NCBI GenBank assembly: GCA_937918935.1
Contig: CAKZSI010000062.1
Location: 1 to 64,000 of the forward strand
DNA: 64,000 nt
Direction of reading: 5' to 3'
DNA from: an uncultured Chloroflexales bacterium
Lineage (GTDB): Bacteria; Chloroflexota; Chloroflexia; Chloroflexales; Chloroflexaceae
Below, in pieces: positions 1 to 64,000 of this stretch (the first letter of the stretch is position 1; each line of letters starts with the position of its first letter). The translations under genes and the position numbers were made by a program. Under the pieces are notes generated by a model that did not search any database, was not told the DNA's origin, and was given only the letters and a program-made list of their open reading frames with translations.

Positions 1-1
1 G

Positions 2-1900
2 CTGGCGCGCCAACCCGCGGACTTGCAGGCGGCCCTGCCAGGGCTGGCGATCCCGGAGCGCTTCTGCGCCGGGCTGGCAGCGGCCCTGCTGGGCCTGCCC
101 GAGCATGCGGGGGAGAGGCTGATCGAGCGCCTGGAGGCGGCGAACCTGTTCCTCATCCCGCTGGACGGGGAGGGGCGCTGGTACCGCTTCCACGCGCTGT
201 TTCGCGACCTGTTGCAGCGGCGGCTGCGGCAGACGGACGACGGCGGCCTGGAGCGGGCCCTGCAACGCCGGGCGGCGGACTGGCTCGCCGCAGATGGGCA
301 GCTAGAGGAGGCCGTGCGCCTCTACCTCGCCGCCGGTGATGATGATGCGGCGGTCCGGCTGGTCGAGGAGCAACTCATTTCGGAAATGGACAGTCATGTG
401 GCAGGTGAGCCAGTGAGCATTCGGCTCAACCTCCTGCCACATCACCTGATCTTTCGCCGTCCGGGGTTGAGTTTGATCCAGGCGCGGCTGGCGGTCTTCA
501 ACATAGACATCGAAGGGTTGGAAAGCGCCCTGGACCAGGTGGATGCGCTACTCTCCAGCGTGGCGGATCCCGACCGGGCGCTCCCATGGGCCAGCGCAAC
601 GGCCGATCTGGCGGCAATGCGGGGAATCCTCGCCTGCTGGAAGGGACGCTCCAGCGAGGCGATTCAGGAGTTGCACCGGGCGCTCACCCTCGGGCCCGCA
701 CAGGACCTCGCCATTCAAGCCTTCCTGTTACTGGGCCTGGCTTATATCCTCGACAGCCGCTACGAGGATGGCGTGCACCTGTTTCAAAGCGGCATTTCCG
801 AAGTACGAGCTACCCTGGGCAGATACTACGAGGCGGCGCGACGGACCTGTCTGATCTGGATGCACATCCTCGCGGGCGATACGGCGTCGTTGCTGCACGA
901 GGCGCAGGAGATGGCCACGTTTGTCGCCGCCGAGCAACCTGGCGACCTCTGGTTCGGCTACGCGGCCCAGAGCCTGGCGAGGGCGCATTATGAGCGTAAT
1001 AACCTGACAGAAGCCGAAGCGCAGTTCACGCTGGTGACCCGGCGCAAGTATCGGGTAAGCTCCTCCAGCTACCTCAACAGTATCATCGGTCTGGCACTGA
1101 TTGCCGTCGCACGGGGACGTTTCAACGAAGCCGAAGGTTACATCGAGGAAGCGCTGCATTTTGCCCGCAACGTTGGCGGAGCCTCGATGCTCCACCTGGC
1201 GCTGGGAGGGGCAGCGCGGGTGGCGCTGGCCAGAGGCGATCTCAAGGCGGCGCAGCGCTACGCGGAGGGCATCGGGCCTGATAGTTTCTTTGGGATGCGT
1301 ATCTCCTTCGAAACCCCCCAACTGTTCCATATCCAGGTATTGATCGCCGTAGCGGATCGCGAGAGCCTGGAGCGGGCAGAGGTGTTACTCGCGAGCTACC
1401 TGCGCACCATCGAGCAGGTCCACAACCAGCGTCTGTTGATTACGACGCTGGCACTGCAGGCGCTGCTACGGCACGCGCAGCAACGCCCCCTCGAGGCGTT
1501 GAACATCCTCGAGAGGGCAGTACAACTGGCCAGGCCCCGGAACCTGGTTCGCACGCTGGTCGATCTCGGCCCGGCCATCCGACCTTTGCTGCGCACCCTC
1601 ATGCAGCGGGGGGTGGCGCTGGAGTATCTGAAGCGCGTGCTGGCGGCATCTGGCTCACTTCCCGCCAACGAACACATCCATCGCCTGCCAACCCCACAGC
1701 CTTTGGAAGCGCTGACGCCCCGCGAGAGGGAGATTCTCACTTTGCTCGCCGAACGCTGGTCAAACCATGAGATCGCCGACCGGTTGTCGATAACGGTAAA
1801 CACCGTCCGCAAGCACACCAGCACGATCTACGACAAACTGGGGGTTAGCAGCCGCCGCGAAGCCGTGGCCGTGGGACGGGCCCTGGGTTTGCTGCCGTAG
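2..1900 (+). CDS. MalT-like LuxR-family transcriptional regulator (5' end outside window)
   Basis: The reading frame is open to the left edge of the window, so the N-terminal part (probably the AAA/NB-ARC ATPase domain of MalT-type activators) lies outside. What is visible starts in the segment after the ATPase: a winged-helix part with the family motif WYRFHALFRDLL near residues 60-70, followed by about 450 residues of helical TPR-like repeats. The C-terminus is a clear LuxR/GerE helix-turn-helix: LTPREREILTLLAERWSNH, then a recognition helix beginning NTVRKH. Such proteins are ligand- and ATP-controlled DNA-binding activators. Target genes cannot be told from the window; the next gene is convergent. 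A TTG at 23 is in frame but has no reason to be the true start. Confidence 0.9.
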   Translation: MARQPADLQAALPGLAIPERFCAGLAAALLGLPEHAGERLIERLEAANLFLIPLDGEGRWYRFHALFRDLLQRRLRQTDDGGLERALQRRAADWLAADGQLEEAVRLYLAAGDDDAAVRLVEEQLISEMDSHVAGEPVSIRLNLLPHHLIFRRPGLSLIQARLAVFNIDIEGLESALDQVDALLSSVADPDRALPWASATADLAAMRGILACWKGRSSEAIQELHRALTLGPAQDLAIQAFLLLGLAYILDSRYEDGVHLFQSGISEVRATLGRYYEAARRTCLIWMHILAGDTASLLHEAQEMATFVAAEQPGDLWFGYAAQSLARAHYERNNLTEAEAQFTLVTRRKYRVSSSSYLNSIIGLALIAVARGRFNEAEGYIEEALHFARNVGGASMLHLALGGAARVALARGDLKAAQRYAEGIGPDSFFGMRISFETPQLFHIQVLIAVADRESLERAEVLLASYLRTIEQVHNQRLLITTLALQALLRHAQQRPLEALNILERAVQLARPRNLVRTLVDLGPAIRPLLRTLMQRGVALEYLKRVLAASGSLPANEHIHRLPTPQPLEALTPREREILTLLAERWSNHEIADRLSITVNTVRKHTSTIYDKLGVSSRREAVAVGRALGLLP

Positions 1901-1960
1901 CGCCGAGAAATTCGGTTTCCCCGCACCCCTGCCCGTCGAGAATTGCTGGTGTCCCCACGC

Positions 1961-2011
1961 CCCTGGCCTGAGATGTGGGGAAACGTGGTTTCCCCACATC
2001 TCAGGCCAGGG
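1961..2011. terminator. Perfect 24-bp inverted repeat between convergent genes, likely bidirectional terminator
   Basis: The arms at 1961-1984 and 1988-2011 are perfect reverse complements separated by the 3-nt loop GTG. The element lies between the 3' ends of two convergent genes (stops at 1900 and 2024). Its core is a member of the GTGGGGAAAC palindrome family found throughout the window. There is no U-run, so termination is inferred from geometry and position only. Confidence 0.6.
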
Positions 2012-2023
2012 CACTGCTACCCG

Positions 2024-4237
2024 CTAACGCCTGATGAGCGGCAGGTAGACCCGCTCGGCCCCGGCTGCCGGGGCGGGTGCGGGTCGCACAGGACCGTAGA
2101 GACGTCTGGCGCCGCCGATCTCGCGCTCCTCCAGCCAGTAGGTGAGGCTCCCCTCGCCGCTCCCCGGATCGGTCCAGCTATACGTGACGCCACTGGTGGC
2201 GCTGCCGCGGGCCGGGATCGCCGCGCCGGTCACCCGCACGGCATCTTCCAGATTTCCGCTGTTGCTGCGCAGAATGTGGAAACCCTCGGCGCCCAGTTCC
2301 ACACCCGTCTCCCAGGCAATCACCACGCCGGCGGAGGTGCGCGTGGCCGTCAGGCTGCGAAGTGTCACCGCCGTCGGATCGATCACCCGCAGAAGCGCCG
2401 TCAGGGTATTGCTGGGGTAAAACGTCCAGAGATCCAGGCCCTTCTTGTCACCGTGCCCCCCATCTTCACGACAGACCCCGGGCGGCAGGGCCGGGTTGCC
2501 ACCGGTCGGAAAGCCGAAGGCGCGCTGGCTGGTGCGGGTATCGTAGCCAAGCAGCGGATCGCTCGCCAGCGGGTTCGGCGGGTTGCCGAAGCCATTGGGA
2601 TTGGCCGCGTTACCCGGACAGAGAGGGCCATTCTCCGCCTGGCCGACCAGGATGCCGGAGGGGGTGCGATAGCCCCGGTCATCGTAGAACGCACCGAAGC
2701 AGCCGCCGTTCCAGGGCGGGCAGGCGCCGTCAGGCGGGTTGGTCAACTCGAGGATCGGCCCGCCGTCAATGTTGTTCTCTACATCAACAAAGGGGAAGTG
2801 GATCTCGCCGCCCCTCATAACCGCCTGCGCCCGGAAATCGTCCGCCGGGAACAACTGGCCGGCGTTATCCCGCCCGTCCCAGGTGATGGTTACCGCGATC
2901 GGCGTCTGCGCGGGGGAGAAGGCGTTATCCTGTCCCTCCCGGGCAGCGCCTGCCGGGGCGCCAGAGGACGCGACGCCCCGGAAGGTGCGGTTCTGGGGAT
3001 TGTCCGGGTCGAAGTTCGCCCCATCACGGCTGATCACCAGTTGATAGTTGCCCGACTGGGAGGCGGTGAAGCTAAAGGTTCCACCCTCGCCGATGCCACT
3101 GGTATTCCCACCCCTCGAACCAGTAAAGCTCAGATTGCTGATGAGCGGTGGGACCGGGGTTAAAGGAATGCCAAGGACCGTCAGCACCTCTGGATCAGGC
3201 AGGTTGGCGAAAATCGGGTACCGCGGCGCCGATAGACTCACCTCGCCGTTGCCCTGCAACTCGATCAATCCGTTCTGTTGATCGAAGGAGGCGTTGGGGT
3301 CGGCCAGCAGGGCGCGATAGAGGGGCTGGGGCGGCTGGCCGGGAACATTGATCTGAAAGCCGAGTTGATTGGCATAAAAAAGGAAGCCAAACGGGTCGCC
3401 TCGGGATTGAACCCGGTAGACGAACCCGGTGTCAGTAACCACATACGCCGTGGCGGCAATCGGGCGGCCGTTCCCGCCGGTGATGGCGGTGTAGTAGTAG
3501 GCGAAGAGCCGGCCCGGTCGCTCATTGCCAGCATCGCGCACGGTCACGTCCCAGGCGGTCACGCTGGTATACTGGTACGGGCCAAAATCGCTGGGTGTAG
3601 GATTGTCAAGCCCGCCGCTGACGAAGGGCGTTGTGATACTGTTGGGTCCCGACGGGCCGATGAAAGCAACGAGGTAGATCCCCGTGACCGGGGCGACATA
3701 GGTGCAGGGGTTGTAGCCGCCGGGGTTGGGCAATGGGCCGGCCAGTTCCTCCGTGCGGTTGTTGATCCGGCCCACCCCTGGCACGGCATCGCGCTGGACG
3801 TTACAGCTAAAGCCATTGGCAAACGCGCCGGGCTGCGGCGGATTGGCCGCGCCGGCCAGGGTGGGAAGCGTCTCCTGACCGATCGGTCCGGTGACAGTTC
3901 CAGGGTTATAGACCAGGATGTCACCGAGGTTTGGATTACCGCCATCAACGGCGCTCACGTCAATGCCGCTCGATCCGAGCAGGATCTGCTCACCCTGGCG
4001 GGCGTACAAGCGCAACAGAGTCCGCCGGGCGAGGACCACGGGCGAATCACCGCCGCCATAGGTGCGCGCCGTCCATTCGAGATGAGCGCGAAAGCGCCCG
4101 GGGATAGGTGCAGGGAACAACGTGCGGCTGCCTTCGCCACTGACGAGCGAGGCGTTCAGTACGGGCAGGATGACCAGGACAAGACCGACGAATAATCCGC
4201 TGCGCCACAGCGAGTTGCTTCGAAACAATCGGCGCAT
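2024..4237 (-). CDS. Secreted protein with Chloroflexi C-terminal YLPLIRR tail
   Basis: A 737-residue exported protein of unknown function. The N-terminus has a signal peptide (RRLFRSN, then a hydrophobic stretch about residues 13-30), and GGAGG lies 5 nt before the ATG. The body is rich in Gly, Pro, Asn and Asp with beta-strand character. Around residues 370-460 there is a segment resembling FlgD/T9SS-style Ig-like folds (YQLVISRDG, ITWDGRDNAGQ). The last 110 residues form a fibronectin-like module (VIAWETGVELGAEGFHILRS) that ends in RVYLPLIRR. That module and tail recur on exoproteins of Chloroflexi; a sorting or anchoring role is an inference. No catalytic motif is seen. Confidence 0.75.
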   Translation of the reverse strand: MRRLFRSNSLWRSGLFVGLVLVILPVLNASLVSGEGSRTLFPAPIPGRFRAHLEWTARTYGGGDSPVVLARRTLLRLYARQGEQILLGSSGIDVSAVDGGNPNLGDILVYNPGTVTGPIGQETLPTLAGAANPPQPGAFANGFSCNVQRDAVPGVGRINNRTEELAGPLPNPGGYNPCTYVAPVTGIYLVAFIGPSGPNSITTPFVSGGLDNPTPSDFGPYQYTSVTAWDVTVRDAGNERPGRLFAYYYTAITGGNGRPIAATAYVVTDTGFVYRVQSRGDPFGFLFYANQLGFQINVPGQPPQPLYRALLADPNASFDQQNGLIELQGNGEVSLSAPRYPIFANLPDPEVLTVLGIPLTPVPPLISNLSFTGSRGGNTSGIGEGGTFSFTASQSGNYQLVISRDGANFDPDNPQNRTFRGVASSGAPAGAAREGQDNAFSPAQTPIAVTITWDGRDNAGQLFPADDFRAQAVMRGGEIHFPFVDVENNIDGGPILELTNPPDGACPPWNGGCFGAFYDDRGYRTPSGILVGQAENGPLCPGNAANPNGFGNPPNPLASDPLLGYDTRTSQRAFGFPTGGNPALPPGVCREDGGHGDKKGLDLWTFYPSNTLTALLRVIDPTAVTLRSLTATRTSAGVVIAWETGVELGAEGFHILRSNSGNLEDAVRVTGAAIPARGSATSGVTYSWTDPGSGEGSLTYWLEEREIGGARRLYGPVRPAPAPAAGAERVYLPLIRR

Positions 4238-4611
4238 AGCATCCTCCTGCCCCGATACGGGGCGCAGGCACGGTCTGAAGTCGAGCGTCCTTGTACGGCC
4301 TGGAGGGTGGCGGCGATCTCAGGTATCGTGACGGTACGCTCGGCGTCGCCCATCGAGAACACATTGCCCCGGAGACTGCCCACTGCGATGCCGAAGAGAT
4401 CGTGCGGCACGGGAGCGAGGGCGGGGTCTAACCCCCGCGGAAGCGAGCGGAACAAGCAGGATCACGGAAGGCGCAACCTTCCGCACCGCCCGCAACCTGG
4501 CGCCTCAAGCAGCGAAAAGAGAGTATCCGGGGCGGCCTTTACCCTTCCCATAATGGATGACGGCGCCGGGAGCGAGTACGTCACACCTTAGTAGGAGGCG
4601 AGCATGCGCGG
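4238..4611. other. Intergenic region, no gene
   Basis: This region lies upstream of the secreted-protein gene and downstream of the baeRF3 gene (both on the minus strand). Apart from a small hairpin at 4465-4483 (CGGAAGG, 5-nt loop, CCTTCCG) that belongs to the GGGAGGGC/GCCCTCCC hairpin family, nothing recognisable was found. The ORFs crossing it have no plausible start or domain. Confidence 0.5.
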
Positions 4612-5709
4612 CTAATAGCGCAAAATCAGGGCAATCCGCCCGTGCTGAGGGAGGGAGCCATCGTCGACGAACACGACGCGACCACCCTTCTCCAGGACCT
4701 TGACGATCACCGCGTCCACGGCATCATCGAGAGCCTCGGGGCCGGTGGTCTGGTCGGGGTTGAGAATAATGTTACCGGCGAGATCGGAGGGGTCAATCAG
4801 GGCCGGCTCGTGGTAGCCCTCTTCGACCACCAGGGTCGCGCCGCGGCCCTCGTGGGCGAAGCGCCAGACCTCACCGATGGTTGAGGCCGAGCGCTGCCCG
4901 CCAACGGCGGCGTTCAGTTCGCTGAAAATCGCCGTGCGGCGCGCGTCGAGGCTCTCGCGCACCAGGGGCCAGATCAGCTTGCCGAGATCGTGGGCTGAGG
5001 TGGCGTCGTAGTTGCCCGTCAGGATGGCGATGATCTGATTGGCGTGGCTGGTAACCTCACGAAAAAAGGCGATATTGCGATCGACGCCCGCCAGGGCCAC
5101 GGGCAGGGGATCAACCGCCATGAAGGTTCCAAGGGCCTGATCGACATCGCGGAAGAAGTTGCGGCTGTACTCATCGCGGAGCAGCGAGTAGTTGATTGAT
5201 ACGTCCTTGGGACTAGGGCGCCCGCTGCTCACGTTGGGGTTGTTCATAGGGAAGGGGGTGCCGGGGCGCAGTTCCTCGAGATCGTCGCGCACGGCCTCGA
5301 AGAGGCGGGTGTGCTGCTCGGAGAGGGCCAGTACCCAGTAGCGCGGCGAGCGATTGAAGGCGTAGATCAAGTCGCGGACGAAGAAGGTATCATCCACCAC
5401 GACACGCTCGGGCAGGGTGAAAGGCAGACGGAACATCTTCGTCATCTCGGCGTTGACAAAGATCGCCATGCCATCGAGGTTGTGCTCGTGGTCAATATCC
5501 GCGGTCGCCTGTTCGAGCAGGCGCAGCATCGCCGCGACTTCGCGCTTGCCCAGCTCCCCGGTGAGCCGGTTGGTGGCTCCGGTAACCAGGTTCTTGAGGC
5601 GAATGGGGTCCTGGCGATTATCGGGCGAGGTGCGATGGGTGGGCAGGGTAATGGTAAGGCACGGATACCCGCGCACAACGGCAAGGTCAACGATGTCCTG
5701 GCGGTTCAT
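4612..5709 (-). CDS. baeRF family 3 (release-factor-fold) protein
   Basis: A 365-residue cytoplasmic protein. The start YPCLTITLPTHRTSPDNRQD followed by PIRLKNLV is typical of the bacterial archaeo-eukaryotic release factor family 3 (baeRF3). The middle part (YWVLALSEQHTRLFEAV) and the C-terminal eL30-like region (GRVVFVDDGSLPQHGRIA) also fit that family. Family members share the fold of eRF1/Pelota-type ribosome-associated domains; a link to stalled or resting ribosomes is often proposed but not established here. AAGGA lies 9 nt before the ATG. The gene is monocistronic, with the response-regulator gene upstream. Confidence 0.8.
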   Translation of the reverse strand: MNRQDIVDLAVVRGYPCLTITLPTHRTSPDNRQDPIRLKNLVTGATNRLTGELGKREVAAMLRLLEQATADIDHEHNLDGMAIFVNAEMTKMFRLPFTLPERVVVDDTFFVRDLIYAFNRSPRYWVLALSEQHTRLFEAVRDDLEELRPGTPFPMNNPNVSSGRPSPKDVSINYSLLRDEYSRNFFRDVDQALGTFMAVDPLPVALAGVDRNIAFFREVTSHANQIIAILTGNYDATSAHDLGKLIWPLVRESLDARRTAIFSELNAAVGGQRSASTIGEVWRFAHEGRGATLVVEEGYHEPALIDPSDLAGNIILNPDQTTGPEALDDAVDAVIVKVLEKGGRVVFVDDGSLPQHGRIALILRY

Positions 5710-5845
5710 TGGAAATGTTCCTTGTGGAGGGTACTACAACAACACCTGGCCCCGGCGAGGGTTGCGGGGGCCTGCGGCCCCCCGCAGAATCTCTGTTTTC
5801 CAATACGGCGCGGCAAAGCCGCCTCGCATCGAAAAAGGAGTTTCC

Positions 5846-5864
5846 GGAGGGGCTTCGCCCCTCC
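5846..5864. terminator. GC hairpin downstream of response-regulator gene
   Basis: GGAGGGGC and GCCCCTCC are perfect arms separated by TTC. The hairpin sits 3' of the response-regulator gene (minus strand, stop at 5909) and 5' of the baeRF3 gene. It belongs to the GGGAGGGC/GCCCTCCC family that recurs in the window. A terminator role is inferred. Confidence 0.45.
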
Positions 5865-5908
5865 AGGCCTCACCTGATTATCGTATCAGGGCGATACCCC
5901 ATTATACG

Positions 5909-6613
5909 CTATACTACCATCGCAAACGAACGGCGTCGGCGTCGTGGAGTTTCGGGATACGTTTCGGGTGCCTGGCGCGTCACGGGGCGCTGCTGCGTGT
6001 AGATCACTGCCAGAGCCTCAGCTCGCGAGCGCACGCCCAGCTTGCTGTAAATGTTGCGCAGGTGGAATTTCACCGTCGACGGGCTGACCTGCAAGCGCCC
6101 GGCAATGGCATTGTTGGAGATCCCCTGGAGCAGCAGGTTCAACACAGCTTGTTCGCGCTCCGATAGGGCCTCTAGATCGATGTCCATACCGTCCTGCGCG
6201 ACAGTGGCCAGCGCGGTTACTTCGGAGTCGATTGTCAACATGCCCCTGGCGGCGCTTCTGATGGCCTGCACCAGGTCGAAGGCGTCGACCTGCTTCAGCA
6301 AGTAGCCTACCACGCCGAGCTGCAGCCCGCGACGAAGCAGGGTTACATCCATGCGGTCAACGAGGATCATGATGCCAACGCCCGGGTATTGCTGGCGCAT
6401 CTGGGCAATGAGGCTAAAGGCGCCGGGCAAGGCGCCATCGATCAACAGCAGGTCGGGGTGCAGGCGTTCACAGAGCATCAGCACATCGACGCTGCGGCTG
6501 GCCTCGCCAACAAACTCTATATCAGGAAAGGTGGAACAGATCTGTCGGATGCCAGCTCGAAAAATCGCTTGCGCGTCGGCACTGACGACTCGAATGAACC
6601 TCGTTTTCCCCAT
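5909..6613 (-). CDS. NarL/FixJ-type response regulator
   Basis: A 234-residue two-domain regulator. The receiver domain starts at RFIRVVSADAQAIFRAG; the acidic pair is reduced to one Asp. The phospho-acceptor Asp is in LLLIDGALPG, and the conserved Lys is in VGYLLKQ. The LuxR HTH is complete (LSEREQAVLNLLLQGISNN, then STVKFHLRNIYSKLGV). The frame is open upstream to 6832, but domain homology begins at the ATG at 6613, which has AAGGA 8 nt before it; ATG 6622 is an alternative. No sensor kinase gene is adjacent, so its partner lies elsewhere. The C-terminus has a short Arg-rich tail. Confidence 0.88.
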   Translation of the reverse strand: MGKTRFIRVVSADAQAIFRAGIRQICSTFPDIEFVGEASRSVDVLMLCERLHPDLLLIDGALPGAFSLIAQMRQQYPGVGIMILVDRMDVTLLRRGLQLGVVGYLLKQVDAFDLVQAIRSAARGMLTIDSEVTALATVAQDGMDIDLEALSEREQAVLNLLLQGISNNAIAGRLQVSPSTVKFHLRNIYSKLGVRSRAEALAVIYTQQRPVTRQAPETYPETPRRRRRSFAMVV

Positions 6614-7437
6614 GGTTACCATCCTTGCAATTGCCATGAAAGCAGTTTCACAGCCAGTTAGATGCCTCTCCTCCCCACATATGGCTGCGACACACGACGA
6701 CAAGATGTGACGGCGATTTCCCGGGAGGACAACATCTTTATCATCGGACAGGGGTAAGGGAGCCCTGATTGCCGCTTGTCTCTCCAACCAGCGGTCAAAG
6801 GGTGCTTCGAAGGTGGAGTAGCCATCCCACACGTCCGATACAGGCTACGTTTCAGTGTAACATGCCGGGTACGCCGTAGCGTCACACAAAAAGGAGTAAT
6901 TCGCTGTAGGAGACGTATAGTAGTCCTGCACCATCTCTAAACAGCGACCGTGCGTAAGGACGCAGCGCGCTGCCTCCTTACGGGTATGTCTGATACTCCG
7001 GGTTTTTACCGTCTCGCGCCAACCCGCCCCCCTGACCCCTCACAGGCGCAGGGTTTTTCGAGCAAGAAAGGCTTTTCGGCGTTCCAGTGCGCTGACGACC
7101 CTCACCCCCCTGCCCGCCTCCCGCGCGCGGGGAGGGGGGAATGCGATGCAACGATATGCCCGAAAACTCGACACCTGTGAACCGCCCCCCTGCCTACCCT
7201 TCGCCTCCGCTCAGCGCACCTGCTCCCGCGCACAGGAGAGGGTGCGGTGTTACGCCCCCGAAATCTACTCCATTTCATGTGATGCGCTGCCCATACTCTG
7301 GTACTACCCTTGTTTCCAGTGAAGCAGATAGAGCAATCCTGCGGGGTTGGACTTCGTAAAGCAAGGTTTCCAGCAACCACCCGCCCGCTCCCCAACCCCC
7401 CGCTGTGGGAGGCCTACTCAGGAGAGCTGTGAGGCGC
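6614..7437. other. Long intergenic region with decayed repeats, no supported gene
   Basis: The region separates the divergent response-regulator and small-protein genes. The part near 7094-7140 (CCCTCACCCCCCTGCCC followed by CGCGCGGGGAGGGGGG) and the part near 7381-7415 (CCGCTCCCCAACCCCCCG) resemble the pyrimidine-rich arms of the repeat families seen elsewhere, in decayed form. Small ORFs here have repeat-like composition and no recognisable domain or ribosome-binding site. Confidence 0.5.
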
Positions 7438-7722
7438 ATGGACCCTACCAGACATGATCCGACGCTGTACACCATTCGCGTGCGGGGATATCTCGAGCCT
7501 CACTGGCAGGCGGAGTTGCGCATGCAGATTACGTACCACCACACCGACGACGGCGAGATCAGTGTGCTTACGGGCCAACTGCCTGACCAGGCGGCGCTGC
7601 TCGGTGTTCTGGGGTGGCTGGCGATGTGGGGCTACCAGATCCTCGGCTTTACCACATCCTCCATACCGACCGACGCCCCCGGGGAAGCCCTTTCAGATGA
7701 CCATCCCGCCAGGCAAGAATAA
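7438..7722 (+). CDS. Small conserved protein of unknown function
   Basis: A 94-residue protein. Its core (YTIRVRGYLEPHWQAELR, then VLTGQLPDQAALLGVLGWL) matches a widespread small bacterial family with the pattern 'Y-IRV-GHLD--W---F-GL-------G---L-GPV-DQAALHGLL'. These proteins usually sit next to regulators or enzymes and have no assigned function. The ATG at 7438 is preceded by AGGAGAG; an upstream start in the same frame at 7405 would add a stretch encoded by repeat-like DNA. The C-terminal 20 residues are polar and probably disordered. Confidence 0.65.
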   Translation: MDPTRHDPTLYTIRVRGYLEPHWQAELRMQITYHHTDDGEISVLTGQLPDQAALLGVLGWLAMWGYQILGFTTSSIPTDAPGEALSDDHPARQE

Positions 7723-7729
7723 GTGCTGT

Positions 7730-8005
7730 ATACCGCTAGAGGCGCGGAGAGCGCAGAGCGCCGTGGAGATTGTCCGACGCAGCCGCGGCGCCACGCCAAC
7801 CTTTGTCCGCGGCGGCGGCAGCATCCCCATTGTCGCCGACATCTACGCGCTCATGCGCATTCCGGCGGTCATGATGGGCTATGGTCTGAATGATGACGGC
7901 CTGCACGCCCCGAACGAGAGATACAGCGTCGAGATGTTCCAGCGGGACATCGAGACGGCGATCGTGTACCTGGAAGAACTGGCGCGTCTGGAGCGCCAGG
8001 GATAG
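7730..8005 (+). pseudogene. 3' remnant of an M20-family peptidase/dipeptidase gene
   Basis: About 90 codons encode only the C-terminal end of an M20 metallopeptidase: FVRGGGSIPIVADIY, VVMMGYGLNDDGLHAPNE-like sequence (here AVMMGYGLNDDGLHAPNE) and a final helix. In intact dipeptidases this strand-loop contains the last metal-binding His (HAPNE). The first metal site, the catalytic Asp/Glu and the dimerisation domain are absent. Upstream DNA in this frame overlaps the preceding small gene and is not M20-like, so this is a deletion remnant. It ends 24 nt before the next gene. Confidence 0.75.
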
Positions 8006-8028
8006 CGGCAAGGAAGGAGATGCCAACC

Positions 8029-8703
8029 ATGAGCGAGGCTCCGGTGCAGGTGATCGTGGCAGCTTTCAGCGACCAGACCAGCGCCCGCGCGCTGATGGAC
8101 GACCTCAAGCAGGGGCGCAAGGAAGGGCTGATCGGGATCATTGACGCGGCGGTGGTGGTCAAAGACGAGAACGGCAAACTCAAGGTCATCGACTCGAAGC
8201 GGCGCAGCCGACGCACTACCGGTCTGATCACCGGTGGGGTGGTGGGCGGCCTGGTGGGCCTGCTGGCCGGCCCGGTGGGCTGGGCGGCCCTGGGCGGCAG
8301 CGCGGTGGGCATGCTGGCGGGCCGCCTGGCGGGCCTGCCGACCAGACGCGCTATGGAGGCCATCGGTGAGGCGCTGACGCCGGAATCGTCGGCGATTGTG
8401 GCGGTGATCGAGCACAGGTGGATCCCGCAGATCGAGGAGGCACTGATCGAAGCCGGCGCGTCGGTGCTGCGCAGTGCCATCGCCGCCGACATCCGCGCGC
8501 AACTGGAGGCCGGCGGCAATGTGCTCTACACTGCCGCGGCCGGGGAGCCTGGCGGGGGCGTCGCGCGGGTGGCCGAAGGCCCGGAGGGCGTGCGCGTCAC
8601 CGGGGTGATCGCCGGTGAGGAGGGCATTTTCATCGGCGACGCCCAGCTCACCGACGAGGAGCCGGAAGCCGAAGGCGGCGAGACGACCGGGGAAAAGCAA
8701 TAG
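8029..8703 (+). CDS. DUF1269-family protein with glycine-zipper hairpin
   Basis: A 224-residue protein. The N-terminal ferredoxin-like part (QVIVAAFSDQTSARALMDDL) is followed by a glycine-rich hydrophobic hairpin (residues about 66-110, GLITGGVVGGLVGLLAGPVG), a C-terminal domain with IEHRWIPQIEEALIEAGASV, and an acidic tail. This layout is that of DUF1269 membrane-associated proteins, usually annotated as stress-related; function unknown. The ATG at 8029 is chosen because AGGAAGGAG ends 9 nt before it; an ATG at 8020 abuts the same site. A related architecture occurs at 33370-33894. Confidence 0.75.
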   Translation: MSEAPVQVIVAAFSDQTSARALMDDLKQGRKEGLIGIIDAAVVVKDENGKLKVIDSKRRSRRTTGLITGGVVGGLVGLLAGPVGWAALGGSAVGMLAGRLAGLPTRRAMEAIGEALTPESSAIVAVIEHRWIPQIEEALIEAGASVLRSAIAADIRAQLEAGGNVLYTAAAGEPGGGVARVAEGPEGVRVTGVIAGEEGIFIGDAQLTDEEPEAEGGETTGEKQ

Positions 8704-8796
8704 GACCTGGTTTACGCTTTCGTTACCGTTTCTTCGCGCAACCCTCCGGGTTGCGCTCAATCGTTCTGCACGCAACCTGGAGGATCGCGCTACGTT

Positions 8797-8837
8797 GGCG
8801 GGGGCGTGGGAAAACCAGGTTTCCCCACGCCCCCGCC
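8797..8837. repeat. Long imperfect palindrome of the GTGGGGAAACC family
   Basis: The outer arms GGCGGGGGCGTGGG and CCCACGCCCCCGCC are perfect reverse complements; the centre reads AAAACCAGGTTTC. The element lies between the DUF1269 stop (8703) and the MFS start (8941), so it could act as a terminator or simply be a repeat copy. Confidence 0.6.
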
Positions 8838-8940
8838 TCCTCCACTCGCCCGGCACGAACCGGCAATTCGACCTGCTCAATCTCCTGGTCATGGTATAGT
8901 TGCGAAGGGGAAGAAGCGTATACGTTACCTCACCCGCCCT

Positions 8941-10560
8941 ATGACCACTCAAACCAACTCCGTTGCGCAGCCGCTGGAGGCGGGAGAACAGGCCGGCGCC
9001 GGGATTGACCCGCTGCGCTGGTGGATCCTCGCCGCCTGCTGCGTGGTGGTCTTCGCCAAACTCTCCGAGCCGCACCTGTGGGTGATCGGCCCCGACTTTC
9101 CCGCCAGAGCGTTTGGTCAGGGTGGCGAGGTCTACCGCCTCCTGGCCAATGTCGGAACGGTGATTTTCATTTCGTTCCAGTTGATCGGCGGCGTTCTGGG
9201 GGATCTCTTCGGGCGCCGCAGGGTCTTTTTAATCGGGGCCATCGGTGTGACGGCGAGCAACATGCTGTTGCTGCCGGTGTGGAACCTGCCCTCCCTGGCG
9301 ATCGTGCGTGGGCTGGCGGGGATCTTTGGCGCCCTGGTCTTCCCCATCTCCCTGGGTATGGTCCGCATCGTCTTCAGCGGTTCCGAGCGCAAGACCGCGC
9401 TGCTGATCATGTCGTTCGTCAGCGGTCTGGGAACGCTGACGAGCCTGGCGGCCATTCCCATCGAGCACTTTTTGGGCTGGCGCTGGGCCCTGGCCATCCC
9501 GATCCTCTTCGGCCTGATCGGCATCAATCTGAGCTGGCGTTACGTGCCGGAGAGTCTGGCCCAGGGCGGCTTCCGGCGTCTGGAAGCGATTGTCGCCGCC
9601 GCGTGGACGCTGGTCGTGCTGGCCTTCCTCTTCGGGCTCGTGGCTACTCAGACCTACCGGGACTGGCGCAATCCGGTCAGCGTTACCGGGATCGCGGTCG
9701 GGTTCCTGACGACTATCGGGCTGATCTTCTGGTCGCGGTACCGGCGCGAGCAAGGCCTGCTCGTGGCCCTGCGCCGCCTCCCCCATTACTACTTCACCCT
9801 GACGCTGTTGCTGACGGCTGTGCTGAGTTTCGCGCTGTCCGGGTACACGGTGCAGATGTACCAGTACTTTTTCACGGTCAAGGGGTTTTCGGCGCTGGTC
9901 GCCGGCCTCGCGCTGGCGCCCATTCTGCTGGGGAACATCTTCACCGTGCGCTGGGTCAACCGTTTCACCATCAGCCAGCCCTACTACGTCGCCGTGGGCA
10001 CCGGGCTGGCAACCATGGGCGTGGCGATGATCCTTTCGGCGCTGGTGCGCCCGAATACGCCGTACCTGTTCCTGGCGCCGGTCATGGTGCTGTTCGGTCT
10101 GGGCTTCCTTATGGCTTCGACGAGCTGGACCACCTTCTTCTTCTCGGCACTGCCGGGCGATCTGACCGGTGTAACCGCGGGCATTAATCGGGCGGCGGGG
10201 CTGGTGGGCGGAGCACTGTCGGGCGTGGTGCTCAACGCCGTCATCGTCCAGCGGGGACTTGCCGATTTTACCTGGCGTCTCCAGGCGCTGGGCGTCAGCG
10301 AGGAACAGATCGCCCAGGCCAGAACGGTCCTCGATGTTTTGCTGCAAAACAGCATCCCGGTGGAAGAACTGGCCCGGCACCCCCAGGCGCTGATCCTCAT
10401 GGGCCTGCTCAACGTCTATCGCGAGTCCTACGGGGTGGCCATCGCCGCGGCGCTCTTCGTCGGAGGAGTGGTGTGCGTGGCCAGCGGCGCCATCGCCTGG
10501 GTCTGGCTGCGGCTGGCGCCTCGGCGGCTGATCGAGGCGCTGCCGGCAAGGCTCCGGTAA
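8941..10560 (+). CDS. MFS transporter, DHA2-like with 14 predicted TM helices
   Basis: A 539-residue integral membrane protein, the length typical of 14-helix drug:proton antiporters. The first helix follows DPLRWWILAACCVVVF. The loop 2-3 signature is GGVLGDLFGRRRVFLIG, matching the MFS G-x-L-x-D-x-x-G-R-R/K motif. A further helix carries LGWRWALAIPI, the motif of helix 5 in DHA2 members. Later helices include FTLTLLLTAVLSFALSG and YVAVGTGLATMGVAMI. Substrate is unknown. The start at 8941 gives the usual short cytoplasmic N-terminus; the frame extends further upstream only through a repeat palindrome. Confidence 0.82.
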   Translation: MTTQTNSVAQPLEAGEQAGAGIDPLRWWILAACCVVVFAKLSEPHLWVIGPDFPARAFGQGGEVYRLLANVGTVIFISFQLIGGVLGDLFGRRRVFLIGAIGVTASNMLLLPVWNLPSLAIVRGLAGIFGALVFPISLGMVRIVFSGSERKTALLIMSFVSGLGTLTSLAAIPIEHFLGWRWALAIPILFGLIGINLSWRYVPESLAQGGFRRLEAIVAAAWTLVVLAFLFGLVATQTYRDWRNPVSVTGIAVGFLTTIGLIFWSRYRREQGLLVALRRLPHYYFTLTLLLTAVLSFALSGYTVQMYQYFFTVKGFSALVAGLALAPILLGNIFTVRWVNRFTISQPYYVAVGTGLATMGVAMILSALVRPNTPYLFLAPVMVLFGLGFLMASTSWTTFFFSALPGDLTGVTAGINRAAGLVGGALSGVVLNAVIVQRGLADFTWRLQALGVSEEQIAQARTVLDVLLQNSIPVEELARHPQALILMGLLNVYRESYGVAIAAALFVGGVVCVASGAIAWVWLRLAPRRLIEALPARLR

Positions 10561-10779
10561 GAGCGCGAGGCGTCTTTCCTACAGCCTGATAGGAGGGCAT
10601 GCAAAGGCTATGCCCTCTCACGTCAACCCTCGTCCGGTACAGCCCCGGGCTGATCCAGAGTCCACCACTGGCAATGGCGTTGGGGGCGGCGTAGCTGCCC
10701 GAAGCCCGGGATAAGCTCCAAAGACGTTGCATCAGCCTGCACACCTTCCAGGGATGGCCCGGCCCTCCCAGGAACATCC

Positions 10780-11271
10780 TTACGACCGGCGGGCAAAAAA
10801 CTGGTGCACCATCTCGGTATGCAGGGGAAAGGCCAGTTCGGCGGGCGCAGTGATGATCACCCGGGCCTCGGCCTCACGGTTGGGCACGAACGGCGCCAAC
10901 TCCATGCTATGCAGATGGGGACCCAGACCGAACACCAGCAGATAGCCGTCGTTGGTGGAGCGAGCGCCAAAATCGGTAATCAACTCGGGCGCCACAATGA
11001 CGCCCGCCTCCTCGCGCAACTCCCGCGCCGCAGCCTGCTGCCAGCTTTCGTGCATCTCTACAAAGCCGCCCGGCAGGGCCAGCTGGCCCTGCCGGGGCGC
11101 GGCGGCGCGACGGATCACCAGCAACCCGTCGTCAACCGGCAGTAAGACCAGCGCAACCGGCAAGGGGTTGCGGTAGGTCGTGCTGCCGCAATGTCCACAG
11201 ATCCGCGGCCAACGCTGGCCTTCCTGAAACGGACGTCCACAAAACGAGCAATAGGTATGCTGGCGATACAT
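10780..11271 (-). CDS. Nudix hydrolase with N-terminal zinc ribbon
   Basis: A 163-residue protein. Two CxxC pairs (CSFCG near residue 8 and CGHCG near residue 25) form a zinc ribbon as in NudC-like and related Nudix proteins. The Nudix box is complete: GGFVEMHESWQQAAARELRE, then EAGV, fitting GX5EX7REUXEEXGU. The enzyme should hydrolyse a nucleoside diphosphate linked to another moiety, using Mg2+; the exact substrate cannot be read from sequence. It lacks the long N-terminal domain of true NudC, so NADH pyrophosphatase activity is not assumed. Confidence 0.88.
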   Translation of the reverse strand: MYRQHTYCSFCGRPFQEGQRWPRICGHCGSTTYRNPLPVALVLLPVDDGLLVIRRAAAPRQGQLALPGGFVEMHESWQQAAARELREEAGVIVAPELITDFGARSTNDGYLLVFGLGPHLHSMELAPFVPNREAEARVIITAPAELAFPLHTEMVHQFFARRS

Positions 11272-11681
11272 GCACAGGGCTCCAGGTCACAGCCGGCGGG
11301 CGAATACGCTGGTGCATTATACGGTATTCTGTCGCAGCCCGGCACAGAACGATCGCGGGAGGGTTATGCCCTCTCGCACCCTCACCGCTCTCGCGGAGCT
11401 CCAGATGGTAGGACAGGTGTGAACATGTCCGGGCCGCAGGGACCGAGTCTGTGGTATCGTACCATAGAAGGACTTGCCATCGGCGGTTCGCAGCAGCACG
11501 ATCGTGCAACCGGGCGATGCGGATCCTCGTCGTATCGTGGATACTGAGTGGCGGCGCGTGCAATGCGCAACGGCTCATCTGAATTGCACCACCGGAACAA
11601 GAAGCGTTTTCCTGGGAAGACTTCCTCTTTGCAGATCCTCGCAATTGTCGTAGCGCGTGTTCATCGCAGGAGTTGACAGGT
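11272..11681. other. Intergenic region between divergent genes, no gene
   Basis: The region carries the divergent promoters of the Nudix gene and the exporter adaptor gene. It contains a hairpin-family copy around 11357-11377 (GGGAGGG, GCCCTCTC) and a short palindrome TGGTATCGTACCA near 11452. No coding or RNA signal was recognised. Confidence 0.4.
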
Positions 11682-13490
11682 ATGACACTCGGGGAAAGCC
11701 CCCGCAGACGGACGCGCACGCGCCGGCGGGCGATGTGGATTATCGGTGGCGGCGCGCTGGTTGTGGCGATCGTCGCCGGAGTTTTGTTCGGCCTGAGGCC
11801 GCGCGGCCCGGCCCCGGGTACGCTGCCGGAGGGCTGGCAGCGCGCAGCCGTGGTCACCGGCCCCATTGCTGCCAGCGTAAGCGCCACAGGTAACGTGGAA
11901 CCGGCCGCGGAGGCCCAGGTGCGCTTCGAGGTCAACGGCACGGTTCGCGAGATCCTGGTCCGCGCAGGTGACCAGGTAGAGCAGGGCCAGCCCCTGGCGC
12001 GGGTTGATCTGACTGACCTGCAGTTGCAGGTCGAGCGCGCCCAGGCTGATCTGCGCCAGGCGCAGGCCGACCTGGAGGCCCTGCTGGATGGCGCAAGCGA
12101 ACAGGAGATCGCCGAGGCCCGCGCCCGTGTGGCCCAGGCCCGTAGCCAGTTGGCGCAAACGCAGAGCAGCGTGACCCAGGCTGACATTGACGCCGCGCGC
12201 GCCGATCTGGAGAGCGCCCGCGCGCGCCTGGCGCGCCTCGAAGCCGGCCCCGCCACCGATGAGGTGAGCAGCGCCAACCAGCGTGTGCAGAGTGCCCAGA
12301 CGGCCCTGGAGCAAGCCCGGGTGAGCCTCGCGGCGGCCAAGGAGCGCGCGCGGATCGACCTGGAGACGCGCGCGAATGCCCTGCGCAACACCCAGGATGA
12401 GTATAGCCGGGTCTACTGGGAGAACCGGGAACTGGAAAAGCTCCCCGGCGAACTGCCGCGCGAGCGGGTTGACCGCGAGACGGCGGCCCTGCGGGCTGTC
12501 GCCGATGCCGAGGCGGCGCTGGAAGCCGCGCGCATCGCCTACGAGCAGGCCCGCGCCGACGAGATCAGCGTGCTCGCCGCCCGCGAGGCCGATTTGACCA
12601 GCGCCCTCGACGCCCGCGATAAGGTGCTCGCGGGGGCCAGGCCCGAAGAACTGGCCAGCGCCCGCGCCGAGGTGCAGCGCGCCCAGGCACGCCTCGACCA
12701 GCTCACCGGCGCCAATCGCGCCAGCAGCCTGAGCGCGCAGCAGGCCAATGTGACCATCGCCCAGGCTGCCCTCGACCGCCTGCTGGCAGACCCGTCCACC
12801 AGCGCCCTGACCGCCCGCGAGGCTGCGGTCGTGCGCGCCGAGGTGGCCCTGCGCCAGGCCCAGCGTAACCTCGACCTGGGCACCCTGCGGGCGCCCTTCG
12901 CCGCCAGCGTGGGCCGGGTCGAGATGCGCGTGGGCGAGCCGGCCGGCGCCACAGCGTTCATCGCCCTGGTGGATGTGAGTTCGTACCATGTGGACGTGCC
13001 AGTTGATGAACTCGATATCGCCCAGGTGGAGATCGGCCAGCGCACCGAAATACGCCTCGACGCTCTGCCCGGCCAGACGATCGGCGGGTCGGTAACTGCC
13101 ATCGCGCCCCAGGCAACGCGCAGCGAGACCGGCACCACCAACTACACGGTGACGGTAACGCTGGACGATGGCAACCCCGATGTACGACCCGGCATGACGG
13201 CCGTGGTTGAAATCATCACCGCCGAGAAAGACAACGCGCTGCTGGTCCCACGACGGGCTTTGCGGGTCGAAGGCGGGCGCAGCTATGTCTATGTGCCGGA
13301 CCCCGCGCTGCGCCCCCAGCCAGCCGCGCCTGGCCAGCCGGCCCCGCCACCAGGCATACGTCGTGAGGTGGAAATCGGCCTGAGCAATAGCGAAGTCGTC
13401 GAGATCCTCAGCGGGCTTCAGGCCGGCGATGAAGTGCTGGTGCCGGACGTGGTCAGTACCTTTTTGCCCACAGGGCGACCGAATCGGTAA
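11682..13490 (+). CDS. MacA/HlyD-type membrane fusion (adaptor) protein
   Basis: A 602-residue periplasmic or extracytoplasmic adaptor. After an Arg-rich N-terminus there is one membrane anchor (about residues 20-38, WIIGGGALVVAIVAGVLFGL). A biotinyl-lipoyl-like half-motif follows (GNVEPAAEAQVRFEVNG). Residues about 110-380 form a very long Ala/Arg/Gln/Glu coiled coil, much longer than in E. coli MacA (371 aa total). The second lipoyl half (LGTLRAPFAASVGRVEMRVG) and beta-barrel domains follow. CAGGAG lies 9 nt before the ATG. It is the first gene of an operon with an ATPase and two FtsX-like permeases, as in MacAB-type exporters. Confidence 0.85.
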   Translation: MTLGESPRRRTRTRRRAMWIIGGGALVVAIVAGVLFGLRPRGPAPGTLPEGWQRAAVVTGPIAASVSATGNVEPAAEAQVRFEVNGTVREILVRAGDQVEQGQPLARVDLTDLQLQVERAQADLRQAQADLEALLDGASEQEIAEARARVAQARSQLAQTQSSVTQADIDAARADLESARARLARLEAGPATDEVSSANQRVQSAQTALEQARVSLAAAKERARIDLETRANALRNTQDEYSRVYWENRELEKLPGELPRERVDRETAALRAVADAEAALEAARIAYEQARADEISVLAAREADLTSALDARDKVLAGARPEELASARAEVQRAQARLDQLTGANRASSLSAQQANVTIAQAALDRLLADPSTSALTAREAAVVRAEVALRQAQRNLDLGTLRAPFAASVGRVEMRVGEPAGATAFIALVDVSSYHVDVPVDELDIAQVEIGQRTEIRLDALPGQTIGGSVTAIAPQATRSETGTTNYTVTVTLDDGNPDVRPGMTAVVEIITAEKDNALLVPRRALRVEGGRSYVYVPDPALRPQPAAPGQPAPPPGIRREVEIGLSNSEVVEILSGLQAGDEVLVPDVVSTFLPTGRPNR

Positions 13491-13507
13491 GACCTGAGAT
13501 ACGGAAG

Positions 13508-13541
13508 GGTCTGGGAGGGGCCTGTGGCCCCTCCCCAACGG
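13508..13541. repeat. GC hairpin between adaptor and ATPase genes
   Basis: GGGAGGGGCC and GGCCCCTCCC flank TGT, forming a strong hairpin of the GGGAGGGC family. It lies in the 96-bp gap inside an operon, so it may modulate relative expression rather than end transcription. Confidence 0.5.
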
Positions 13542-13586
13542 GTATACACAGGGCTGCGCAACGCCTTCGTGTCTGACATAAGAACC

Positions 13587-14324
13587 ATGACAGAACTGAT
13601 TGTCGTCAAAAACCTGACCAAAGTGTACCGCATGGGCGACGTCGAGGTCCACGCCCTCCGCGGGATCACCCTGAGTATCCGCGAGGGCGAGTTCGTGGCG
13701 ATTATGGGGCCGTCGGGCAGCGGCAAATCAACCCTGATGAACATCATCGGCTGCCTGGATCAGCCCACCAGCGGCGAGTACTACCTCGATGGCATTAATG
13801 TCGCTGAACTGGACGACAATCAGTTAGCCGAGATTCGTAACCAGAAGATAGGCTTCGTCTTTCAACAATACATGCTCCTCCCGCGAACGACAGCCCTGCG
13901 CAATGTCGAACTGCCCATGCTCTACGGCAGCAAAGGCGGCAACCGCCACGAACGGGCGCGAGCCACCCTGGCCGCGGTGGGCATGCTCGATCGCATGCAT
14001 CACAAGCCCAACGAACTCTCGGGCGGCCAGCAGCAGCGGGTCGCCATCGCCCGCGCGCTGGTCAATGAACCGCGCATCATCATGGCCGACGAGCCTACCG
14101 GCGCCCTCGACACGCGCACTGGCGAGGAGATCATGGGCATTTTTCAGAAGCTCAATCGCGAACAGCGCATTACGGTGATCATCGTCACCCACGAGCACGA
14201 TGTCGCTTACCACGCCGAGCGGATCATCAGTGTGCGCGACGGTCTCATCGCCGGCGACGAGCCGGTCCAGGAGCGCATTATCGCCGGGGCCGCCAGCGCC
14301 GTGGAGAGCGCCCCGGCAGATTGA
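13587..14324 (+). CDS. ABC exporter ATP-binding protein, MacB/LolD type
   Basis: A 245-residue ATPase of the MacB/LolD family. Walker A is GPSGSGKST, the Q-loop is in [11 protein letters not shown], the signature is [15 protein letters not shown], and Walker B is [13 protein letters not shown]. The family-specific stretch [19 protein letters not shown] is present. It should energise the two permeases encoded downstream by mechanotransmission across the membrane with the MacA-like adaptor. The ATG at 13587 gives the typical beginning ([14 protein letters not shown]); a longer in-frame start at 13524 runs through repeat DNA. Confidence 0.92.
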
Positions 14325-14340
14325 CCGGAACCCATCAACG

Positions 14341-15594
14341 ATGTATCTCATCGAGTCCTTCCGCGTCGCCCTGCGGGCGCTGGCGAACAATAAGCTCCGT
14401 TCGGCCCTGACGATGCTCGGCATCGTCATCGGCGTCGGCGCGGTCATCGGTATGCTGGCCCTGGGCAATGGCTTTCAGCAATTCCTGAACGACCAGTTCG
14501 CCCAGCTCGGCGCGGGCAATTTCTATGTCGCGCCCTTCGTTGACAGCAACCGGGTGGATGCGATCACCGCCGCGCGTCTGAGCGCCAGCGACGCCGAGGC
14601 GATCACGGCCCCGGGCCGGGCGCCTGCGGTGGCGCAGGTAGCCATCGAGTTCAGCGGCGAGGCCCAGGCCAGCACCGGCCAGCGCCGCGGGAGCTACAGC
14701 GTGCGCGCCGTGAGCCCCACCTGGTTCGAGGTCACCCCGCAGGACATGGCCGCCGGGCGTCTCTTTACCGCCGACGAGGACCGCGAGCGCGCCCGCGTGG
14801 CGGTGCTCGGGAAACGGGTGGCCGAACAACTCTACGGCGACACGGCAAGTGCGGTTGGTCAGCGCCTGGCCCTCAACGGCGTCGGCTTCGAAGTCATCGG
14901 CGTTCTTGCCACCGAGCCAGGCTCGGTTTCGGTTGGCGCCGACCCGGCCGAGGCGATCTTCGTCCCCTACACCTCCGGCGTTACCCGGCTCTACCGCAAC
15001 CAGGTGAACGAGCGGATCAACGTCTCGATCATGACCGTGCGGGCGCGCAGTGTGGCCGAGATCGACGAAGCCATTCGCCAGGTGACCATGGTCCTGCGCG
15101 AGCAGCACCGGCTCACCTACCAGGACAACGATTTTACGATCATTAACCCGGAGCAGATCGCCGCGCAACTCAACCTGGTGGTGGGAGGCTTCAACACCTT
15201 TCTGGGCATCGTCGCGGGGATCTCGCTGCTGGTAGGCGGCATCGGGATCATGAACATTATGCTGGTCAGCGTCACCGAGCGCACGCGCGAGATCGGCCTG
15301 CGCAAGGCGGTGGGCGCGAAGCGCCGCGACATCCTGCTCCAGTTCCTGATCGAGGCCCTGACCCTCTGCCTGATCGGCGGCGCGGCGGGGATCCTGCTAG
15401 GCTTTGGCCTTTCGCTGCTGGGCACCTTCATTCTGGTTAACCTGTTTCAGGCCGAGGGCGCGGCGGCGCGGGTCTATCTCAGCAACATCGCGCTCGCCAC
15501 CGGCATCGCCGCCGCAGTCGGAGTGATCTTCGGCTTCTTCCCGGCTTTCCAGGCCTCGCGGCTCAACCCGATCGAGGCCCTGCGGACGGAGTAG
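14341..15594 (+). CDS. ABC exporter permease, MacB/FtsX type (first copy)
   Basis: A 417-residue permease. An N-terminal helix follows the signature ALANNKLRSALTMLGIVIGV. A large MacB_PCD extracytoplasmic domain fills residues about 50-280. The FtsX domain has three C-terminal helices (ISLLVGGIGIMNIMLVSVTER, whose core is the coupling motif, then REIGLRKAVGAKRRDILLQF). The gene starts 16 nt after the ATPase gene. It forms a pair with the paralogous permease at 15872-17137. In canonical MacB the ATPase and permease are fused; here they are separate. Confidence 0.9.
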   Translation: MYLIESFRVALRALANNKLRSALTMLGIVIGVGAVIGMLALGNGFQQFLNDQFAQLGAGNFYVAPFVDSNRVDAITAARLSASDAEAITAPGRAPAVAQVAIEFSGEAQASTGQRRGSYSVRAVSPTWFEVTPQDMAAGRLFTADEDRERARVAVLGKRVAEQLYGDTASAVGQRLALNGVGFEVIGVLATEPGSVSVGADPAEAIFVPYTSGVTRLYRNQVNERINVSIMTVRARSVAEIDEAIRQVTMVLREQHRLTYQDNDFTIINPEQIAAQLNLVVGGFNTFLGIVAGISLLVGGIGIMNIMLVSVTERTREIGLRKAVGAKRRDILLQFLIEALTLCLIGGAAGILLGFGLSLLGTFILVNLFQAEGAAARVYLSNIALATGIAAAVGVIFGFFPAFQASRLNPIEALRTE

Positions 15595-15871
15595 GGATGC
15601 CTCTGGCCATAGGTACGGGGAAACCCGGATTCCCAGAGGTTTACGGGGGAGGTTTACGGGGAGGGTTTTCCAGGAGGGCTACGCCCTCCCGGCTCCCTCC
15701 GGCGATCAGGTGTACGGGGAACCCGGGTTCCCCGGGCCGTTCCAACCGGTTGCAGGATCGCTCCTCACCCTCTCTGCCTCGCTGCGCTCGGCACTCTCTC
15801 CCTCTCCAGCGTAGGTGGAGAGGGAGAGAGTCGGGGGAAGGGTGAGGACCGCAACACCTCAGGATAAACTA
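15595..15871. repeat. Repeat-filled gap between paralogous permease genes
   Basis: The gap holds a degenerate GTGGGGAAACC-type copy near 15617, a GGAGGGCTACGCCCTCC hairpin near 15672, an ACGGGGAACCC/GGGTTCCCCG palindrome near 15716-15740, and a GAGAGGGAGAGAG-type stretch near 15790-15840. No gene is seen. Confidence 0.5.
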
Positions 15872-17137
15872 ATGTCTCTCTCCGAAGCCTTTCGCGTGGC
15901 CTGGGAGGCCATGTCCAGCAATAAGTTGCGTTCCCTGCTGACGATGCTCGGCATCATCATTGGCGTGGGCGCGGTGGTGGGCATGCTGGCCATCGGCGAC
16001 GGCTACTCCCGCTGGGTTGACGCCGAGTTCGAGCGCCTGGGTCTGGGCACATTTTATGTCAATCCAAGGGTGGACAGCCCCGACCCCGATGAGCCTCTGG
16101 AACCCCGGCTCACCGCCGCCGACGCCGAGGCGATCATGGCCCCGGGGCGCGCGCCGGCGGTCGAGTTCGTAGTGGTGGAACTGAGCCGCAGCGGCGTGGT
16201 CAGCGCCGGGGGCGAACGCTACCTCTTCGGCATCAAGGGCGTGACGCCGACCTATTTTGCCGTGGGCGCTCAGGAACTGGGCGATGGGCGCTGGTTCGAC
16301 GCTCAGGAGGAGCATACCGCCGCCCGGGTGGCAGTGATCGGCAAGACCGTGGCCGAGACGCTCTTTGGGAGCATCGAGGGGGCCGTGGGCCGGCGCATCA
16401 CGGTGAACGGCGTGCAGTTTGAGGTGGTCGGCGTCTCTACCACCAGGCAGAGCCAGGCCGCGGGGGCGGTGGGCCGCTTCGGCGACCCGGGCGAGCAGGT
16501 TTATCTGCCCTACAGCACCGCCCGCGACCGCCTCTTCCGCAATGCCGTTACCTCGCGGGTGGACGTTTCAACGATGACCGTCAAGGCGCGTGACCCGCTC
16601 GATGTGGACGAGGCCATCCGCCAGGTAACCGTGGTGCTGCGCGAGGAGCACCGCCTGACGTACCAACCCAACGACTTCTCGATCACCAATCCGGCCCAGC
16701 TTGCCAACCAGTTCCGCGCGGTGCGGATAGGCTTCAGCGCCTTCCTCGGCACCATCGGCGGGATCTCGCTGCTGGTGGGAGGGATCGGGATCATGAACAT
16801 TATGCTGGTAAGCGTGGCGCAACGGACGCGCGAGATCGGGTTACGCAAGGCATTGGGGGCGAAACGCCGCGACATTCTGCTCCAGTTTTTGATCGAGGCC
16901 ATCGTGCTCTGCCTCGTCGGCGGGCTGCTCGGCGTCGGGCTGGGCTATCTGCTCTCGCTCCTCGGCAATGTCTTTCTCGACAACCTGTCACCCAACGGTG
17001 GGCTGCGGACGAACGTCTCGCTCTTCGCGGTCGTGCTCGCCACGTCAATCTCGGCGGGTGTCGGGCTGTTCTTCGGCCTCTTCCCCGCGATGCGCGCGGC
17101 GCGCCTCGATCCGATCGCTGCACTGCGCAATGAGTAG
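15872..17137 (+). CDS. ABC exporter permease, MacB/FtsX type (second copy)
   Basis: A 421-residue paralogue of the preceding permease with the same architecture: SNKLRSLLTMLGIIIGVG at the N-terminus, a MacB_PCD domain, and a C-terminal three-helix FtsX module with REIGLRKALGAKRRDILLQF. Identity to the first copy is high in the membrane segments and lower in the extracytoplasmic domain, suggesting an old tandem duplication. A heterodimeric channel is plausible. The start at 15872 aligns with the first copy; the 277-bp gap upstream consists of palindromic repeats. Confidence 0.9.
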   Translation: MSLSEAFRVAWEAMSSNKLRSLLTMLGIIIGVGAVVGMLAIGDGYSRWVDAEFERLGLGTFYVNPRVDSPDPDEPLEPRLTAADAEAIMAPGRAPAVEFVVVELSRSGVVSAGGERYLFGIKGVTPTYFAVGAQELGDGRWFDAQEEHTAARVAVIGKTVAETLFGSIEGAVGRRITVNGVQFEVVGVSTTRQSQAAGAVGRFGDPGEQVYLPYSTARDRLFRNAVTSRVDVSTMTVKARDPLDVDEAIRQVTVVLREEHRLTYQPNDFSITNPAQLANQFRAVRIGFSAFLGTIGGISLLVGGIGIMNIMLVSVAQRTREIGLRKALGAKRRDILLQFLIEAIVLCLVGGLLGVGLGYLLSLLGNVFLDNLSPNGGLRTNVSLFAVVLATSISAGVGLFFGLFPAMRAARLDPIAALRNE

Positions 17138-17350
17138 ATCGGTCTTTACCATAGAACTTAGCAAGAGGAGTGGTTTCGCTGCCTGGCCCGATGGGCGCCC
17201 ATCGGTGGAAATGGGGAGGGTACGGTCCGCGGTGTGGTTTGGGGTGGCCGGATCGCCCGATAAGGTGGTTGTGCGCTGGTTCTGGGGGCATCATCGCCAG
17301 AACCAACGAGCAACCAGGAGTCTGCGACTCGCCCCGGAGACCTTTTCTCA

Positions 17351-18376
17351 ATGAAAAGAAAAATTATCTGTGACTGCGACAACACCATGCCCCTGCCGGG
17401 CCTGCCGGTGGACGACGGACAGACGCTGCTCTACCTCCTGGGACGGCCGGATGTGGAACTGCTTGGTGTCACCACCAGTTTCGGGAACAGTAGCATTGAC
17501 CAGGTGTACGCAGCGACACAGCGCCTGTTGCGCGCCATGGGCCGGTCGGATCTTCCGCTGCTGCGCGGCGCGGATCGGCGGGGCGCGTCGCCAACCGAGG
17601 CGGCCCGTTTTCTGGCCGATATGGCCGCCGCTTACCCGGGCGAGATCAGTTTGCTCGTGCTGGGCCCCCACACCAACCTGCGTGGCGCGGCGGCCCTTGA
17701 CCCCGCGTTCTACGCCAATCTGCGCCAGGTGGCCTGTATGGGCAGCTATCTGCGCCCGCTTCCCGGCCCGTTCTGGAGCACGGTCGGGGAACTCAACCTC
17801 TCGGCTGACCCCGAGGGCGCCTGGATGACCCTCCATGCCCCCTGCCCGGTAACGCTGATGAACGCCCAGGTGTGCCTCGACGCCCCGTTCGATGCCGCCG
17901 AACTGGCGCCGCTGGCGGCCCTCGACCAGCAGATCTACGCCGCCCTGGCTGATTTTGTACGCTGCGGCGCTGCCCAGGGCCGCATACCCGCCGATTATCT
18001 TTGGGATCTGCTCCCGGCGGTGTATCTTTCGCACCCCGAACTTTTCTCCAACGAGCGCGTCTGGCTGCGTTCCAGCGTCGCCGACCTGGAGACGGGGCAA
18101 CTCATCCTGGGTGCTCCGGGCGAGGGCGCGGCCATCACCATGCCCGAGCGCATCCGTGACCGTGAGGGCTTCTACGGGTTCTCTATACGGCCTGGGAGCG
18201 GGTCACCACCGTGGCGCCGTTGTAGGGGAGGCCTGTCTTTTCATCACCCCGGCAGCACGCCGCGCGCGTACTGCCTGGATGAAAAAGGTTCTTCCCGGGA
18301 TAACGGCGCCCTCCCAGCCCCTCCCCTCTCTGGCCCGTGGTCACATCGCGTCCAGCCCCAGCCACTCTGGAAATAG
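17351..18376 (+). CDS. Inosine/uridine-preferring nucleoside hydrolase-like protein, C-terminus apparently frameshifted
   Basis: The protein has the nucleoside hydrolase fold: IICDCDN near the N-terminus with the paired acidic residues separated by an insertion (VDDGQTLLYLLGRPDVELLG), then GVTTSFGNSS, and LLVLGPHTNLR. These bind Ca2+ and ribose in the family. The insertion between the Asp pairs is a subfamily trait. The frame reads through FYGF near 18180 into 64 residues of low-complexity sequence with no homology. Shifting by one base at that point gives LYTAWERVTTVAPL and a stop at 18223-18225, a more natural end. Either a one-base indel or a sequencing error is likely. The extended frame overlaps the 3' end of the convergent kinase gene. 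Confidence 0.75.
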   Translation: MKRKIICDCDNTMPLPGLPVDDGQTLLYLLGRPDVELLGVTTSFGNSSIDQVYAATQRLLRAMGRSDLPLLRGADRRGASPTEAARFLADMAAAYPGEISLLVLGPHTNLRGAAALDPAFYANLRQVACMGSYLRPLPGPFWSTVGELNLSADPEGAWMTLHAPCPVTLMNAQVCLDAPFDAAELAPLAALDQQIYAALADFVRCGAAQGRIPADYLWDLLPAVYLSHPELFSNERVWLRSSVADLETGQLILGAPGEGAAITMPERIRDREGFYGFSIRPGSGSPPWRRCRGGLSFHHPGSTPRAYCLDEKGSSRDNGALPAPPLSGPWSHRVQPQPLWK

Positions 18377-19381
18377 CGCCGCCAGCTCGTCGGGCCGGAG
18401 GTACTCTTCGATACGCGCCAGCGTATCCGCGTGGGCGATGGCCCGCCCCTCGCCGGTGTACTCCACCCAGGCCCCGGCGCACCAGCTCACCGCGCGCAGC
18501 AGAATGAACGGCCGACGGATCTCCAGACGCGCGCGCAGTTCCGACGAGTCCAGCTCGGGACGGGCGGCGCAGTAGGCCGCCAGGAAGTCCTCGATCTGCT
18601 GCGGGCCGAGAGTCCAGCCGGTCTTCCAGCGGGTGGTGGTGGGGATGGTAAAGTGGGCCAGGTCATAGGTCGGGTCGTCGAGGAGCGGGCGCTCCCAGTC
18701 CACCAGGCGGCAGCGCGGCCCGGCGGGCCGATCTTCGACCACGAAGTTGTGAGCCTGCACGTCGGTATGTACCAGGGCGAAGGGGGCAGGGAAGCGGCCG
18801 GCATGGCGCGCCGCGTCGCCGGCGGCGCGTTCGAGCAGGCGCGCCAGACATGCGCGCGCCGCTGCCGGGGCGCGTGGGCAGGCCAGATAGGGCGCCAGCC
18901 AGCCGCGGGCCTCCTCCAGGTCGTCAACCAGTGCCCGACGCAGGATGAAGTCGCCGTGGGCCGCAGGTGTCCGGTGCAGACGCGCGAGGGTCCGCGCCGC
19001 CGCGACAAGGTGCGTCGCGTCATCGTAGCGCAGCGGCCCGCCTGGCAGGTACTCCATTACCAGCAGGCCGTAGGGCAGGAACGCGAGCGTCGCGTCGAGG
19101 TAGTGCAGACGCGGGGCCACGCCCGCCGGCGCCAGCAGGCGCAGGGCCGCCGCCTCGTAGGCGATCTGGGCGCCGCCGGGCCGACCGATCTGCGAGCCTG
19201 TGTTGATACGCACCACCAGGGGCGGCCCCGTGTCGCGCCGGAGTAGATAGTTGATATTGTATTCGCCCTGAGCCAGAAACCGCAGATCCCAGGCGCCGGT
19301 CAGTTCCAGCGCGGGATGCCCGGCCACCTCGGGCCGGCGCAGATAGGTCTCGATGGCGGGTAAGAGTTCGGTTGCGAGCAT
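18341..19381 (-). CDS. APH-fold phosphotransferase (kinase)
   Basis: A 346-residue protein with the aminoglycoside phosphotransferase/choline kinase fold. The nucleotide-binding strand reads NYLLRRDTGPPLVVRIN, the Brenner motif is HTDVQAHNFVV, and the metal-binding Asp is in CRLVDWERP, followed by DPTYDLAHF. The substrate is unknown; members phosphorylate antibiotics, sugars or small alcohols. The ATG at 19381 gives the conserved start; the frame upstream encodes a palindromic repeat. It is convergent with the nucleoside hydrolase gene. Resistance should not be assumed. Confidence 0.8.
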   Translation of the reverse strand: MLATELLPAIETYLRRPEVAGHPALELTGAWDLRFLAQGEYNINYLLRRDTGPPLVVRINTGSQIGRPGGAQIAYEAAALRLLAPAGVAPRLHYLDATLAFLPYGLLVMEYLPGGPLRYDDATHLVAAARTLARLHRTPAAHGDFILRRALVDDLEEARGWLAPYLACPRAPAAARACLARLLERAAGDAARHAGRFPAPFALVHTDVQAHNFVVEDRPAGPRCRLVDWERPLLDDPTYDLAHFTIPTTTRWKTGWTLGPQQIEDFLAAYCAARPELDSSELRARLEIRRPFILLRAVSWCAGAWVEYTGEGRAIAHADTLARIEEYLRPDELAALFPEWLGLDAM

Positions 19382-19402
19382 GGCGGTAAACCTGATAATG
19401 GA

Positions 19403-19454
19403 GAAACCAGGTGTTCCTGGGAGGGCCAGGCCCTCTTCAGGAACACCTGGTTTC
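19403..19454. repeat. Composite nested palindrome
   Basis: The outer arms at 19403-19419 and 19438-19454 are perfect 17-bp reverse complements (GAAACCAGGTGTTCCTG). The loop contains a GAGGGCC/GGCCCTC hairpin of the second repeat family. Both families are thus combined in one cruciform-like element, between the ABC ATPase 3' end and the kinase start. Confidence 0.7.
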
Positions 19455-19543
19455 ATCGGTGACAATAGCGGGTTGGAGGGGCATGGGGAAGCCGGGTCTC
19501 CCCATGCTCCTGCCAGACAGGTGGGGCAGGGAACGAAACGACC

Positions 19544-20590
19544 TCATTGCTTCTCCCCCCCCATCACCCATAGCCGTTCCGGGGGGAGGGTCAGGTTCAC
19601 CGGGTCGCCGGGGCGGTAGAGGTTGGCGGCATCGGCCAGGGCTTCCAGGAGCAGCGCGCCCGCCTGGATCTGGTAGCGCATCCGCGCGCCGAGGTAGCGC
19701 GCCGCCGTTACCGTGCCGCGCAGGCGGTTGACCGGGCCATCGCAGCCGAGCGCCAGGGCCTCGGGGCGGATGGTCAGCACGGCAGCGCCCTGCAGCGGCG
19801 GTTCAGCGGCAAGCTCGAAGGCCCCCGCGTCGCTGATGAAGCGCCGGCCCGCCACGCGCCCGGGGATGAAGTTGCGCCCGCCAAGAAAGCGCGCGACAGC
19901 CAGGCTGGCCGGGCGCTCGTAGAGGCCCTGCGGGGTATCGTACTGCAACAGGCGTCCCTGCTCCAGCAGGGCGATGCGGTCGGCCAGTACCAGCGCCTCT
20001 TCCTGGTCGTGGGTCACCAGCAGGGTGGTGATGCCCAGACGGCGCTGCAAGCCGGCGACCAGGTCGCGCATTTCGGCCCGCAACCCGGCATCGAGCTGGC
20101 TGAAGGGTTCGTCGAGCAACAGCACCCGCGGTTCGACGATCAGCGCGCGCGCCAGGGCCACGCGCTGCTCCTGCCCGCCGGAGAGCTGGCCGGGGCGGCG
20201 GACGGCGCTGCCAGGCAACTGCACCAGCTCGAGCAGTTCATCAACCCGGCGCCGGATGGTCGCCGGGCGCTCGCCGCGCACCCGCAGCCCGAAGCCCACG
20301 TTGTCGCCGACGCTCATATGGGGCAGCAGCAACGGCTTCTGAAACACCATCGCCACGCCCCGGCGCTCGGGCGGCGTGGCCAGGACCGAGCGCCCATCGA
20401 AGCGCACATCGCCGCGGCAGGGGGCGAGCAGCCCGGCCACCAGGCGCAGCGTGGTGCTCTTGCCACAGCCCGAAGCGCCCAGCAACGCAACCAGTTCACC
20501 CGGGGCCACCTCGAGCGACAGATCGTGCAGTGCCGGAGTGGGCGCGCCAGGGTAGGTTTTGGTGAGGTCACAGAGTTGCAGGGCGGTCAT
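19544..20590 (-). CDS. ABC importer ATP-binding protein (YnjD/PotA-like, with TOBE domain)
   Basis: A 348-residue ATPase. Walker A is GASGCGKST, the Q-loop is in MVFQKPLLLPHMS, the signature is LSGGQEQRVALARAL, and Walker B is RVLLLDEPFSQLD. Residues about 240-340 form a TOBE-type regulatory domain. It is the last gene of a four-gene minus-strand set whose order is binding protein, permease, permease, ATPase. The binding protein is YnjB-like. E. coli YnjD is shorter (about 217 aa) and lacks TOBE, so this ATPase may derive from the spermidine/iron/thiamine group. Confidence 0.9.
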   Translation of the reverse strand: MTALQLCDLTKTYPGAPTPALHDLSLEVAPGELVALLGASGCGKSTTLRLVAGLLAPCRGDVRFDGRSVLATPPERRGVAMVFQKPLLLPHMSVGDNVGFGLRVRGERPATIRRRVDELLELVQLPGSAVRRPGQLSGGQEQRVALARALIVEPRVLLLDEPFSQLDAGLRAEMRDLVAGLQRRLGITTLLVTHDQEEALVLADRIALLEQGRLLQYDTPQGLYERPASLAVARFLGGRNFIPGRVAGRRFISDAGAFELAAEPPLQGAAVLTIRPEALALGCDGPVNRLRGTVTAARYLGARMRYQIQAGALLLEALADAANLYRPGDPVNLTLPPERLWVMGGEKQ

Positions 20591-20602
20591 AGAAAAGGAC
20601 AG

Positions 20603-21442
20603 TTACAGTCCGCGAATGCCGCCAGCGGCCGGCGCAGCGCCCAGAAAGCGGGCGATCAGCGCCAGCAACACCACCGCCGGGGCGATGAACACCAGGCTCA
20701 GCGCGGCGGTTACCGCGTTGTCGCCGCTGCGGGCAAAGGCGAACAGCAGCATCGGCAGGGTCACCAATCGCCCTCCGCCGATGATCAACGTCAGCGCATA
20801 CTGGCTCCACGAGATCAGAAAGACAAACAGCGCACCGACCACTAGACCGGGCAGTACCGCCGGCAGGGTCACCCACCACCAGACCTGTGCCGGGCGCGCG
20901 CCGAGAGTGCGCGCCAGGTCCTCGTACTGCCGGTCGAAGTTGGCGAACACACCAGCCATCACCAGGGCCATGTACGGAGTTGCGGGCACGAGATGGACCA
21001 GGGTGACACCGAGGAAGGTGTCGGCCAGGCCGTAGCGGATGAACACGATCTGCATGCCGAGGGAGACAGCAAAGGCGGGGACGATCAACGGCGCGAGGAT
21101 GAGCATTTCGATCAGGGCGCGTCCGCGGAAGCGGTACATGCCCAGCGCGCGCCCGGCGGGCACTCCGATGAGCGTGGCGAGCAGCGTCACCGCCCCGGCG
21201 AGCAACAGGCTGTCACGGAGGGCCGGCAGCACCTGCGACTCCGGGGCGGCCAGGTAGCGCCAGGCCCGCAGGCTCCAGCGTTCCGGCAGGAGATCGGGAA
21301 AGCTCCAGCGAAAGGCAAACGACCAGATGACGAGCGGAATGATCGGTAGGAGCATGCAAATTACCATCGCCGCCAGGACAAACCAGCGCAGCAGGGGCGG
21401 GCGCGGCGGGGAGGGTCCGGCAGGAGATTCCGCAGAACGCAT
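20603..21442 (-). CDS. ABC importer permease (second, YnjC C-terminal-half-like)
   Basis: A 279-residue permease with about six TM helices. The EAA loop is recognisable as YEDLARTLGARPAQVWWWVT. The start at 21442 lies 2 nt after the stop of the upstream permease, so the genes are translationally coupled. With its partner it should form the membrane channel of the importer encoded by this operon. Confidence 0.88.
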   Translation of the reverse strand: MRSAESPAGPSPPRPPLLRWFVLAAMVICMLLPIIPLVIWSFAFRWSFPDLLPERWSLRAWRYLAAPESQVLPALRDSLLLAGAVTLLATLIGVPAGRALGMYRFRGRALIEMLILAPLIVPAFAVSLGMQIVFIRYGLADTFLGVTLVHLVPATPYMALVMAGVFANFDRQYEDLARTLGARPAQVWWWVTLPAVLPGLVVGALFVFLISWSQYALTLIIGGGRLVTLPMLLFAFARSGDNAVTAALSLVFIAPAVVLLALIARFLGAAPAAGGIRGL

Positions 21443-21444
21443 CG

Positions 21445-22326
21445 TCAGTCGGCCTCGCGGCGCAGGTAGCGCCGGCTCACGTGGAGATAAGCGACAATTG
21501 CGGCGCCAGCGACCAGGGTAATAATCACGCACAGGGCCATGGCCTCGGCCCGCGCGGCCAGATCCACCGCGGTGTAGCGCTTGTAGGCCAGCACCGGCAA
21601 CACCTGCGGGTAGCTGGCGCCGAGCAAATAGGGTACCTCGAAGGCGCCGAAGGAGAAGGCAAAGGCAATCACCGAGGCCGCGAGCACCCCTGGCAGCATT
21701 AGCGGCAACAGCACCAGGCGAAACCGCTGCCAGCGATTCGCGCCCAGGGAGCGAGCCAGTTCCTCGTACTCCGGCCCGATGGCGTGGAGCACGGCCAGCG
21801 TGGTCACCCCGATAAAGGCCGTCTCCTTCCAGACATACTCGGCGATGATCCCGAACCCGGCGCGGTCGAAGACCAGCACGGGGAACTGGCCGGGGTCGTC
21901 AATCAGCCCGAAGGCTGCGGCGACGCGGGCGAGCAACCCGCTCTGGCTGAGCACATCGGCCATAGCCACTGCGCCGACCAGGTGGGGGATGGGCAGGTTG
22001 AACTGGAAGATGAAACTGAGCGCCTGCCGCCCCCGCATGGTAGCGCGGATGGCCAGGGCCACCGCCACCGCCAGCGCCGTAGCGATCAGCGTCGAGGCCA
22101 CGGCGATGTACAGGGTCAAAAGCAGCGAAGCGAGAAACGAGGATTGCCGCAGGACCGCAGCATAGGCCGCGAGACTGAACCCCGTCTGCCCGATCAGCGG
22201 CAAAAAGCCAAAGGACTGGATCAGGGCGAAGAACAGACCGCCGCCGAAAAGCAGGACCACCACCGCCAGCGTCGGGGCGAGCATCAGCCAGATCCGCGGC
22301 CGTTCGGGGTCAGCGCTCCAGAACAT
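21445..22326 (-). CDS. ABC importer permease (first, YnjC N-terminal-half-like)
   Basis: A 293-residue permease with about six TM helices; the EAA loop is YEELARSLGANRWQRFRLVL. It overlaps the 3' end of the binding-protein gene by 17 nt. In E. coli YnjC the two permease halves are fused in one 511-residue protein; here they are separate genes. Confidence 0.88.
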   Translation of the reverse strand: MFWSADPERPRIWLMLAPTLAVVVLLFGGGLFFALIQSFGFLPLIGQTGFSLAAYAAVLRQSSFLASLLLTLYIAVASTLIATALAVAVALAIRATMRGRQALSFIFQFNLPIPHLVGAVAMADVLSQSGLLARVAAAFGLIDDPGQFPVLVFDRAGFGIIAEYVWKETAFIGVTTLAVLHAIGPEYEELARSLGANRWQRFRLVLLPLMLPGVLAASVIAFAFSFGAFEVPYLLGASYPQVLPVLAYKRYTAVDLAARAEAMALCVIITLVAGAAIVAYLHVSRRYLRREAD

Positions 22327-23584
22327 TGGCGATCCAGTCCTCCTCGATGCGCGTCAACCAGGGCGCCTGCAACTCGGAGAGTTGGCGCGCGGCGAGTTCA
22401 TCGGCGGGCAGCACCGCCTCGGGGCGGAGCAGGGCGGAGAACTTCTCGACCCACTCTGCGGGCAACTTCGCGAAGGAGAGCGGCGTGCTCCACCCTACCA
22501 CCTCGGGCTTCGCAGCTTCGTACTGCGCCTCGGGCGAGAGCAAGAAGTTCGCGACGACCATCGCCCCGGCCTTGTTGGCCGCATTGTAGGGAATGGTCAC
22601 ATAGTTGGTATTGGCGATGGTGCCGCTCTCGAAGACCCAGGTGCGGGCGGTGGCGGGATAGACCCCGCGGGCGATCTGGTTCGCCGCGTGGGTGGGACTG
22701 TAGTTCATCGAGATCCACACCTCGCCGCGGGAGAACAGATCGTAGAGCGCAGTGCTGGTCTGGGGGTAGGTCTCGCCGCCACGCCAGAGGCAGGGTTCCA
22801 CCTCATTGAGCATCTGCCAGGTCCTTTCGGCGATGGGGGCGTAGCGCGTTTCATCGAACGGGCCGAGGAGTTGCGTATAATCGCCTGCGGCGGCGTAGAA
22901 GACGTGGCGCACGAAGACGCTGCCGGTAAAATCGGGCGGCGCGGGGTAGGTGAACTTGCCCGGATTGACGCAGGCCCACTCCAGCAGCGCCTCGACGCTG
23001 CGGGGCGGCTCGGCAAGCCGTGCACTGTCGTACTCCATCACGAACTGGGCCGAGCCCCAGGGCGACTCATCGTACTCGACCGGAAAGCCGAAGTCGTAGG
23101 CGATGGAGGGACTCTCCCAATCCACGAACTGATTACTCGGCAGCAGATCGGCCCAGTTGCGAAACACCGCCCCGGCTTCTTTCAGGGTGCGGAAGTTCTC
23201 GCCATTGATCCAGATCAGATCGACCGAGCCACCGGCATCCTTCCCGGCCTGTTTCTCGGCCAGGACCTTGTTGACCGTCTCGACAATATCGGTGACCGGC
23301 GCCTGTCTGAGGGTGATCCCATAGCGTTCCTTCAGCGTACTGGCCACATAGCCATTGACATAGGCATTGATCGCGTCCGAGCCGCCCCACATGAACCATG
23401 TCACCGTTTGCCCACGAGCAGCCTCGGCGATCTGCTCGAAGCTCATCGAGCGGTAACGCTGCTCGAAGGGCTGCTGGCCAGCCCCTGCGGGCGCGCCCGG
23501 CTGGCCGGCGCAGGCGGCAAGCAGCAGCAGCGTGAGCGTCAAGAACAGGCGTGAGTATGCCGCACACAAGAAACGTCCAATCAT
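22310..23584 (-). CDS. YnjB-like ABC substrate-binding lipoprotein
   Basis: A 424-residue exported protein. The lipobox LLLLAACAG (Cys about residue 24) predicts a lipoprotein. The sequence from TVTWFMWGGSDAINAYVNGY through GSVDLIWINGENFRTLKEAG is characteristic of YnjB (COG4134), whose substrate is unproven; thiamine-related and other compounds have been suggested for the family. The start MIGRFLCAAYS at 23584 gives a normal signal peptide; the longer frame upstream is not signal-like. It heads the operon with two permeases and an ATPase. Confidence 0.87.
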   Translation of the reverse strand: MIGRFLCAAYSRLFLTLTLLLLAACAGQPGAPAGAGQQPFEQRYRSMSFEQIAEAARGQTVTWFMWGGSDAINAYVNGYVASTLKERYGITLRQAPVTDIVETVNKVLAEKQAGKDAGGSVDLIWINGENFRTLKEAGAVFRNWADLLPSNQFVDWESPSIAYDFGFPVEYDESPWGSAQFVMEYDSARLAEPPRSVEALLEWACVNPGKFTYPAPPDFTGSVFVRHVFYAAAGDYTQLLGPFDETRYAPIAERTWQMLNEVEPCLWRGGETYPQTSTALYDLFSRGEVWISMNYSPTHAANQIARGVYPATARTWVFESGTIANTNYVTIPYNAANKAGAMVVANFLLSPEAQYEAAKPEVVGWSTPLSFAKLPAEWVEKFSALLRPEAVLPADELAARQLSELQAPWLTRIEEDWIANVLER

Positions 23585-23627
23585 AGAAGTATGATACAGG
23601 GGCGTAGAGCCGGCCCCCCGGGCCGCA

Positions 23628-24365
23628 TTACAACGGCCGTGCCCTGGGGATCGCCTCAGCCGAGCCATAGACCATCACCGGTTCACCGAGGATCAGCCCC
23701 TCGGGGGTCAACGGGCAGAGATAGGCATAAACCTCGACCCCGGCGGTGATGGCGCTGCGCAGGGCGCGCCCAAACTCGGGGTCCACATCATCGGGAACCA
23801 GAGCCCGCGCGGCGTGGCGCTGTATGATGAACACGATGGCGCAACGCTGCCCGTTGCGGGCCATCTGGGTAAGGGCCTGCACCTGGCGACGGCCCCGGTC
23901 GGTCGGCGCATCGGGGAAACGGGCCAGGCCGTTCTCGACCTTACTGACCGATTTGACCTCGACGACACAGGTACTGATCCCCTCGCTAAGCCGAAAATCG
24001 AAGCGATGCTCGCCGATCATCACCTCGCGCTGCACCCTGGTGTAGCGGGCAAACTGGGGCAGCGCCCCGGCGGCCAGGGCCGCGACTACCAGCCGGTTGG
24101 CCAGGTGCGTATCGAGCGAAACAAGCTCGCCATTCTGGTAGACACCAATCACCTGATAGCTGGTCTTGCGGCCAATCTCCTCGCGGGGCGCCAGCAACAG
24201 GCGCGCACCGGGAACCAGCAGGTCGAGCAGGCGGCCGCGGTCGGCCAGATGGGCGCGCACCATCCGGCGCCCCAGGCGGGCTTCCACAACCAGTTGATTG
24301 GGCCGGGAGACAAACTCCGCCTCCACGAGCGGTCCGCTGGAGGTAAGAGGCACACGGACGGGCAT
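23628..24365 (-). CDS. sfsA: DNA/RNA nuclease SfsA homologue
   Basis: A 245-residue protein (E. coli SfsA is 234). The N-terminal OB-fold part has [19 protein letters not shown] and [12 protein letters not shown], with the family motif NxGRL replaced by DRGRL. The C-terminal PD-(D/E)XK-like domain has RFDFRL and [20 protein letters not shown], followed by [14 protein letters not shown], all signatures of SfsA. It was first described as a sugar fermentation stimulation protein and is now viewed as a nuclease. The ATG at 24365 has CAGGA 7 nt upstream; ATG 24398 is an alternative. Confidence 0.92.
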
Positions 24366-24717
24366 AGCTAATCCTGGCGGCGGGAAGGTTCGCACCATAT
24401 TCGCTGCGTAGTATACCACGAGGATTAACCGCTCCGGTATCAACAAGCGCATCTACGGCTTGACGAAACACCACCCCGGGTGTACACTCCCAACGGTGAA
24501 ATTGCACCGCCAACAATTGCTTTAACAACGATATCACGGCGCCCAACTGCAGGCGCCTTTCGAAGGGCGCGGGGAAACCGTGTTTCTCCACCCCCCTGCC
24601 CGTCGAAAACTCTGAATCTATCCATACCCCTCGGATGAGAGGACTGGTGAGGGCCATCCCCTCCCAGACCCTCCCGCAGGCGTTATCTGAACCGGTCCCC
24701 AATAATCATAGCAGTCT
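24366..24717. other. Intergenic region between divergent sfsA and marR-like genes
   Basis: It contains a degenerate GTGGGGAAACC-family copy around 24570-24600 and a possible promoter at 24460-24488. No gene is supported. Confidence 0.45.
24460..24488 (+). promoter_or_regulatory. Possible sigma-70 promoter for the MarR-type gene
   Basis: TTGACG at 24460-24465, a 17-nt spacer and TACACT at 24483-24488. It is about 230 nt upstream of the MarR-type start, on the same strand. Confidence 0.4.
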
Positions 24718-25182
24718 ATGTCCTCGCAACCCTGCCAGCAGTACCGTATGTTTCACGACATTTATGTGTTACTGGACGACGGTGATCGCCGGGTGCTTCG
24801 CGCCTTCAACCTGAGTCCCTCGCAGTTCGCTGTACTGCTGCTGCTGGACGGCGAGGCAGGCTGGCGCCTGACCGATCTCAGCGAGCGGCTGCTGGTGGAT
24901 AAGAGCACGATCACACGGATCGTTGACCGTCTCGAAAGCGCCGGGCTGGTGCGCCGCGAGGCCGACCCCGATGACCGCCGCGTACAGCGGGTGGTGCTGA
25001 CCGGCCAGGGACGGGAGAGGCGCGACCGGGCCCGCGCGGCCCACGAGCGCTCGATCGAGCGACGTATGGGCGCCCTCGACACCGACGAGCAGCGCCAGTT
25101 GCTCGCGCTGCTCACCAGGCTACGTGACGGTTTGCAGGCCGATCTCGTCAATATGGCCAGTACTCCGTCCCAGCACAGTTGA
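24718..25182 (+). CDS. MarR-family transcriptional regulator
   Basis: A 154-residue winged-helix regulator. The HTH and wing are typical of MarR: LTDLSERLLVDKSTITRIVD, then RLESAGLVRREADPDDRRV with the conserved DxRxxxV wing. Dimerisation helices lie at both ends. It is followed by about 690 bp of repeats before the maltodextrin operon, and no divergent transporter gene overlaps its promoter, so its target is unclear. Confidence 0.9.
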   Translation: MSSQPCQQYRMFHDIYVLLDDGDRRVLRAFNLSPSQFAVLLLLDGEAGWRLTDLSERLLVDKSTITRIVDRLESAGLVRREADPDDRRVQRVVLTGQGRERRDRARAAHERSIERRMGALDTDEQRQLLALLTRLRDGLQADLVNMASTPSQHS

Positions 25183-25872
25183 TGAGCAGGGCCGAAGCAT
25201 TGGCATAGCCCTTCGGCCCAACGCGGGCGCGCTACTGGTACTACAACGAGCCTGGGGGAGGTTCGGAGGGGCGAAGCCCCTCCCCGAATACCCCGCGGAG
25301 ACGAAGTCTGGCTGTAGCGCCCGATCGGCCTACGGAAAGGGGGTGACGCTATAGGATTGAAGCAGCATGCCTGACAGGAGGGACTGGAACCCTCCGCATT
25401 CCTGCCCAGTGAGGGGTGTGGAAGGCAGTACACCGGGAACGTCGAGGGTTGTGGCGAAGACGCCACGAGCAACCGCCGGTTTTTTCGCCCCACCTCAGCT
25501 ATTCCCCCGCATCTACAGGTTCTCCCTGGGAACAAATTGCTCACCTGTGGCCGGTACTGGCCAGCTTTACAAGACGGTCTCAAAAGCGAGACGGCATACG
25601 ACGGGTATGCAGGCATGTTCCCGGGAGGGCACGGTCCTCCCGGAGAGGAGATCAGGTTTCCCTGCCCCTCCCCGGCTGGCCGTCAGAGGTTTTGGGATTG
25701 GTCTCCTGGTAGTCTGTAAACAACGTTTTCCGCTAAACCTCTGCCCCCTCCCCAACCCTCCCCCGCTTGGAGAGGTCGCCCGTCTCCTTCCCCCAACGGG
25801 GGAAGGCTGGGAGGGAGGCGGAAATGCCAGGAAACTCCCTTTGCAGACCATATAGCGAAGGAGCATAGAAAC
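25183..25872. other. Long repeat-rich intergenic region upstream of the maltodextrin operon
   Basis: The region carries a GGAGGGGC/GCCCCTCC hairpin at 25265-25283, a GGGAGGGCACGGTCCTCCC hairpin near 25619, and a MITE-like element at 25711-25850 ending 22 nt before the binding-protein start. The element thus supplies the 5' leader of the operon. No gene is supported. Confidence 0.55.
25711..25850. mobile_element. MITE-like element, copy A
   Basis: The ends TAGTCTGTAAA (25710-25720) and TTTGCAGACCA (25840-25850) are inverted repeats matching at 9 of 11 positions. The interior has CGCTAAACC, pyrimidine-rich CCCTCCCCAACC, then the complementary GGCTGGGAGGGAGGCGG and GAAATGCC. The same order recurs at 52796-52910 and 59551-59690. 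It has no coding capacity. Confidence 0.6.
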
Positions 25873-27120
25873 ATGAAACGCTTCAGTTTGCTGGCTGCGC
25901 TCAGCGCACTGGTCGCGCTGATCCTGGCCGCCTGTGGCGGCGGCGCCGCCCAGCCGACCGCGGCCCCCGTCCCCACCACTGCCCCACCCACCGGCGCCAT
26001 GGCGGCCCCGCCCACCGGCGGCATGCCGATCGAAGGCGCCATCACCCTGTGGCACGCCTACGGCACCGGCAGCACCGAGGAAGAGGTGATCAACGAACTG
26101 GTCGAGCGCGCCCGCGCCGCCTACCCCAACGCGACCATCAACGTTTTGCAGATCCCCTTCGACCAGATCTTCACCAAGTTCCAGAACGAGGTCTCCGCGG
26201 GCGGCGGCCCCGATATGTTCATCGCCCCCAACGACAGCCTGGGGGACCAGGTGCGCGCCGGCCTGCTGGCCGACCTGAGCGCCTACGTGCCGGCACTCCA
26301 GGCCGAGAACGTCTCGCCAGTGGCGATCGAAGGCATGAGCCTCGACGGCAAACTCTATGCCATCCCCGAGTCGTTCAAGGCCGTGGCGCTCTACTACAAC
26401 AAGAGCAAGGTCGCCACTCCGCCCGCCACTACCGACGAACTGCTCGCAGCCGTGCGCGGCGGCAACACCGCCGTGTTTAACCAGATCGCCTATCACAACT
26501 TCGGCTGGCTGCAGGCCTTCGGTGGCAAACTGATGGACGAGACCGGCAGGTGCGTCGCCGACCAGACCGGCGGCGTAGAGTGGTTCACCTTCCTCAAGAC
26601 GCTGAAGGCGGAGCCAACCGTGACCTTCTCTATCGATACCGGAAAGGCCGACTCGCTCTTCAAGGAGGGCAAGGCCGATATGATCGTCAACGGTCCCTGG
26701 GCGCTGGGTGACTACCGCGAGACGCTGGGCGACAACCTGGGCGTAGCCCCTATGCCCGGGGCAACCAGCCCGGCCGGCCCGCTCACCGGCGTTGACGGCT
26801 TCTATGTGAGCGTCAACAGCGCCAATCCAGCCGGCGCGGTGGCCCTGGCCATGTTCCTCACCAGCAAGGAGTCGCTGCAACTCTACGTCGAGAAGGCCGG
26901 CCACGTGCCCGCCCGCACCGACATCGCGATTGCCGACCCGCTGGTTGCCGGCTTTGCCGAGGCCGCTCAGACCGGGGTTCCCCGCCCGCAGATCCCCGAG
27001 ATGAGCAACTTCTGGACGCCCTTCGGCGACGCGATCACCAAAGTGCTTGATGGCGGCGCCGACCCGGCGGCGGCGATTACCGAGGCCTGCGCGACGATGA
27101 ACACCGCCAACGGCAAATAG
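25873..27120 (+). CDS. Maltodextrin/sugar ABC transporter substrate-binding lipoprotein (MalE-like)
   Basis: A 415-residue exported protein. The signal peptide ends in the lipobox LAAC (Cys 21), followed by a Pro/Thr/Ala-rich linker. The mature part has family 1 solute-binding signatures: ITLWHAYGTGSTEEEVINEL, GGGPDMFIAPNDSLGDQVR, DGKLYAIPESFKAVALYYN and ADMIVNGPWALGDYRE. It begins an operon with two permeases and is followed by an intracellular amylase, which points to maltodextrins; other oligosaccharides remain possible. Confidence 0.88.
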   Translation: MKRFSLLAALSALVALILAACGGGAAQPTAAPVPTTAPPTGAMAAPPTGGMPIEGAITLWHAYGTGSTEEEVINELVERARAAYPNATINVLQIPFDQIFTKFQNEVSAGGGPDMFIAPNDSLGDQVRAGLLADLSAYVPALQAENVSPVAIEGMSLDGKLYAIPESFKAVALYYNKSKVATPPATTDELLAAVRGGNTAVFNQIAYHNFGWLQAFGGKLMDETGRCVADQTGGVEWFTFLKTLKAEPTVTFSIDTGKADSLFKEGKADMIVNGPWALGDYRETLGDNLGVAPMPGATSPAGPLTGVDGFYVSVNSANPAGAVALAMFLTSKESLQLYVEKAGHVPARTDIAIADPLVAGFAEAAQTGVPRPQIPEMSNFWTPFGDAITKVLDGGADPAAAITEACATMNTANGK

Positions 27121-27195
27121 TCTCGCGCCTCGCTGGCTGGTCGGCGATGCCGGCCAACCAGCGGACTATGGAACAGACAGCCTCCATTAACGTTC

Positions 27196-27223
27196 GTAGG
27201 GGCGGTTTGCGAACCGCCCCTAC
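27196..27223. repeat. GTAGGGGCGGTT palindrome between malE-like and malF-like genes
   Basis: Arms GTAGGGGCGGTT and AACCGCCCCTAC (12 bp, perfect) flank TGCG. It lies 75 nt after the binding-protein stop and about 175 nt before the first permease. Hairpins in this place commonly stop or stabilise transcripts so that the binding protein is made in excess; that role is inferred. The same motif is frequent in genomes of several phyla as a REP-like sequence. Confidence 0.65.
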
Positions 27224-27399
27224 TGGCACATCAGGTTGTTTTGAATGGGTCTGGGGCTTGCCCCAAAAACGCTGCTCAAGCCCTTCGCGCAAAGCCCGGA
27301 AGAGCCAGCCGCCTCAGATTCTGGTATAGTTAAGCAGTATCCCGTATTGCTTGCTGGCGTCACTGTTGCGCGTAGCGTCATTCCAATGGAGGAAACCCT

Positions 27400-28467
27400 A
27401 TGGCTGCGACGAACCCGGGCATGGCCACGCTGAAGCCCAGGGCGGCCCGCTCGCCAGCGGGCAAGGCCTGGCGACAGATGCGGACCCCCCTGGTCTACCT
27501 GATCCCGGCCGCGCTGATCATGGCACTGGTCACCTTCTACCCCCTGGCCTTCCAGGTCTGGATGTCGTTCACCGACTACGGGGTGATCAAAGAGGAGGGC
27601 AAGCAGACCCTCAATCGCTTCGGCCCCGATGGGCAACCCCCGCCCAACTACCGCCCGGCCCAGAACGTCGGTTTTAAGAACTACAGCGACATCCTCACCA
27701 ATGAGCCGCGGTTCGTGGCCAAACTGGGCGGCACCTTCAACTTCTGGCGCCTGCTCGGGTTCAATCTGTGGTGGACCTTCTCGAACGTGGCCTTCCACGT
27801 GGCCCTGGGCATCCTCATCGCGGTGCTGTTGAACGTCGAGGGCCTCTGGGGGCGCAAGATCTACCGCGCGCTGTACATTCTGCCCATGGTGCTGCCGAAC
27901 ATCGTGATCGCCACCGTCTGGCGCAATATGTTCGACGACCAGTACGGCGCGATCAACCAGTTGCTGGGCATCTTCACGGGCGGGCCGGTGAACATCCGCT
28001 GGTTCAACCAGATCGAGCCGCCCATCCCCGGCGTGCCGCTGCCGTTGAGCTACTACGCCATGCTCATCGCCAATATCTGGCTCGGCTGGCCGTTCATGAC
28101 CATCGTAGCCACCGGGGCGTTGCAGTCCATTCCCAAAGAGATGTACGAGGCCGCCGCGATTGACGGCGCCACGGGGTCGCAGCAGTTCTGGAACATCACC
28201 CTGCCGCTGCTGCGCCCGGCCATGGTGCCGGCGGCAATGGTCGGCATCGTCACCACCTTCAACCTGTTCCACATCATCTACTTCATGAGCGGCGGCGGCC
28301 CCCTGGGGCAGACCGAGATCATGGTCACCCAGGCCTTCAAACTGGTGAATACCCAGCAACTCTTTGGCGTGGCCGCGGCCTTCTCGGTCATTATCGCCCT
28401 GGTGCTGATCCCGATCTTCCTGATCACCAACCGTATCTCGCGCGCAACGGAGAGCTACGATGTCTAG
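27400..28467 (+). CDS. Sugar ABC transporter permease (MalF-like)
   Basis: A 355-residue permease with about six to seven TM helices. GGAGG lies 7 nt before the ATG. The EAA loop is YEAAAIDGATGSQQFWNITL, as in MalF/UgpA proteins. Helices include TPLVYLIPAALIMALVTFYP and NLWWTFSNVAFHVALGILIA. It overlaps the next permease by 8 nt. Confidence 0.9.
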   Translation: MAATNPGMATLKPRAARSPAGKAWRQMRTPLVYLIPAALIMALVTFYPLAFQVWMSFTDYGVIKEEGKQTLNRFGPDGQPPPNYRPAQNVGFKNYSDILTNEPRFVAKLGGTFNFWRLLGFNLWWTFSNVAFHVALGILIAVLLNVEGLWGRKIYRALYILPMVLPNIVIATVWRNMFDDQYGAINQLLGIFTGGPVNIRWFNQIEPPIPGVPLPLSYYAMLIANIWLGWPFMTIVATGALQSIPKEMYEAAAIDGATGSQQFWNITLPLLRPAMVPAAMVGIVTTFNLFHIIYFMSGGGPLGQTEIMVTQAFKLVNTQQLFGVAAAFSVIIALVLIPIFLITNRISRATESYDV

Positions 28468-29569
28468 TGTCGCCACAACCACCGCCACACGGACGCGCAA
28501 GGGCAGCACAGCCGCTGGCCGCCAGCTCAAGTGGTGGCAGCAACTGCTCTTCCAGGCCCTCTGCCTGTTCATCGCGGCAACGGTGCTCTTCCCGATCATG
28601 TGGATCGTGAGCATGTCGCTCGACCCGCGCAACATCGCCCGGCCCACCGAACTGCGCCTCATCCCCCCGGGCGCCTCGCTCGACGCCTATCGCGCCGTGC
28701 TCGATCGGCCCACGGCTAACCCGGTGACCTTCACCGAACTGGCGCTGAACAGTCTCAAACTGGCCGGGGGCGTGGCGCTCTTTGCGCTGCTGATCGGCGT
28801 CAGCGCGGCCTACGCCTTTTCGCGCTTCAAGTTTCCCGGGCGCCAGTACATGATGATCGCCGTGCTGGCGATCACCGTGCTGCCCGCGGTGGCGACGATC
28901 GCGCCGCTCTTTGCGCTGCTCAACGGCATCCGCGTCAGCAGCAGCCTGCTGAGCATCGCTCTGCTGATCGCCGCGGCGCTGGTGATTGGCTTCGGGCTGA
29001 TGATCATCGTTCCCGCGCTGCGCACCGGCACCGCCAGCGGCGGCACCTACGCCGTCGGCGGCGTCGCCCTGCTCCTCAGCCTGGCGCTGATCTACACGGC
29101 CTTCGCCCCGGCCCCCGGCGATGTCTTCGTGCTGCGCAACTCGCTGCTCGGCGTGGGCATCGCCATGATCTCGGGCGCGCTGCCCTTCGCCATCTGGAAC
29201 CTCAAGGGCTACCTCGATACCATCCCCAGAGAGCTTGAGGAGGCCGCGATCATTGACGGGGCCAGCCCCAACCAGATCTTCTTCCAGATCGTGCTGCCGC
29301 TGGCCGTGCCCGCTCTGGCCGTCACCGGCTTTCTCAGCTTCGCCGGGGGATGGACCGAGTTCTTCCTCTCCTGGCAGTTCCTCACCAATCCCAGGGATTT
29401 TACGCTGGCGATGGCGCTCTACAATATGACCGGCCAGTATGCCGGCTCGGTACCCTGGTCGCGCTTCGCCGCCTTCTCCATCCTGGTCTCGCTGCCGGTG
29501 GCGATTGTCTACCTGCTGCTGCAACGCTACATCGTCGGCGGCCTGACCCTGGGCGGAGTGAAGGGGTGA
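28460..29569 (+). CDS. Sugar ABC transporter permease (MalG-like) with extra membrane hairpin
   Basis: A 369-residue permease, about 75-90 residues longer than typical MalG. The conserved end LVNG-like LQRYIVGGLTLGGVKG and the EAA loop LEEAAIIDGASPNQIFFQIV match MalG. The extra length lies between the helix around LAITVLPAVATIAPLFALLN and the normal continuation NSLLGVGIAMISGALPFAIW; it encodes two additional hydrophobic stretches (IALLIAAALVIGFGLMIIV and GGVALLLSLALIYTAFA). No ATPase gene follows, so a shared MsmX/UgpC-like ATPase from elsewhere is expected. Confidence 0.88.
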   Translation: MSSVATTTATRTRKGSTAAGRQLKWWQQLLFQALCLFIAATVLFPIMWIVSMSLDPRNIARPTELRLIPPGASLDAYRAVLDRPTANPVTFTELALNSLKLAGGVALFALLIGVSAAYAFSRFKFPGRQYMMIAVLAITVLPAVATIAPLFALLNGIRVSSSLLSIALLIAAALVIGFGLMIIVPALRTGTASGGTYAVGGVALLLSLALIYTAFAPAPGDVFVLRNSLLGVGIAMISGALPFAIWNLKGYLDTIPRELEEAAIIDGASPNQIFFQIVLPLAVPALAVTGFLSFAGGWTEFFLSWQFLTNPRDFTLAMALYNMTGQYAGSVPWSRFAAFSILVSLPVAIVYLLLQRYIVGGLTLGGVKG

Positions 29570-29603
29570 GCACCGGTTCTCAAGCCCGGTTCTGGCAGGC
29601 CAG

Positions 29604-29643
29604 AGGTGTAGAGGTGTAGAGGTGTGGAGGTGTGGAGGTGTGG
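29604..29643. repeat. Five tandem copies of an 8-bp repeat (AGGTGTRG)
   Basis: Units at 29604, 29612, 29620, 29628 and 29636 read AGGTGTAG twice and AGGTGTGG three times. A partly complementary CTCCACATCTCCACA stretch follows near 29707, so a hairpin could form after the permease gene. Similar units occur at 46300 and 62204. Confidence 0.8.
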
Positions 29644-29758
29644 TTTAATGACCACTGCTGAAAACTTGTATTTCAGATCGGCTTGACGGTGTGTTCTACA
29701 GCCCCCAACTCCACATCTCCACAGACTAACACAACCCTTAGCCAGACGAACCCGACCT

Positions 29759-31681
29759 ATGGACGACGTCTCCGCCGATTTTATCTTTGGCACCATGGCT
29801 ACCGACGCCCGGCGGCTCGCCTTCCTCAAGGCCGAGTTGTCGGGCGTCAGCCATCGGCACCGCATCGAACCCGCCGACCCTCTGCCACAGCAGGCGGTGA
29901 CCCTGCGGGTCAGCCTCGGCCCCGCGGTGGTGGCCGACCACGTGACCTGCTACTTCACTACCGACGGTAGCGAACCGGCGGGCGCACGAGGCGTGCCCGC
30001 GCCTGGCGCCAGGGCGGTAGCCTTCGAGCGGGTCGGCAGCGAGTGGAACACCTTCCTGTGGGGATACCTCGAAGAGTGGCGCGCAGCCCTGCCGCCGCAG
30101 CCCGCCGGCGCCATCGTGCAGTACCGCATCGAGGCCTGGTCCGAGCATCACCCGCGCAGCGTCTGGGCCGGGGAGATTATCGGCAGCACCACCGGCGATG
30201 GCGCAGTGCTGGGGGAAGTCGGGCCGGGGGACGTCTTTCTGCGTGAGGTCGGCCAGGAGTTCGAGTTGACCTTCGTGCGCGGCAGCCGCACCTTCGCCTA
30301 CGGCGTGGACGAGGAACGGGCGCCCGCCTGGCTCCACGACGGGTTGATCTACCAGGTGTTCGTGGACCGCTTCAACCCCGGCGGAGAACGCCCGTTCACC
30401 CGTCCTGAGACGCTGATGGGCCGCTATGGCGGCACCCTGGCCGGGGTGATCGAGCGCCTCGACCACATTCAGTCACTCGGCGCCAGCATCATCTGGCTGT
30501 CGCCGATCTTCCCTTCACCCTCGCACCACGGGTACGACGCCACCGACTACTACGGAGTCGAGCCGCGCCTGGGCGCCCTCGAGGATCTGCGGACCCTTAT
30601 CGCTGAGGCCCACGCGCGGGGGATGCGCGTGCTCCTCGACTACATCGCCAACCATGTCTCTGACCAGCACCCCGCCTTTCAGGAGGCGCTGCGCGACCCG
30701 CACGGCCCGGCCCGCAACTGGTTCATCTTCACCGAGTACCCCGACCGCTACGTCGCCTTCTTCGGCGTACCGGGCATGCCGCAGGTAAACACCGACCACC
30801 CCGTCGCGCGACGTATGATGATTGATCCGGCGGTCTACTGGCTCCAGCAGGGCATTGACGGCTTTCGGCTCGACTACACCATCGGCCCGTCCCACGCCTT
30901 CTGGACGGCCTTCCGCGCCGCCACGCGGGCCGCTCGTCCCGACGCAATCGGATTGGGCGAGGCGGTAGATACCGCCGAGATGCTGCGTTCCTACTACGGA
31001 CGGCTGGACGGCTGTCTGGATTTCTTGCTGCTCCAGGCGCTGCGCCGGTTCTTTGCCTTCGGCGACCTGAGGGCCAGCCAGTTCGCCAGTTTTCTGCGCC
31101 GCCATTTTGAGGCCTTCCCGCCCGATTTCGTGATGCCCAGCTTTCTGGACAACCACGATATGAACCGCTTCCTCTGGGTGGTGCGGGGCGACACGCGCCG
31201 GCTGAAGCTGGCGGCCCTCTGCCAGTACACCCTGCCACATCCGCCGGTGATCTACTACGGCACCGAGGTGGGCCTGAGCCAGGAGCGCGACGTGCGCCAC
31301 CCCGACGGCAGCGCGCACCCCGAGGAGTCGCGACTGCCGATGCCCTGGGACGGCGGGCAGAACACCGATGTGCTGGCGTTTTACCGGCGGCTTGGCGCGC
31401 TGCGGCGGGCAACCGGCCAGGTCTGGCGCGGCCCGCGACGCACTGTGGCACTGGACGACGTCCTCGGGCACTACGCCTGCGTGTGCGGTGACGATGAAGT
31501 CTGGCTGGTGGCGCTGAACAACGGCCCGCGTCCGGGACGGATCGCTCTGCCGCCAGGGCACTGGAGCGTGGCGCTGGCAACCGCCGAAGCGGAGGTGCGC
31601 GGCGCCAGCCTCTGGCTGCCGGCCTACGGCGGGGCGGTGCTGGGGAGAGATGGGTTTGATGCGCGTCTCAGGCGCCTGTGA
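29759..31681 (+). CDS. GH13 alpha-amylase family enzyme (neopullulanase/maltodextrin hydrolase-like), cytoplasmic
   Basis: A 640-residue enzyme without a signal peptide. An N-terminal beta-sandwich (about 1-170, with VTCYFTTDGSEPAGARG) precedes the TIM barrel. Catalytic residues are seen in the standard regions: Asp372 in GIDGFRLDYT (nucleophile), Glu401 in GLGEAV (acid/base) and Asp467 in FLDNHD (transition-state stabiliser). Other conserved parts are LIYQVFVDRF and MRVLLDYIANHVS. A small C-terminal beta domain ends the protein. Following the sugar importer, it likely degrades imported maltodextrins in the cytoplasm. Confidence 0.92.
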   Translation: MDDVSADFIFGTMATDARRLAFLKAELSGVSHRHRIEPADPLPQQAVTLRVSLGPAVVADHVTCYFTTDGSEPAGARGVPAPGARAVAFERVGSEWNTFLWGYLEEWRAALPPQPAGAIVQYRIEAWSEHHPRSVWAGEIIGSTTGDGAVLGEVGPGDVFLREVGQEFELTFVRGSRTFAYGVDEERAPAWLHDGLIYQVFVDRFNPGGERPFTRPETLMGRYGGTLAGVIERLDHIQSLGASIIWLSPIFPSPSHHGYDATDYYGVEPRLGALEDLRTLIAEAHARGMRVLLDYIANHVSDQHPAFQEALRDPHGPARNWFIFTEYPDRYVAFFGVPGMPQVNTDHPVARRMMIDPAVYWLQQGIDGFRLDYTIGPSHAFWTAFRAATRAARPDAIGLGEAVDTAEMLRSYYGRLDGCLDFLLLQALRRFFAFGDLRASQFASFLRRHFEAFPPDFVMPSFLDNHDMNRFLWVVRGDTRRLKLAALCQYTLPHPPVIYYGTEVGLSQERDVRHPDGSAHPEESRLPMPWDGGQNTDVLAFYRRLGALRRATGQVWRGPRRTVALDDVLGHYACVCGDDEVWLVALNNGPRPGRIALPPGHWSVALATAEAEVRGASLWLPAYGGAVLGRDGFDARLRRL

Positions 31682-31694
31682 GGCAAGCAGGGTA

Positions 31695-31700
31695 TATAAT
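31695..31700 (+). promoter_or_regulatory. Possible -10 element (TATAAT) for LCP gene
   Basis: A perfect TATAAT occurs 14 nt after the amylase stop in otherwise GC-rich DNA. No good -35 hexamer is seen at the right spacing. Confidence 0.35.
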
Positions 31701-31828
31701 GGTGCGGATGTTCGCCCTGGTGGGGCATGGAGAAACCTGGTCGCCCCGCGCCCCTGCCAGTGGAGGCTGGGCGTCACTCGAACGCAGGCAAAACCCTCTG
31801 TCTTATGACCCTCAAAGGACGTAAACGC

Positions 31829-33244
31829 GTGAAGCAACCGCCCGAAGGCCGCCCGATCTACGAAGGCGGCGAAGCCTGCACCGACCGAACGGTGGCGTTG
31901 CCCCGCCGCGGGGCGCCGGGGCAACAGGCCGCGCCCCGACATCGCGGCGCCTTCTGGGGGCGGGTGCGCCTGGCGCTGCTGCCTGGCGTCGCAGCGCTGC
32001 TCGTCGTGGCAGGGCTGTTCTACTGGCAGGTTCACTCGCTGGCCAGAGCCATCACCGTTCGCGACGTGCGCAACAACCCGCCCATCGCCACGCCGCTCTT
32101 CGGCGCGAATGTGCTGATCATCGGGGTGGACGAACGCACCGGCTATCCACAGGAGGGGGTGCGGGGCGACACGCTATTGCTGGCCCGCCTTGACGCAGGC
32201 GGTCGCTGGGCGTCACTGCTCTCGATCCCCCGCGACGCCCAGGTCGAGGTGGAGGGTGTCGGGGTCACCAAGATCAATGTTGCCTACGGCCAGGGCCACG
32301 CTCAGGCGGCGGAACGCTACGGCCCCGACGTGACGCCGCAGGAAGGGGGTATGGCCCTGGCCGCCACCACGGTAGAGGAGTTCCTCGACCTGCGCCGGCG
32401 CGGCATGCGGGTGGACTTTATGGCGACGGTGAACTTCGCCGGCTTCGAGGGCATCATTGACGCCCTGGGCGGGGTGACGATCGACGTGCCGCGCTACATC
32501 CTCGACGAGGAGTATCCGACCGAAGATTTTGGCACCATGCGGGTCGAGTTTCAACCCGGGCCGCAGCGTATGGATGGCAAGACGGCGTTGATTTACGCCC
32601 GCACCCGTCACGCCGATAGCGACTTCGGACGGGCGCAGCGGCAGCAACAGGTAGCGCGGGCAGTGCTCGAGGAACTGCGGAGCAAGGGCCGGGTGGGCCG
32701 CGCCTTGGCCCTGCCGGGTCTGCTGCGGGCCGTAGCCGGCCAGGAAGGGGCGACGCCGCCGGTAGTGACCACGCTGCCGGTCGATCGCCTCGACACGCTC
32801 CTCGGCCTGCTGATCCTGGCGGGCGGGCTGGATCCCGAGACGCTGGGGCAGTTTCAGCTCGGGCCGGAGCAGATCCAGTACGAAAACGGGAGCAACCTGG
32901 TCTTTGAACCGGCGGCGGTGCAGGCGGTGCTTGACCAGTGGCAACGCCCGCCGAGCGAGGCCGCCGAGCGGGCCGTCGTGCAGGTTTTCAACGGTACCGA
33001 TATGCCGGGCCTGGCTCGCAACGTTAGCCTGGATCTCGAACGGGCGGGGTTCAGGGTGCTGGTACCCGACAACGCGCCCTTTACGGTGGAGCGCACGGTG
33101 GTGTACAACCCCTCCAATCACCCGGCCACCAGCCGCCGGGTGGCCCGCACGCTGGGCGCCGAACTGGTGAACGGCCCGCCACCCGCAGGGCTGGCGAGCG
33201 AGGCCCAGGTGGTGGTCATCCTCGGTCCCGACGCGGCAGACTGA
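31829..33244 (+). CDS. LytR-CpsA-Psr (LCP) family protein with LytR_C domain
   Basis: A membrane-anchored enzyme with one TM helix (VRLALLPGVAALLVVAGLFY). The LCP domain has VLIIGVDERTGYPQEGVRGD with the conserved Asp and Arg residues, LLSIPRDAQVEV, TKINVAYGQG, and YARTRHADSDFGRAQRQQQV. These bind the polyprenyl pyrophosphate of the donor. A C-terminal LytR_C domain follows (VVQVFNGTDMPGLARNVSLD). LCP proteins transfer glycopolymers to the cell wall, or glycans to proteins. The GTG at 31829 has AAGGA 9 nt upstream; ATG 31805 is an alternative without a binding site, and the frame further upstream is repeat DNA. Confidence 0.88.
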   Translation: MKQPPEGRPIYEGGEACTDRTVALPRRGAPGQQAAPRHRGAFWGRVRLALLPGVAALLVVAGLFYWQVHSLARAITVRDVRNNPPIATPLFGANVLIIGVDERTGYPQEGVRGDTLLLARLDAGGRWASLLSIPRDAQVEVEGVGVTKINVAYGQGHAQAAERYGPDVTPQEGGMALAATTVEEFLDLRRRGMRVDFMATVNFAGFEGIIDALGGVTIDVPRYILDEEYPTEDFGTMRVEFQPGPQRMDGKTALIYARTRHADSDFGRAQRQQQVARAVLEELRSKGRVGRALALPGLLRAVAGQEGATPPVVTTLPVDRLDTLLGLLILAGGLDPETLGQFQLGPEQIQYENGSNLVFEPAAVQAVLDQWQRPPSEAAERAVVQVFNGTDMPGLARNVSLDLERAGFRVLVPDNAPFTVERTVVYNPSNHPATSRRVARTLGAELVNGPPPAGLASEAQVVVILGPDAAD

Positions 33245-33290
33245 GGCGGGCAGGCGCCGCCAGGGTTTTCACCAGGAGGGGGAAGAGTCT

Positions 33291-33309
33291 GGGAGGGCCA
33301 GGCCCTCCC
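33291..33309. terminator. GGGAGGGCC-A-GGCCCTCCC hairpin between convergent genes
   Basis: Perfect 9-bp arms with a 1-nt centre lie between the LCP stop (33244) and the stop of the minus-strand gene at 33370. A bidirectional terminator is plausible; it is also a copy of the second repeat family. Confidence 0.5.
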
Positions 33310-33369
33310 TCCAACACCTTCTTCTCACCCTATCCAGAGCCGCAAGCCTGGCTTGCAGGTACGGAGAGA

Positions 33370-33894
33370 TCAGCGCCGCCAGGCAATCTCGAAGGGACCG
33401 ACATCCTTGAGCACCGCGCGGGCAGCCTCTTCGGACTCCAGGTTGAATACCGGCACGAGCACCTGTGGGCGCGACACCCCCTTGCCTTCGGCAGCGGCGC
33501 GCTCGGCGGCATTGGCCAGAAAGCGCGCGGCGACAACCCCTACCAGCAGGCCCGCCACCAGACCCAGCACCAGCCCCGCGATGGCCCAGCTGAGCGCCCA
33601 GATGATCACGCCGGGCAATTGTTCCAGCATAGCCATGTTGCGGATCTCGGTGAACCCCATTGAGACGAAGCCCAGAAAGCCCAGCGCTGCCGCCCCCGTT
33701 GCTGCCCCACCGATTGTCGAACCGAGAATGATGCGGTTCTTGAAGCTCTCCACCGACTCGCCCAGGCCAAGAAACGAACTCGGACCGGGCTCGCTGGAAC
33801 CAACGGTCACGCCCCGAAAACCGCTGGCCTGCAATGACGCGGCTGCCAGCGCCGCGTCGCGGGGGTCGGTGAAGGTTGCCACCAGGGTTGCCAT
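33370..33894 (-). CDS. Membrane-associated stress-type protein with glycine-zipper hairpin
   Basis: A 174-residue protein. The N-terminal part (LVATFTDPRDAALAAASLQA, then SGFRGVTVG) is a ferredoxin-like fold as in general-stress proteins of the YflT/DUF1269 type. A central hydrophobic region (residues about 55-125) contains Gly/Ala-rich helices (IGGAATGAAALGFLGFVSMG). The C-terminal part (PQVLVPVFNLESEEAARAVL) resembles another strand-helix unit. AAAGGA lies 8 nt before the ATG at 33894. Function unknown. Confidence 0.65.
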   Translation of the reverse strand: MATLVATFTDPRDAALAAASLQASGFRGVTVGSSEPGPSSFLGLGESVESFKNRIILGSTIGGAATGAAALGFLGFVSMGFTEIRNMAMLEQLPGVIIWALSWAIAGLVLGLVAGLLVGVVAARFLANAAERAAAEGKGVSRPQVLVPVFNLESEEAARAVLKDVGPFEIAWRR

Positions 33895-34202
33895 TGTGCA
33901 GATCCTTTCAGGGTAGTGGAAGGAGCGTTCGACGTGCTTCGCCCCTACATTACCGTTAGCAGGGCCGCGGAGAGACTCCCCGCGCCTCCTCCGAACGGGC
34001 ACGCAGAAGGCCGCGCAGCGAAACCATGTCTCAGGGCTATTGTACTACGTCAGGTTCCATGTGGTGTCATCGCACAATGACGGGATGAATAAAGCGTTGT
34101 GGGAGGGCCAGGCCCTCCCACTACCTCCTTCAAGGACAATAAGATGGCCTGGCCCTCCCCTCTGGCAGGGGTGTGGGGAACCCTGGTTTCCCCACATGCA
34201 GC
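33895..34202. other. Intergenic region with two repeat families
   Basis: It contains a perfect GTGGGAGGGCC-A-GGCCCTCCCAC palindrome at 34099-34121 and a GTGGGGAACCCTGGTTTCCCCAC copy at 34173-34195 that lies 7 nt from the 3' end of the 5'-nucleotidase gene. TGCTTCGCCCCTAC near 33940 recurs near 41020. No gene is seen. Confidence 0.55.
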
Positions 34203-36215
34203 TCAATCCGCCGCATCGGAGAAGGCCGCCGGCTGCGCCGCCGCGGCAGTGGTGATAACGGGCAGCCGGACCAGGTAGCGCACGCTGAGGCGCCCATCCA
34301 CCCGCGGGTTGACGGTCCGGTTGGGCTGGGCCTCGATGTACTCCTGCACCACGTCGGCGTCAATCAAGAAGGTATTGAACTGGTTCCTGCCACCACCGAC
34401 CGAGGGGTCGGCCTGATCACCCCTGGAGGTGAAGACGCTGTAGCCGTCACCGCCAGCGAGCATGAAGCTGTTGGTCACCACGCGGTAGGTCCTTGCCAGA
34501 TCGAGCGGCTCGAACCCGTCGCCCACCTGCACCTCCACGCTGCGCACGCGCGTGCCCGGGCGGGCGGGAATGGCCGGCTGGGTCGAGGTGGCAGGTTGCG
34601 GCGGCTGCGCCGCGTCGCCAGAGACATCCACCACCACCTTGAGGCCCGAAACCTGGGCGAAGCGCCCCGTGCCGACGGGGTTGCGATCGGCGCCCTGGGC
34701 GGCGCGGGGCTGGAGCGCCGAGTAACCGTTCTCCAGAGCAGCCTTGAGCTGCGCACCGGTCAGATCCACATAGCACAGCGTATTGCCGAAGGGCATCACC
34801 TCACGCAGACGGCCCACAGTGAGCACGCCCGCCGGGAGGCTGGTGCGAATACCGCCACCGTTGATGATCGCCACAATCGGCACGCCCGCGGGGTTGCCCC
34901 CGGCCCTGAGGATGCGGTCGCGGAAGGCGTCGGCGATCAGGTTGCCCAGGGCGGTTTCACGGGCGCGCACGTTGGCATTGGGCAGTTCGGACAGCGAGGC
35001 GCCGAAGATCTGATTGTTGAGCGCGTCAATACGTGGCTTGAAGGTGGTGGTAATGGCGGTCTCGAAGGCCGCGAAGGGGGCGATGGCCGTTGGCGGCTCG
35101 CCTGGAAGCGGCGAGCGGCTGGAGGGCACGTCGTTGGCCCAGACGGGAATGACCGTGCTGGCCGACCCGACGCTGCTCACCCGCCCATCGGCGTCAAAGC
35201 CGACGACCAGGTCGCCGATCCACTTGCCCCATTCCCAATCCTGCACGATCACTACTTTTTCCCCGTCGAGATCATCCACAACCTGCGGATAGGCCGCGAC
35301 CGGCGAGGCGCCGGGGGTCAGGCCCAGGCTCGTGGGCAGCAGCGGTGTATGGGAGTGCCCGCCGACGATGATGTTCAGCCCGCGCACGGCGGCGGCCAGG
35401 GCGCGGTCGCCTTCGTAGCCGATGTGTGACAGACAGATCACCGTGCGGCAGTTGTTCGGCGCGCCACGCAGGGTGTTGATCAGCGGCTGGATAATGTTGG
35501 CATAATCAGCGCCAAAGGTCACGTCAGACGAGGGGCTGGCGATGTTTGGCGTCTCGGCAGTGGTCAGACCAACGATCCCCACACGCTCGCCGCTTGGCAG
35601 GGTGCGGATGACCGCACGGGCCCAGCGACCGGGGGTGGCCCAGAGATCGCCCTCAAAGAGGGGCGCCAGGGGCGAGGCGCCGCTCGCAGTGATGTTGGCG
35701 CTGACGATAGGGAAGCTGGTGGTTGTCGAGTTGGGGTAGCCCGTTCCGCGGATGAAATCGGCCAGGGCCTGATCGCCGAGATCAAACTCGTGGTTGCCAA
35801 TGCCGACGGCGTCGTAGCCCAGGTTGTTGTAGAAATAGTGATCAGCCTCGCCACGCCAGGCGTTAAAATATAACGTGCCCTGGAAGACATCGCCAGCGTC
35901 GAGGAAGATTTTGTCCTGCTGATAGGTGGGATTCGACGTCCAGCTCGTATCGGCACGGATCTGCTCGAAGATCGTGCGCCGGCGCGACACGCCGCCAAGG
36001 CTACGGGTACCGCTGGCGCTCCCGGCGCGAATGGTGATGCCGGTGGCGGGCTCGATCCGCGCATGGTGGTCGTTGGTATGGATCAGGCGCAACTGCCGCA
36101 CTTCGGGGCCGGCGGCGAGCATGATCTTCCAGCCCCCGCTGTAGCGGTACAGCACCGCCCCCGCACCAAGGGCGATTGCGCCCTTGAGAAATCGCCGACG
36201 TGACAACGTGGTCAT
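34203..36215 (-). CDS. Tat-exported bifunctional metallophosphatase/5'-nucleotidase
   Basis: A 670-residue protein. The N-terminus SRRRFLKGAIALGAGAV is a twin-arginine signal. The metallophosphatase domain has the UshA-type motifs LRLIHTNDHHARIEP, LDAGDVFQGTLYFNAWRGE, VGIGNHEFDLGDQAL and IIVGGHSHTPLLP, which supply the two-metal site. The C-terminal 5'-nucleotidase domain (NLIADAFRDRI, then INGGGIRTSLPAG and FGNTLCYVDLTGAQLK) binds the nucleotide. It should hydrolyse extracellular nucleotides or sugar nucleotides. AAGGAGG precedes the ATG at 36215. Confidence 0.92.
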   Translation of the reverse strand: MTTLSRRRFLKGAIALGAGAVLYRYSGGWKIMLAAGPEVRQLRLIHTNDHHARIEPATGITIRAGSASGTRSLGGVSRRRTIFEQIRADTSWTSNPTYQQDKIFLDAGDVFQGTLYFNAWRGEADHYFYNNLGYDAVGIGNHEFDLGDQALADFIRGTGYPNSTTTSFPIVSANITASGASPLAPLFEGDLWATPGRWARAVIRTLPSGERVGIVGLTTAETPNIASPSSDVTFGADYANIIQPLINTLRGAPNNCRTVICLSHIGYEGDRALAAAVRGLNIIVGGHSHTPLLPTSLGLTPGASPVAAYPQVVDDLDGEKVVIVQDWEWGKWIGDLVVGFDADGRVSSVGSASTVIPVWANDVPSSRSPLPGEPPTAIAPFAAFETAITTTFKPRIDALNNQIFGASLSELPNANVRARETALGNLIADAFRDRILRAGGNPAGVPIVAIINGGGIRTSLPAGVLTVGRLREVMPFGNTLCYVDLTGAQLKAALENGYSALQPRAAQGADRNPVGTGRFAQVSGLKVVVDVSGDAAQPPQPATSTQPAIPARPGTRVRSVEVQVGDGFEPLDLARTYRVVTNSFMLAGGDGYSVFTSRGDQADPSVGGGRNQFNTFLIDADVVQEYIEAQPNRTVNPRVDGRLSVRYLVRLPVITTAAAAQPAAFSDAAD

Positions 36216-36710
36216 CGCTCCTCCTTGCAGACATGGCTTTGCACGCGAGGCGAGGCCGCCGCGGGCGACGCCCTTCGCGCGCCTGACGCTCGTCGAGAGC
36301 CTGGCCAGATACGTCCTTCGAGAGGGCCAGGCCCTCCAGGGCGCCCGCGCTCCTCGACCAGTTGGAGGGGAGTGGGGAAACCTGATTTCCCCACGTCCCC
36401 TGCCTTGAGGGCAAGAGACCGTAGCGCAACCCTCCGGATGGCGGCAGGGAAATCGGGTTTCCCCACGCCAGAGGCGAGGGGCCAGGAAGGCTTCACCCTC
36501 CCAGAACGCTCGTTCCTTGCCCGATTGCACGAGGGTGGGGAGACCAGGTTTCACCACGCCCCGCCGCAGGGGAGGGTATGAGAGGGCTTCGCCCTCCCAG
36601 AACGTAAGCTGATAGGCTCATAGAACCGCGCGAGGATTGTACCCTCTGAGTATCAAGAAGAAGTAAAGGTATCATTAAGGAACAATTGGCAAACGATGAA
36701 GGAGCCACCG
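36216..36710. repeat. Repeat cluster between divergent genes
   Basis: Within 500 bp there are three copies of the GTGGGGAAACC palindrome (about 36372-36396, 36446-36475, 36535-36560) and at least two GGGAGGGC-type hairpins (about 36317-36340 and 36577-36600). The promoters of the 5'-nucleotidase and acyl-CoA synthetase genes must lie here. No gene is supported. Confidence 0.65.
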
Positions 36711-38258
36711 ATGGACCACACGCCACCCTCGATCCTCGCCGCCTTCGTGGAGCATGCCCGCGCCGATCCCGGACGGGCGTGCGCGCGCCAGGACGATCAG
36801 GTACTGACGTATGGCGCACTGCTGCGCCTGGCGCAAGACTGGGCGGCGCACTACGCCGCGTCGGGGCTGCAACGGGGCGACCGGGTGGGGCTGTTCCTGC
36901 CGGGGGGCGCAGCCTTCCTCGGCGCCTACCTGGGTGCACAGTTGCAGGGGGGCGCGGTAGTGCTGATCAACACCCAGTACCGGCAGCAGGAACTACGCCA
37001 TATTCTGAGCGACAGCGAGCCACGGGTCGTGGTCACCGACGCAGCCGGGGCCGCGCTGATGCGCCAGGTGCTCGGCGAAGCAGCCGGAGCGCCGGTCCTG
37101 CTGCTGGTCCCCGAGGGGGTGCTGCTGCCTGCCGGCCCGGTGCCGGAGGAAGCGCAACGCGCCACCCTCCCCCCGCTCCCCGCGCCCACAGATCTGGCCG
37201 TGCTGGCCTACACCTCGGGCACCACCGGGCGAGCCAGAGGAGCCATGCTTACCCACGGCTGCCTGGCGGCCAACAGCGCCGCCGTCACCGCCGCCTGGCG
37301 CTGGACGGCGGCCGATCGGCTGCTGCTCACCCTGCCGCTGTTTCACATTCACGGGCTGGGGGTGGGCGTGCACGGCACCCTGCTCACCGGCGCGAGCCTG
37401 ACCCTCTGGCCGCGCTTCGAGCCAGAAGCGGCGCTTGAGGCCCTGGCCAGCGGCGCCCACACCCTGTTCTTCGGCGTACCGACGATGTACACCCGGCTGA
37501 TCGCCGCGGCGCGGGCCGCCCCGGAGCTGGCGCGCCGGGCCGGGCAGCACGTCCGGCTCTTTGTTTCAGGCTCGGCGCCGCTGGATCCGCAGACCTTCGC
37601 CGCCTTCGAGGAACTGTTCGGCCAGCGCATCCTGGAACGCTACGGCATGACCGAAACAGGGATGAATATGACCAACCCCTACGACGGCGAGCGCCGGCCC
37701 GGGGCGGTGGGGTTGCCCTTCCCCGGGCAGGAGGCCCGGGTGGTGGACGTGCAGACACGAGAACCCGTGCCCGACGGGGTGATCGGCGAGATCCAGGTCC
37801 GCGGCCCGCACGTGTGCGCCGGCTACTGGCGCAACCCGGAAGCCACCGCCGAGGTCTTCCACTCCGACGGCTGGTTCAGCACGGGCGACCTGGGCTGGCG
37901 CAGCGCCGATGGCTACTACACCATCACCGGGAGGGCCAGGGAGTTAATCATCAGCGGGGGCTACAACATCTACCCGCGGGAGGTGGAGGAGACCCTGCTG
38001 GCGCACCCCGGGGTGGCCGAGTGCGCCGTCTTCGGCCTGCCCGATACGGAGTTTGGCGAGCGCGTGGCGGTGGCGATCGTGCCACGCGACCCCGCGGCCC
38101 CGCCCGCTCCAGAGGACCTGGACGCCTTCTGCCGGGAGCGTCTGGCGGCCTACAAGCGCCCGCGGACGATCCACATCGTCGCCAGCCTGCCGCGCAATGC
38201 TATGGGCAAGGTGCAGAAGCATGTGCTGCGAGAGCGCGTAGCGCGCTCCGAAACCTAG
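36711..38258 (+). CDS. Acyl-CoA synthetase, MatB/malonyl-CoA synthetase-like
   Basis: A 515-residue ANL-superfamily enzyme. The phosphate-binding loop is YTSGTTGRARGAMLTH. The motif ERYGMTETGMNMTNPYDGER and the following PGAVGLPFPG are characteristic of the malonyl-CoA synthetase (MatB)/ACSF3 group. The hinge DGYYTITGRARELIISGGYN and the C-terminal Lys in RNAMGKVQKH complete the adenylation-thioesterification cycle. It should activate a short acid, possibly malonate or methylmalonate, with ATP and CoA. AAGGAG lies 6 nt before the ATG at 36711. Confidence 0.85.
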   Translation: MDHTPPSILAAFVEHARADPGRACARQDDQVLTYGALLRLAQDWAAHYAASGLQRGDRVGLFLPGGAAFLGAYLGAQLQGGAVVLINTQYRQQELRHILSDSEPRVVVTDAAGAALMRQVLGEAAGAPVLLLVPEGVLLPAGPVPEEAQRATLPPLPAPTDLAVLAYTSGTTGRARGAMLTHGCLAANSAAVTAAWRWTAADRLLLTLPLFHIHGLGVGVHGTLLTGASLTLWPRFEPEAALEALASGAHTLFFGVPTMYTRLIAAARAAPELARRAGQHVRLFVSGSAPLDPQTFAAFEELFGQRILERYGMTETGMNMTNPYDGERRPGAVGLPFPGQEARVVDVQTREPVPDGVIGEIQVRGPHVCAGYWRNPEATAEVFHSDGWFSTGDLGWRSADGYYTITGRARELIISGGYNIYPREVEETLLAHPGVAECAVFGLPDTEFGERVAVAIVPRDPAAPPAPEDLDAFCRERLAAYKRPRTIHIVASLPRNAMGKVQKHVLRERVARSET

Positions 38259-38516
38259 CGTTTCCTATGCGCATTTGCGCCCTGACTCGTGCATACACTG
38301 GTCGTAGGACAGAGTTTCGCTGCGCAGCCTGTTGCCTACCCGTTCGAGAAGGTGCGGAGCGCAGCGCCTTACGTAATCCTTTTGTTCCGCCCGCAGCCGC
38401 AGACTCGTACTGACCGCGCCAGGGTACGTACTCGCGACGGGCGGAAAACGAGGTTGTTGCGGGGACGGGGCCTGCCCTCCCCGCAAGAAAACCTCGTCCC
38501 GATAGAGAGGACGTTC

Positions 38517-38753
38517 GTGAGTGACCCGATCGAGGATCCGGGCCAGCGCCAGCGCCTGCTGGAGGGCTGGCTGCCCCTGGCCCAGGAGGCCAATCAGGGC
38601 TACGGCTGGGAGCTTGACGCAGCCGCGCTGGAAGGCCTGATCATCAGCGCCGCCCCGGCGCTGGGCCTGGCGCGCAGTTCGTTCGAGGCGTATGCTATAC
38701 TTTGGGGGGTTTATTCCCGCCTGCGACGTGATGATCTCAACCGAGGGCCATGA
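38517..38753 (+). CDS. Small protein translationally coupled to WYL regulator
   Basis: A 78-residue acidic-helical protein (SDPIEDPGQRQRLLEGWLPL, then AQEANQGYGWELDAAALEGL) not recognised by family. The GTG at 38517 has AGAGGA 6 nt upstream. Its last codons overlap the start of the WYL gene (ATGA at 38750-38753), strong evidence that both are expressed together. Confidence 0.55.
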   Translation: MSDPIEDPGQRQRLLEGWLPLAQEANQGYGWELDAAALEGLIISAAPALGLARSSFEAYAILWGVYSRLRRDDLNRGP

Positions 38754-39793
38754 GTCACCCGACCGGCGGCACCAAGCGCAGTTCCTGGCTGACGTTCCGG
38801 CGGCGCTTGCTGCTGGTGCGCACGCTGCTCCGCGGTCCCGCAACGAGCGCCGAACTGGTGGCGCGGATCAACGAGGAACTGGGGGAGCAGGGCTACCCGG
38901 CGGCGGCAGCGGCGGCGCTCAAGCACGACTTCGACGCGCTGAAAGGGGAGTACGGCTGCCAGATCCGCTACGACCGCCGTGTGCGCCACTACGTGCTCGA
39001 CGATCTTGGTGAACTGGCCCTGCTCGACTTGCCTGACACCTGCATGGAGGCCCTGGCCTTCCTTGACGCCAGCTTTCCCTCTGGAAGCGGACTACCCGAC
39101 CACGCCCACGTGCGGGCGCTGCTAGAACGGGTGCAACTGCTACTCCCGCCGGCGCGGCAGGCGCAGTTGCGTCGCCAGCGCCCGGCCCTGCGCCTGCCGA
39201 TGAACACCGGCGTGCGGCCAATTGACCCACAGGTCCTCACCCTTGTGAAGCGCGCCTGTGAACAGCGCCGCGAACTGGCCTTTGACTACCTGAGCACCTT
39301 CGATTTCGACACCCCCCGCCGCCACCGCGTCGCGCCCTACGGGGTCGTCTTTCGCCCCGAGGGCCATGGCTACCTGGATGCCACCCTGCTCGAGGTGAAA
39401 CCCCGCGGCGGAGAGACGATCCATGCCGCCATTGACTACCGCCTCGACCGGATCGTGCCGGGGACGGTGGAGATTTTGCCCGCCGCCCTGCCACCGGAGC
39501 GCATTCCCGCGCCGCGTTACCACATCCGCTATACCCTGGCGCCACAGATCGCCCGCCGCCGCGATGTTGCCAGCTACTTTCCCGATACCCGGATCGCCTA
39601 CCACGCCGACGGTAGCGCCACCGTCACCGCTACAGTGACCAACCTCTGGCAAACGCGGCAGATCCTCCTGCGCTATGGCGATGGCTGCGTTGTGCAGGCG
39701 CCGCCGGAGTTGATCGAGTTGTTCGTGCAGACGGCCCGCGGCCTGAACGCGATCTATGGCGCACGCCACGAGCCGGAACGGCCCGGTGAGTAA
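38750..39793 (+). CDS. WYL-domain transcriptional regulator
   Basis: A 347-residue protein. The N-terminal winged helix (RRRLLLVRTLLRGPATSAEL) is followed by a linker and a WYL domain (HRVAPYGVVFRPEGHGYLDA, the WYL strand here reading GYL), and a C-terminal WCX-like extension. WYL domains sense nucleic acids or nucleotide ligands and are common in repressors, including those near defence genes. The only partner in the window is the overlapping small gene upstream. Confidence 0.8.
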   Translation: MSHPTGGTKRSSWLTFRRRLLLVRTLLRGPATSAELVARINEELGEQGYPAAAAAALKHDFDALKGEYGCQIRYDRRVRHYVLDDLGELALLDLPDTCMEALAFLDASFPSGSGLPDHAHVRALLERVQLLLPPARQAQLRRQRPALRLPMNTGVRPIDPQVLTLVKRACEQRRELAFDYLSTFDFDTPRRHRVAPYGVVFRPEGHGYLDATLLEVKPRGGETIHAAIDYRLDRIVPGTVEILPAALPPERIPAPRYHIRYTLAPQIARRRDVASYFPDTRIAYHADGSATVTATVTNLWQTRQILLRYGDGCVVQAPPELIELFVQTARGLNAIYGARHEPERPGE

Positions 39794-39888
39794 GTCTGTG
39801 CGCGATGCGTTCTTTCTGAGTTTTACTGCAGAGGACGCAGAGGGTCGAGAGACCGGTTCGAGCCACTCCTCCCCACCTCCACGCTCTG

Positions 39889-40953
39889 CTACCACCCCGC
39901 GGCTTCGCGCTGCACCAGGAAGGCTTCACCCTGCATCTCGCCATCGGCGATCAACTCGGTGAGAAACGCCGGGTCTCGATTCAATTTCGAGACGAAGGTC
40001 AGTTTCTCCATCAGCGCGTTGCTCATCCAGATCGAGTGGATGGCCACCGGCTTCAGTTGCGCCAGTTTGCTGCGCACCACACTGTCGCCGAGCCAGCTAT
40101 TGATCTTGTTGATCACATCAATTTCGTGATTAAGAGAGAGGTTGCCGGCCAGAGCATTGCGGCGATCCTCGATCTCCTCCACGCTGGTGGGTTCCTCACC
40201 AACCTCCTGGCGGTTAATGCGGATGATCCAGATCTCGTCGGGCTTGAGGTTGACATCGGTCTTGCTCAGGAACTCGCGGATGGGCGGGTTTTGCGAAAAC
40301 AGCCCATCCCAGTACACCTCATCGCCGATACGGATACCCTGGAACAGGGTCGGCAGGGTGGTGGAGGCCAGGATCGCGTCAATCGAGATCTCGGCGGCCA
40401 TCGAGTCGAAGGCCTTGAAACGTCCCGAGAGCACTGCCACGGCGCCGAGCAGCAGGCGCGGCTCGATCACCGGCTGGGGGACCTCATCGAGCTTGAGGTA
40501 CTTTTCGAGCAGCAGGCGCAGATCGAAGAACTCCTGGCGGGGCGCCAGGCGTCTGGCCAGTTCGGTGGCGACGACCACCTCGGGGCGGTAGGGACTGGTC
40601 TTCAATTCAGGCAGCTTGCCCGAGGCACGCAAGCGGACCAGGCTAACGGTCCAGGCGTTCCAGATCTGCTCCCAGAGGGACCGGGCCATATTGTCACGCC
40701 AGAAGTCATCCAGGATGGCAATCACCTGATCGCGATCCCACTCACCCCGGGCCTGCTTGATAAGACCGTACCAGGCCAGGGCGGCGCAGATCGCGCCGCC
40801 CGAGGTGCCGCTCAATCCGATGATCTTGAACTTGCCGGCCTCCTCGGCGCGTAGCAGCGGCTTGAGCACCCCGGCGGTAAAGGCGGTATGGCTTCCGCCA
40901 CCCTGGCAGGCAATGGCGACCCGAATCGGCCCCGTAGATTTCGGCGCGAACAT
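39889..40953 (-). CDS. Patatin-like phospholipase
   Basis: A 354-residue lipid acyl hydrolase. The oxyanion loop is CQGGGSHTAF. The nucleophile elbow GLSGTSGGA contains Ser51, and the catalytic Asp is Asp216 in YWDGLFSQNPP, which replaces the usual DGG/DGA with DGL. The protein lacks a signal peptide. An ACTGCC-preceded ATG at 40953 with GAAGGG upstream is used. Targets are probably membrane lipids or storage granule-related acyl esters. Confidence 0.9.
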   Translation of the reverse strand: MFAPKSTGPIRVAIACQGGGSHTAFTAGVLKPLLRAEEAGKFKIIGLSGTSGGAICAALAWYGLIKQARGEWDRDQVIAILDDFWRDNMARSLWEQIWNAWTVSLVRLRASGKLPELKTSPYRPEVVVATELARRLAPRQEFFDLRLLLEKYLKLDEVPQPVIEPRLLLGAVAVLSGRFKAFDSMAAEISIDAILASTTLPTLFQGIRIGDEVYWDGLFSQNPPIREFLSKTDVNLKPDEIWIIRINRQEVGEEPTSVEEIEDRRNALAGNLSLNHEIDVINKINSWLGDSVVRSKLAQLKPVAIHSIWMSNALMEKLTFVSKLNRDPAFLTELIADGEMQGEAFLVQREAAGW

Positions 40954-41025
40954 GGCAGTGATCCCTTCGAACAGGTGGCCGATGAGAGCAGAGCTGAAGC
41001 ATAGGCCCGGCCAGATGCTTCGCCC

Positions 41026-41436
41026 CTACCGGCGGAAGTAATAGGCGCCGATGGCTGCCGCCAGGGTGAACGTCAACCCCACCCACAGAAGCGTACCCAG
41101 ACCACCTATGCGCAGCAGGCGCATCGCCAGCACAACCAGCACACCGGTGGCTGCACCGGCAAGCATCGCCGGCCACAGGTTCCCCGCCTGGCACGCCAGG
41201 CGCCCGACCAGGGCCACCCCCAGACCCGCGCCGGCCCCGAAGCCAATGATCGCCAGGAAGACCTGCACCGACAGCAGGCCCATGCCCAGTTGCTGAGCCA
41301 CTCCCAGAACCATCAACAGCACGCTCACCAGGTAGGCCAGCAGTACCCCGAAGAGAAGCCCGCCGATGGTCGCCCCGATGACCTGGAAGACGAGCGTGAG
41401 CAGCGATGGTGATGGTGGATGGGAGATTTTTTGCAT
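41026..41436 (-). CDS. Small integral membrane protein of unknown function
   Basis: 136 residues with four hydrophobic helices (VFQVIGATIGGLLFGVLLAY, VQVFLAIIGFGAGAGLGVAL, WPAMLAGAATGVLVVLAMRL and LLWVGLTFTLAAAIGAYYF), ending in RR. No known family was recognised. It lies 72 nt upstream of the patatin gene on the same strand, so co-transcription is likely. Confidence 0.6.
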   Translation of the reverse strand: MQKISHPPSPSLLTLVFQVIGATIGGLLFGVLLAYLVSVLLMVLGVAQQLGMGLLSVQVFLAIIGFGAGAGLGVALVGRLACQAGNLWPAMLAGAATGVLVVLAMRLLRIGGLGTLLWVGLTFTLAAAIGAYYFRR

Positions 41437-41782
41437 GTTCTGACTTTCACCTCAAAGGGACGCGACGTTTCCCGGATCGGTAAGGAGTATTCGTGAGAGG
41501 GCGCAGACGCCCAACATGCCGGGAAGAATGATAACACGCCCTGGCGCGCGGGCCCGTAGCAAATGGAACGTAACGAGTAATAGCGTGAGACCCGGTCCGC
41601 CAGTGCTTGTGCACGTTTTTTCATGGTATCACAATTTTGGATTGTCATGTTTCGTTGGACTGGCGGCTACGCCGCCAGTCCAACAACCTTGAGGAGTCTG
41701 GAGCTGACCGCGGAGTTGATCCTCATCGCGCTGAGCCAGTTTGTCTGGATTCTGGCGATCTTCACCTGGCAAACGTGCCGGG
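41437..41782. other. Intergenic region with one palindrome
   Basis: Apart from the palindrome at 41654-41684 nothing is recognisable. A small ORF (41623-41820) runs through the palindrome, has no ribosome-binding site and overlaps the 3' end of the PHP gene. Confidence 0.45.
41654..41684. repeat. Perfect 14-bp inverted repeat
   Basis: GTTGGACTGGCGGC and GCCGCCAGTCCAAC flank TAC. It lies 3' of the PHP phosphoesterase gene and upstream of the small membrane protein gene (both minus), where a terminator would be expected. Confidence 0.6.
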
Positions 41783-42838
41783 TTATGAACTACAATCTTC
41801 GACATAGATTGGATTCGTAAACAACCACGACTTCCCCCCCACGTACCCCTCCAGCCGGTACACCGCGCCGGCGTCCACGCTCTGGCGGATGCGGCGCACC
41901 CCACTGGTCAGCACCTCGCCGTCGGTAATCAGGCGGATGAAGGCGTTGCGCCCCACGTCGGCCTCGAACAGCAGGGGGCCATCCGCAATCGAAGTCGTGT
42001 CGCCGATAGTGTAGACCGCGTCGCCCCGGCGCGCCGTGAAGACAATTGACGGCGCAGCGCCATCGAGCCGGTTCACAAAGTAGCTCCGCCCCGCCCCCAG
42101 GGCCGCGTACACTTGTTGCGTCGCCACCTCCGGGTCGTCGTGCAGAGGCCGCTCCAGAAGCAGGTAATTGGTGAGCGTGCCGAAGAGCCAGCGGTAGGGA
42201 AAGACCTCGATTTCCCCCCAGGGCGCCCGGTGCTTGAATGCGTGCGCGTCCACACCCCCGATGCCGAAGGTGCGCCGCCCGACCATGTTCAGCCGGTCCC
42301 ACCAGGCCAGGGTGGCGGGGGTCGGCCCGCTGAGACCCAGCGCCGGCACGAAGAAATGCGGGTAGCGATTGCGCCGGGTCAGGTGCTCCCCCCAGTCGCT
42401 CATCAGGTTCCACAACTCCAGGCCCACGGGCCGGCCCGCGCGATCGGTCGGGCCATCAATCGTCCAGTCGTCCCAGCGGTAACAATCCTTGAAATCATTG
42501 CGCACCCGTTCGTCGGGATGGGCGATGATGCCGAACCCGCCCCGGGCATACACCGCGTCAATGAAGGCCCGTGGCGGCAACGTATGGCTGATCACCTGGC
42601 GCACGTTGAGCGCCAGGAAGTGATTGCGCGGCGGGGTGATTTCGTGCCCGACGATCACCAGCAGACCGTCGTGCCAGCCGGCGTAGGGCAGTCCTTCGAG
42701 CGTGTCGTGGTCAGTGACGATGATCCAGCGCAGACCGGCGTCACGGGCGGCGGCGATGACCTGCGGGAACGTGCCGGTTCCGTCGGAGTACGTCGTGTGA
42801 ATGTGGATCGCGCCAGGGTAGATGAACGTAGGAGGCAT
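41783..42838 (-). CDS. PHP-domain metal-dependent phosphoesterase
   Basis: A 351-residue protein. The PHP motifs are clear: GAIHIHTTYSDGTGTFPQVI (HxH and D), WIIVTDHDTLEGLPY, VIVGHEITPP, and GIIAHPDERVRNDF, plus a late GIGGVDAHAFKH. Together these form a three-metal site. A C-terminal beta domain (SIVFTARRGDAVYTIGDTTS) follows. PHP proteins of this architecture hydrolyse phosphoesters, but the substrate is unknown. The ATG at 42838 gives the normal short N-terminus. Confidence 0.85.
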   Translation of the reverse strand: MPPTFIYPGAIHIHTTYSDGTGTFPQVIAAARDAGLRWIIVTDHDTLEGLPYAGWHDGLLVIVGHEITPPRNHFLALNVRQVISHTLPPRAFIDAVYARGGFGIIAHPDERVRNDFKDCYRWDDWTIDGPTDRAGRPVGLELWNLMSDWGEHLTRRNRYPHFFVPALGLSGPTPATLAWWDRLNMVGRRTFGIGGVDAHAFKHRAPWGEIEVFPYRWLFGTLTNYLLLERPLHDDPEVATQQVYAALGAGRSYFVNRLDGAAPSIVFTARRGDAVYTIGDTTSIADGPLLFEADVGRNAFIRLITDGEVLTSGVRRIRQSVDAGAVYRLEGYVGGKSWLFTNPIYVEDCSS

Positions 42839-43251
42839 AGGCTTCTGAAGATGAAGGGAGGGTTCCCGCGGGAGGACTGCACCCTCCCTTGCGGGCAGGG
42901 GCGTGGGCAAACCTGATCTGCCCGCCCTGCTCAACCCGGACCCGGGGCGCCGAACGCCCCCCGGTAGGCCGGGGCGTGAGAAAGCCGGCTTTCCCCACTC
43001 TTGCCTCAGTCTACCATGTATCCCGGCAGACAGCCATCTGGTTGCTGCGAAGAACGGTTCAGACGTTGGGGAAGGGAGCCTTCGGAGGCAGCCGCGTGGC
43101 TGACGAGGCGACGCATACGTCGCAGTACGGCCACGCGCCGATCACCTGCTGCACTCCGGTCCGCACGTGGACGGAACGCCCGCACAACCGGCCACACCCA
43201 CGCGGGAGTTCGCCAGCAGTATCGTCACATCAGCCCTGCCACGCATATTCA
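42839..43251. other. Intergenic region with two repeat copies
   Basis: It holds two diverged GTGGGGAAACC-type copies (about 42901-42925 and 42972-43000) and a GGGAGGACTGCACCCTCCC hairpin near 42868. The rest, 43010-43250, shows no repeat or gene. Confidence 0.45.
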
Positions 43252-44556
43252 TCATCGAAAATCCAATAATCGAACATCAACTGGCTCGCGCAGCGCCTCG
43301 GCCAGCGGCTGGCCCTGCCGGAGGCGGTACGTAGGCACACGCAGTTCGGCCAGTCGCTGCAGGATCGGTTCAGGATCCTGCCAGCCGCCGTAGCTCTGCG
43401 GGTCCACAAAGAGCACGACTGCCCGCACCCCGCGGGAGAGGTGCTGTTGCAGGGCGCCGACCCACCGCTCGTCCACCGAAGAGGTAATCACCACCAGCGT
43501 ACAGTTGCGGCCAAAGCGCTGGCTTTCCGCGACGAGCACCTCGGCCAGCGCATGGGCGCCGTGGGCGCGGAGCACAGCCAGGGCTTCGAGGATCTTGAAG
43601 AGCTGCCGGGCCTCGCGCTCGGCGGGGATGAGTTCGCGATGTTGCCCCCAGGCCACCAGGCCCACCAGACGGTTCTGCGCCAGCAGCGCCCGGGCCAGCG
43701 AGGCTGCGGCCATCACCGCGTGTTCCTCGGTGCTCTCCGGGGCGAACACCGGCGCCGCGGCGGGTTGGCGCGCCCACCAGGGACCTGCGTCGCGGGCATT
43801 GCCGCCGCGGTGTGGTTCGGTCAGGCGGATATCCCGCACCACGGCGCGTTCCTGCATATCCAGCACCAGATAGACATCGGCGCTCGGATCCAGTTCGAAC
43901 TCCTTGACCATCAACTGGCCCAGGCGCGCCGTCGAACGCCAGTGGATGCGGTTCATGCTGTCGCCCGGCGCGTATTCGCGCACCGTGGCGACATTGGGTG
44001 TCAGGTGGAAGCTGCGAGCACGGGTGGTCTGCCCGCCGGGCAACTCAGCGCCAGGAAGCCGGAAGTCCGGCAGATCCACCATCTGAGGATAGACCAGGAT
44101 CTCGCTGGTCGCTGGCGCGGAGCGGTGCAGCCGCACGATGCCAAAGGGATCACCGCTGATCAGCGTGGCCGGCCCCAGGCGAAAGCGCCCGCGCCGCGTG
44201 CAGAGGGTACGCGCCGTCCAGCGACCGGTCTCTCCGCCTGCCAGGGTGGCGACAAACCCGGGGCCGCGCTCCGGCAACTCCGACTGGTCGTACAATTCAA
44301 CCCAGAGCCTGGGGAGGAACCAGCGGTTCCGCAGGATGATACGCTCACGGGCATACTCGCCCACTGTGGCCCGCGGCGTCAGGGTCTCACGCTCGACAAC
44401 CAGACCGCGCAGGTTCAGCCAGGCCCACAGTGTCGCCAGCACGAGCAGGCCAACCAGCAGGTAGCTCAGATGGAAGAAGAGCCGGAGACCGGTACCCTGG
44501 GCGGCCAGAAAGCTCAACCCGGCCAGGATTAACAGCATCAACGAACGAAGTAGCAT
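43252..44556 (-). CDS. DUF58-domain protein
   Basis: A 434-residue protein with two N-terminal TM helices (MLLILAGLSFLAAQGTGL and FHLSYLLVGLLVLATLW). The DUF58 signature is VREYAPGDSMNRIHWRSTAR followed by LMVKEFE. The C-terminal half is a von Willebrand A-like fold (DVYLVLDMQERAVV, LVVITSSVD). DUF58 proteins usually belong to MoxR-transglutaminase operons that assemble surface complexes, but neither partner is adjacent here. The ATG at 44556 is favoured over a GTG at 44601. Confidence 0.85.
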   Translation of the reverse strand: MLLRSLMLLILAGLSFLAAQGTGLRLFFHLSYLLVGLLVLATLWAWLNLRGLVVERETLTPRATVGEYARERIILRNRWFLPRLWVELYDQSELPERGPGFVATLAGGETGRWTARTLCTRRGRFRLGPATLISGDPFGIVRLHRSAPATSEILVYPQMVDLPDFRLPGAELPGGQTTRARSFHLTPNVATVREYAPGDSMNRIHWRSTARLGQLMVKEFELDPSADVYLVLDMQERAVVRDIRLTEPHRGGNARDAGPWWARQPAAAPVFAPESTEEHAVMAAASLARALLAQNRLVGLVAWGQHRELIPAEREARQLFKILEALAVLRAHGAHALAEVLVAESQRFGRNCTLVVITSSVDERWVGALQQHLSRGVRAVVLFVDPQSYGGWQDPEPILQRLAELRVPTYRLRQGQPLAEALREPVDVRLLDFR

Positions 44557-44782
44557 AGTAGCTTTCAGGTGTGTTTTCAGACTGCGATATCGTGGTGTCA
44601 CGATGGTTGTAGCTTGCAGCTATAATTTAAGAGCAGACGTGAACCAGCGCTCACTGCAACATGATCAGGCAGGGGGATAGGGCAACAACGTTGCCCCATT
44701 GCTTACCTTTCAGGAGAGGGCCGGAGAAAGCTGCGCCCGCTCTGCAAGACAAAGGTCTGCCTCTGTACGACGAGGGATACGA

Positions 44783-45877
44783 ATGGACCGACTGGGTGAA
44801 TGGATCACGAGCGTGCGTGTTCCCGATGAAGACGTACAGCGCCGTGGGAAGATTCTAAACATTCTGGCGCTCGGTCTGCTCGTACTGAGCCTGGCCTACG
44901 TGCCGATCAGCCTGATAACCGGCTATGCCCTCTTACGTATCGGGCAACTCCTGACCGTGGCCCTGGTCGCCGCCGTAGCATTCTGGCTCGGCCGACGCGG
45001 ACGAATAACTCTAAGCGCCTATCTCCTCATCGGGGTGCTGATCTACGTAGTAGCTTCATCTATTCCCGGTCGGTTTTTCTCCGCCAACATTCTCTTCTTT
45101 ACCATTCTCCCGGTGCTGTTCGCGGGCGTGCTGCTGGCACCCATCCACATCTGGAACGTGCTGATCATCACAGTGGTGGTAAGCGTGTTTCGGGTGAGCC
45201 AGCTTCCTCCCGGCATACGCTACAGCATGTCGTGGAACACGGCCTTCTACAATGCGCCGTTGCTGCTGGCTGCGGTCGCCCTGGTGAGCTTCGTAAGCGC
45301 CCGCGCGACCATTCAGACCCTGCGGCATCTGGCGGCAACGCGCGCGGAAGCCGAGGCGGCCAGCCAGGCGCTCGCTGCCAGCAACGCCGCCCTGGAGACG
45401 CGGGTCGAAGAACGCACCGTCGCTTTGCGCCGCGCGCTCGAAGAGCAGCAGGACATTGCCGCGCAACTCCAGGCCAGCCTGTCGGCCCAGCAAGAACTCA
45501 ACCGCGTCATCGCCTCCCTGTCGGTGCCGGTCATTCCCATCAGCGCCGGCACCCTGGTGGCGCCGATCGTCGGCAACCTCGACACCGAACGCACCAGGCT
45601 GCTGCTCGCCACCCTGCTGGAACAGGTTGAAGCGACCAGGGCCCGCACGGTCGTGCTGGACATTACCGGCGTGGCTGTGGTGGACACGCAGGTGGCCGCG
45701 GCACTGCTGCGGGTCGCAAGCGCTGCCCGTCTGATGGGCGCCGAGACGGTGATCGTGGGCATTCGCCCCGAAGTGGCCCAGACCCTCGTACACCTGGGCA
45801 TGGATCTGAGCGCCCTGCGGACCGCCGCCACCCTCCAGGACGGTCTTCAGGCAATTAATGGCCGGCCAGGCCAATAA
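44783..45877 (+). CDS. Membrane protein with RsbR-type STAS domain
   Basis: A 364-residue protein: about six N-terminal TM helices (residues 20-190), a coiled coil (ATRAEAEAASQALAASNAAL), and a C-terminal STAS domain. The STAS strand VVLDITGVAVVDTQVAAALL carries Thr at the position phosphorylated in RsbR/RsbS-type stressosome proteins, and IVGIRPEVAQTLVHLGMDLS is typical of that subfamily. It probably senses a membrane signal and feeds a partner-switching network; no kinase or phosphatase gene is adjacent. GAGGG lies 7 nt before the ATG. Confidence 0.8.
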   Translation: MDRLGEWITSVRVPDEDVQRRGKILNILALGLLVLSLAYVPISLITGYALLRIGQLLTVALVAAVAFWLGRRGRITLSAYLLIGVLIYVVASSIPGRFFSANILFFTILPVLFAGVLLAPIHIWNVLIITVVVSVFRVSQLPPGIRYSMSWNTAFYNAPLLLAAVALVSFVSARATIQTLRHLAATRAEAEAASQALAASNAALETRVEERTVALRRALEEQQDIAAQLQASLSAQQELNRVIASLSVPVIPISAGTLVAPIVGNLDTERTRLLLATLLEQVEATRARTVVLDITGVAVVDTQVAAALLRVASAARLMGAETVIVGIRPEVAQTLVHLGMDLSALRTAATLQDGLQAINGRPGQ

Positions 45878-45905
45878 AAAGTACAACGCATCACTGGCAG
45901 AGGGC

Positions 45906-45929
45906 GTGGGGAAACCCGGGTTTCCCCAC
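45906..45929. repeat. Perfect 24-bp palindrome GTGGGGAAACCC/GGGTTTCCCCAC
   Basis: A best copy of the main repeat family: both 12-bp arms are perfect with no spacer. It lies between the STAS gene and the DUF952 gene. Confidence 0.75.
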
Positions 45930-45962
45930 TTTCCTCCAGCCGTCTATGTTCACATCAGCCCG

Positions 45963-46307
45963 ATGATCTATCACATCACCAGCAACGCCGCCTGGATGGC
46001 GGCCCGCGCCGCAGGGAGCTACACGGCGGATTGCCTGCCAACCCAGGGCTTTATCCATTTCTCGACCCGCGACCAGGTGCTCCACGTCGCCAATACGCTC
46101 TTTCACGGGCAACCGGGTCTTGTGCTGCTGGCCGTAGACCCGGCACGCCTCGGCGCTCCATTGCGTTACGAGGAGGCGCACCCCGGCGAGTATTTCCCGC
46201 ACCTCTACGGCCCGCTCAACCTTGACGCGGTTATAGCCGTGTACCCCTTTCCACCTCAATCCGATGGGAGCTTCGACTGGCCGCCGGGGTGTCCTGGAGA
46301 GGTGTAG
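45963..46307 (+). CDS. DUF952 family protein
   Basis: A 114-residue protein. MIYHITSNAAWMAARAAGSY, GFIHFSTRDQVLHVANTLF and HLYGPLNLDAVIAVYPF match the DUF952 family, a small cytoplasmic domain of unknown biochemical role. The stop codon is part of the 8-bp tandem repeat that follows. Confidence 0.85.
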   Translation: MIYHITSNAAWMAARAAGSYTADCLPTQGFIHFSTRDQVLHVANTLFHGQPGLVLLAVDPARLGAPLRYEEAHPGEYFPHLYGPLNLDAVIAVYPFPPQSDGSFDWPPGCPGEV

Positions 46308-46328
46308 AGCTGTGGAGGTGTGGAGGTG
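46300..46328. repeat. 8-bp tandem repeat (AGGTGTGG type), second locus
   Basis: AGGTGTAG, AGCTGTGG and AGGTGTGG follow each other from 46300, then AGGTG. The first unit contributes the last codons and stop of the DUF952 gene. The inverse-oriented CCACACCCC follows near 46340, at the hisS 3' end. Confidence 0.65.
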
Positions 46329-46347
46329 AACTGACACTGCCACACCC

Positions 46348-47649
46348 CTACCCCCTCAGGGCCGCCAGTACGTCCTCCCGTGGCACGCTGCGCTGCTCGC
46401 CGGCGCGCAGGTCCTTCACTACCACCTCGTTGCGCGCCACCTCGTCGGGGCCGAGCACCAGGGCGTAGCGCACCCCTTTGCGGTCGGCCTCCTTGAACTG
46501 CTTGCCCAGCCCTGCGGCGGGGTCGAGGCTCACCAGGGTGTTGACTCCCCCCGCACGCAGTTCGCGGGCCAGCTCAAGACTCGCACCGGTCAACTCGGCG
46601 CTGAAGATGGTCACGTAGGCCATGGCCGTGCTGGTGGTCCGTGGGCCAAGGCCCAGTTCCTCCATTACGTCGTGCAGCCGGTCAATACCGAAGGCCAGGC
46701 CCACGGTGGGAACCGGGCGCCCGGCAAACTGGCCGATCAGTTCATCGTAGCGGCCGCCGCCAAGGAGCGAGCCTTCGGGCCAGTGGGGAGTGATCGTCTC
46801 GAAGACCATGCCCGTGTAGTAGGCCAGGCCGCGAGCCAGGCGCGGAGCCACGCGGAAACGCTCCGCCGGCACACCCATCGCGGCGAGGCCGGCGATAATC
46901 GCCCGCAGGTTGTCCAGCGCGGCGGACGCACGCGCGTCGCCGGCGAGTTGCTCCGTCAGCGCCGCCAGCACCGCGTCGGGTTCGCCCTCGATCTGCACCA
47001 GCGCCAGGATGTGGTCGGCGGCGGCCGGTTGCACACCGGCCCGCAGCAGTTCCTGGCGCACTCCATCGGCGCCGAGTTTGTCGAACTTGTCAATCGCCCG
47101 GTAGACCCCCCCGGCAGCCTCCTCGTCCAGACCGCTGACGCGGGCGATGCCGCCGATCACCTGGCGGTGGTTGAGCAGGGTGGTGAAGCCGGGGAAACCC
47201 AGTTCGGCCAGCGCGTCGGTGAGCAGGGCCACGATCTCGGCGTCGGCGAGCGGCGAACCGCTGCCGACAATATCAACGTCGAACTGGTAAAACTCGCGGT
47301 AGCGCCCGCGTGCCGGGCGTTCGCCGCGATAGCTTGGCCCATAGGCATAGCGGCGCCAGGGCAGGGCCACGGCGGCTCCATACTGGGCCACCACCCGCGC
47401 CAGGGGCACGGTCTGATCGTAGCGCAGGGCCAGGCGTCGGCCCCCGTGATCCTCGAAGCGGTAGATCAGCTTTTCCTCATCACCGAGCTTGCCCTCCAGC
47501 ACCTCGGCGTACTCCACCACCGGCGTCTGCAAGGGCTCGAAGCCATACCGCTCGGCCACCCGCGTGATCACCGTCAGGATGTGCTGGCGCAGCAGCATCG
47601 CCTGGGGCAAATGGTCGCGCATCCCTTTAATGTTTTGAACTTTGGACAT
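46348..47649 (-). CDS. hisS: Histidyl-tRNA synthetase
   Basis: A 433-residue class II aminoacyl-tRNA synthetase. Motif 1 region is KGMRDHLPQ with the following helix, motif 2 is FYQFDVDIVGS after YGPSYRGERPARGRYREF, and histidine-specific motifs are ARGLAYYTGMVFET and GGGRYDELIGQFAG. The anticodon-binding domain occupies the last 95 residues (AYVTIFSAELTGASLELAR). It charges tRNA-His in the cytoplasm. Length is normal for the bacterial form. Confidence 0.96.
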   Translation of the reverse strand: MSKVQNIKGMRDHLPQAMLLRQHILTVITRVAERYGFEPLQTPVVEYAEVLEGKLGDEEKLIYRFEDHGGRRLALRYDQTVPLARVVAQYGAAVALPWRRYAYGPSYRGERPARGRYREFYQFDVDIVGSGSPLADAEIVALLTDALAELGFPGFTTLLNHRQVIGGIARVSGLDEEAAGGVYRAIDKFDKLGADGVRQELLRAGVQPAAADHILALVQIEGEPDAVLAALTEQLAGDARASAALDNLRAIIAGLAAMGVPAERFRVAPRLARGLAYYTGMVFETITPHWPEGSLLGGGRYDELIGQFAGRPVPTVGLAFGIDRLHDVMEELGLGPRTTSTAMAYVTIFSAELTGASLELARELRAGGVNTLVSLDPAAGLGKQFKEADRKGVRYALVLGPDEVARNEVVVKDLRAGEQRSVPREDVLAALRG

Positions 47650-47753
47650 ACGCTGTTCCCAACATGAACATGAGGAAACCAGGTCTCCCCACGCCCCGGC
47701 CTGATGGGAGGGTCGGACAGGGCGAAGCCCTCCCAGGAAGATTCTTACAGGGC

Positions 47754-49367
47754 CTATCGCGCCAGTTCAACCGTCGCCAGATCGAGCATGCCCATAGGCG
47801 TCAACTCCAGCCCACGCACGTAGGGCTTGACCAGCATGTATTCTACGTCATGGTACAACGGGATCAGCGGCGCATCGGCCAGGATGCGCCGCTCCGCCTC
47901 GCGGTACAGGGCCAGGCGCCGGGACTCATCAGGTTCAATGGCCGCCCGGTCGAGTAGCGCGTCCACCTCGGGATTGCCGTAGGCGAAGTGGTTCTCGCCG
48001 CTGCCGCTACGGAACAGGACGTCGAGGAAGTTCTCCGGATCGGGGTAATCGGCGATCCACCCGCTGCTAAACATCGGCAGCGTATTTGTATCGAGCGCGT
48101 CAAGAAACGCGCCGAAGTCCTCGTAATCACGCACTTCGATGGTCAGGCCCAGGTCGCGTTCGGCGACGTCGCGCAGCGTCGCGCTCCACCCGCCATAGGC
48201 CGCGATGGGGGGCAGGCCGGCGACGCCGCCGTAGCGCGACTCGGCCAGCAAGGCTCGCGCCCGCGCAACGTCGGGGGCTGGCAGAGGCAGGTCGGGGTTG
48301 TAGCCCGGCATGCCCGGCGGCAGCACGCCAGCGGCGGGTTGGGCCGCGCCCTGTAGCGACAGGTCGGCGATCTTCTGGCGGTCGAGCAGCAGGGTAAAGG
48401 CCTCGCGAACCTTCGGGTCATCGAAGGGCGGTATACGCACATTCATACCAATATAGAAGAGGGAGAGCTGCGGCACACGAAGCAACTCGCGCGAGAGGGG
48501 ATTGTTCTCATCGCGCACACGGGCCAGGGCATAGGGCGGCACGCTGGTAATATCAATGTCGCCTTCTTCGTAGAGCACCTGCGGATTACTCGCCGCGGCG
48601 CCGATGAGCATCCGCACCCGATCGAGACGCGCCGGTTGGCGATAAAACGCCGGATTGCGCGCCAGCACCAGCAGCCGGTCGTGGTCCCAGCGTTCGATGG
48701 TAAACGGCCCGCTGCCATTGGGCCGCTCGGTCCAGCGGGCCCCACCCCGCTCAACCGCGCGCCGATCCACCACAAAACTGGTCGGATGGGCCAGTTTGGC
48801 CAGGAAGTAGCCTTTAGGGGCGTCAATGGTGATGGTCAGGGTGCGCTCGTCGAGCACCTGCACCCCCTCGATGCGTTCGGCCTGTCCGGCGATCTTCTCG
48901 CGCACCCCCACGATGTCGCCCAGATAGGTGCGGGCGGGCAGAGCGGGGGCCAGACGCGGGTCGGCGGCCCGTTCGAGGCTGTAGCGCACATCTTCGGCGG
49001 TAAGCGGCGCGCCATCGGCAAAACGCGCCTCCGGGCGCAGGCGGAAGGTGTAGGTGCGACCATCCGGCCCCAGGTCCCACGCCTCGGCCAGATCCGGCTC
49101 CGGCGCCAGGCGGTTGGAGAGGCGCACCAGGCCGCTGAAGATCTGCCGCGCGACGAAGGCGCTGGTTACATCGCCTACCAGGGCCGGATCGAGCGTCTGC
49201 GGGTCACGGGCGCCGAGGGCCATGATCAGCGTGCCGCCAGAGGCGGCATCGCCCCCGGGGAAGGGCGCCGGCGTCGCGCCGGGGGCAGAGGGCAGCAGGG
49301 TGCAACCGGCGACGAGCAGGATCGCCAGGAGGAGCAGGATGGGGCGGTAGAGGGGTGGTAGGGTCAT
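47754..49367 (-). CDS. Peptide ABC transporter substrate-binding lipoprotein (OppA/DppA family)
   Basis: A 537-residue exported protein with lipobox LLVAGC (Cys about 22). The mature part has the SBP_bac_5 hallmarks: LIMALGARDPQTLDPALVGD, YTFRLRPEARFADGAPLTAE, DVRYSLERA, GSGPFTIERWDHDRLLVLAR and MFSSGWIADYPDPENFLDVL. It should bind oligopeptides or other oligomers. No permease or ATPase gene is adjacent, so it is an orphan component. Confidence 0.9.
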   Translation of the reverse strand: MTLPPLYRPILLLLAILLVAGCTLLPSAPGATPAPFPGGDAASGGTLIMALGARDPQTLDPALVGDVTSAFVARQIFSGLVRLSNRLAPEPDLAEAWDLGPDGRTYTFRLRPEARFADGAPLTAEDVRYSLERAADPRLAPALPARTYLGDIVGVREKIAGQAERIEGVQVLDERTLTITIDAPKGYFLAKLAHPTSFVVDRRAVERGGARWTERPNGSGPFTIERWDHDRLLVLARNPAFYRQPARLDRVRMLIGAAASNPQVLYEEGDIDITSVPPYALARVRDENNPLSRELLRVPQLSLFYIGMNVRIPPFDDPKVREAFTLLLDRQKIADLSLQGAAQPAAGVLPPGMPGYNPDLPLPAPDVARARALLAESRYGGVAGLPPIAAYGGWSATLRDVAERDLGLTIEVRDYEDFGAFLDALDTNTLPMFSSGWIADYPDPENFLDVLFRSGSGENHFAYGNPEVDALLDRAAIEPDESRRLALYREAERRILADAPLIPLYHDVEYMLVKPYVRGLELTPMGMLDLATVELAR

Positions 49368-49513
49368 GATGTCAGGTATTATACACCGGGGAACGCCTTG
49401 CCAATAAAGTGGGGCTTACGGCCCCTAAGAATACTCGTTTGGAGGCGCGCAGATCCTTTGATCCTCCCCGCAGAGGAGAAATGACACAGTGTACCTCGCA
49501 TGGTCGTTCTTCC

Positions 49514-49542
49514 TTGACACTCACGCGTGGCGGTCCTATAAT
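49514..49542 (+). promoter_or_regulatory. Consensus sigma-70 promoter (TTGACA-17-TATAAT)
   Basis: TTGACA at 49514-49519 and TATAAT at 49537-49542 with a 17-nt spacer: both hexamers are perfect. It points toward the methyltransferase gene. It is the only exact match to the consensus that was noticed in the window. Confidence 0.8.
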
Positions 49543-49637
49543 CGTAAAACATTCGAGCTACTTGGCATTGGTTCACACTTGTGTTACCTGGTGTCCTGGG
49601 TTCGCCAGCGCGCGCCGCGGGCGGAACAAGAAGGAGC

Positions 49638-49658
49638 GCGGAGGGCGGCGCCCTCCGC
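49638..49658. repeat. Hairpin in the leader of the R-M operon
   Basis: GCGGAGGGC and GCCCTCCGC are perfect 9-bp arms flanking GGC. It lies about 95 nt after the -10 hexamer and 100 nt before the start codon, and may be an attenuator or a repeat-family copy. Confidence 0.45.
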
Positions 49659-49758
49659 ATCTTTCCACAACGGTTACGTAACATGCCGCGCGGCGAAACG
49701 ACGTCAAAGGTAAGTATTGATTGAACCCGTGTATTCTCACACGAGGAGGTCATACCGC

Positions 49759-50769
49759 TTGAATCACGAGGCGCACATAGCCTTGAACGGGCCAGACGTG
49801 GATCTCAGCCTGTGGGTTCCGCAGGAATTGAAGTCACTTGTAGTTAATAGTGATCATCAAACGGCAATCCCGGCGATAGCCAGAGACGCGGGTCTGATGA
49901 GCGCGATCGATGATGTTGTTCGTTCGATCCCGACGCAGCATCACCTTTACCTCCGCGATGCGCGATCTCTGAGCGATCTGGCGCCTGACTCGGTACACCT
50001 TGTCTTGACCTCCCCACCCTACTGGACCCTCAAAGAGTACCGTTACTCCGAGGGCCAGCTCGGGCAGATCGCAGACTACGAGATGTTCCTAGCCGAGCTT
50101 GATAAAGTCTGGACCCACTGTTTCCGCGCGCTGGCGCCCGGTGGCCGTCTCATCTGCGTTGTTGGCGATGTCTGTCTTTCCCGACGGAAGAATGACGGAC
50201 GACACACTGTCGTCCCTCTCCATGCATCAATCCAGGAGCGTTGTCGTCGCATCGGGTTTGATAATCTCGCTCCCATTATCTGGCACAAGATCGCGAATGC
50301 CGCGTATGAGGTGGAGAACGGCAAGGCTGGTTTCCTGGGCAAGCCCTACGAGCCAAACGCGGTTATCAAGAACGATATCGAGTTTATTCTTATGGAGCGA
50401 AAACCTGGCGGCTATCGGAAACCTTCGCCAGCCAAGCGTTTGCTGAGCATCATTTCATCAGACAATTACCAGCAGTGGTTCCAACAGATCTGGACCGGAC
50501 TTACGGGGGCTTCAACGCGCGACCATCCCGCTCCATACCCGATTGAACTGGCTGAGCGGCTGATTCGCATGTTCAGTTTTGTTGGCGATACGGTGCTCGA
50601 TCCGTTCATGGGCACAGGCACTACAAGTATAGCGGCGGCCCGGTGTGGGCGGAACAGTGTCGGCTGCGAAATAGACCCGCACTACTTCGACATGGCCGAG
50701 CGACGCATTCGCAATGAGACGACCGGATTGTTTTCTAACGTTCAAATTAATATCTTCAAGGGTCAATAG
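49759..50769 (+). CDS. Type II DNA methyltransferase, beta class with TSPPYW motif
   Basis: A 336-residue S-adenosylmethionine-dependent DNA methyltransferase. The catalytic motif IV (LVLTSPPYWTLKEYR, residues about 81-95) precedes motif I-type DPFMGTGTTSIAAARCG (about 281-297), the beta-class order. TSPPYW is typical of N4-cytosine enzymes, whereas adenine enzymes usually have D/N-PPY; this is an inference. The TTG at 49759 is chosen because GAGGAGGT ends 8 nt before it; the frame is open to 49717. It is followed 8 nt later by an endonuclease gene. Codon use looks less GC-biased than neighbours. Confidence 0.9.
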   Translation: MNHEAHIALNGPDVDLSLWVPQELKSLVVNSDHQTAIPAIARDAGLMSAIDDVVRSIPTQHHLYLRDARSLSDLAPDSVHLVLTSPPYWTLKEYRYSEGQLGQIADYEMFLAELDKVWTHCFRALAPGGRLICVVGDVCLSRRKNDGRHTVVPLHASIQERCRRIGFDNLAPIIWHKIANAAYEVENGKAGFLGKPYEPNAVIKNDIEFILMERKPGGYRKPSPAKRLLSIISSDNYQQWFQQIWTGLTGASTRDHPAPYPIELAERLIRMFSFVGDTVLDPFMGTGTTSIAAARCGRNSVGCEIDPHYFDMAERRIRNETTGLFSNVQINIFKGQ

Positions 50770-50777
50770 AACGCTCA

Positions 50778-51509
50778 ATGGCAACGAGCCGTAACGATCT
50801 GACACAGGCCGTCCAGGCTGCCGTGCGCCACTTCTGGCAGACGCGCGAACGCCAGGCAGGCACCCAGGGCGCGAAATCGGGGAACCGTGATCGCGGAGCG
50901 CGCAGTGCCGTTACGGGAGGCGCGCATCTTGACGGCTTCGCCGAATTGATCCGCACACTCGTGGTGAATGCGGGTATCAGCGATGCGGCCGTTCATCGCC
51001 GAACACGGGTCGAATTGCCGGGTTACTATCGTGCCGAGAAAAAATGGGATCTCGTAATCGTCGTCGATGGCCGTCTCTTTGCAACCGTTGAGTTTAAAGC
51101 GCAAGTGGGGCCCTCTTTTGGAAACAACTACAACAACCGAACCGAAGAGGCGCTGGGCAACGCAACTGATTACTGGGCCGCTTACCGCGAAGGCGCATTT
51201 AGAGGTTCACCTAAACCCTGGTCGGGCTATCTCATCCTTTTGGAAGACGCCGCTGGATCTACTTGCCCGATTTCTGTAGCCGAGCCACATTTTCCCGCGT
51301 TCAGCGAGTTTCGCGGCGCGTCCTACGCCAAACGCTATGAAATCCTTTTGACCAGGATGGTACGTGATCGTCTCTACGACGCGGCGTGTCTGATTCTTTC
51401 CCCGAGAGAGGCAATCCCAACCGGCGCGTTCACCGAGCCGTGCGCGGAATTGTCGTTCATTACTTTTGCCGAGAGTCTTCTTGCTCGGGCCATCGCGTAT
51501 GACACGTGA
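50778..51509 (+). CDS. PaeR7I/XhoI-family type II restriction endonuclease
   Basis: A 243-residue protein closely matching the PaeR7I family: the stretch AEKKWDLVIVVDGRLFATVE, FKAQVGPSFGNNYNNRTEEA and WAAYREGAFRGSPKPW. The presumed PD-(D/E)XK residues are Asp91, Glu105 and Lys107 (WDL...EFK). PaeR7I and XhoI cut CTCGAG between C and T; the same target is likely here but not proven. It is co-transcribed with the methyltransferase that must protect the host. Several CTCGAG sites occur in this window, so they need protection. Confidence 0.9.
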   Translation: MATSRNDLTQAVQAAVRHFWQTRERQAGTQGAKSGNRDRGARSAVTGGAHLDGFAELIRTLVVNAGISDAAVHRRTRVELPGYYRAEKKWDLVIVVDGRLFATVEFKAQVGPSFGNNYNNRTEEALGNATDYWAAYREGAFRGSPKPWSGYLILLEDAAGSTCPISVAEPHFPAFSEFRGASYAKRYEILLTRMVRDRLYDAACLILSPREAIPTGAFTEPCAELSFITFAESLLARAIAYDT

Positions 51510-51548
51510 ATAGCTCTATGTTCACCTTCGCGCCTTCGTCGTGAACAC

Positions 51549-52733
51549 TCACCCCAGCTCGCTCCCCGCCAGTTGCCCGCACGCTGCGGCGATGGCCACG
51601 CCACGCTCGACGCGCACCGTGCAGGGGATCTGGTAGTCGAGCAGGATCTGCCGGAAGTCGAGCACGCGCTGGCGCTCGGAGCGGCCAAGGGGCATACCCG
51701 GCACGGGGTTCCAGGGGATCAAGTTCACATGGCAGAGCAACGGCGGCCCCTTGCTCACCCCCTGGCCACGCAGCAGCTTCGCCAGGGCCAGGGCCTGATG
51801 CGGGTGGTCGTTGCGCCCCTGGAGCAAGACATACTCGAAGCTGACCCGGCGGCCAGTTCTGGTGATATACTCGCGGGTGGCGCCGAGCAGTTCCGCCAGC
51901 GGGTAGCGCCGGTTAACCGGCATCAGCTCAGAGCGCAGGGCGTCGTCGGGGGCGTGGAGCGAGATCGCCAGGTTGATCGGCAGGCGCTCGCCGGCCAGCC
52001 GGCGAATGCCGGGAGGCAGGCCGACCGTCGAAACGGTCATGGCCCGCGCGCCCAGGTTGAAGCCCTGGGGGTCGTGCAGCCGTTCGACCGCCGCCCACCA
52101 GCGGTCGTAGTTGGCGAACGGCTCGCCCATCCCCATGAACACCAGGTTGGTAATCCGGCCCACCTGGCGCGTGACCCGCTCGCTGAAGGGTTCGCCCTCG
52201 GCGCCCCACCACTGCCCGTCATCGCCGAGGGCGGCGGCATCGGCGGCGTGCGGGGCCAGTGCGGCGATCGGCGCCTCGGCCCGTTGCCAGCGGCGCAACT
52301 CCCGCGAGGCCCACAGGGCCTGCTCGACGATCTCGCCGGTGGTCAGGTTGCGTAGCAGCCCCAGCTTGCCGGTGGCGCAGAAGACACAGCCCATCCCGCA
52401 GCCGGCCTGGGTCGAGACGCAGGCCGTGGCCCGATCGGGGTAGATCATCAGCACCGTCTCGACCACGGCCCCGCCAGGGAGGCGGAGGATGGCCTTGCGC
52501 GTCAGCCCGTCGTCGGCGACCTGCACCTGCGCCAGGCTCAGGCTGCCGATAGTCGTCTCGGCGCGTAACCGCTCGCGCAGCGCCGCCGGCAGATCGGTCA
52601 TCGCCGCCGGGTCGTCTATCAGGTTCACATAGAGCTGGCGGTAGATCTGCCGGGCGCGGAAGGGAGGCTGGCCCCACTCGCGCATGAGCGCCTCAATCTC
52701 CGGGAGGGTCAGATTGTAGAGCGATGGGATCAT
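51549..52733 (-). CDS. rlmN: 23S rRNA (adenine-C2)-methyltransferase RlmN
   Basis: A 394-residue radical SAM enzyme. The cluster ligands are Cys112, Cys116 and Cys119 in [12 protein letters not shown], followed by LTTGEIVEQ. Other RlmN motifs are [43 protein letters not shown] and LIPWNPVPG. The resolving Cys is in [10 protein letters not shown] near the C-terminus. A stretch of about 40 residues inserted after the cluster motif (near [18 protein letters not shown]) makes it longer than E. coli RlmN. It methylates A2503 of 23S rRNA and A37 of some tRNAs. Confidence 0.94.
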
Positions 52734-52795
52734 GGGTCTATGGCCATGGTCCTCTACCGGTTGGAGGATTGAATGTTTATGGGGCCTATCCTGAA

Positions 52796-52910
52796 TAGTG
52801 TGTGAATGAAGTTTGTCTGGCAACTCCGCGCCCTCCCCCACTGGAGGAGGAAGGCCGGCGCCTCCCCCCGGTGGGGGGAGGCTGGGAGGGGGGCGGAAAT
52901 GCAAGGAAAC
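52796..52910. mobile_element. MITE-like element, copy B (right end lost)
   Basis: The left end TAGTGTGTGAA (52796-52806) differs by one base from the consensus TAGTCTGTGAA. The core has the pyrimidine arm (CGCCCTCCCCCACTGG) and the purine arm GGCTGGGAGGGGGGCGGAA with GAAATGC. No right inverted end is found before the DUF35 gene's 3' end. Confidence 0.5.
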
Positions 52911-52931
52911 TTAGGAGGACTTCCCCTGCGC

Positions 52932-53327
52932 TTATCTCAACCCTGGACGGAACTTGTACCCGTAGACGAGCACCCCGTCCTCGCCCGTATCAGCCAGGCG
53001 CCGCGTGACCATCTCGACCGGCATGCCAATGGCCAGGTCCTCCTCGGCGCAGTCGGTGAGCTGTGCGGTCACCAGGGGGCCTTCCTCCAGACGGACCATG
53101 CCCACCGCGTAGATGCCGAAGCTCTCGTACCCGGCAGGCGGCTGCCGCAGCACGCTGAAGCTGTAGAGTTCGCCGCGACCGCTCAGCGGCGCCGGCTCCC
53201 AGACGTCTGGTTCTTCACCCAGCGCCGGAGGTTGGGGCGGAAAGCGCACCACTCCGCTGTGACGATGGCGCTGGCCCTCGAGGCGGTAACGGGTGGCGCG
53301 GGCGCGCCAGTGACGGGCAATTTCCAT
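52932..53327 (-). CDS. DUF35 OB-fold protein lacking zinc-ribbon cysteines
   Basis: A 131-residue protein. The N-terminal HWRARATRYRLEGQRHRHSG followed by VVRFPPQPP corresponds to the DUF35 rubredoxin-like zinc ribbon, in which CxxCG and a second Cys pair normally bind zinc; here the first pair is His21/Ser24 and the second is Pro-rich. The OB-fold (GELYSFSVLRQPPAGYESFG, then IYAVGMVRLEEGPLVTAQLT) is well kept. In archaea DUF35 proteins bridge acetoacetyl-CoA thiolase and HMG-CoA synthase. Thiolase-like and synthase genes lie upstream on the same strand. GAGGTG lies 6 nt before the ATG. Confidence 0.85.
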   Translation of the reverse strand: MEIARHWRARATRYRLEGQRHRHSGVVRFPPQPPALGEEPDVWEPAPLSGRGELYSFSVLRQPPAGYESFGIYAVGMVRLEEGPLVTAQLTDCAEEDLAIGMPVEMVTRRLADTGEDGVLVYGYKFRPGLR

Positions 53328-53357
53328 TGTGACACCTCGTAAACTATGAACCTTGCC

Positions 53358-53972
53358 TCAGGGCGAAAAACCGCCCGAAGCGCCCAACAGTGCTGCGATT
53401 AACGCGGCAAAGAAGAGGACAAAACACAGAACGATCGCCACGCCAATCGCCAACAGAATGAGCACCACGTACAGGGCCTTGTTTGCCGGCAGGTTCATCC
53501 CCGACTGAATGGCCAGATAGGTCATGTAGAGACCGTAGATCGACACGGCAAAGGAGAGAACCACTCCCACAAACGGGATAATACCGACCAGACTGCCGAT
53601 TACGGTCAACGGCGCGCTGAACAGCGCGAAGCCGTAGGCCAGTTCGCCGAACGCGCCGGTGCCGCCGAAGGCGCGACCGAGCAGGTAGACGATCCCCCAG
53701 TAGATCAACAGAAAGACCACCGTACCAATCAATGCAGTGGGGATCAAAAAGAAAATATCCGATGGTTGGCCTGCTGCCATATCCGACTCGAGACCCGGTA
53801 TCCTCGGTGGAAATAGCAGTGACCCGATCCAGCTAAGAACCGCATTGATCAGACCCGCTATGAGCGAGTAGATCAGCGCCCACCCCAGGTTGTTCTGTTC
53901 GTGCTCCTCAAAGGTCGAGGCCGACGGACGAGTCAGGACCGCGATGCTGCCGTTGATCATTTGCTGGAACAT
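53358..53972 (-). CDS. Yip1-family membrane protein
   Basis: A 204-residue protein with about five hydrophobic helices; NLGWALIYSLIAGLINAVLS, TALIGTVVFLLIYWGIVYLL, GELAYGFALFSAPLTVIGSL and VIPFVG-type turns match the YIP1 domain family. Function unknown. It lies between the DUF35 and thiolase-like genes on the same strand. GGAGG is 4 nt before the ATG at 53972. Confidence 0.7.
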   Translation of the reverse strand: MFQQMINGSIAVLTRPSASTFEEHEQNNLGWALIYSLIAGLINAVLSWIGSLLFPPRIPGLESDMAAGQPSDIFFLIPTALIGTVVFLLIYWGIVYLLGRAFGGTGAFGELAYGFALFSAPLTVIGSLVGIIPFVGVVLSFAVSIYGLYMTYLAIQSGMNLPANKALYVVLILLAIGVAIVLCFVLFFAALIAALLGASGGFSP

Positions 53973-54179
53973 TGTGCCTCCTCTAGTTGGCAGATTGCGA
54001 TGTGTATTGTAGCGGATAGAACGAACTAGAGGAAGACCCATTCTCGTTTCTTAATGAATTGATAACAATTTGTTATCAAAGTAGCAGCACCTTACGAGAA
54101 GGTCCATACCGTTTCTCATTGCGGCGACGTGCAGGGCCATAGGCATACCCCACCCATGTGAGGAGGGATTATCAATAAG

Positions 54180-54202
54180 GTGGGGAAACCGGGTTTCCCC
54201 AC
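54180..54202. repeat. GTGGGGAAACC-G-GGTTTCCCCAC palindrome
   Basis: Perfect 11-bp arms with a 1-nt centre, followed by CGCCCCGGCC as in other copies. It lies 3' of the thiolase-like gene and may end its transcript. Confidence 0.7.
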
Positions 54203-54256
54203 GCCCCGGCCTCTGAGGCAACCTGGCAGCACAACCCTCAAGGTCGCACCGTTGTG

Positions 54257-55432
54257 CTACCGCTCGGCAACCAGCACGCATGTCGCGGCGGTGGCGCCCA
54301 CGCCGCCGAGACACTGGGCCAGGGCCACACGCGCGCCGTCCACCTGGGTGGGGCCGGCTTCGCCGCGCAACTGGCGCAGCAGTTCGACAATCTGGTACAC
54401 CCCGCTCGCGCCGGCCACATCGCCACGGGCCTTGTAGCCCCCGGCCGTGGCGATCGGCGTGCGGCCCGTAGGGGTGATGGCCCCGTCGGCGGCATGGCGG
54501 GGGGCAGCGCCCGGTTCGTAGTAGCCCATGGCCTCCAGGGCCAGCGCCGCGGCAATGCCGTGGGGGTCGGTCAGTTCGAAGACGTCCACGTCGCTGAGGC
54601 CCAGATGGGCGCGTCCCAGGGCGATATGGGCGCTGGCCCGCGCCGCGGCCAGGTCGAGCGGGTCGGCGCGCAGGGCCAGGGCCGGGGTGTCGGTCGCCAC
54701 CGCCACACCCGCCAGCCGCACCAGCGGCACGCCCTCGGCGGCCACTTCGCGGGCCACCCGCTCGCTGGCGAGCACCACGCAGGCCGCCCCGTCGGCCACG
54801 CTGCTGCAATCGAGCATGTTCAGCGGCGAGGCGACCAGGGCGGCCTTGCGGTACTTGTCGGCGTTGATTGGAAAGCGGTAGAGCGCCAGGGGGTTCTTCG
54901 CGGCGTTGGCGTGGGCATTGACCGGGAAGGGCGCAAAGGCCTCGGGGCCGTAGCCGTGTTCGTGCATGTAGCGGCGCATGAGCATGGCCCACTGAGCGGT
55001 GAGGGTCAACCCGTGCAAGGCTTCGGTCTCGGCGTCGCTGGCCAGGGCCAGCGCCGCCTCGACCGCGTCATCGAGCTGGTCGGTCACCTTCTCGGCCCCC
55101 AGCACCGCCACGATCTCGGCTGCCCCGGCAGCGATGGCCTGCACCGCCTGCTGGATAGCCACACCGCCGCTCGCGCCCGCCGCCTCTACACGAACGGCAG
55201 GCACGCCCCGCAACCCCACCGCGGCGGACAGATAGGCCCCCAGGTGTCCCTGGGCCGCCAGGCGGTCGCCAAGCGCATTGGCCACGTAGAGCGCGCCCAC
55301 CCGGTGGGCCGCGAACTCCGGCAGCCCGGCGAAGGCCGCCCGCGTCGCCTCGCTGGCCAGATCGGCCAGGCTCCGCCCGTAGTGCTCGGCTACCGGCGTG
55401 GCGCCCGCGCCGATCAGATACACTCCTGACAT
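54257..55432 (-). CDS. Thiolase-fold protein with degenerate active site
   Basis: A 391-residue protein with the archaeal-type thiolase/SCP-x fold (GGVAIQQAVQAIAAGAAEIV, MLDCSSVADGAACVVLASER, QLRGEAGPTQVDGARVALAQ). The nucleophile loop, normally EAACASGG, reads VEAAGASGG with Gly86 in place of Cys. The GHPxGATG motif reads ARGDVAGASG with Asp338 in place of His. Condensing or thiolytic activity by the usual mechanism is therefore not expected. The gene sits with HMG-CoA synthase and DUF35 genes, whose archaeal counterparts form one complex. GAGGG precedes the ATG at 55432. It could be structural, or have another chemistry. Confidence 0.82.
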   Translation of the reverse strand: MSGVYLIGAGATPVAEHYGRSLADLASEATRAAFAGLPEFAAHRVGALYVANALGDRLAAQGHLGAYLSAAVGLRGVPAVRVEAAGASGGVAIQQAVQAIAAGAAEIVAVLGAEKVTDQLDDAVEAALALASDAETEALHGLTLTAQWAMLMRRYMHEHGYGPEAFAPFPVNAHANAAKNPLALYRFPINADKYRKAALVASPLNMLDCSSVADGAACVVLASERVAREVAAEGVPLVRLAGVAVATDTPALALRADPLDLAAARASAHIALGRAHLGLSDVDVFELTDPHGIAAALALEAMGYYEPGAAPRHAADGAITPTGRTPIATAGGYKARGDVAGASGVYQIVELLRQLRGEAGPTQVDGARVALAQCLGGVGATAATCVLVAER

Positions 55433-55607
55433 AGGTAAGCCCTCTTTCCACAAGGGAAGGCCGCACCTTCCCAGAACACTTCTGCAACTCGGGAGGGTCT
55501 GGGAGGGCGTAGCCCTCCTAAAAATAGCTCCATGTGACCTCTGGGAACCAGATTTCCGCGTGCCCCAACGCCAGTTGGAGGGGTCCGGGGAAAGCTGATT
55601 TTGCCCT

Positions 55608-56657
55608 CTACCCCAGCACCAGCTTACCCCGCCATCTGGCGTAGGTGGCATAATCCACGAACACCTCCCGCTCCAGGTAGGCCGCCGTGAGCGGGGCGCG
55701 CTCGCGGCAGGCGGGCAGGCGCCCGGTCACGGTCAGGGCGTAGGCGTCGGAGCCGGCCCCGCTCCCATAGGTGGTGACGAAGATCGTATCGCCGGGCCGG
55801 GCCACGTCGAGGATGGCGCACAGCCCCACCAGGGCCGCGCCCGAGTAGGGGTTGCCGATGCGCGGGCTGAGCAGGCCCGGGGCGATCTGGGCCTCGCTGA
55901 AACCCAGGCGCTTCGCCACCGTCTGTGGGAACTTGGTATTGGGCTGGTGAAAGACGGCATAGGTAAAATCGGTGGGCGAGCGCCCCAGTTCGTCAAGCAG
56001 GCGCCGTGCGGCCGACATAATCTGGTGAAAATAGGCCGGCTCCCCGGTGAAGCGGTTGCCATGCACGGGGTAGGGCCGGTCGGCCCGGCGGTAAAAGTCG
56101 GGCGTGTCGCTCACATACGAAACCGTCGCGTCAATTGTGGCCACGGCCTCCTCCGCGGGGCCAACCAGCAACGCGCCTGCCCCGGCGGAGGCGGTATACT
56201 CCAGGGCGTCGCCGGGGCGCCCCTGAGCCGTGTCGGCGCCGATCGCCATGGCGTAATCGGCCATGCCGCTGCCCACCAGGGCCATGCTCGCGGTCAGCGC
56301 CTCGGAGCCGGCCTTACAGGCGAACTCCCAGTCCGCCGCGCTGATCCAGTGCGAGGCCCCCAGAGCCTCGGCCACCACTGTTCCCGACGGCTTCACGCTG
56401 TAGGGGTGGCTCTCGCTCCCCACCCATACCGCGCTCAGACGCTCAGCGGGCAGGGCCGCGCGGGCCAGGGCGTTGCGACCGGCCTCAATCGCCATGGTGA
56501 TCACATCCTCATCGGGGCCGGGCACGCTCTTCGCCTCCACCGGCACCCCGCCCTGCCCGTCCGTCCACATGCGGGCAATTTCTCGCGCGGCGATGCGGTA
56601 ACGCGGCACGTAGGCCCCGTAGCCGACCAGACCCACGGGCCGGATGGGTTTCATCAT
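55608..56657 (-). CDS. HMG-CoA synthase, archaeal type
   Basis: A 349-residue enzyme of the mevalonate pathway. Archaeal-type signatures are VGYGAYVPRYRI, VWVGSESHPYSVKPSGTVVA, AADWEFACKAGSEALTASMA and GADTAQGRPGDALEYTASAG. The catalytic residues are present: Glu82 (SESHPY), Cys114 (EFACKAG) and His237 (VFHQPNTKFP). It condenses acetyl-CoA with acetoacetyl-CoA. AAGGAG lies 8-11 nt before the paired ATG codons. It is upstream of the thiolase-like gene and downstream of HMG-CoA reductase on the same strand. Confidence 0.92.
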   Translation of the reverse strand: MMKPIRPVGLVGYGAYVPRYRIAAREIARMWTDGQGGVPVEAKSVPGPDEDVITMAIEAGRNALARAALPAERLSAVWVGSESHPYSVKPSGTVVAEALGASHWISAADWEFACKAGSEALTASMALVGSGMADYAMAIGADTAQGRPGDALEYTASAGAGALLVGPAEEAVATIDATVSYVSDTPDFYRRADRPYPVHGNRFTGEPAYFHQIMSAARRLLDELGRSPTDFTYAVFHQPNTKFPQTVAKRLGFSEAQIAPGLLSPRIGNPYSGAALVGLCAILDVARPGDTIFVTTYGSGAGSDAYALTVTGRLPACRERAPLTAAYLEREVFVDYATYARWRGKLVLG

Positions 56658-56873
56658 ACGAAAAACTCCTTACATATAGAACAAAAAGACCCCGACAAAG
56701 CGGCGACAGGCGACCGGTGGTTCTTCCAGGCAACGTTGCGGTCAGCTTGTCACCGTTGTTCCCAGGGGGAGGAACCCTGTCAGGTTGCTCCCCCCGCGAG
56801 TCATACAACAAATCAGATGCAACAAGGAGGTTCCTGGGAGGGTTTCGCCCTCCCGGACCCTCTCCTTCGCGTA

Positions 56874-58175
56874 TTAATGTGAACTCGCCGCGCGCAGTTC
56901 CGCGACCAGTTCCTCGGCGCGGGCAGGCTTGATGTTGCGCTCCTCGACCATGCGCCGCGCGACCTCGTCCACCAGCGGGCCATAGGCGCCGGCGGCCAGA
57001 GCGATCTGGCGCGCGTGCAAGCCCATGTGGCCCTGCTGGATGCCCTCACAGGCCAGGGCGCGCATCGCGGCCAGATTGCTGGCCAGACCGGCGCAGACAG
57101 CGATCTCTGCCAACTGGTTGGCGCTGGTCACACCAAGCAGCTTGAGGGCCGCCTGCGCGGCAGGGTGCACCCTGGTTGCTCCGCCGACGATGCCAACGGC
57201 CATAGGCATCTCCAGCGTACCGACCAGGTTGCCCTCAGCGTCTTTCTCCCAGACGCTCAGCGAGGTATAGCGTCCGCTGCGGGCGGCGTAGGCATGGGCG
57301 CCGGCCTCGATGGCGCGCCAGTCGTTGCCCGTGGCGACGATCACCGGGTCAATGCCGTTCAGAATGCCCTTGTTGTGGGTCGTGGCGCGGTAGGGGTCCA
57401 CGGCGGCGAAGGCATAGGCCCAGAGAATGCCTTCGACCACCTCCTCGCCGCGCAGACCGTCGCGCTCGAGGGCGCGCGGCGGCACCACGCAGCGGGCGCG
57501 CGCCAGACGCCGATCGCTCAGGTTTGAGAGAATGCGCAGGTAGACCCGACCACGGGTGATCTGCTCGAGCAGCGGGGCCACGGCCTCACACATCGAATTG
57601 ATGGCATTGGCCCCCATCGCATCCCGCGTATCAATAATCAGATGCACCACCAGCATCGGCCCCATGGGGCTGGCGGGGTGATAGTGCACCTCAACGTCGC
57701 GGGCGCCCCCGCCGAGGGCGACCAGCGAGCGACTCTGCGCATTGGCAATCGCCAGAATCTCATTCTTGCGGCGCAAAATATCGTGCCGCGCGCTCTGCGG
57801 CGCGGTCACGTTCACGATCTGCACCTGGCCAATCATCAGCGGGTCGGTGCTGCCCGCGCTGAAACCGCCGCCCTCACGCACCATCTTCGCGGCATAACTG
57901 GCCCCGGCCACAATCGAAGGCTCTTCCACCACCATTGGAACAAGATAATCACGCCCGTTGATCTGGAAGTTCGTCGCAATGCCCAGAGGCAGGTTGAAGG
58001 TGCCGACGACGTTTTCGATCATCTTGTCGGCGCGCTCGATCGAGAGAGCGCCCTGCCCCCCGTGCAACACGCGCAGATCTTCGTCGCACAGCCCATCGAA
58101 TGACTTGACCATCTGGAGCCGCTCGAACGGGTTGAGTTGATAAAATCCCTGGAGGCGTGAGTTTTTGGTACCCAT
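56874..58175 (-). CDS. mvaA: HMG-CoA reductase, class II
   Basis: A 433-residue enzyme. The class II motif [14 protein letters not shown] contains catalytic Glu54; Lys269 is in [10 protein letters not shown], Asp285 in [11 protein letters not shown], and the C-terminal catalytic His387 in [11 protein letters not shown]. The 433-residue length without membrane helices is typical of class II enzymes such as that of Pseudomonas mevalonii. It interconverts HMG-CoA and mevalonate; beside HMG-CoA synthase a biosynthetic role is likely. The start at 58175 has only a distant GGAG. Confidence 0.94.
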
Positions 58176-58519
58176 ACGTTCGGTTGTCTCCTCGGTTCGT
58201 GACTGCACGCACAATTACGATACACTACCAATTCTAGCACCGCTACGCTTCCAGAAGCCTCAGAGAGACTGTCAAAACCTATCATGGGACTTTCCAGGAC
58301 TTCCAGGGACAGCCGCGCCGCCCACCGACAGGGGCTGAGAGGTGCTGCTCGCGCTCTATGGTACAATGCCAGGCGGTAACCTGGGCGCCGTTTCGCCGGC
58401 GCTATGCCCGCGGGGGGCCAGACATCTATTCCCTGGAACGTACACGCATCATCGGCACGTCTGATCGCGACACCACAATCCAGCATCCAAACTCCAAAGC
58501 CGTGCATCCCTTTACTGCC
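58176..58519. other. Intergenic region between divergent genes, nothing recognised
   Basis: The region between the HMG-CoA reductase start and the lipoprotein start contains no repeat-family copy or gene that I could support. It must hold both promoters. Confidence 0.4.
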
Positions 58520-59236
58520 ATGCGCTGGCGGCTGCTCCTGCTGCTCACCCTCCTCCTCGTCGCCTGTAGCGCGGAACGCCGCACACAACCCACACCCATC
58601 CCCGTACCAACCACTCCGGCCCTCAACGCCATCCTCGCCGCACCCACCCCTGGCCCCGTGTGGACCTTTGGCTACCTCTTGATCAGCAACCAGGGGGCAA
58701 CGCTGGTTGAAGGGGTGAGCTTTGCCCCGGACGGGGCGCCCACACCGCTGGCGCCGGGGGGCCTGTGGTTGGGCGAACCACCCCCGCTGCCCGCTGACCC
58801 GCCCCTCAACGAAGCCGGCGCCGTCCGCTACGGCATCGTCAGCGCCAGTGGCCTTCTCGCCGGACCGGGGAGCTTCGGGCCGGAGGGGCGTTATGCCTAT
58901 CAACTCACCGATCCCCGAATCACCCCCCTGGGCCTGCGCGAGGTGACCATCGCCCTGCTACTGGAGAATAGCGGGCTCTACGAGGGTCAGGCGGTGCGCG
59001 TGCGGGGCAACCTGCTGGCCCGCGGCGACTCGGCCGTGCTGGTGGAACGGTTGGGACCGGGGGGCGTGCCCGAAGCCACCGCGCGCCAGATCAAGCTCGA
59101 CGGTCCCATACGCGACAGTACGGCGCTGGCGGAATTGCAACGCAGCCCCGGCGACAGCGTGCGCTTTGGCCCGGTGGAGATCACCGGCGTCTGGCGCAGC
59201 GGGCGACTCTACCCGCTGAGCGTGCGGGTCAGGTGA
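58520..59236 (+). CDS. Lipoprotein of unknown function
   Basis: A 238-residue protein. MRWRLLLLLTLLLVACSAER is a lipoprotein signal with Cys16 after LLVA; a Pro/Thr-rich linker follows. The mature part is beta-rich, with VRVRGNLLARGDSAVLVERL resembling an OB-fold strand set. No family was recognised. The ATG at 58520 is chosen because it begins the signal peptide; the frame upstream has no signal. Confidence 0.65.
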   Translation: MRWRLLLLLTLLLVACSAERRTQPTPIPVPTTPALNAILAAPTPGPVWTFGYLLISNQGATLVEGVSFAPDGAPTPLAPGGLWLGEPPPLPADPPLNEAGAVRYGIVSASGLLAGPGSFGPEGRYAYQLTDPRITPLGLREVTIALLLENSGLYEGQAVRVRGNLLARGDSAVLVERLGPGGVPEATARQIKLDGPIRDSTALAELQRSPGDSVRFGPVEITGVWRSGRLYPLSVRVR

Positions 59237-59450
59237 GGGCTCGGGAGGGCTGCACCCTCCCATATATGCGTCAAACCAGAGGATTCGCGGGCCTCACCCT
59301 CCCACTCCACCTGCGGCGGAGTGGGAGGGGCCAGGGGGTGGGTGAGGAGGCGCACCCCTGTATAGTTGAGGAGGGCTGGGGAAATCAGGTTTCCCCCATC
59401 CTCCAGATAGTGGCATTCTTACATATTCGTTGCAATACCTGTGCAAATCC

Positions 59451-59483
59451 TTGACAAACGATCAACCCATGCTACTGTATAAC
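59451..59483 (+). promoter_or_regulatory. Possible promoter of the pterin gene cluster
   Basis: TTGACA at 59451-59456 and TATAAC at 59478-59483 in the only AT-rich stretch of this gap. The spacer of 21 nt is long for sigma-70, so this is uncertain. Confidence 0.3.
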
Positions 59484-59550
59484 ATGGCGTCGAAAACGGA
59501 GATCTGACGGGAACCATGTACCGCGGGAGAAGATCCGGGAGACTGAGGCA

Positions 59551-59690
59551 CACTGTGAACTAAGTCGTGCGCTAAACCCCCACGCCCTCCCCAATCCTCC
59601 CCTGGTGGGGGAGGGAAGCCGGCTCATCCCTCCAACGTGGGGAAGTTGGGAGGGGGGTGGAAATGCCGGGAACCTGACTTCACAGACTAC
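59551..59690. mobile_element. MITE-like element, copy C
   Basis: The left end CACTGTGAAC and right end TTCACAGACTA share CTGTGAA in inverted orientation. The interior follows copy A: GCGCTAAACC, CGCCCTCCCCAATCC, a purine arm GTTGGGAGGGGGGTGG, and GAAATGCCGGGAA. It supplies part of the leader of the pterin operon. Confidence 0.55.
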
Positions 59691-59789
59691 TGAGGCACTC
59701 TCAGAATAACCCATTTCCTCCGTCGGCGAGCGGGGCAGCCGCCCCGGACTCCGTTCACAAGCAACGGCGCCTGAAAGGATCACAGGCTT

Positions 59790-60620
59790 ATGGTTTACGC
59801 AACCCGGCGCTTCGAGTTTTCGGCGTCGCACCGCTACTGGCGCGACGATTGGAGCCCCGAGGAGAACGAGCGGGTCTTCGGGAAGTGCACCAGTCCCTAC
59901 GGGCATGGGCACAACTACACGCTCGACGTTACCATCACCGGCGCACTCGACCCGCGCACGGGCATGGTGATGAACATGACCGAATTGAAGGCGATTGTCA
60001 ATGAGGTGCTGGAGGAGTTTGACCACAGGAACCTGAATGAAGATACGCCCTACTTCAAAACCCAACTCCCGACCACCGAGAATCTGGTGCGGGTGCTCTG
60101 GCGGCTGATCGCCGCGCGGCTGCCCGCGGAGGCCCGTCTGGCGCGCCTGCGCCTGTACGAGATGGCCGACCTGTGGGCGGAGTACGACGGCGCCGACGAG
60201 ACCACCTTCGCCCGGGCCTACACCTTCTCGGCGGCCCACCGGCTCCACGCGCCGGCCCTCTCCGATGAGGAGAATCGCGCCGTTTACGGGAAGTGCAACA
60301 ACCCCAACGGGCACGGCCACAACTACACCGTTGAAGTGAGCATCAGCGGGCCGGTTGACCCCGAGACGGGCATGGTGATTGACCTGGCGGCGCTGGATCG
60401 CACCGTGCGCGAGGTGCTCGATCAACTCGATTTTCGCCACCTCGACCGCGAGATCGCGGCCTTTGCCGATCAACCGTCAACGGCTGAGAACATCGTTGTC
60501 TACCTCTGGAACGAACTCGCGCCCCGTTTCGAGGGCCGCTTGCGCCACCTCAAGCTCTGGGAAACGCGCAAGAATGTCTTCGAGTACGCCGGCCCGGTCG
60601 GGGCCGGCGCTCCCCGGTAA
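59790..60620 (+). CDS. Tandem-duplicated 6-pyruvoyl-tetrahydropterin synthase/QueD-like protein
   Basis: A 276-residue protein made of two PTPS domains (about 1-132 and 140-270). Domain 1 has Zn ligands His14, His39 and His41, catalytic Cys33 (KCTSPYGHGHNY) and the Asp78-His79 pair (FDHRNL). Domain 2 has His150, His175, His177 and Cys169 (KCNNPNGHGHNY), but its DH pair reads DFRHL, so the catalytic His is Phe215. The CX5HGH spacing resembles animal PTPS rather than QueD (CX3HGH). Next to folE and an SDR, a role in tetrahydropterin synthesis is favoured. No queuosine genes are adjacent. Confidence 0.88.
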   Translation: MVYATRRFEFSASHRYWRDDWSPEENERVFGKCTSPYGHGHNYTLDVTITGALDPRTGMVMNMTELKAIVNEVLEEFDHRNLNEDTPYFKTQLPTTENLVRVLWRLIAARLPAEARLARLRLYEMADLWAEYDGADETTFARAYTFSAAHRLHAPALSDEENRAVYGKCNNPNGHGHNYTVEVSISGPVDPETGMVIDLAALDRTVREVLDQLDFRHLDREIAAFADQPSTAENIVVYLWNELAPRFEGRLRHLKLWETRKNVFEYAGPVGAGAPR

Positions 60621-60713
60621 AAAGAAGCCGGGGAAATTAGCTTTCCCCAGGCTCCTCTATCTCCCTGTCAATCGTTTTGAGACCAGGTATATCGCCATAA
60701 TACGGATCCATCC

Positions 60714-61415
60714 ATGACAACCCAACTGAAACTTAACGGAACCCATGACCCAGACGGACACGACCACGAGGACTTTAACGCGCACGACTACGAGGCTCTG
60801 ATCATTCCCGGACGGGGCAAACTCGAGGGCGTCGCTTACAGCTCTAACCCCCAGATCGAGGCGGCGGTACGGGAAATCCTCGCGGGGATCGGCGAACAGC
60901 CCGACCGCGAAGGTCTGCTGAAAACCCCTTCGCGGGTGGCCAAAATGTACGCCGAACTGACCGCCGGCTACCATGTGGACCCGGATGCGTTGATCAACGA
61001 TGCCATCTTCAGCGTCAGCTACGATGAAATGGTGCTGGTGAAGAACATCGATTTCTATAGCCTGTGCGAGCACCATATGCTGCCGTTTATGGGCCAGGTG
61101 CACGTCGCCTACATCCCCAACGGCAAGGTGGTGGGGCTGAGCAAGATCCCGCGCATCGTTGAGATGTTCGCGCGCCGCCTGCAGGTGCAGGAGCGCATGA
61201 CGGTGCAGATCGCCGAGTTCATTGACCAGCACCTCCAACCCCTGGGAGTGGCCGTCGTAGCCGACGGGGTACATATGTGCTCGGTCATGCGGGGCGTGAA
61301 GAAGGCCAATGCCAGCATGGTCACTTCGGCCATGCGCGGGGTCTTCCGCGATGACCCCAAGACGCGAGCCGAGTTCATGGCCCACGTGGGCCGCGCCCGC
61401 GCCCAGGACGTATAA
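60714..61415 (+). CDS. folE: GTP cyclohydrolase I
   Basis: A 233-residue enzyme converting GTP to dihydroneopterin triphosphate. Zinc ligands are Cys118 and His121 ([10 protein letters not shown]) and Cys189 (VHMCSVMRG), matching E. coli Cys110, His113 and Cys181. Other motifs are [15 protein letters not shown] and [20 protein letters not shown]. The N-terminal 38 residues are acidic and His-rich, an addition to the core. It follows the PTPS gene by 93 nt, with a repeat palindrome in between. Confidence 0.96.
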
Positions 61416-61493
61416 TGTTCTCGAATGCCTTAACCACGGCAAGGCAGGGGGTGGGAAAACCAGGTTTCCCCGCCTTCTCATAGGTCGCATTCT

Positions 61494-62201
61494 ATGACCA
61501 CACAGCGGACAATCTTAATCACCGGCGCGTCGCGAGGCATCGGGCGCGCCACGGCGCTGGCCCTGGCCACGCCGGGCACGCGCCTGATCCTGGCGGCGCG
61601 TTCGGCCTCCGCCCTGGCCGAAACGGCGGCAGCCGCCAGCGCCCGCGGCGCCGAGGCCCTGCCTGTGACCTGTGATGTCACCAGCGAGGACCAGGTGCAC
61701 GCCCTGGTTGCCGGCGCCGCCACGCCCACCGGACGCCTCGATGTCGTGGTGCACAGCGTGGGCGGGGCGCTGGTCGCCCCCTTTGAGCAGATCGAACTGG
61801 CGACGTGGGAAGAGGCCCTGCGCGCCCAGTTGACCAGCCTGTTCCTGGTGTGCAAGCACGCCGCCCCGCGGATGGCAGCGGGCGGTGTGCTGGTCAACAT
61901 CGCCTCGGTGGCCGCCCGGCAGGCCTTCCCGGGCTGGGCCGCTTATAGCGCGGCCAAGCACGGCGCCCTGGGCTTCCTGAACGCCGTGCGTGAAGAACTG
62001 CGCCCCCGGGGCATCCGCGTCACCTCGGTGCTGCCGGCAGCGACCGACACCGACCTGTGGGCCGCTGTTCCCGGCACGTGGAACCGCGCCAATATGCTTC
62101 GCCCGGAAGACGTGGCCGCGGCTGTCGCCACCCTCGTCAGCTACCCACCCCACGTGACAGTCGAGGAGTTGCTGATCGGACACGTGGCCGGGAGGCTGTG
62201 A
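61494..62201 (+). CDS. Short-chain dehydrogenase/reductase
   Basis: A 235-residue classical SDR. The cofactor motif is ITGASRGIGRA; the catalytic residues are Ser138 (NIASVA), Tyr151 and Lys155 (YSAAKHGAL). An Arg in AARSAS after strand 2 suggests NADPH. Located after PTPS and folE, it may act as a sepiapterin-reductase-like enzyme that reduces the pyruvoyl side chain; that is inferred from context, since the same fold serves many substrates, including 3-oxoacyl-ACP. Confidence 0.85.
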   Translation: MTTQRTILITGASRGIGRATALALATPGTRLILAARSASALAETAAAASARGAEALPVTCDVTSEDQVHALVAGAATPTGRLDVVVHSVGGALVAPFEQIELATWEEALRAQLTSLFLVCKHAAPRMAAGGVLVNIASVAARQAFPGWAAYSAAKHGALGFLNAVREELRPRGIRVTSVLPAATDTDLWAAVPGTWNRANMLRPEDVAAAVATLVSYPPHVTVEELLIGHVAGRL

Positions 62202-62203
62202 GG

Positions 62204-62255
62204 GGGTGTGGAGGTGTGGAAGTGTGGAGGTGGTGTCACACCTCCACACTTCCAC
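62204..62255. repeat. 8-bp tandem repeat ending in a 17-bp hairpin, third locus
   Basis: GGGTGTGG, AGGTGTGG and AAGTGTGG follow each other from 62204. The arms at 62216-62232 and 62239-62255 are perfect 17-bp reverse complements with a 6-nt loop and are followed by CCTTC. The structure lies between the SDR stop and fabI and may terminate or punctuate the transcript. Confidence 0.75.
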
Positions 62256-62286
62256 CCTTCTTCAGGCTTCTCAGAGGAGACAAACC

Positions 62287-63069
62287 ATGGGCCTGATGGA
62301 CGGCAAACGGGGTCTGATCCTGGGCGTGGCGAACGACCACTCGATCGCCTGGGGCATCGCCCGGGCGCTACACCGTGAAGGGGCCACTCTGGGCTTCACC
62401 TACGCCGGCGAGGCGCTGGAACGGCGCGTGCGCCCGCTGGCCGAGAGCCTTCGCGCGCCGCTCATCGCGCCGTGCGACGTGACCCGCGACGAGGAGATTG
62501 CCGCGCTCATGGAGCGCGTGCGGGAGGTCTTCGGCCAGGTTGATGTGCTGGTCCACGCCATCGCCTTCGCCAACAAGGACGAACTGAACGGTCCCTACCT
62601 CCGCACTACCCGCGAGGGCTTCCATCTGGCCATGGATGTCAGCGTCTATTCGCTTACCGCCCTCCTGCGCGCGGCCGAGCCGTTGCTGGCCCCCGGCGCA
62701 TCCATCCTCACCCTGACCTACCACGGCGCGCGGCAGGTGATCCCCAATTACAACGTGATGGGCGTTGCCAAGGCGGCGCTGGAGGCCAGCGTGCGCTACC
62801 TGGCCGCGGACCTGGGTCCCCGCGGCGCACGGGTCAATGCCATCAGCGCCGGGCCGATCCGCACCCTGGCCGCCAGCGGCATCGCCGGTTTTCGCGCCAT
62901 GCACCGCAACTTTGCGGCGCAGGCGCCCCTGCGCCGGAACGTTACCATTGATGACGTGGGCGATGCCGCCCTCTGGCTGTGCAGCGATCTCAGCCGCGCC
63001 GTGACCGGCGAGGTGCTCTATGTGGATGCGGGCTTCAACATCATGGGGATGAGCGTTGAAGAGGAGTAA
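62287..63069 (+). CDS. fabI: Enoyl-ACP reductase (NADH)
   Basis: A 260-residue SDR-superfamily enzyme of fatty acid elongation. The atypical cofactor motif GLILGVANDHSIAWGIA and the catalytic Tyr145, Tyr155 and Lys162 (LTYHGARQVIPNYNVMGVAK) are those of FabI. The C-terminal SDLSRAVTGEVLYVDAGFNI also fits. It reduces trans-2-enoyl-ACP. GAGGAG lies 8 nt before the ATG. Confidence 0.95.
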   Translation: MGLMDGKRGLILGVANDHSIAWGIARALHREGATLGFTYAGEALERRVRPLAESLRAPLIAPCDVTRDEEIAALMERVREVFGQVDVLVHAIAFANKDELNGPYLRTTREGFHLAMDVSVYSLTALLRAAEPLLAPGASILTLTYHGARQVIPNYNVMGVAKAALEASVRYLAADLGPRGARVNAISAGPIRTLAASGIAGFRAMHRNFAAQAPLRRNVTIDDVGDAALWLCSDLSRAVTGEVLYVDAGFNIMGMSVEEE

Positions 63070-63253
63070 TGCGATTCTGGATCTGGGGCGCGCATGGGTG
63101 TGACGGCAGAAGGGCCCGGGTTCTTTTGCAGGCTCCGGTCGCACTGCTCCTGAGTGTGCTACAATACCGTAACCATTGGCGCGGGCCGCCTGTCGTCAAA
63201 GGCGCCTGTCGCTGGTTAGAAGCCAGTTTGCCGTTTTGGCGATGAGAGAATGC

Positions 63254-63303
63254 CGCTGCTTTGCGTTGATGTCGGTGTGTGGAGACACCGTTAGCGAGCA
63301 GCG
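63254..63303 (+). other. Structured leader upstream of the degenerate receiver gene
   Basis: Outer arms CGCTGCT (63254-63260) and AGCAGCG (63297-63303) enclose an inner hairpin CGGTGT/ACACCG (63273-63278 and 63285-63290), forming a two-tier stem. A smaller CTGG/CCAG hairpin lies just upstream near 63212. The next gene begins 46 nt downstream. This may be a regulatory RNA element; it matches no riboswitch class that I recognise. Confidence 0.35.
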
Positions 63304-63348
63304 ACAAAGAACGCCGAGACGACCCATCGAGTATCGCTGAGGTCAGCT

Positions 63349-63711
63349 ATGCCTACATCAGTAGCGGTGGTGGCAAGCGACGCCCGCGCCCGCGAGCGGC
63401 TGGCGGCGCTGATCCCGAACGACTCGTTCAGCATATCCACACACACGCCGGACGGCCTCCCCCAGGAGTTGCCCAATCTGTTCATCATCGCGCTGCCGGC
63501 GTTGGAAACCCCCGAGGAACAACTGATCGAGCGGCTGCGCGCCGATGACGCCACGGCGAACATCCCCATTGTGATCGCCAGCGCCCTGCCAATGGTGCAT
63601 TTGCATTCGGTGCCCTATGCCGCCGACTGGACCATCGCCGTGGTCGAGGAACCGGTGAAGGCCGCCGAACTCGCCGATACGATCAGGTTCCTGCTCAACC
63701 CCGACGCTTGA
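63349..63711 (+). CDS. Degenerate response-regulator receiver domain protein
   Basis: A 120-residue single domain. VAVVASDARARERLAALIPN and the later IPIVIASALPM follow the receiver fold, but the phospho-acceptor position in LFIIALPALETP has no Asp, and the Lys before the final helix is replaced (VVEEPVKAAEL). It should not be phosphorylated in the normal way; such pseudo-receivers act by protein binding. Alternatively it is a fast-evolving standalone receiver. The URO-D-family gene follows. Confidence 0.65.
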   Translation: MPTSVAVVASDARARERLAALIPNDSFSISTHTPDGLPQELPNLFIIALPALETPEEQLIERLRADDATANIPIVIASALPMVHLHSVPYAADWTIAVVEEPVKAAELADTIRFLLNPDA

Positions 63712-63833
63712 ACACGCTTCTTCTGGCGCAGGGCCGAAGCAATGGCTGCCTCAATGCTTCCAAAACCTGGGGGTGAGGCACGTGCCGTAGACAACGTCGC
63801 TGAACCTCGGAAGGCGGGTCGAGGAGGCCGCGG

Positions 63834-64000
63834 ATGAACAAACAAGACCTGTTGCAGGCGACCATCGCGCGGCGGACCACCCCGCGCACCCCCATCGCCC
63901 TGTGGCGCCACTGGCCGATCGAGGATCGCTCCGCCGAGGCGCTGGCCCGGGCCACCCTGGAGTTTCAACAACGCTTTGACTTCGATTTCATCAAGGTCAC
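63834..64000 (+). CDS. URO-D family protein (5' part)
   Basis: The first 55 codons are visible: NKQDLLQATIARRTTPRTPI, then LWRHWPIEDRSAEALARATL and FDFDFIKV. The ALWRHWP and FDFDFIKV stretches are typical of uroporphyrinogen decarboxylase-related proteins (COG0407), which include HemE and corrinoid methyltransferases. GAGGAGG lies 7 nt before the ATG. The rest, including catalytic residues, is outside the window. Confidence 0.75.
   Translation, partial: MNKQDLLQATIARRTTPRTPIALWRHWPIEDRSAEALARATLEFQQRFDFDFIKV

Follow-up and report, generated by a model that had tools for sequence, protein, structure and literature searches.

What does a thiolase homolog do in a mevalonate operon once its catalytic residues have been replaced? 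This question is raised by a gene on the minus strand (positions 54257-55432) of the stretch of 64,000 nucleotides of Chloroflexales DNA that we analyzed, called the window below. A previous sequence-only reading had pointed to the replacement of both classical catalytic residues of a thiolase in an uninterrupted frame, and had considered either a pseudoenzyme subunit or a protein with a new activity. The frame is indeed open, starts with ATG and encodes a product of 391 amino acids. Its Pfam matches are Thiolase_N and Thiolase_C_1, and the top NCBIfam models are PRK06064 and AcCoTHIOL_METTL, both scoring under their curated cut-offs. The nearest solved structures are 7yvy, a thiolase of Pyrococcus furiosus (9.5e-81), and 6esq, the thiolase of an archaeal complex. 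The former, PFC_04095, ranks first by sequence and is 42% identical to the protein when the structures are aligned. An AlphaFold2 model made with 30 orthologs as input (pTM 0.90, mean pLDDT 87) matches 6esq_A over 385 residues with a Z-score of 56.5 and an rmsd of 1.8 Å. By fold and by descent, given the full-length homology to 6esq and 7yvy, the protein is an archaeal-type (SCP2-like) acetoacetyl-CoA thiolase, for which we propose the role of a non-catalytic subunit.

The alignment with 6esq and 7yvy located the catalytic positions. In the loop that reads EAACASG in archaeal-type thiolases, the place of the nucleophilic Cys (Cys85 of 6esq) is taken by Gly86 (codon GGC, 55175-55177), and the His of the GHP motif is replaced by Asp338 (codon GAT, 54419-54421). 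These two replacements are those that the sequence-only reading had described, but its count was incomplete, because a third one had been missed: the motif HDCF in 6esq and HDAF in 7yvy is replaced by Thr288-Asp289-Pro290-His291 (54560-54571), with Thr288 (codon ACC, 54569-54571) at the position of the His. Judged by this alignment, the protein is a thiolase homolog without any of the three family catalytic residues, Cys, HDAF His and GHP His, whereas the P. furiosus enzyme has all three. Another residue of the pocket is Trp148 (TGG, 54989-54991), which lies within helix 144-159 according to the alignment and the AlphaFold model.

These changes are not private to the window. When 158 genomes of the class were scanned, most of those from four families proved to have a single clear ortholog in the operon, and the relatives having one include the genera Chloroploca, Oscillochloris and Viridilinea. 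Of the 68 orthologs aligned from the order, 66 have Gly at position 86, one has Thr and one a gap; at position 338, 64 have Asp and the other four Asn; and position 288 is occupied by Thr (39), Ser (25), Cys (two) or His (two). The Gly/Asp pair, whose conservation the sequence-only reading had proposed to check, is therefore nearly constant in the order, and most members sampled from another class of the phylum share the loss. Asp289 is invariant in the order, and both His291 and Trp148 are present in 68 of 68 orthologs. Position 148 is Asn in 31 of 32 Cys-bearing relatives and mostly Ala in Cys-less relatives outside the order. Because the same changes recur in open frames across about 68 orthologs of the order, a sequencing error, a pseudogene or a private mutation can be ruled out as their origin. 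A nucleophile elsewhere in the protein, which would have overturned the earlier interpretation, finds no support: when 30 sequences of the subfamily were aligned, no other Cys was conserved in 90% of them. Many orthologs have Ser, Thr or Val instead of Cys374, and several have Ser or Thr instead of Cys209.

The genes around the thiolase homolog belong to a mevalonate operon. In the direction of transcription (minus strand), it comprises genes for HMG-CoA reductase (56874-58214; PF00368, TIGR00532), archaeal-type HMG-CoA synthase (55608-56657; above the cut-offs of TIGR00748 and PRK04262), the thiolase homolog, a Yip1-domain membrane protein (53358-54041; PF04893) and a DUF35/OB-fold protein of the ChsH2_C family (52932-53327; PF01796). 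The order reductase, synthase, thiolase and DUF35 is maintained across the taxonomic order. The Yip1-domain gene is found at this site in most genomes of the window's family, and according to the operon map it was not seen inside the operon in the other families. The reductase scores highest with TIGR00532, the NAD-type "degradative" model, despite the biosynthetic operon in which it is encoded. Elsewhere in the window, inspection by eye suggested, at 59790-60620 and 60714-61415, two 6-pyruvoyl-tetrahydropterin-synthase-like domains in tandem fusion that adjoin a GTP-cyclohydrolase-I-like gene, and, at 49717-50769 and 50778-51509, a DNA methyltransferase-like gene followed by a possible restriction endonuclease gene.

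The genes for thiolase, synthase and DUF35 protein are the same three that encode the archaeal complex 6ESQ, and all of them are located here within one operon, as expected for the tripartite complex. The synthase matches 6esq_I (1.6e-118), and its alignment confirmed what had been claimed for this neighbor: the catalytic Glu, Cys and His are all present, and they are intact in every locus of the alignment in which the column is present. The DUF35 protein matches 6esq_E (1.2e-24), but differs from it by the loss of all four zinc-ribbon cysteines. None of 67 DUF35 sequences of the order contains the four-Cys motif, whereas it is present in 28 of 28 from operons whose thiolase has the Cys. In two families of the other class, the zinc-ribbon half of DUF35 is missing or forms a separate short frame (L201, L202, L224, L162, L197 and L222). 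As the DUF35 protein of the window has no zinc ribbon, the complex may be arranged differently here. The thiolase homolog in turn differs from its 6ESQ counterpart in lacking Cys85 and both His residues, and by the mechanism known for the archaeal complex, acetoacetyl-CoA could not be made on the complex here.

How widespread is the loss among Chloroflexota? Of 400 genomes sampled across the phylum, 92 gave a match to archaeal-type HMG-CoA synthase, as did 372 of 397 genomes of one other class. The neighboring thiolase was read in about 95 of these synthase loci and ranges from fully intact to heavily altered. When 162 sequences were aligned together, among them two archaeal references and one unlinked copy, 32 proved to contain the nucleophilic Cys, and all 32 also have His at positions 288 and 338. 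The roughly 129 Cys-less sequences have Gly (96), Asp (24), Glu (7), Thr (1) or Gln (1) at position 86, and there is one gap; only five of them still have the GHP His. Thus, the Cys and both His residues are either kept jointly or lost, which is the pattern predicted by loss of the thiolase reaction. Once the nucleophile is gone, the remaining catalytic residues drift, and at least five identities occur at the nucleophile position itself. Two further observations concern neighboring lineages. In another family of the class, one mevalonate operon (L082) has Glu for the Cys, GAP for GHP and a zinc-free DUF35, apparently through a separate loss. Some genomes of the window's family have a second thiolase-like gene (about 42% identical; L078, L079, L080 and L081) outside the mevalonate operon; Thr replaces the nucleophile in it (EAATATG), but its HDAF and GHP motifs are intact, and the flanking genes vary.

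A phylogenetic tree of 109 sequences, computed without the trait columns, requires a minimum of four switches between Cys and non-Cys, as well as 17 residue changes at the nucleophile site; with extra intact copies added, the minimum number of switches is six. Both trees come from quick searches with SH-aLRT support only. The order falls into a single deep clade (SH-aLRT 95; 82 rows in the first tree) together with most of the Cys-less sequences from the other class. Recent losses are nested among intact relatives: L194 (Asp) is placed beside L195 (SH-aLRT 95), L271 (Gly) beside the intact L164 (SH-aLRT 94), and L200 is likewise a recent loss. These recent losers retain Asn148, while the older Cys-less sequences mostly have Ala and those of the order have Trp. 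The tree counts alone do not separate gain of the Cys from its loss; both archaeal references are intact. Taken from these sequences, catalytic loss appears to have arisen several times, including independently in other Chloroflexota.

Selection still acts on the gene. Pairwise dN/dS values of the thiolase homolog in close pairs within the order range from 0.06 to 0.23. At 75-80% identity of the synthase, the mean thiolase identity is 78% for Cys-bearing pairs versus 62-65% for Cys-less pairs, and at 80-85% synthase identity, the values are 0.83 and 0.68-0.71, respectively. The dN/dS values below 1, together with the lower identity at equal divergence of the synthase, indicate that the Cys-less thiolase is constrained, but less so than as an enzyme. 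The gene therefore has the features by which a pseudoenzyme is recognized: it is conserved and under purifying selection, and its catalytic residues are lost.

If the operon thiolase is inactive, acetoacetyl-CoA has to come from elsewhere. Neither the window's genome nor any of the ten mevalonate-pathway genomes tested gave a convincing match to DXR of the MEP pathway, and mevalonate kinase is present in all ten; the mevalonate route is thus the only one seen, and it must work and be fed. A second archaeal-type thiolase was not found in the window's genome at an E-value of 0.001, so replacement by such a copy was ruled out there. The genome does encode four canonical PF00108/PF02803 thiolases outside the operon, at least three of which have recognizable Cys, NEAF, GHP and C-x-G-G-G motifs. 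Across 126 genomes, 95 of the 97 Cys-less ones encode a canonical thiolase with a strong match to PF02803, versus 23 of the 29 Cys-bearing ones; the Fisher p-value of 0.002 for this association ignores phylogeny, and an independent-pairs test yields too few contrasts. Two Cys-less genomes are exceptions in having no canonical thiolase. One of them (G798) has a second archaeal-type thiolase (L235) with Cys, HDAF and GHP. For the other (G071), the draft is 92% complete, and canonical thiolases are present in its relatives.

Genomes without a thiolase gene at this site are informative about the need for the fold. In four of 60 sampled operons of the other class (L176, L197, L207 and L222), no thiolase adjoins the synthase. 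The same four genomes contain an intact unlinked archaeal-type thiolase (L278, L281, L279 and L282, respectively) in addition to canonical thiolases, which rules out complete thiolase loss. As the operon thiolase is absent and an archaeal-type copy is nevertheless present elsewhere, the archaeal-type fold seems to accompany this synthase. In these four genomes, the unlinked intact thiolase would fill the structural seat; the pattern is a correlation that fits a structural need of the synthase for the fold. In one further genome (G844), whose assembly is 90% complete, no match to an operon-type thiolase was obtained.

Altogether, the thiolase homolog is probably a pseudoenzyme subunit, kept as a structural partner of HMG-CoA synthase and as part of a shared CoA site, with acetoacetyl-CoA supplied by other thiolases. 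Between the two possibilities raised by the sequence-only reading, the drift of residues, the relaxed but purifying selection and the presence of other competent thiolases favor the pseudoenzyme. In the crystal structure of the archaeal complex, CoA is bound at an interface to which residues of all three proteins contribute (PMC6392133), and the acetoacetyl group travels through a CoA site common to thiolase and synthase (PMC12329534). The dead thiolase homolog would still assemble with the synthase and the DUF35 protein as in the archaeal tripartite complex, and CoA would likewise be bound at an interface built from all three. The homolog would be kept because the synthase needs it, both for structural partnership and for its contribution to the site that binds acetoacetyl-CoA or to the path by which the latter enters. 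A separate canonical thiolase would make acetoacetyl-CoA, which would enter the complex from the pool, and the original coupling of the two reactions on the complex would have been lost. If the CoA site of the synthase is partly built by the thiolase, then the chemistry of the latter is dispensable given another source of acetoacetyl-CoA, but the protein is not.

There is a precedent for such an arrangement. The Friedel-Crafts acylase PhlABC (PDB 5M3K) has the same three-subunit architecture with one dead member, although for the window the complex is deduced from the genes. It is a mirror image of the present case, since PhlABC combines a dead HMGS-like subunit with a working thiolase-like one, and here it is the reverse. 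The HMGS-like PhlA has Gly115 in place of the catalytic Cys and also lacks the catalytic Glu; it is considered necessary for the complex to fold properly and to assemble (PMC6392133).

A counterpoint to the pseudoenzyme subunit comes from the order itself, where the pocket residues (Trp148, Asp289, His291 and mostly Asp338) vary less among the aligned orthologs than would be expected if a dead pocket were simply drifting. This non-random pocket, together with the loss of the DUF35 zinc ribbon, makes a new function possible. Gly86, Trp148, Asp289-Pro290-His291 and Asp338, combined with a zinc-free DUF35, could serve in the synthase complex as a catalytic site or as an acyl-CoA gate or sensor, unlike the scaffold role of the other Cys-less lineages; we regard this as conceivable but rather unlikely.

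It is unlikely, more specifically, that the same pocket catalyzes a different acyl-CoA reaction, such as a retro-aldol cleavage or a decarboxylation in the manner of CtSal and Ltp2. The steroid aldolases CtSal-Shy(DUF35) and Ltp2-ChsH2(DUF35) (PDB 9MYR and 6OK1) share the thiolase fold, a DUF35 partner and the absence of the thiolase nucleophile, and CtSal is active with Gly at that position (PMC12329534); the invariance of Asp289, His291 and Trp148 and the near invariance of Gly86 and Asp338 in the 68 orthologs would also suit an enzyme. However, these aldolases are active retro-aldolases of a steroid pathway that use the Tyr of the YDxF/Y motif as their base, and this residue is Thr or Ser here, while the position of the catalytic Cys304 of CtSal is occupied by Pro290. 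An aldolase of the Sal/Ltp2 kind can be ruled out, as the motif reads TDPH and the catalytic Tyr that belongs to its definition (PMC12329534) is absent. Moreover, the gene remains in a mevalonate operon, where no such reaction is needed, and other Cys-less lineages with the same operon lack the Asp-Pro-His sequence, mostly lack Asp338 and have varied residues, so any new activity would be lineage-specific. Another non-canonical member of the fold, the SCP2-thiolase-like protein TbSLP of Trypanosoma brucei (PDB 5AB6), lacks the SCP2-thiolase cysteines (PMC12329534), but differs from the Chloroflexales protein in having no DUF35 partner and in its YDCF motif.

The dead pocket might instead bind CoA, acetyl-CoA or acetoacetyl-CoA and tune the synthase allosterically. 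A pocket that is remodeled and yet conserved within the order could be read in this way, as could the CoA seen at the three-subunit interface of the archaeal crystal structure (PMC6392133), but the wide variation of pocket residues among Cys-less lineages makes such a regulatory subunit quite improbable. It is very improbable that the gene is a decaying relic retained only through its linkage to the operon: its constraint is relaxed relative to that of the synthase and it is missing from the operon in the four sampled genomes mentioned above, but dN/dS is well under 1, the frames are full-length across the order, and each of those four genomes has an intact archaeal-type thiolase elsewhere. 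That the protein still acts as a thiolase, through another nucleophile or a Cys-independent mechanism, is scarcely tenable, for although Cys374 sits at the C-x-G-G-x-G position of canonical thiolases, both it and Cys209 are replaced in orthologs, no Cys of the subfamily is conserved at 90% or more, and both active-site His residues are gone as well.

We found no description of a dead thiolase in this operon in the open-licence papers covered by our search. The archaeal complex of thiolase and HMG-CoA synthase has been described as coupling an unfavorable reaction to a favorable one via a shared CoA site. In Chloroflexota, the first of these reactions has apparently been removed from the complex several times, while the protein has been kept. 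This makes a long-standing question testable, namely what share of the benefit of such complexes stems from the transfer of the intermediate and what share from building the active site of the partner. As a caution, these operon genes of Chloroflexota should not be annotated as acetyl-CoA acetyltransferase; other thiolases are indicated as the source of acetoacetyl-CoA for isoprenoids in Chloroflexus and its relatives.
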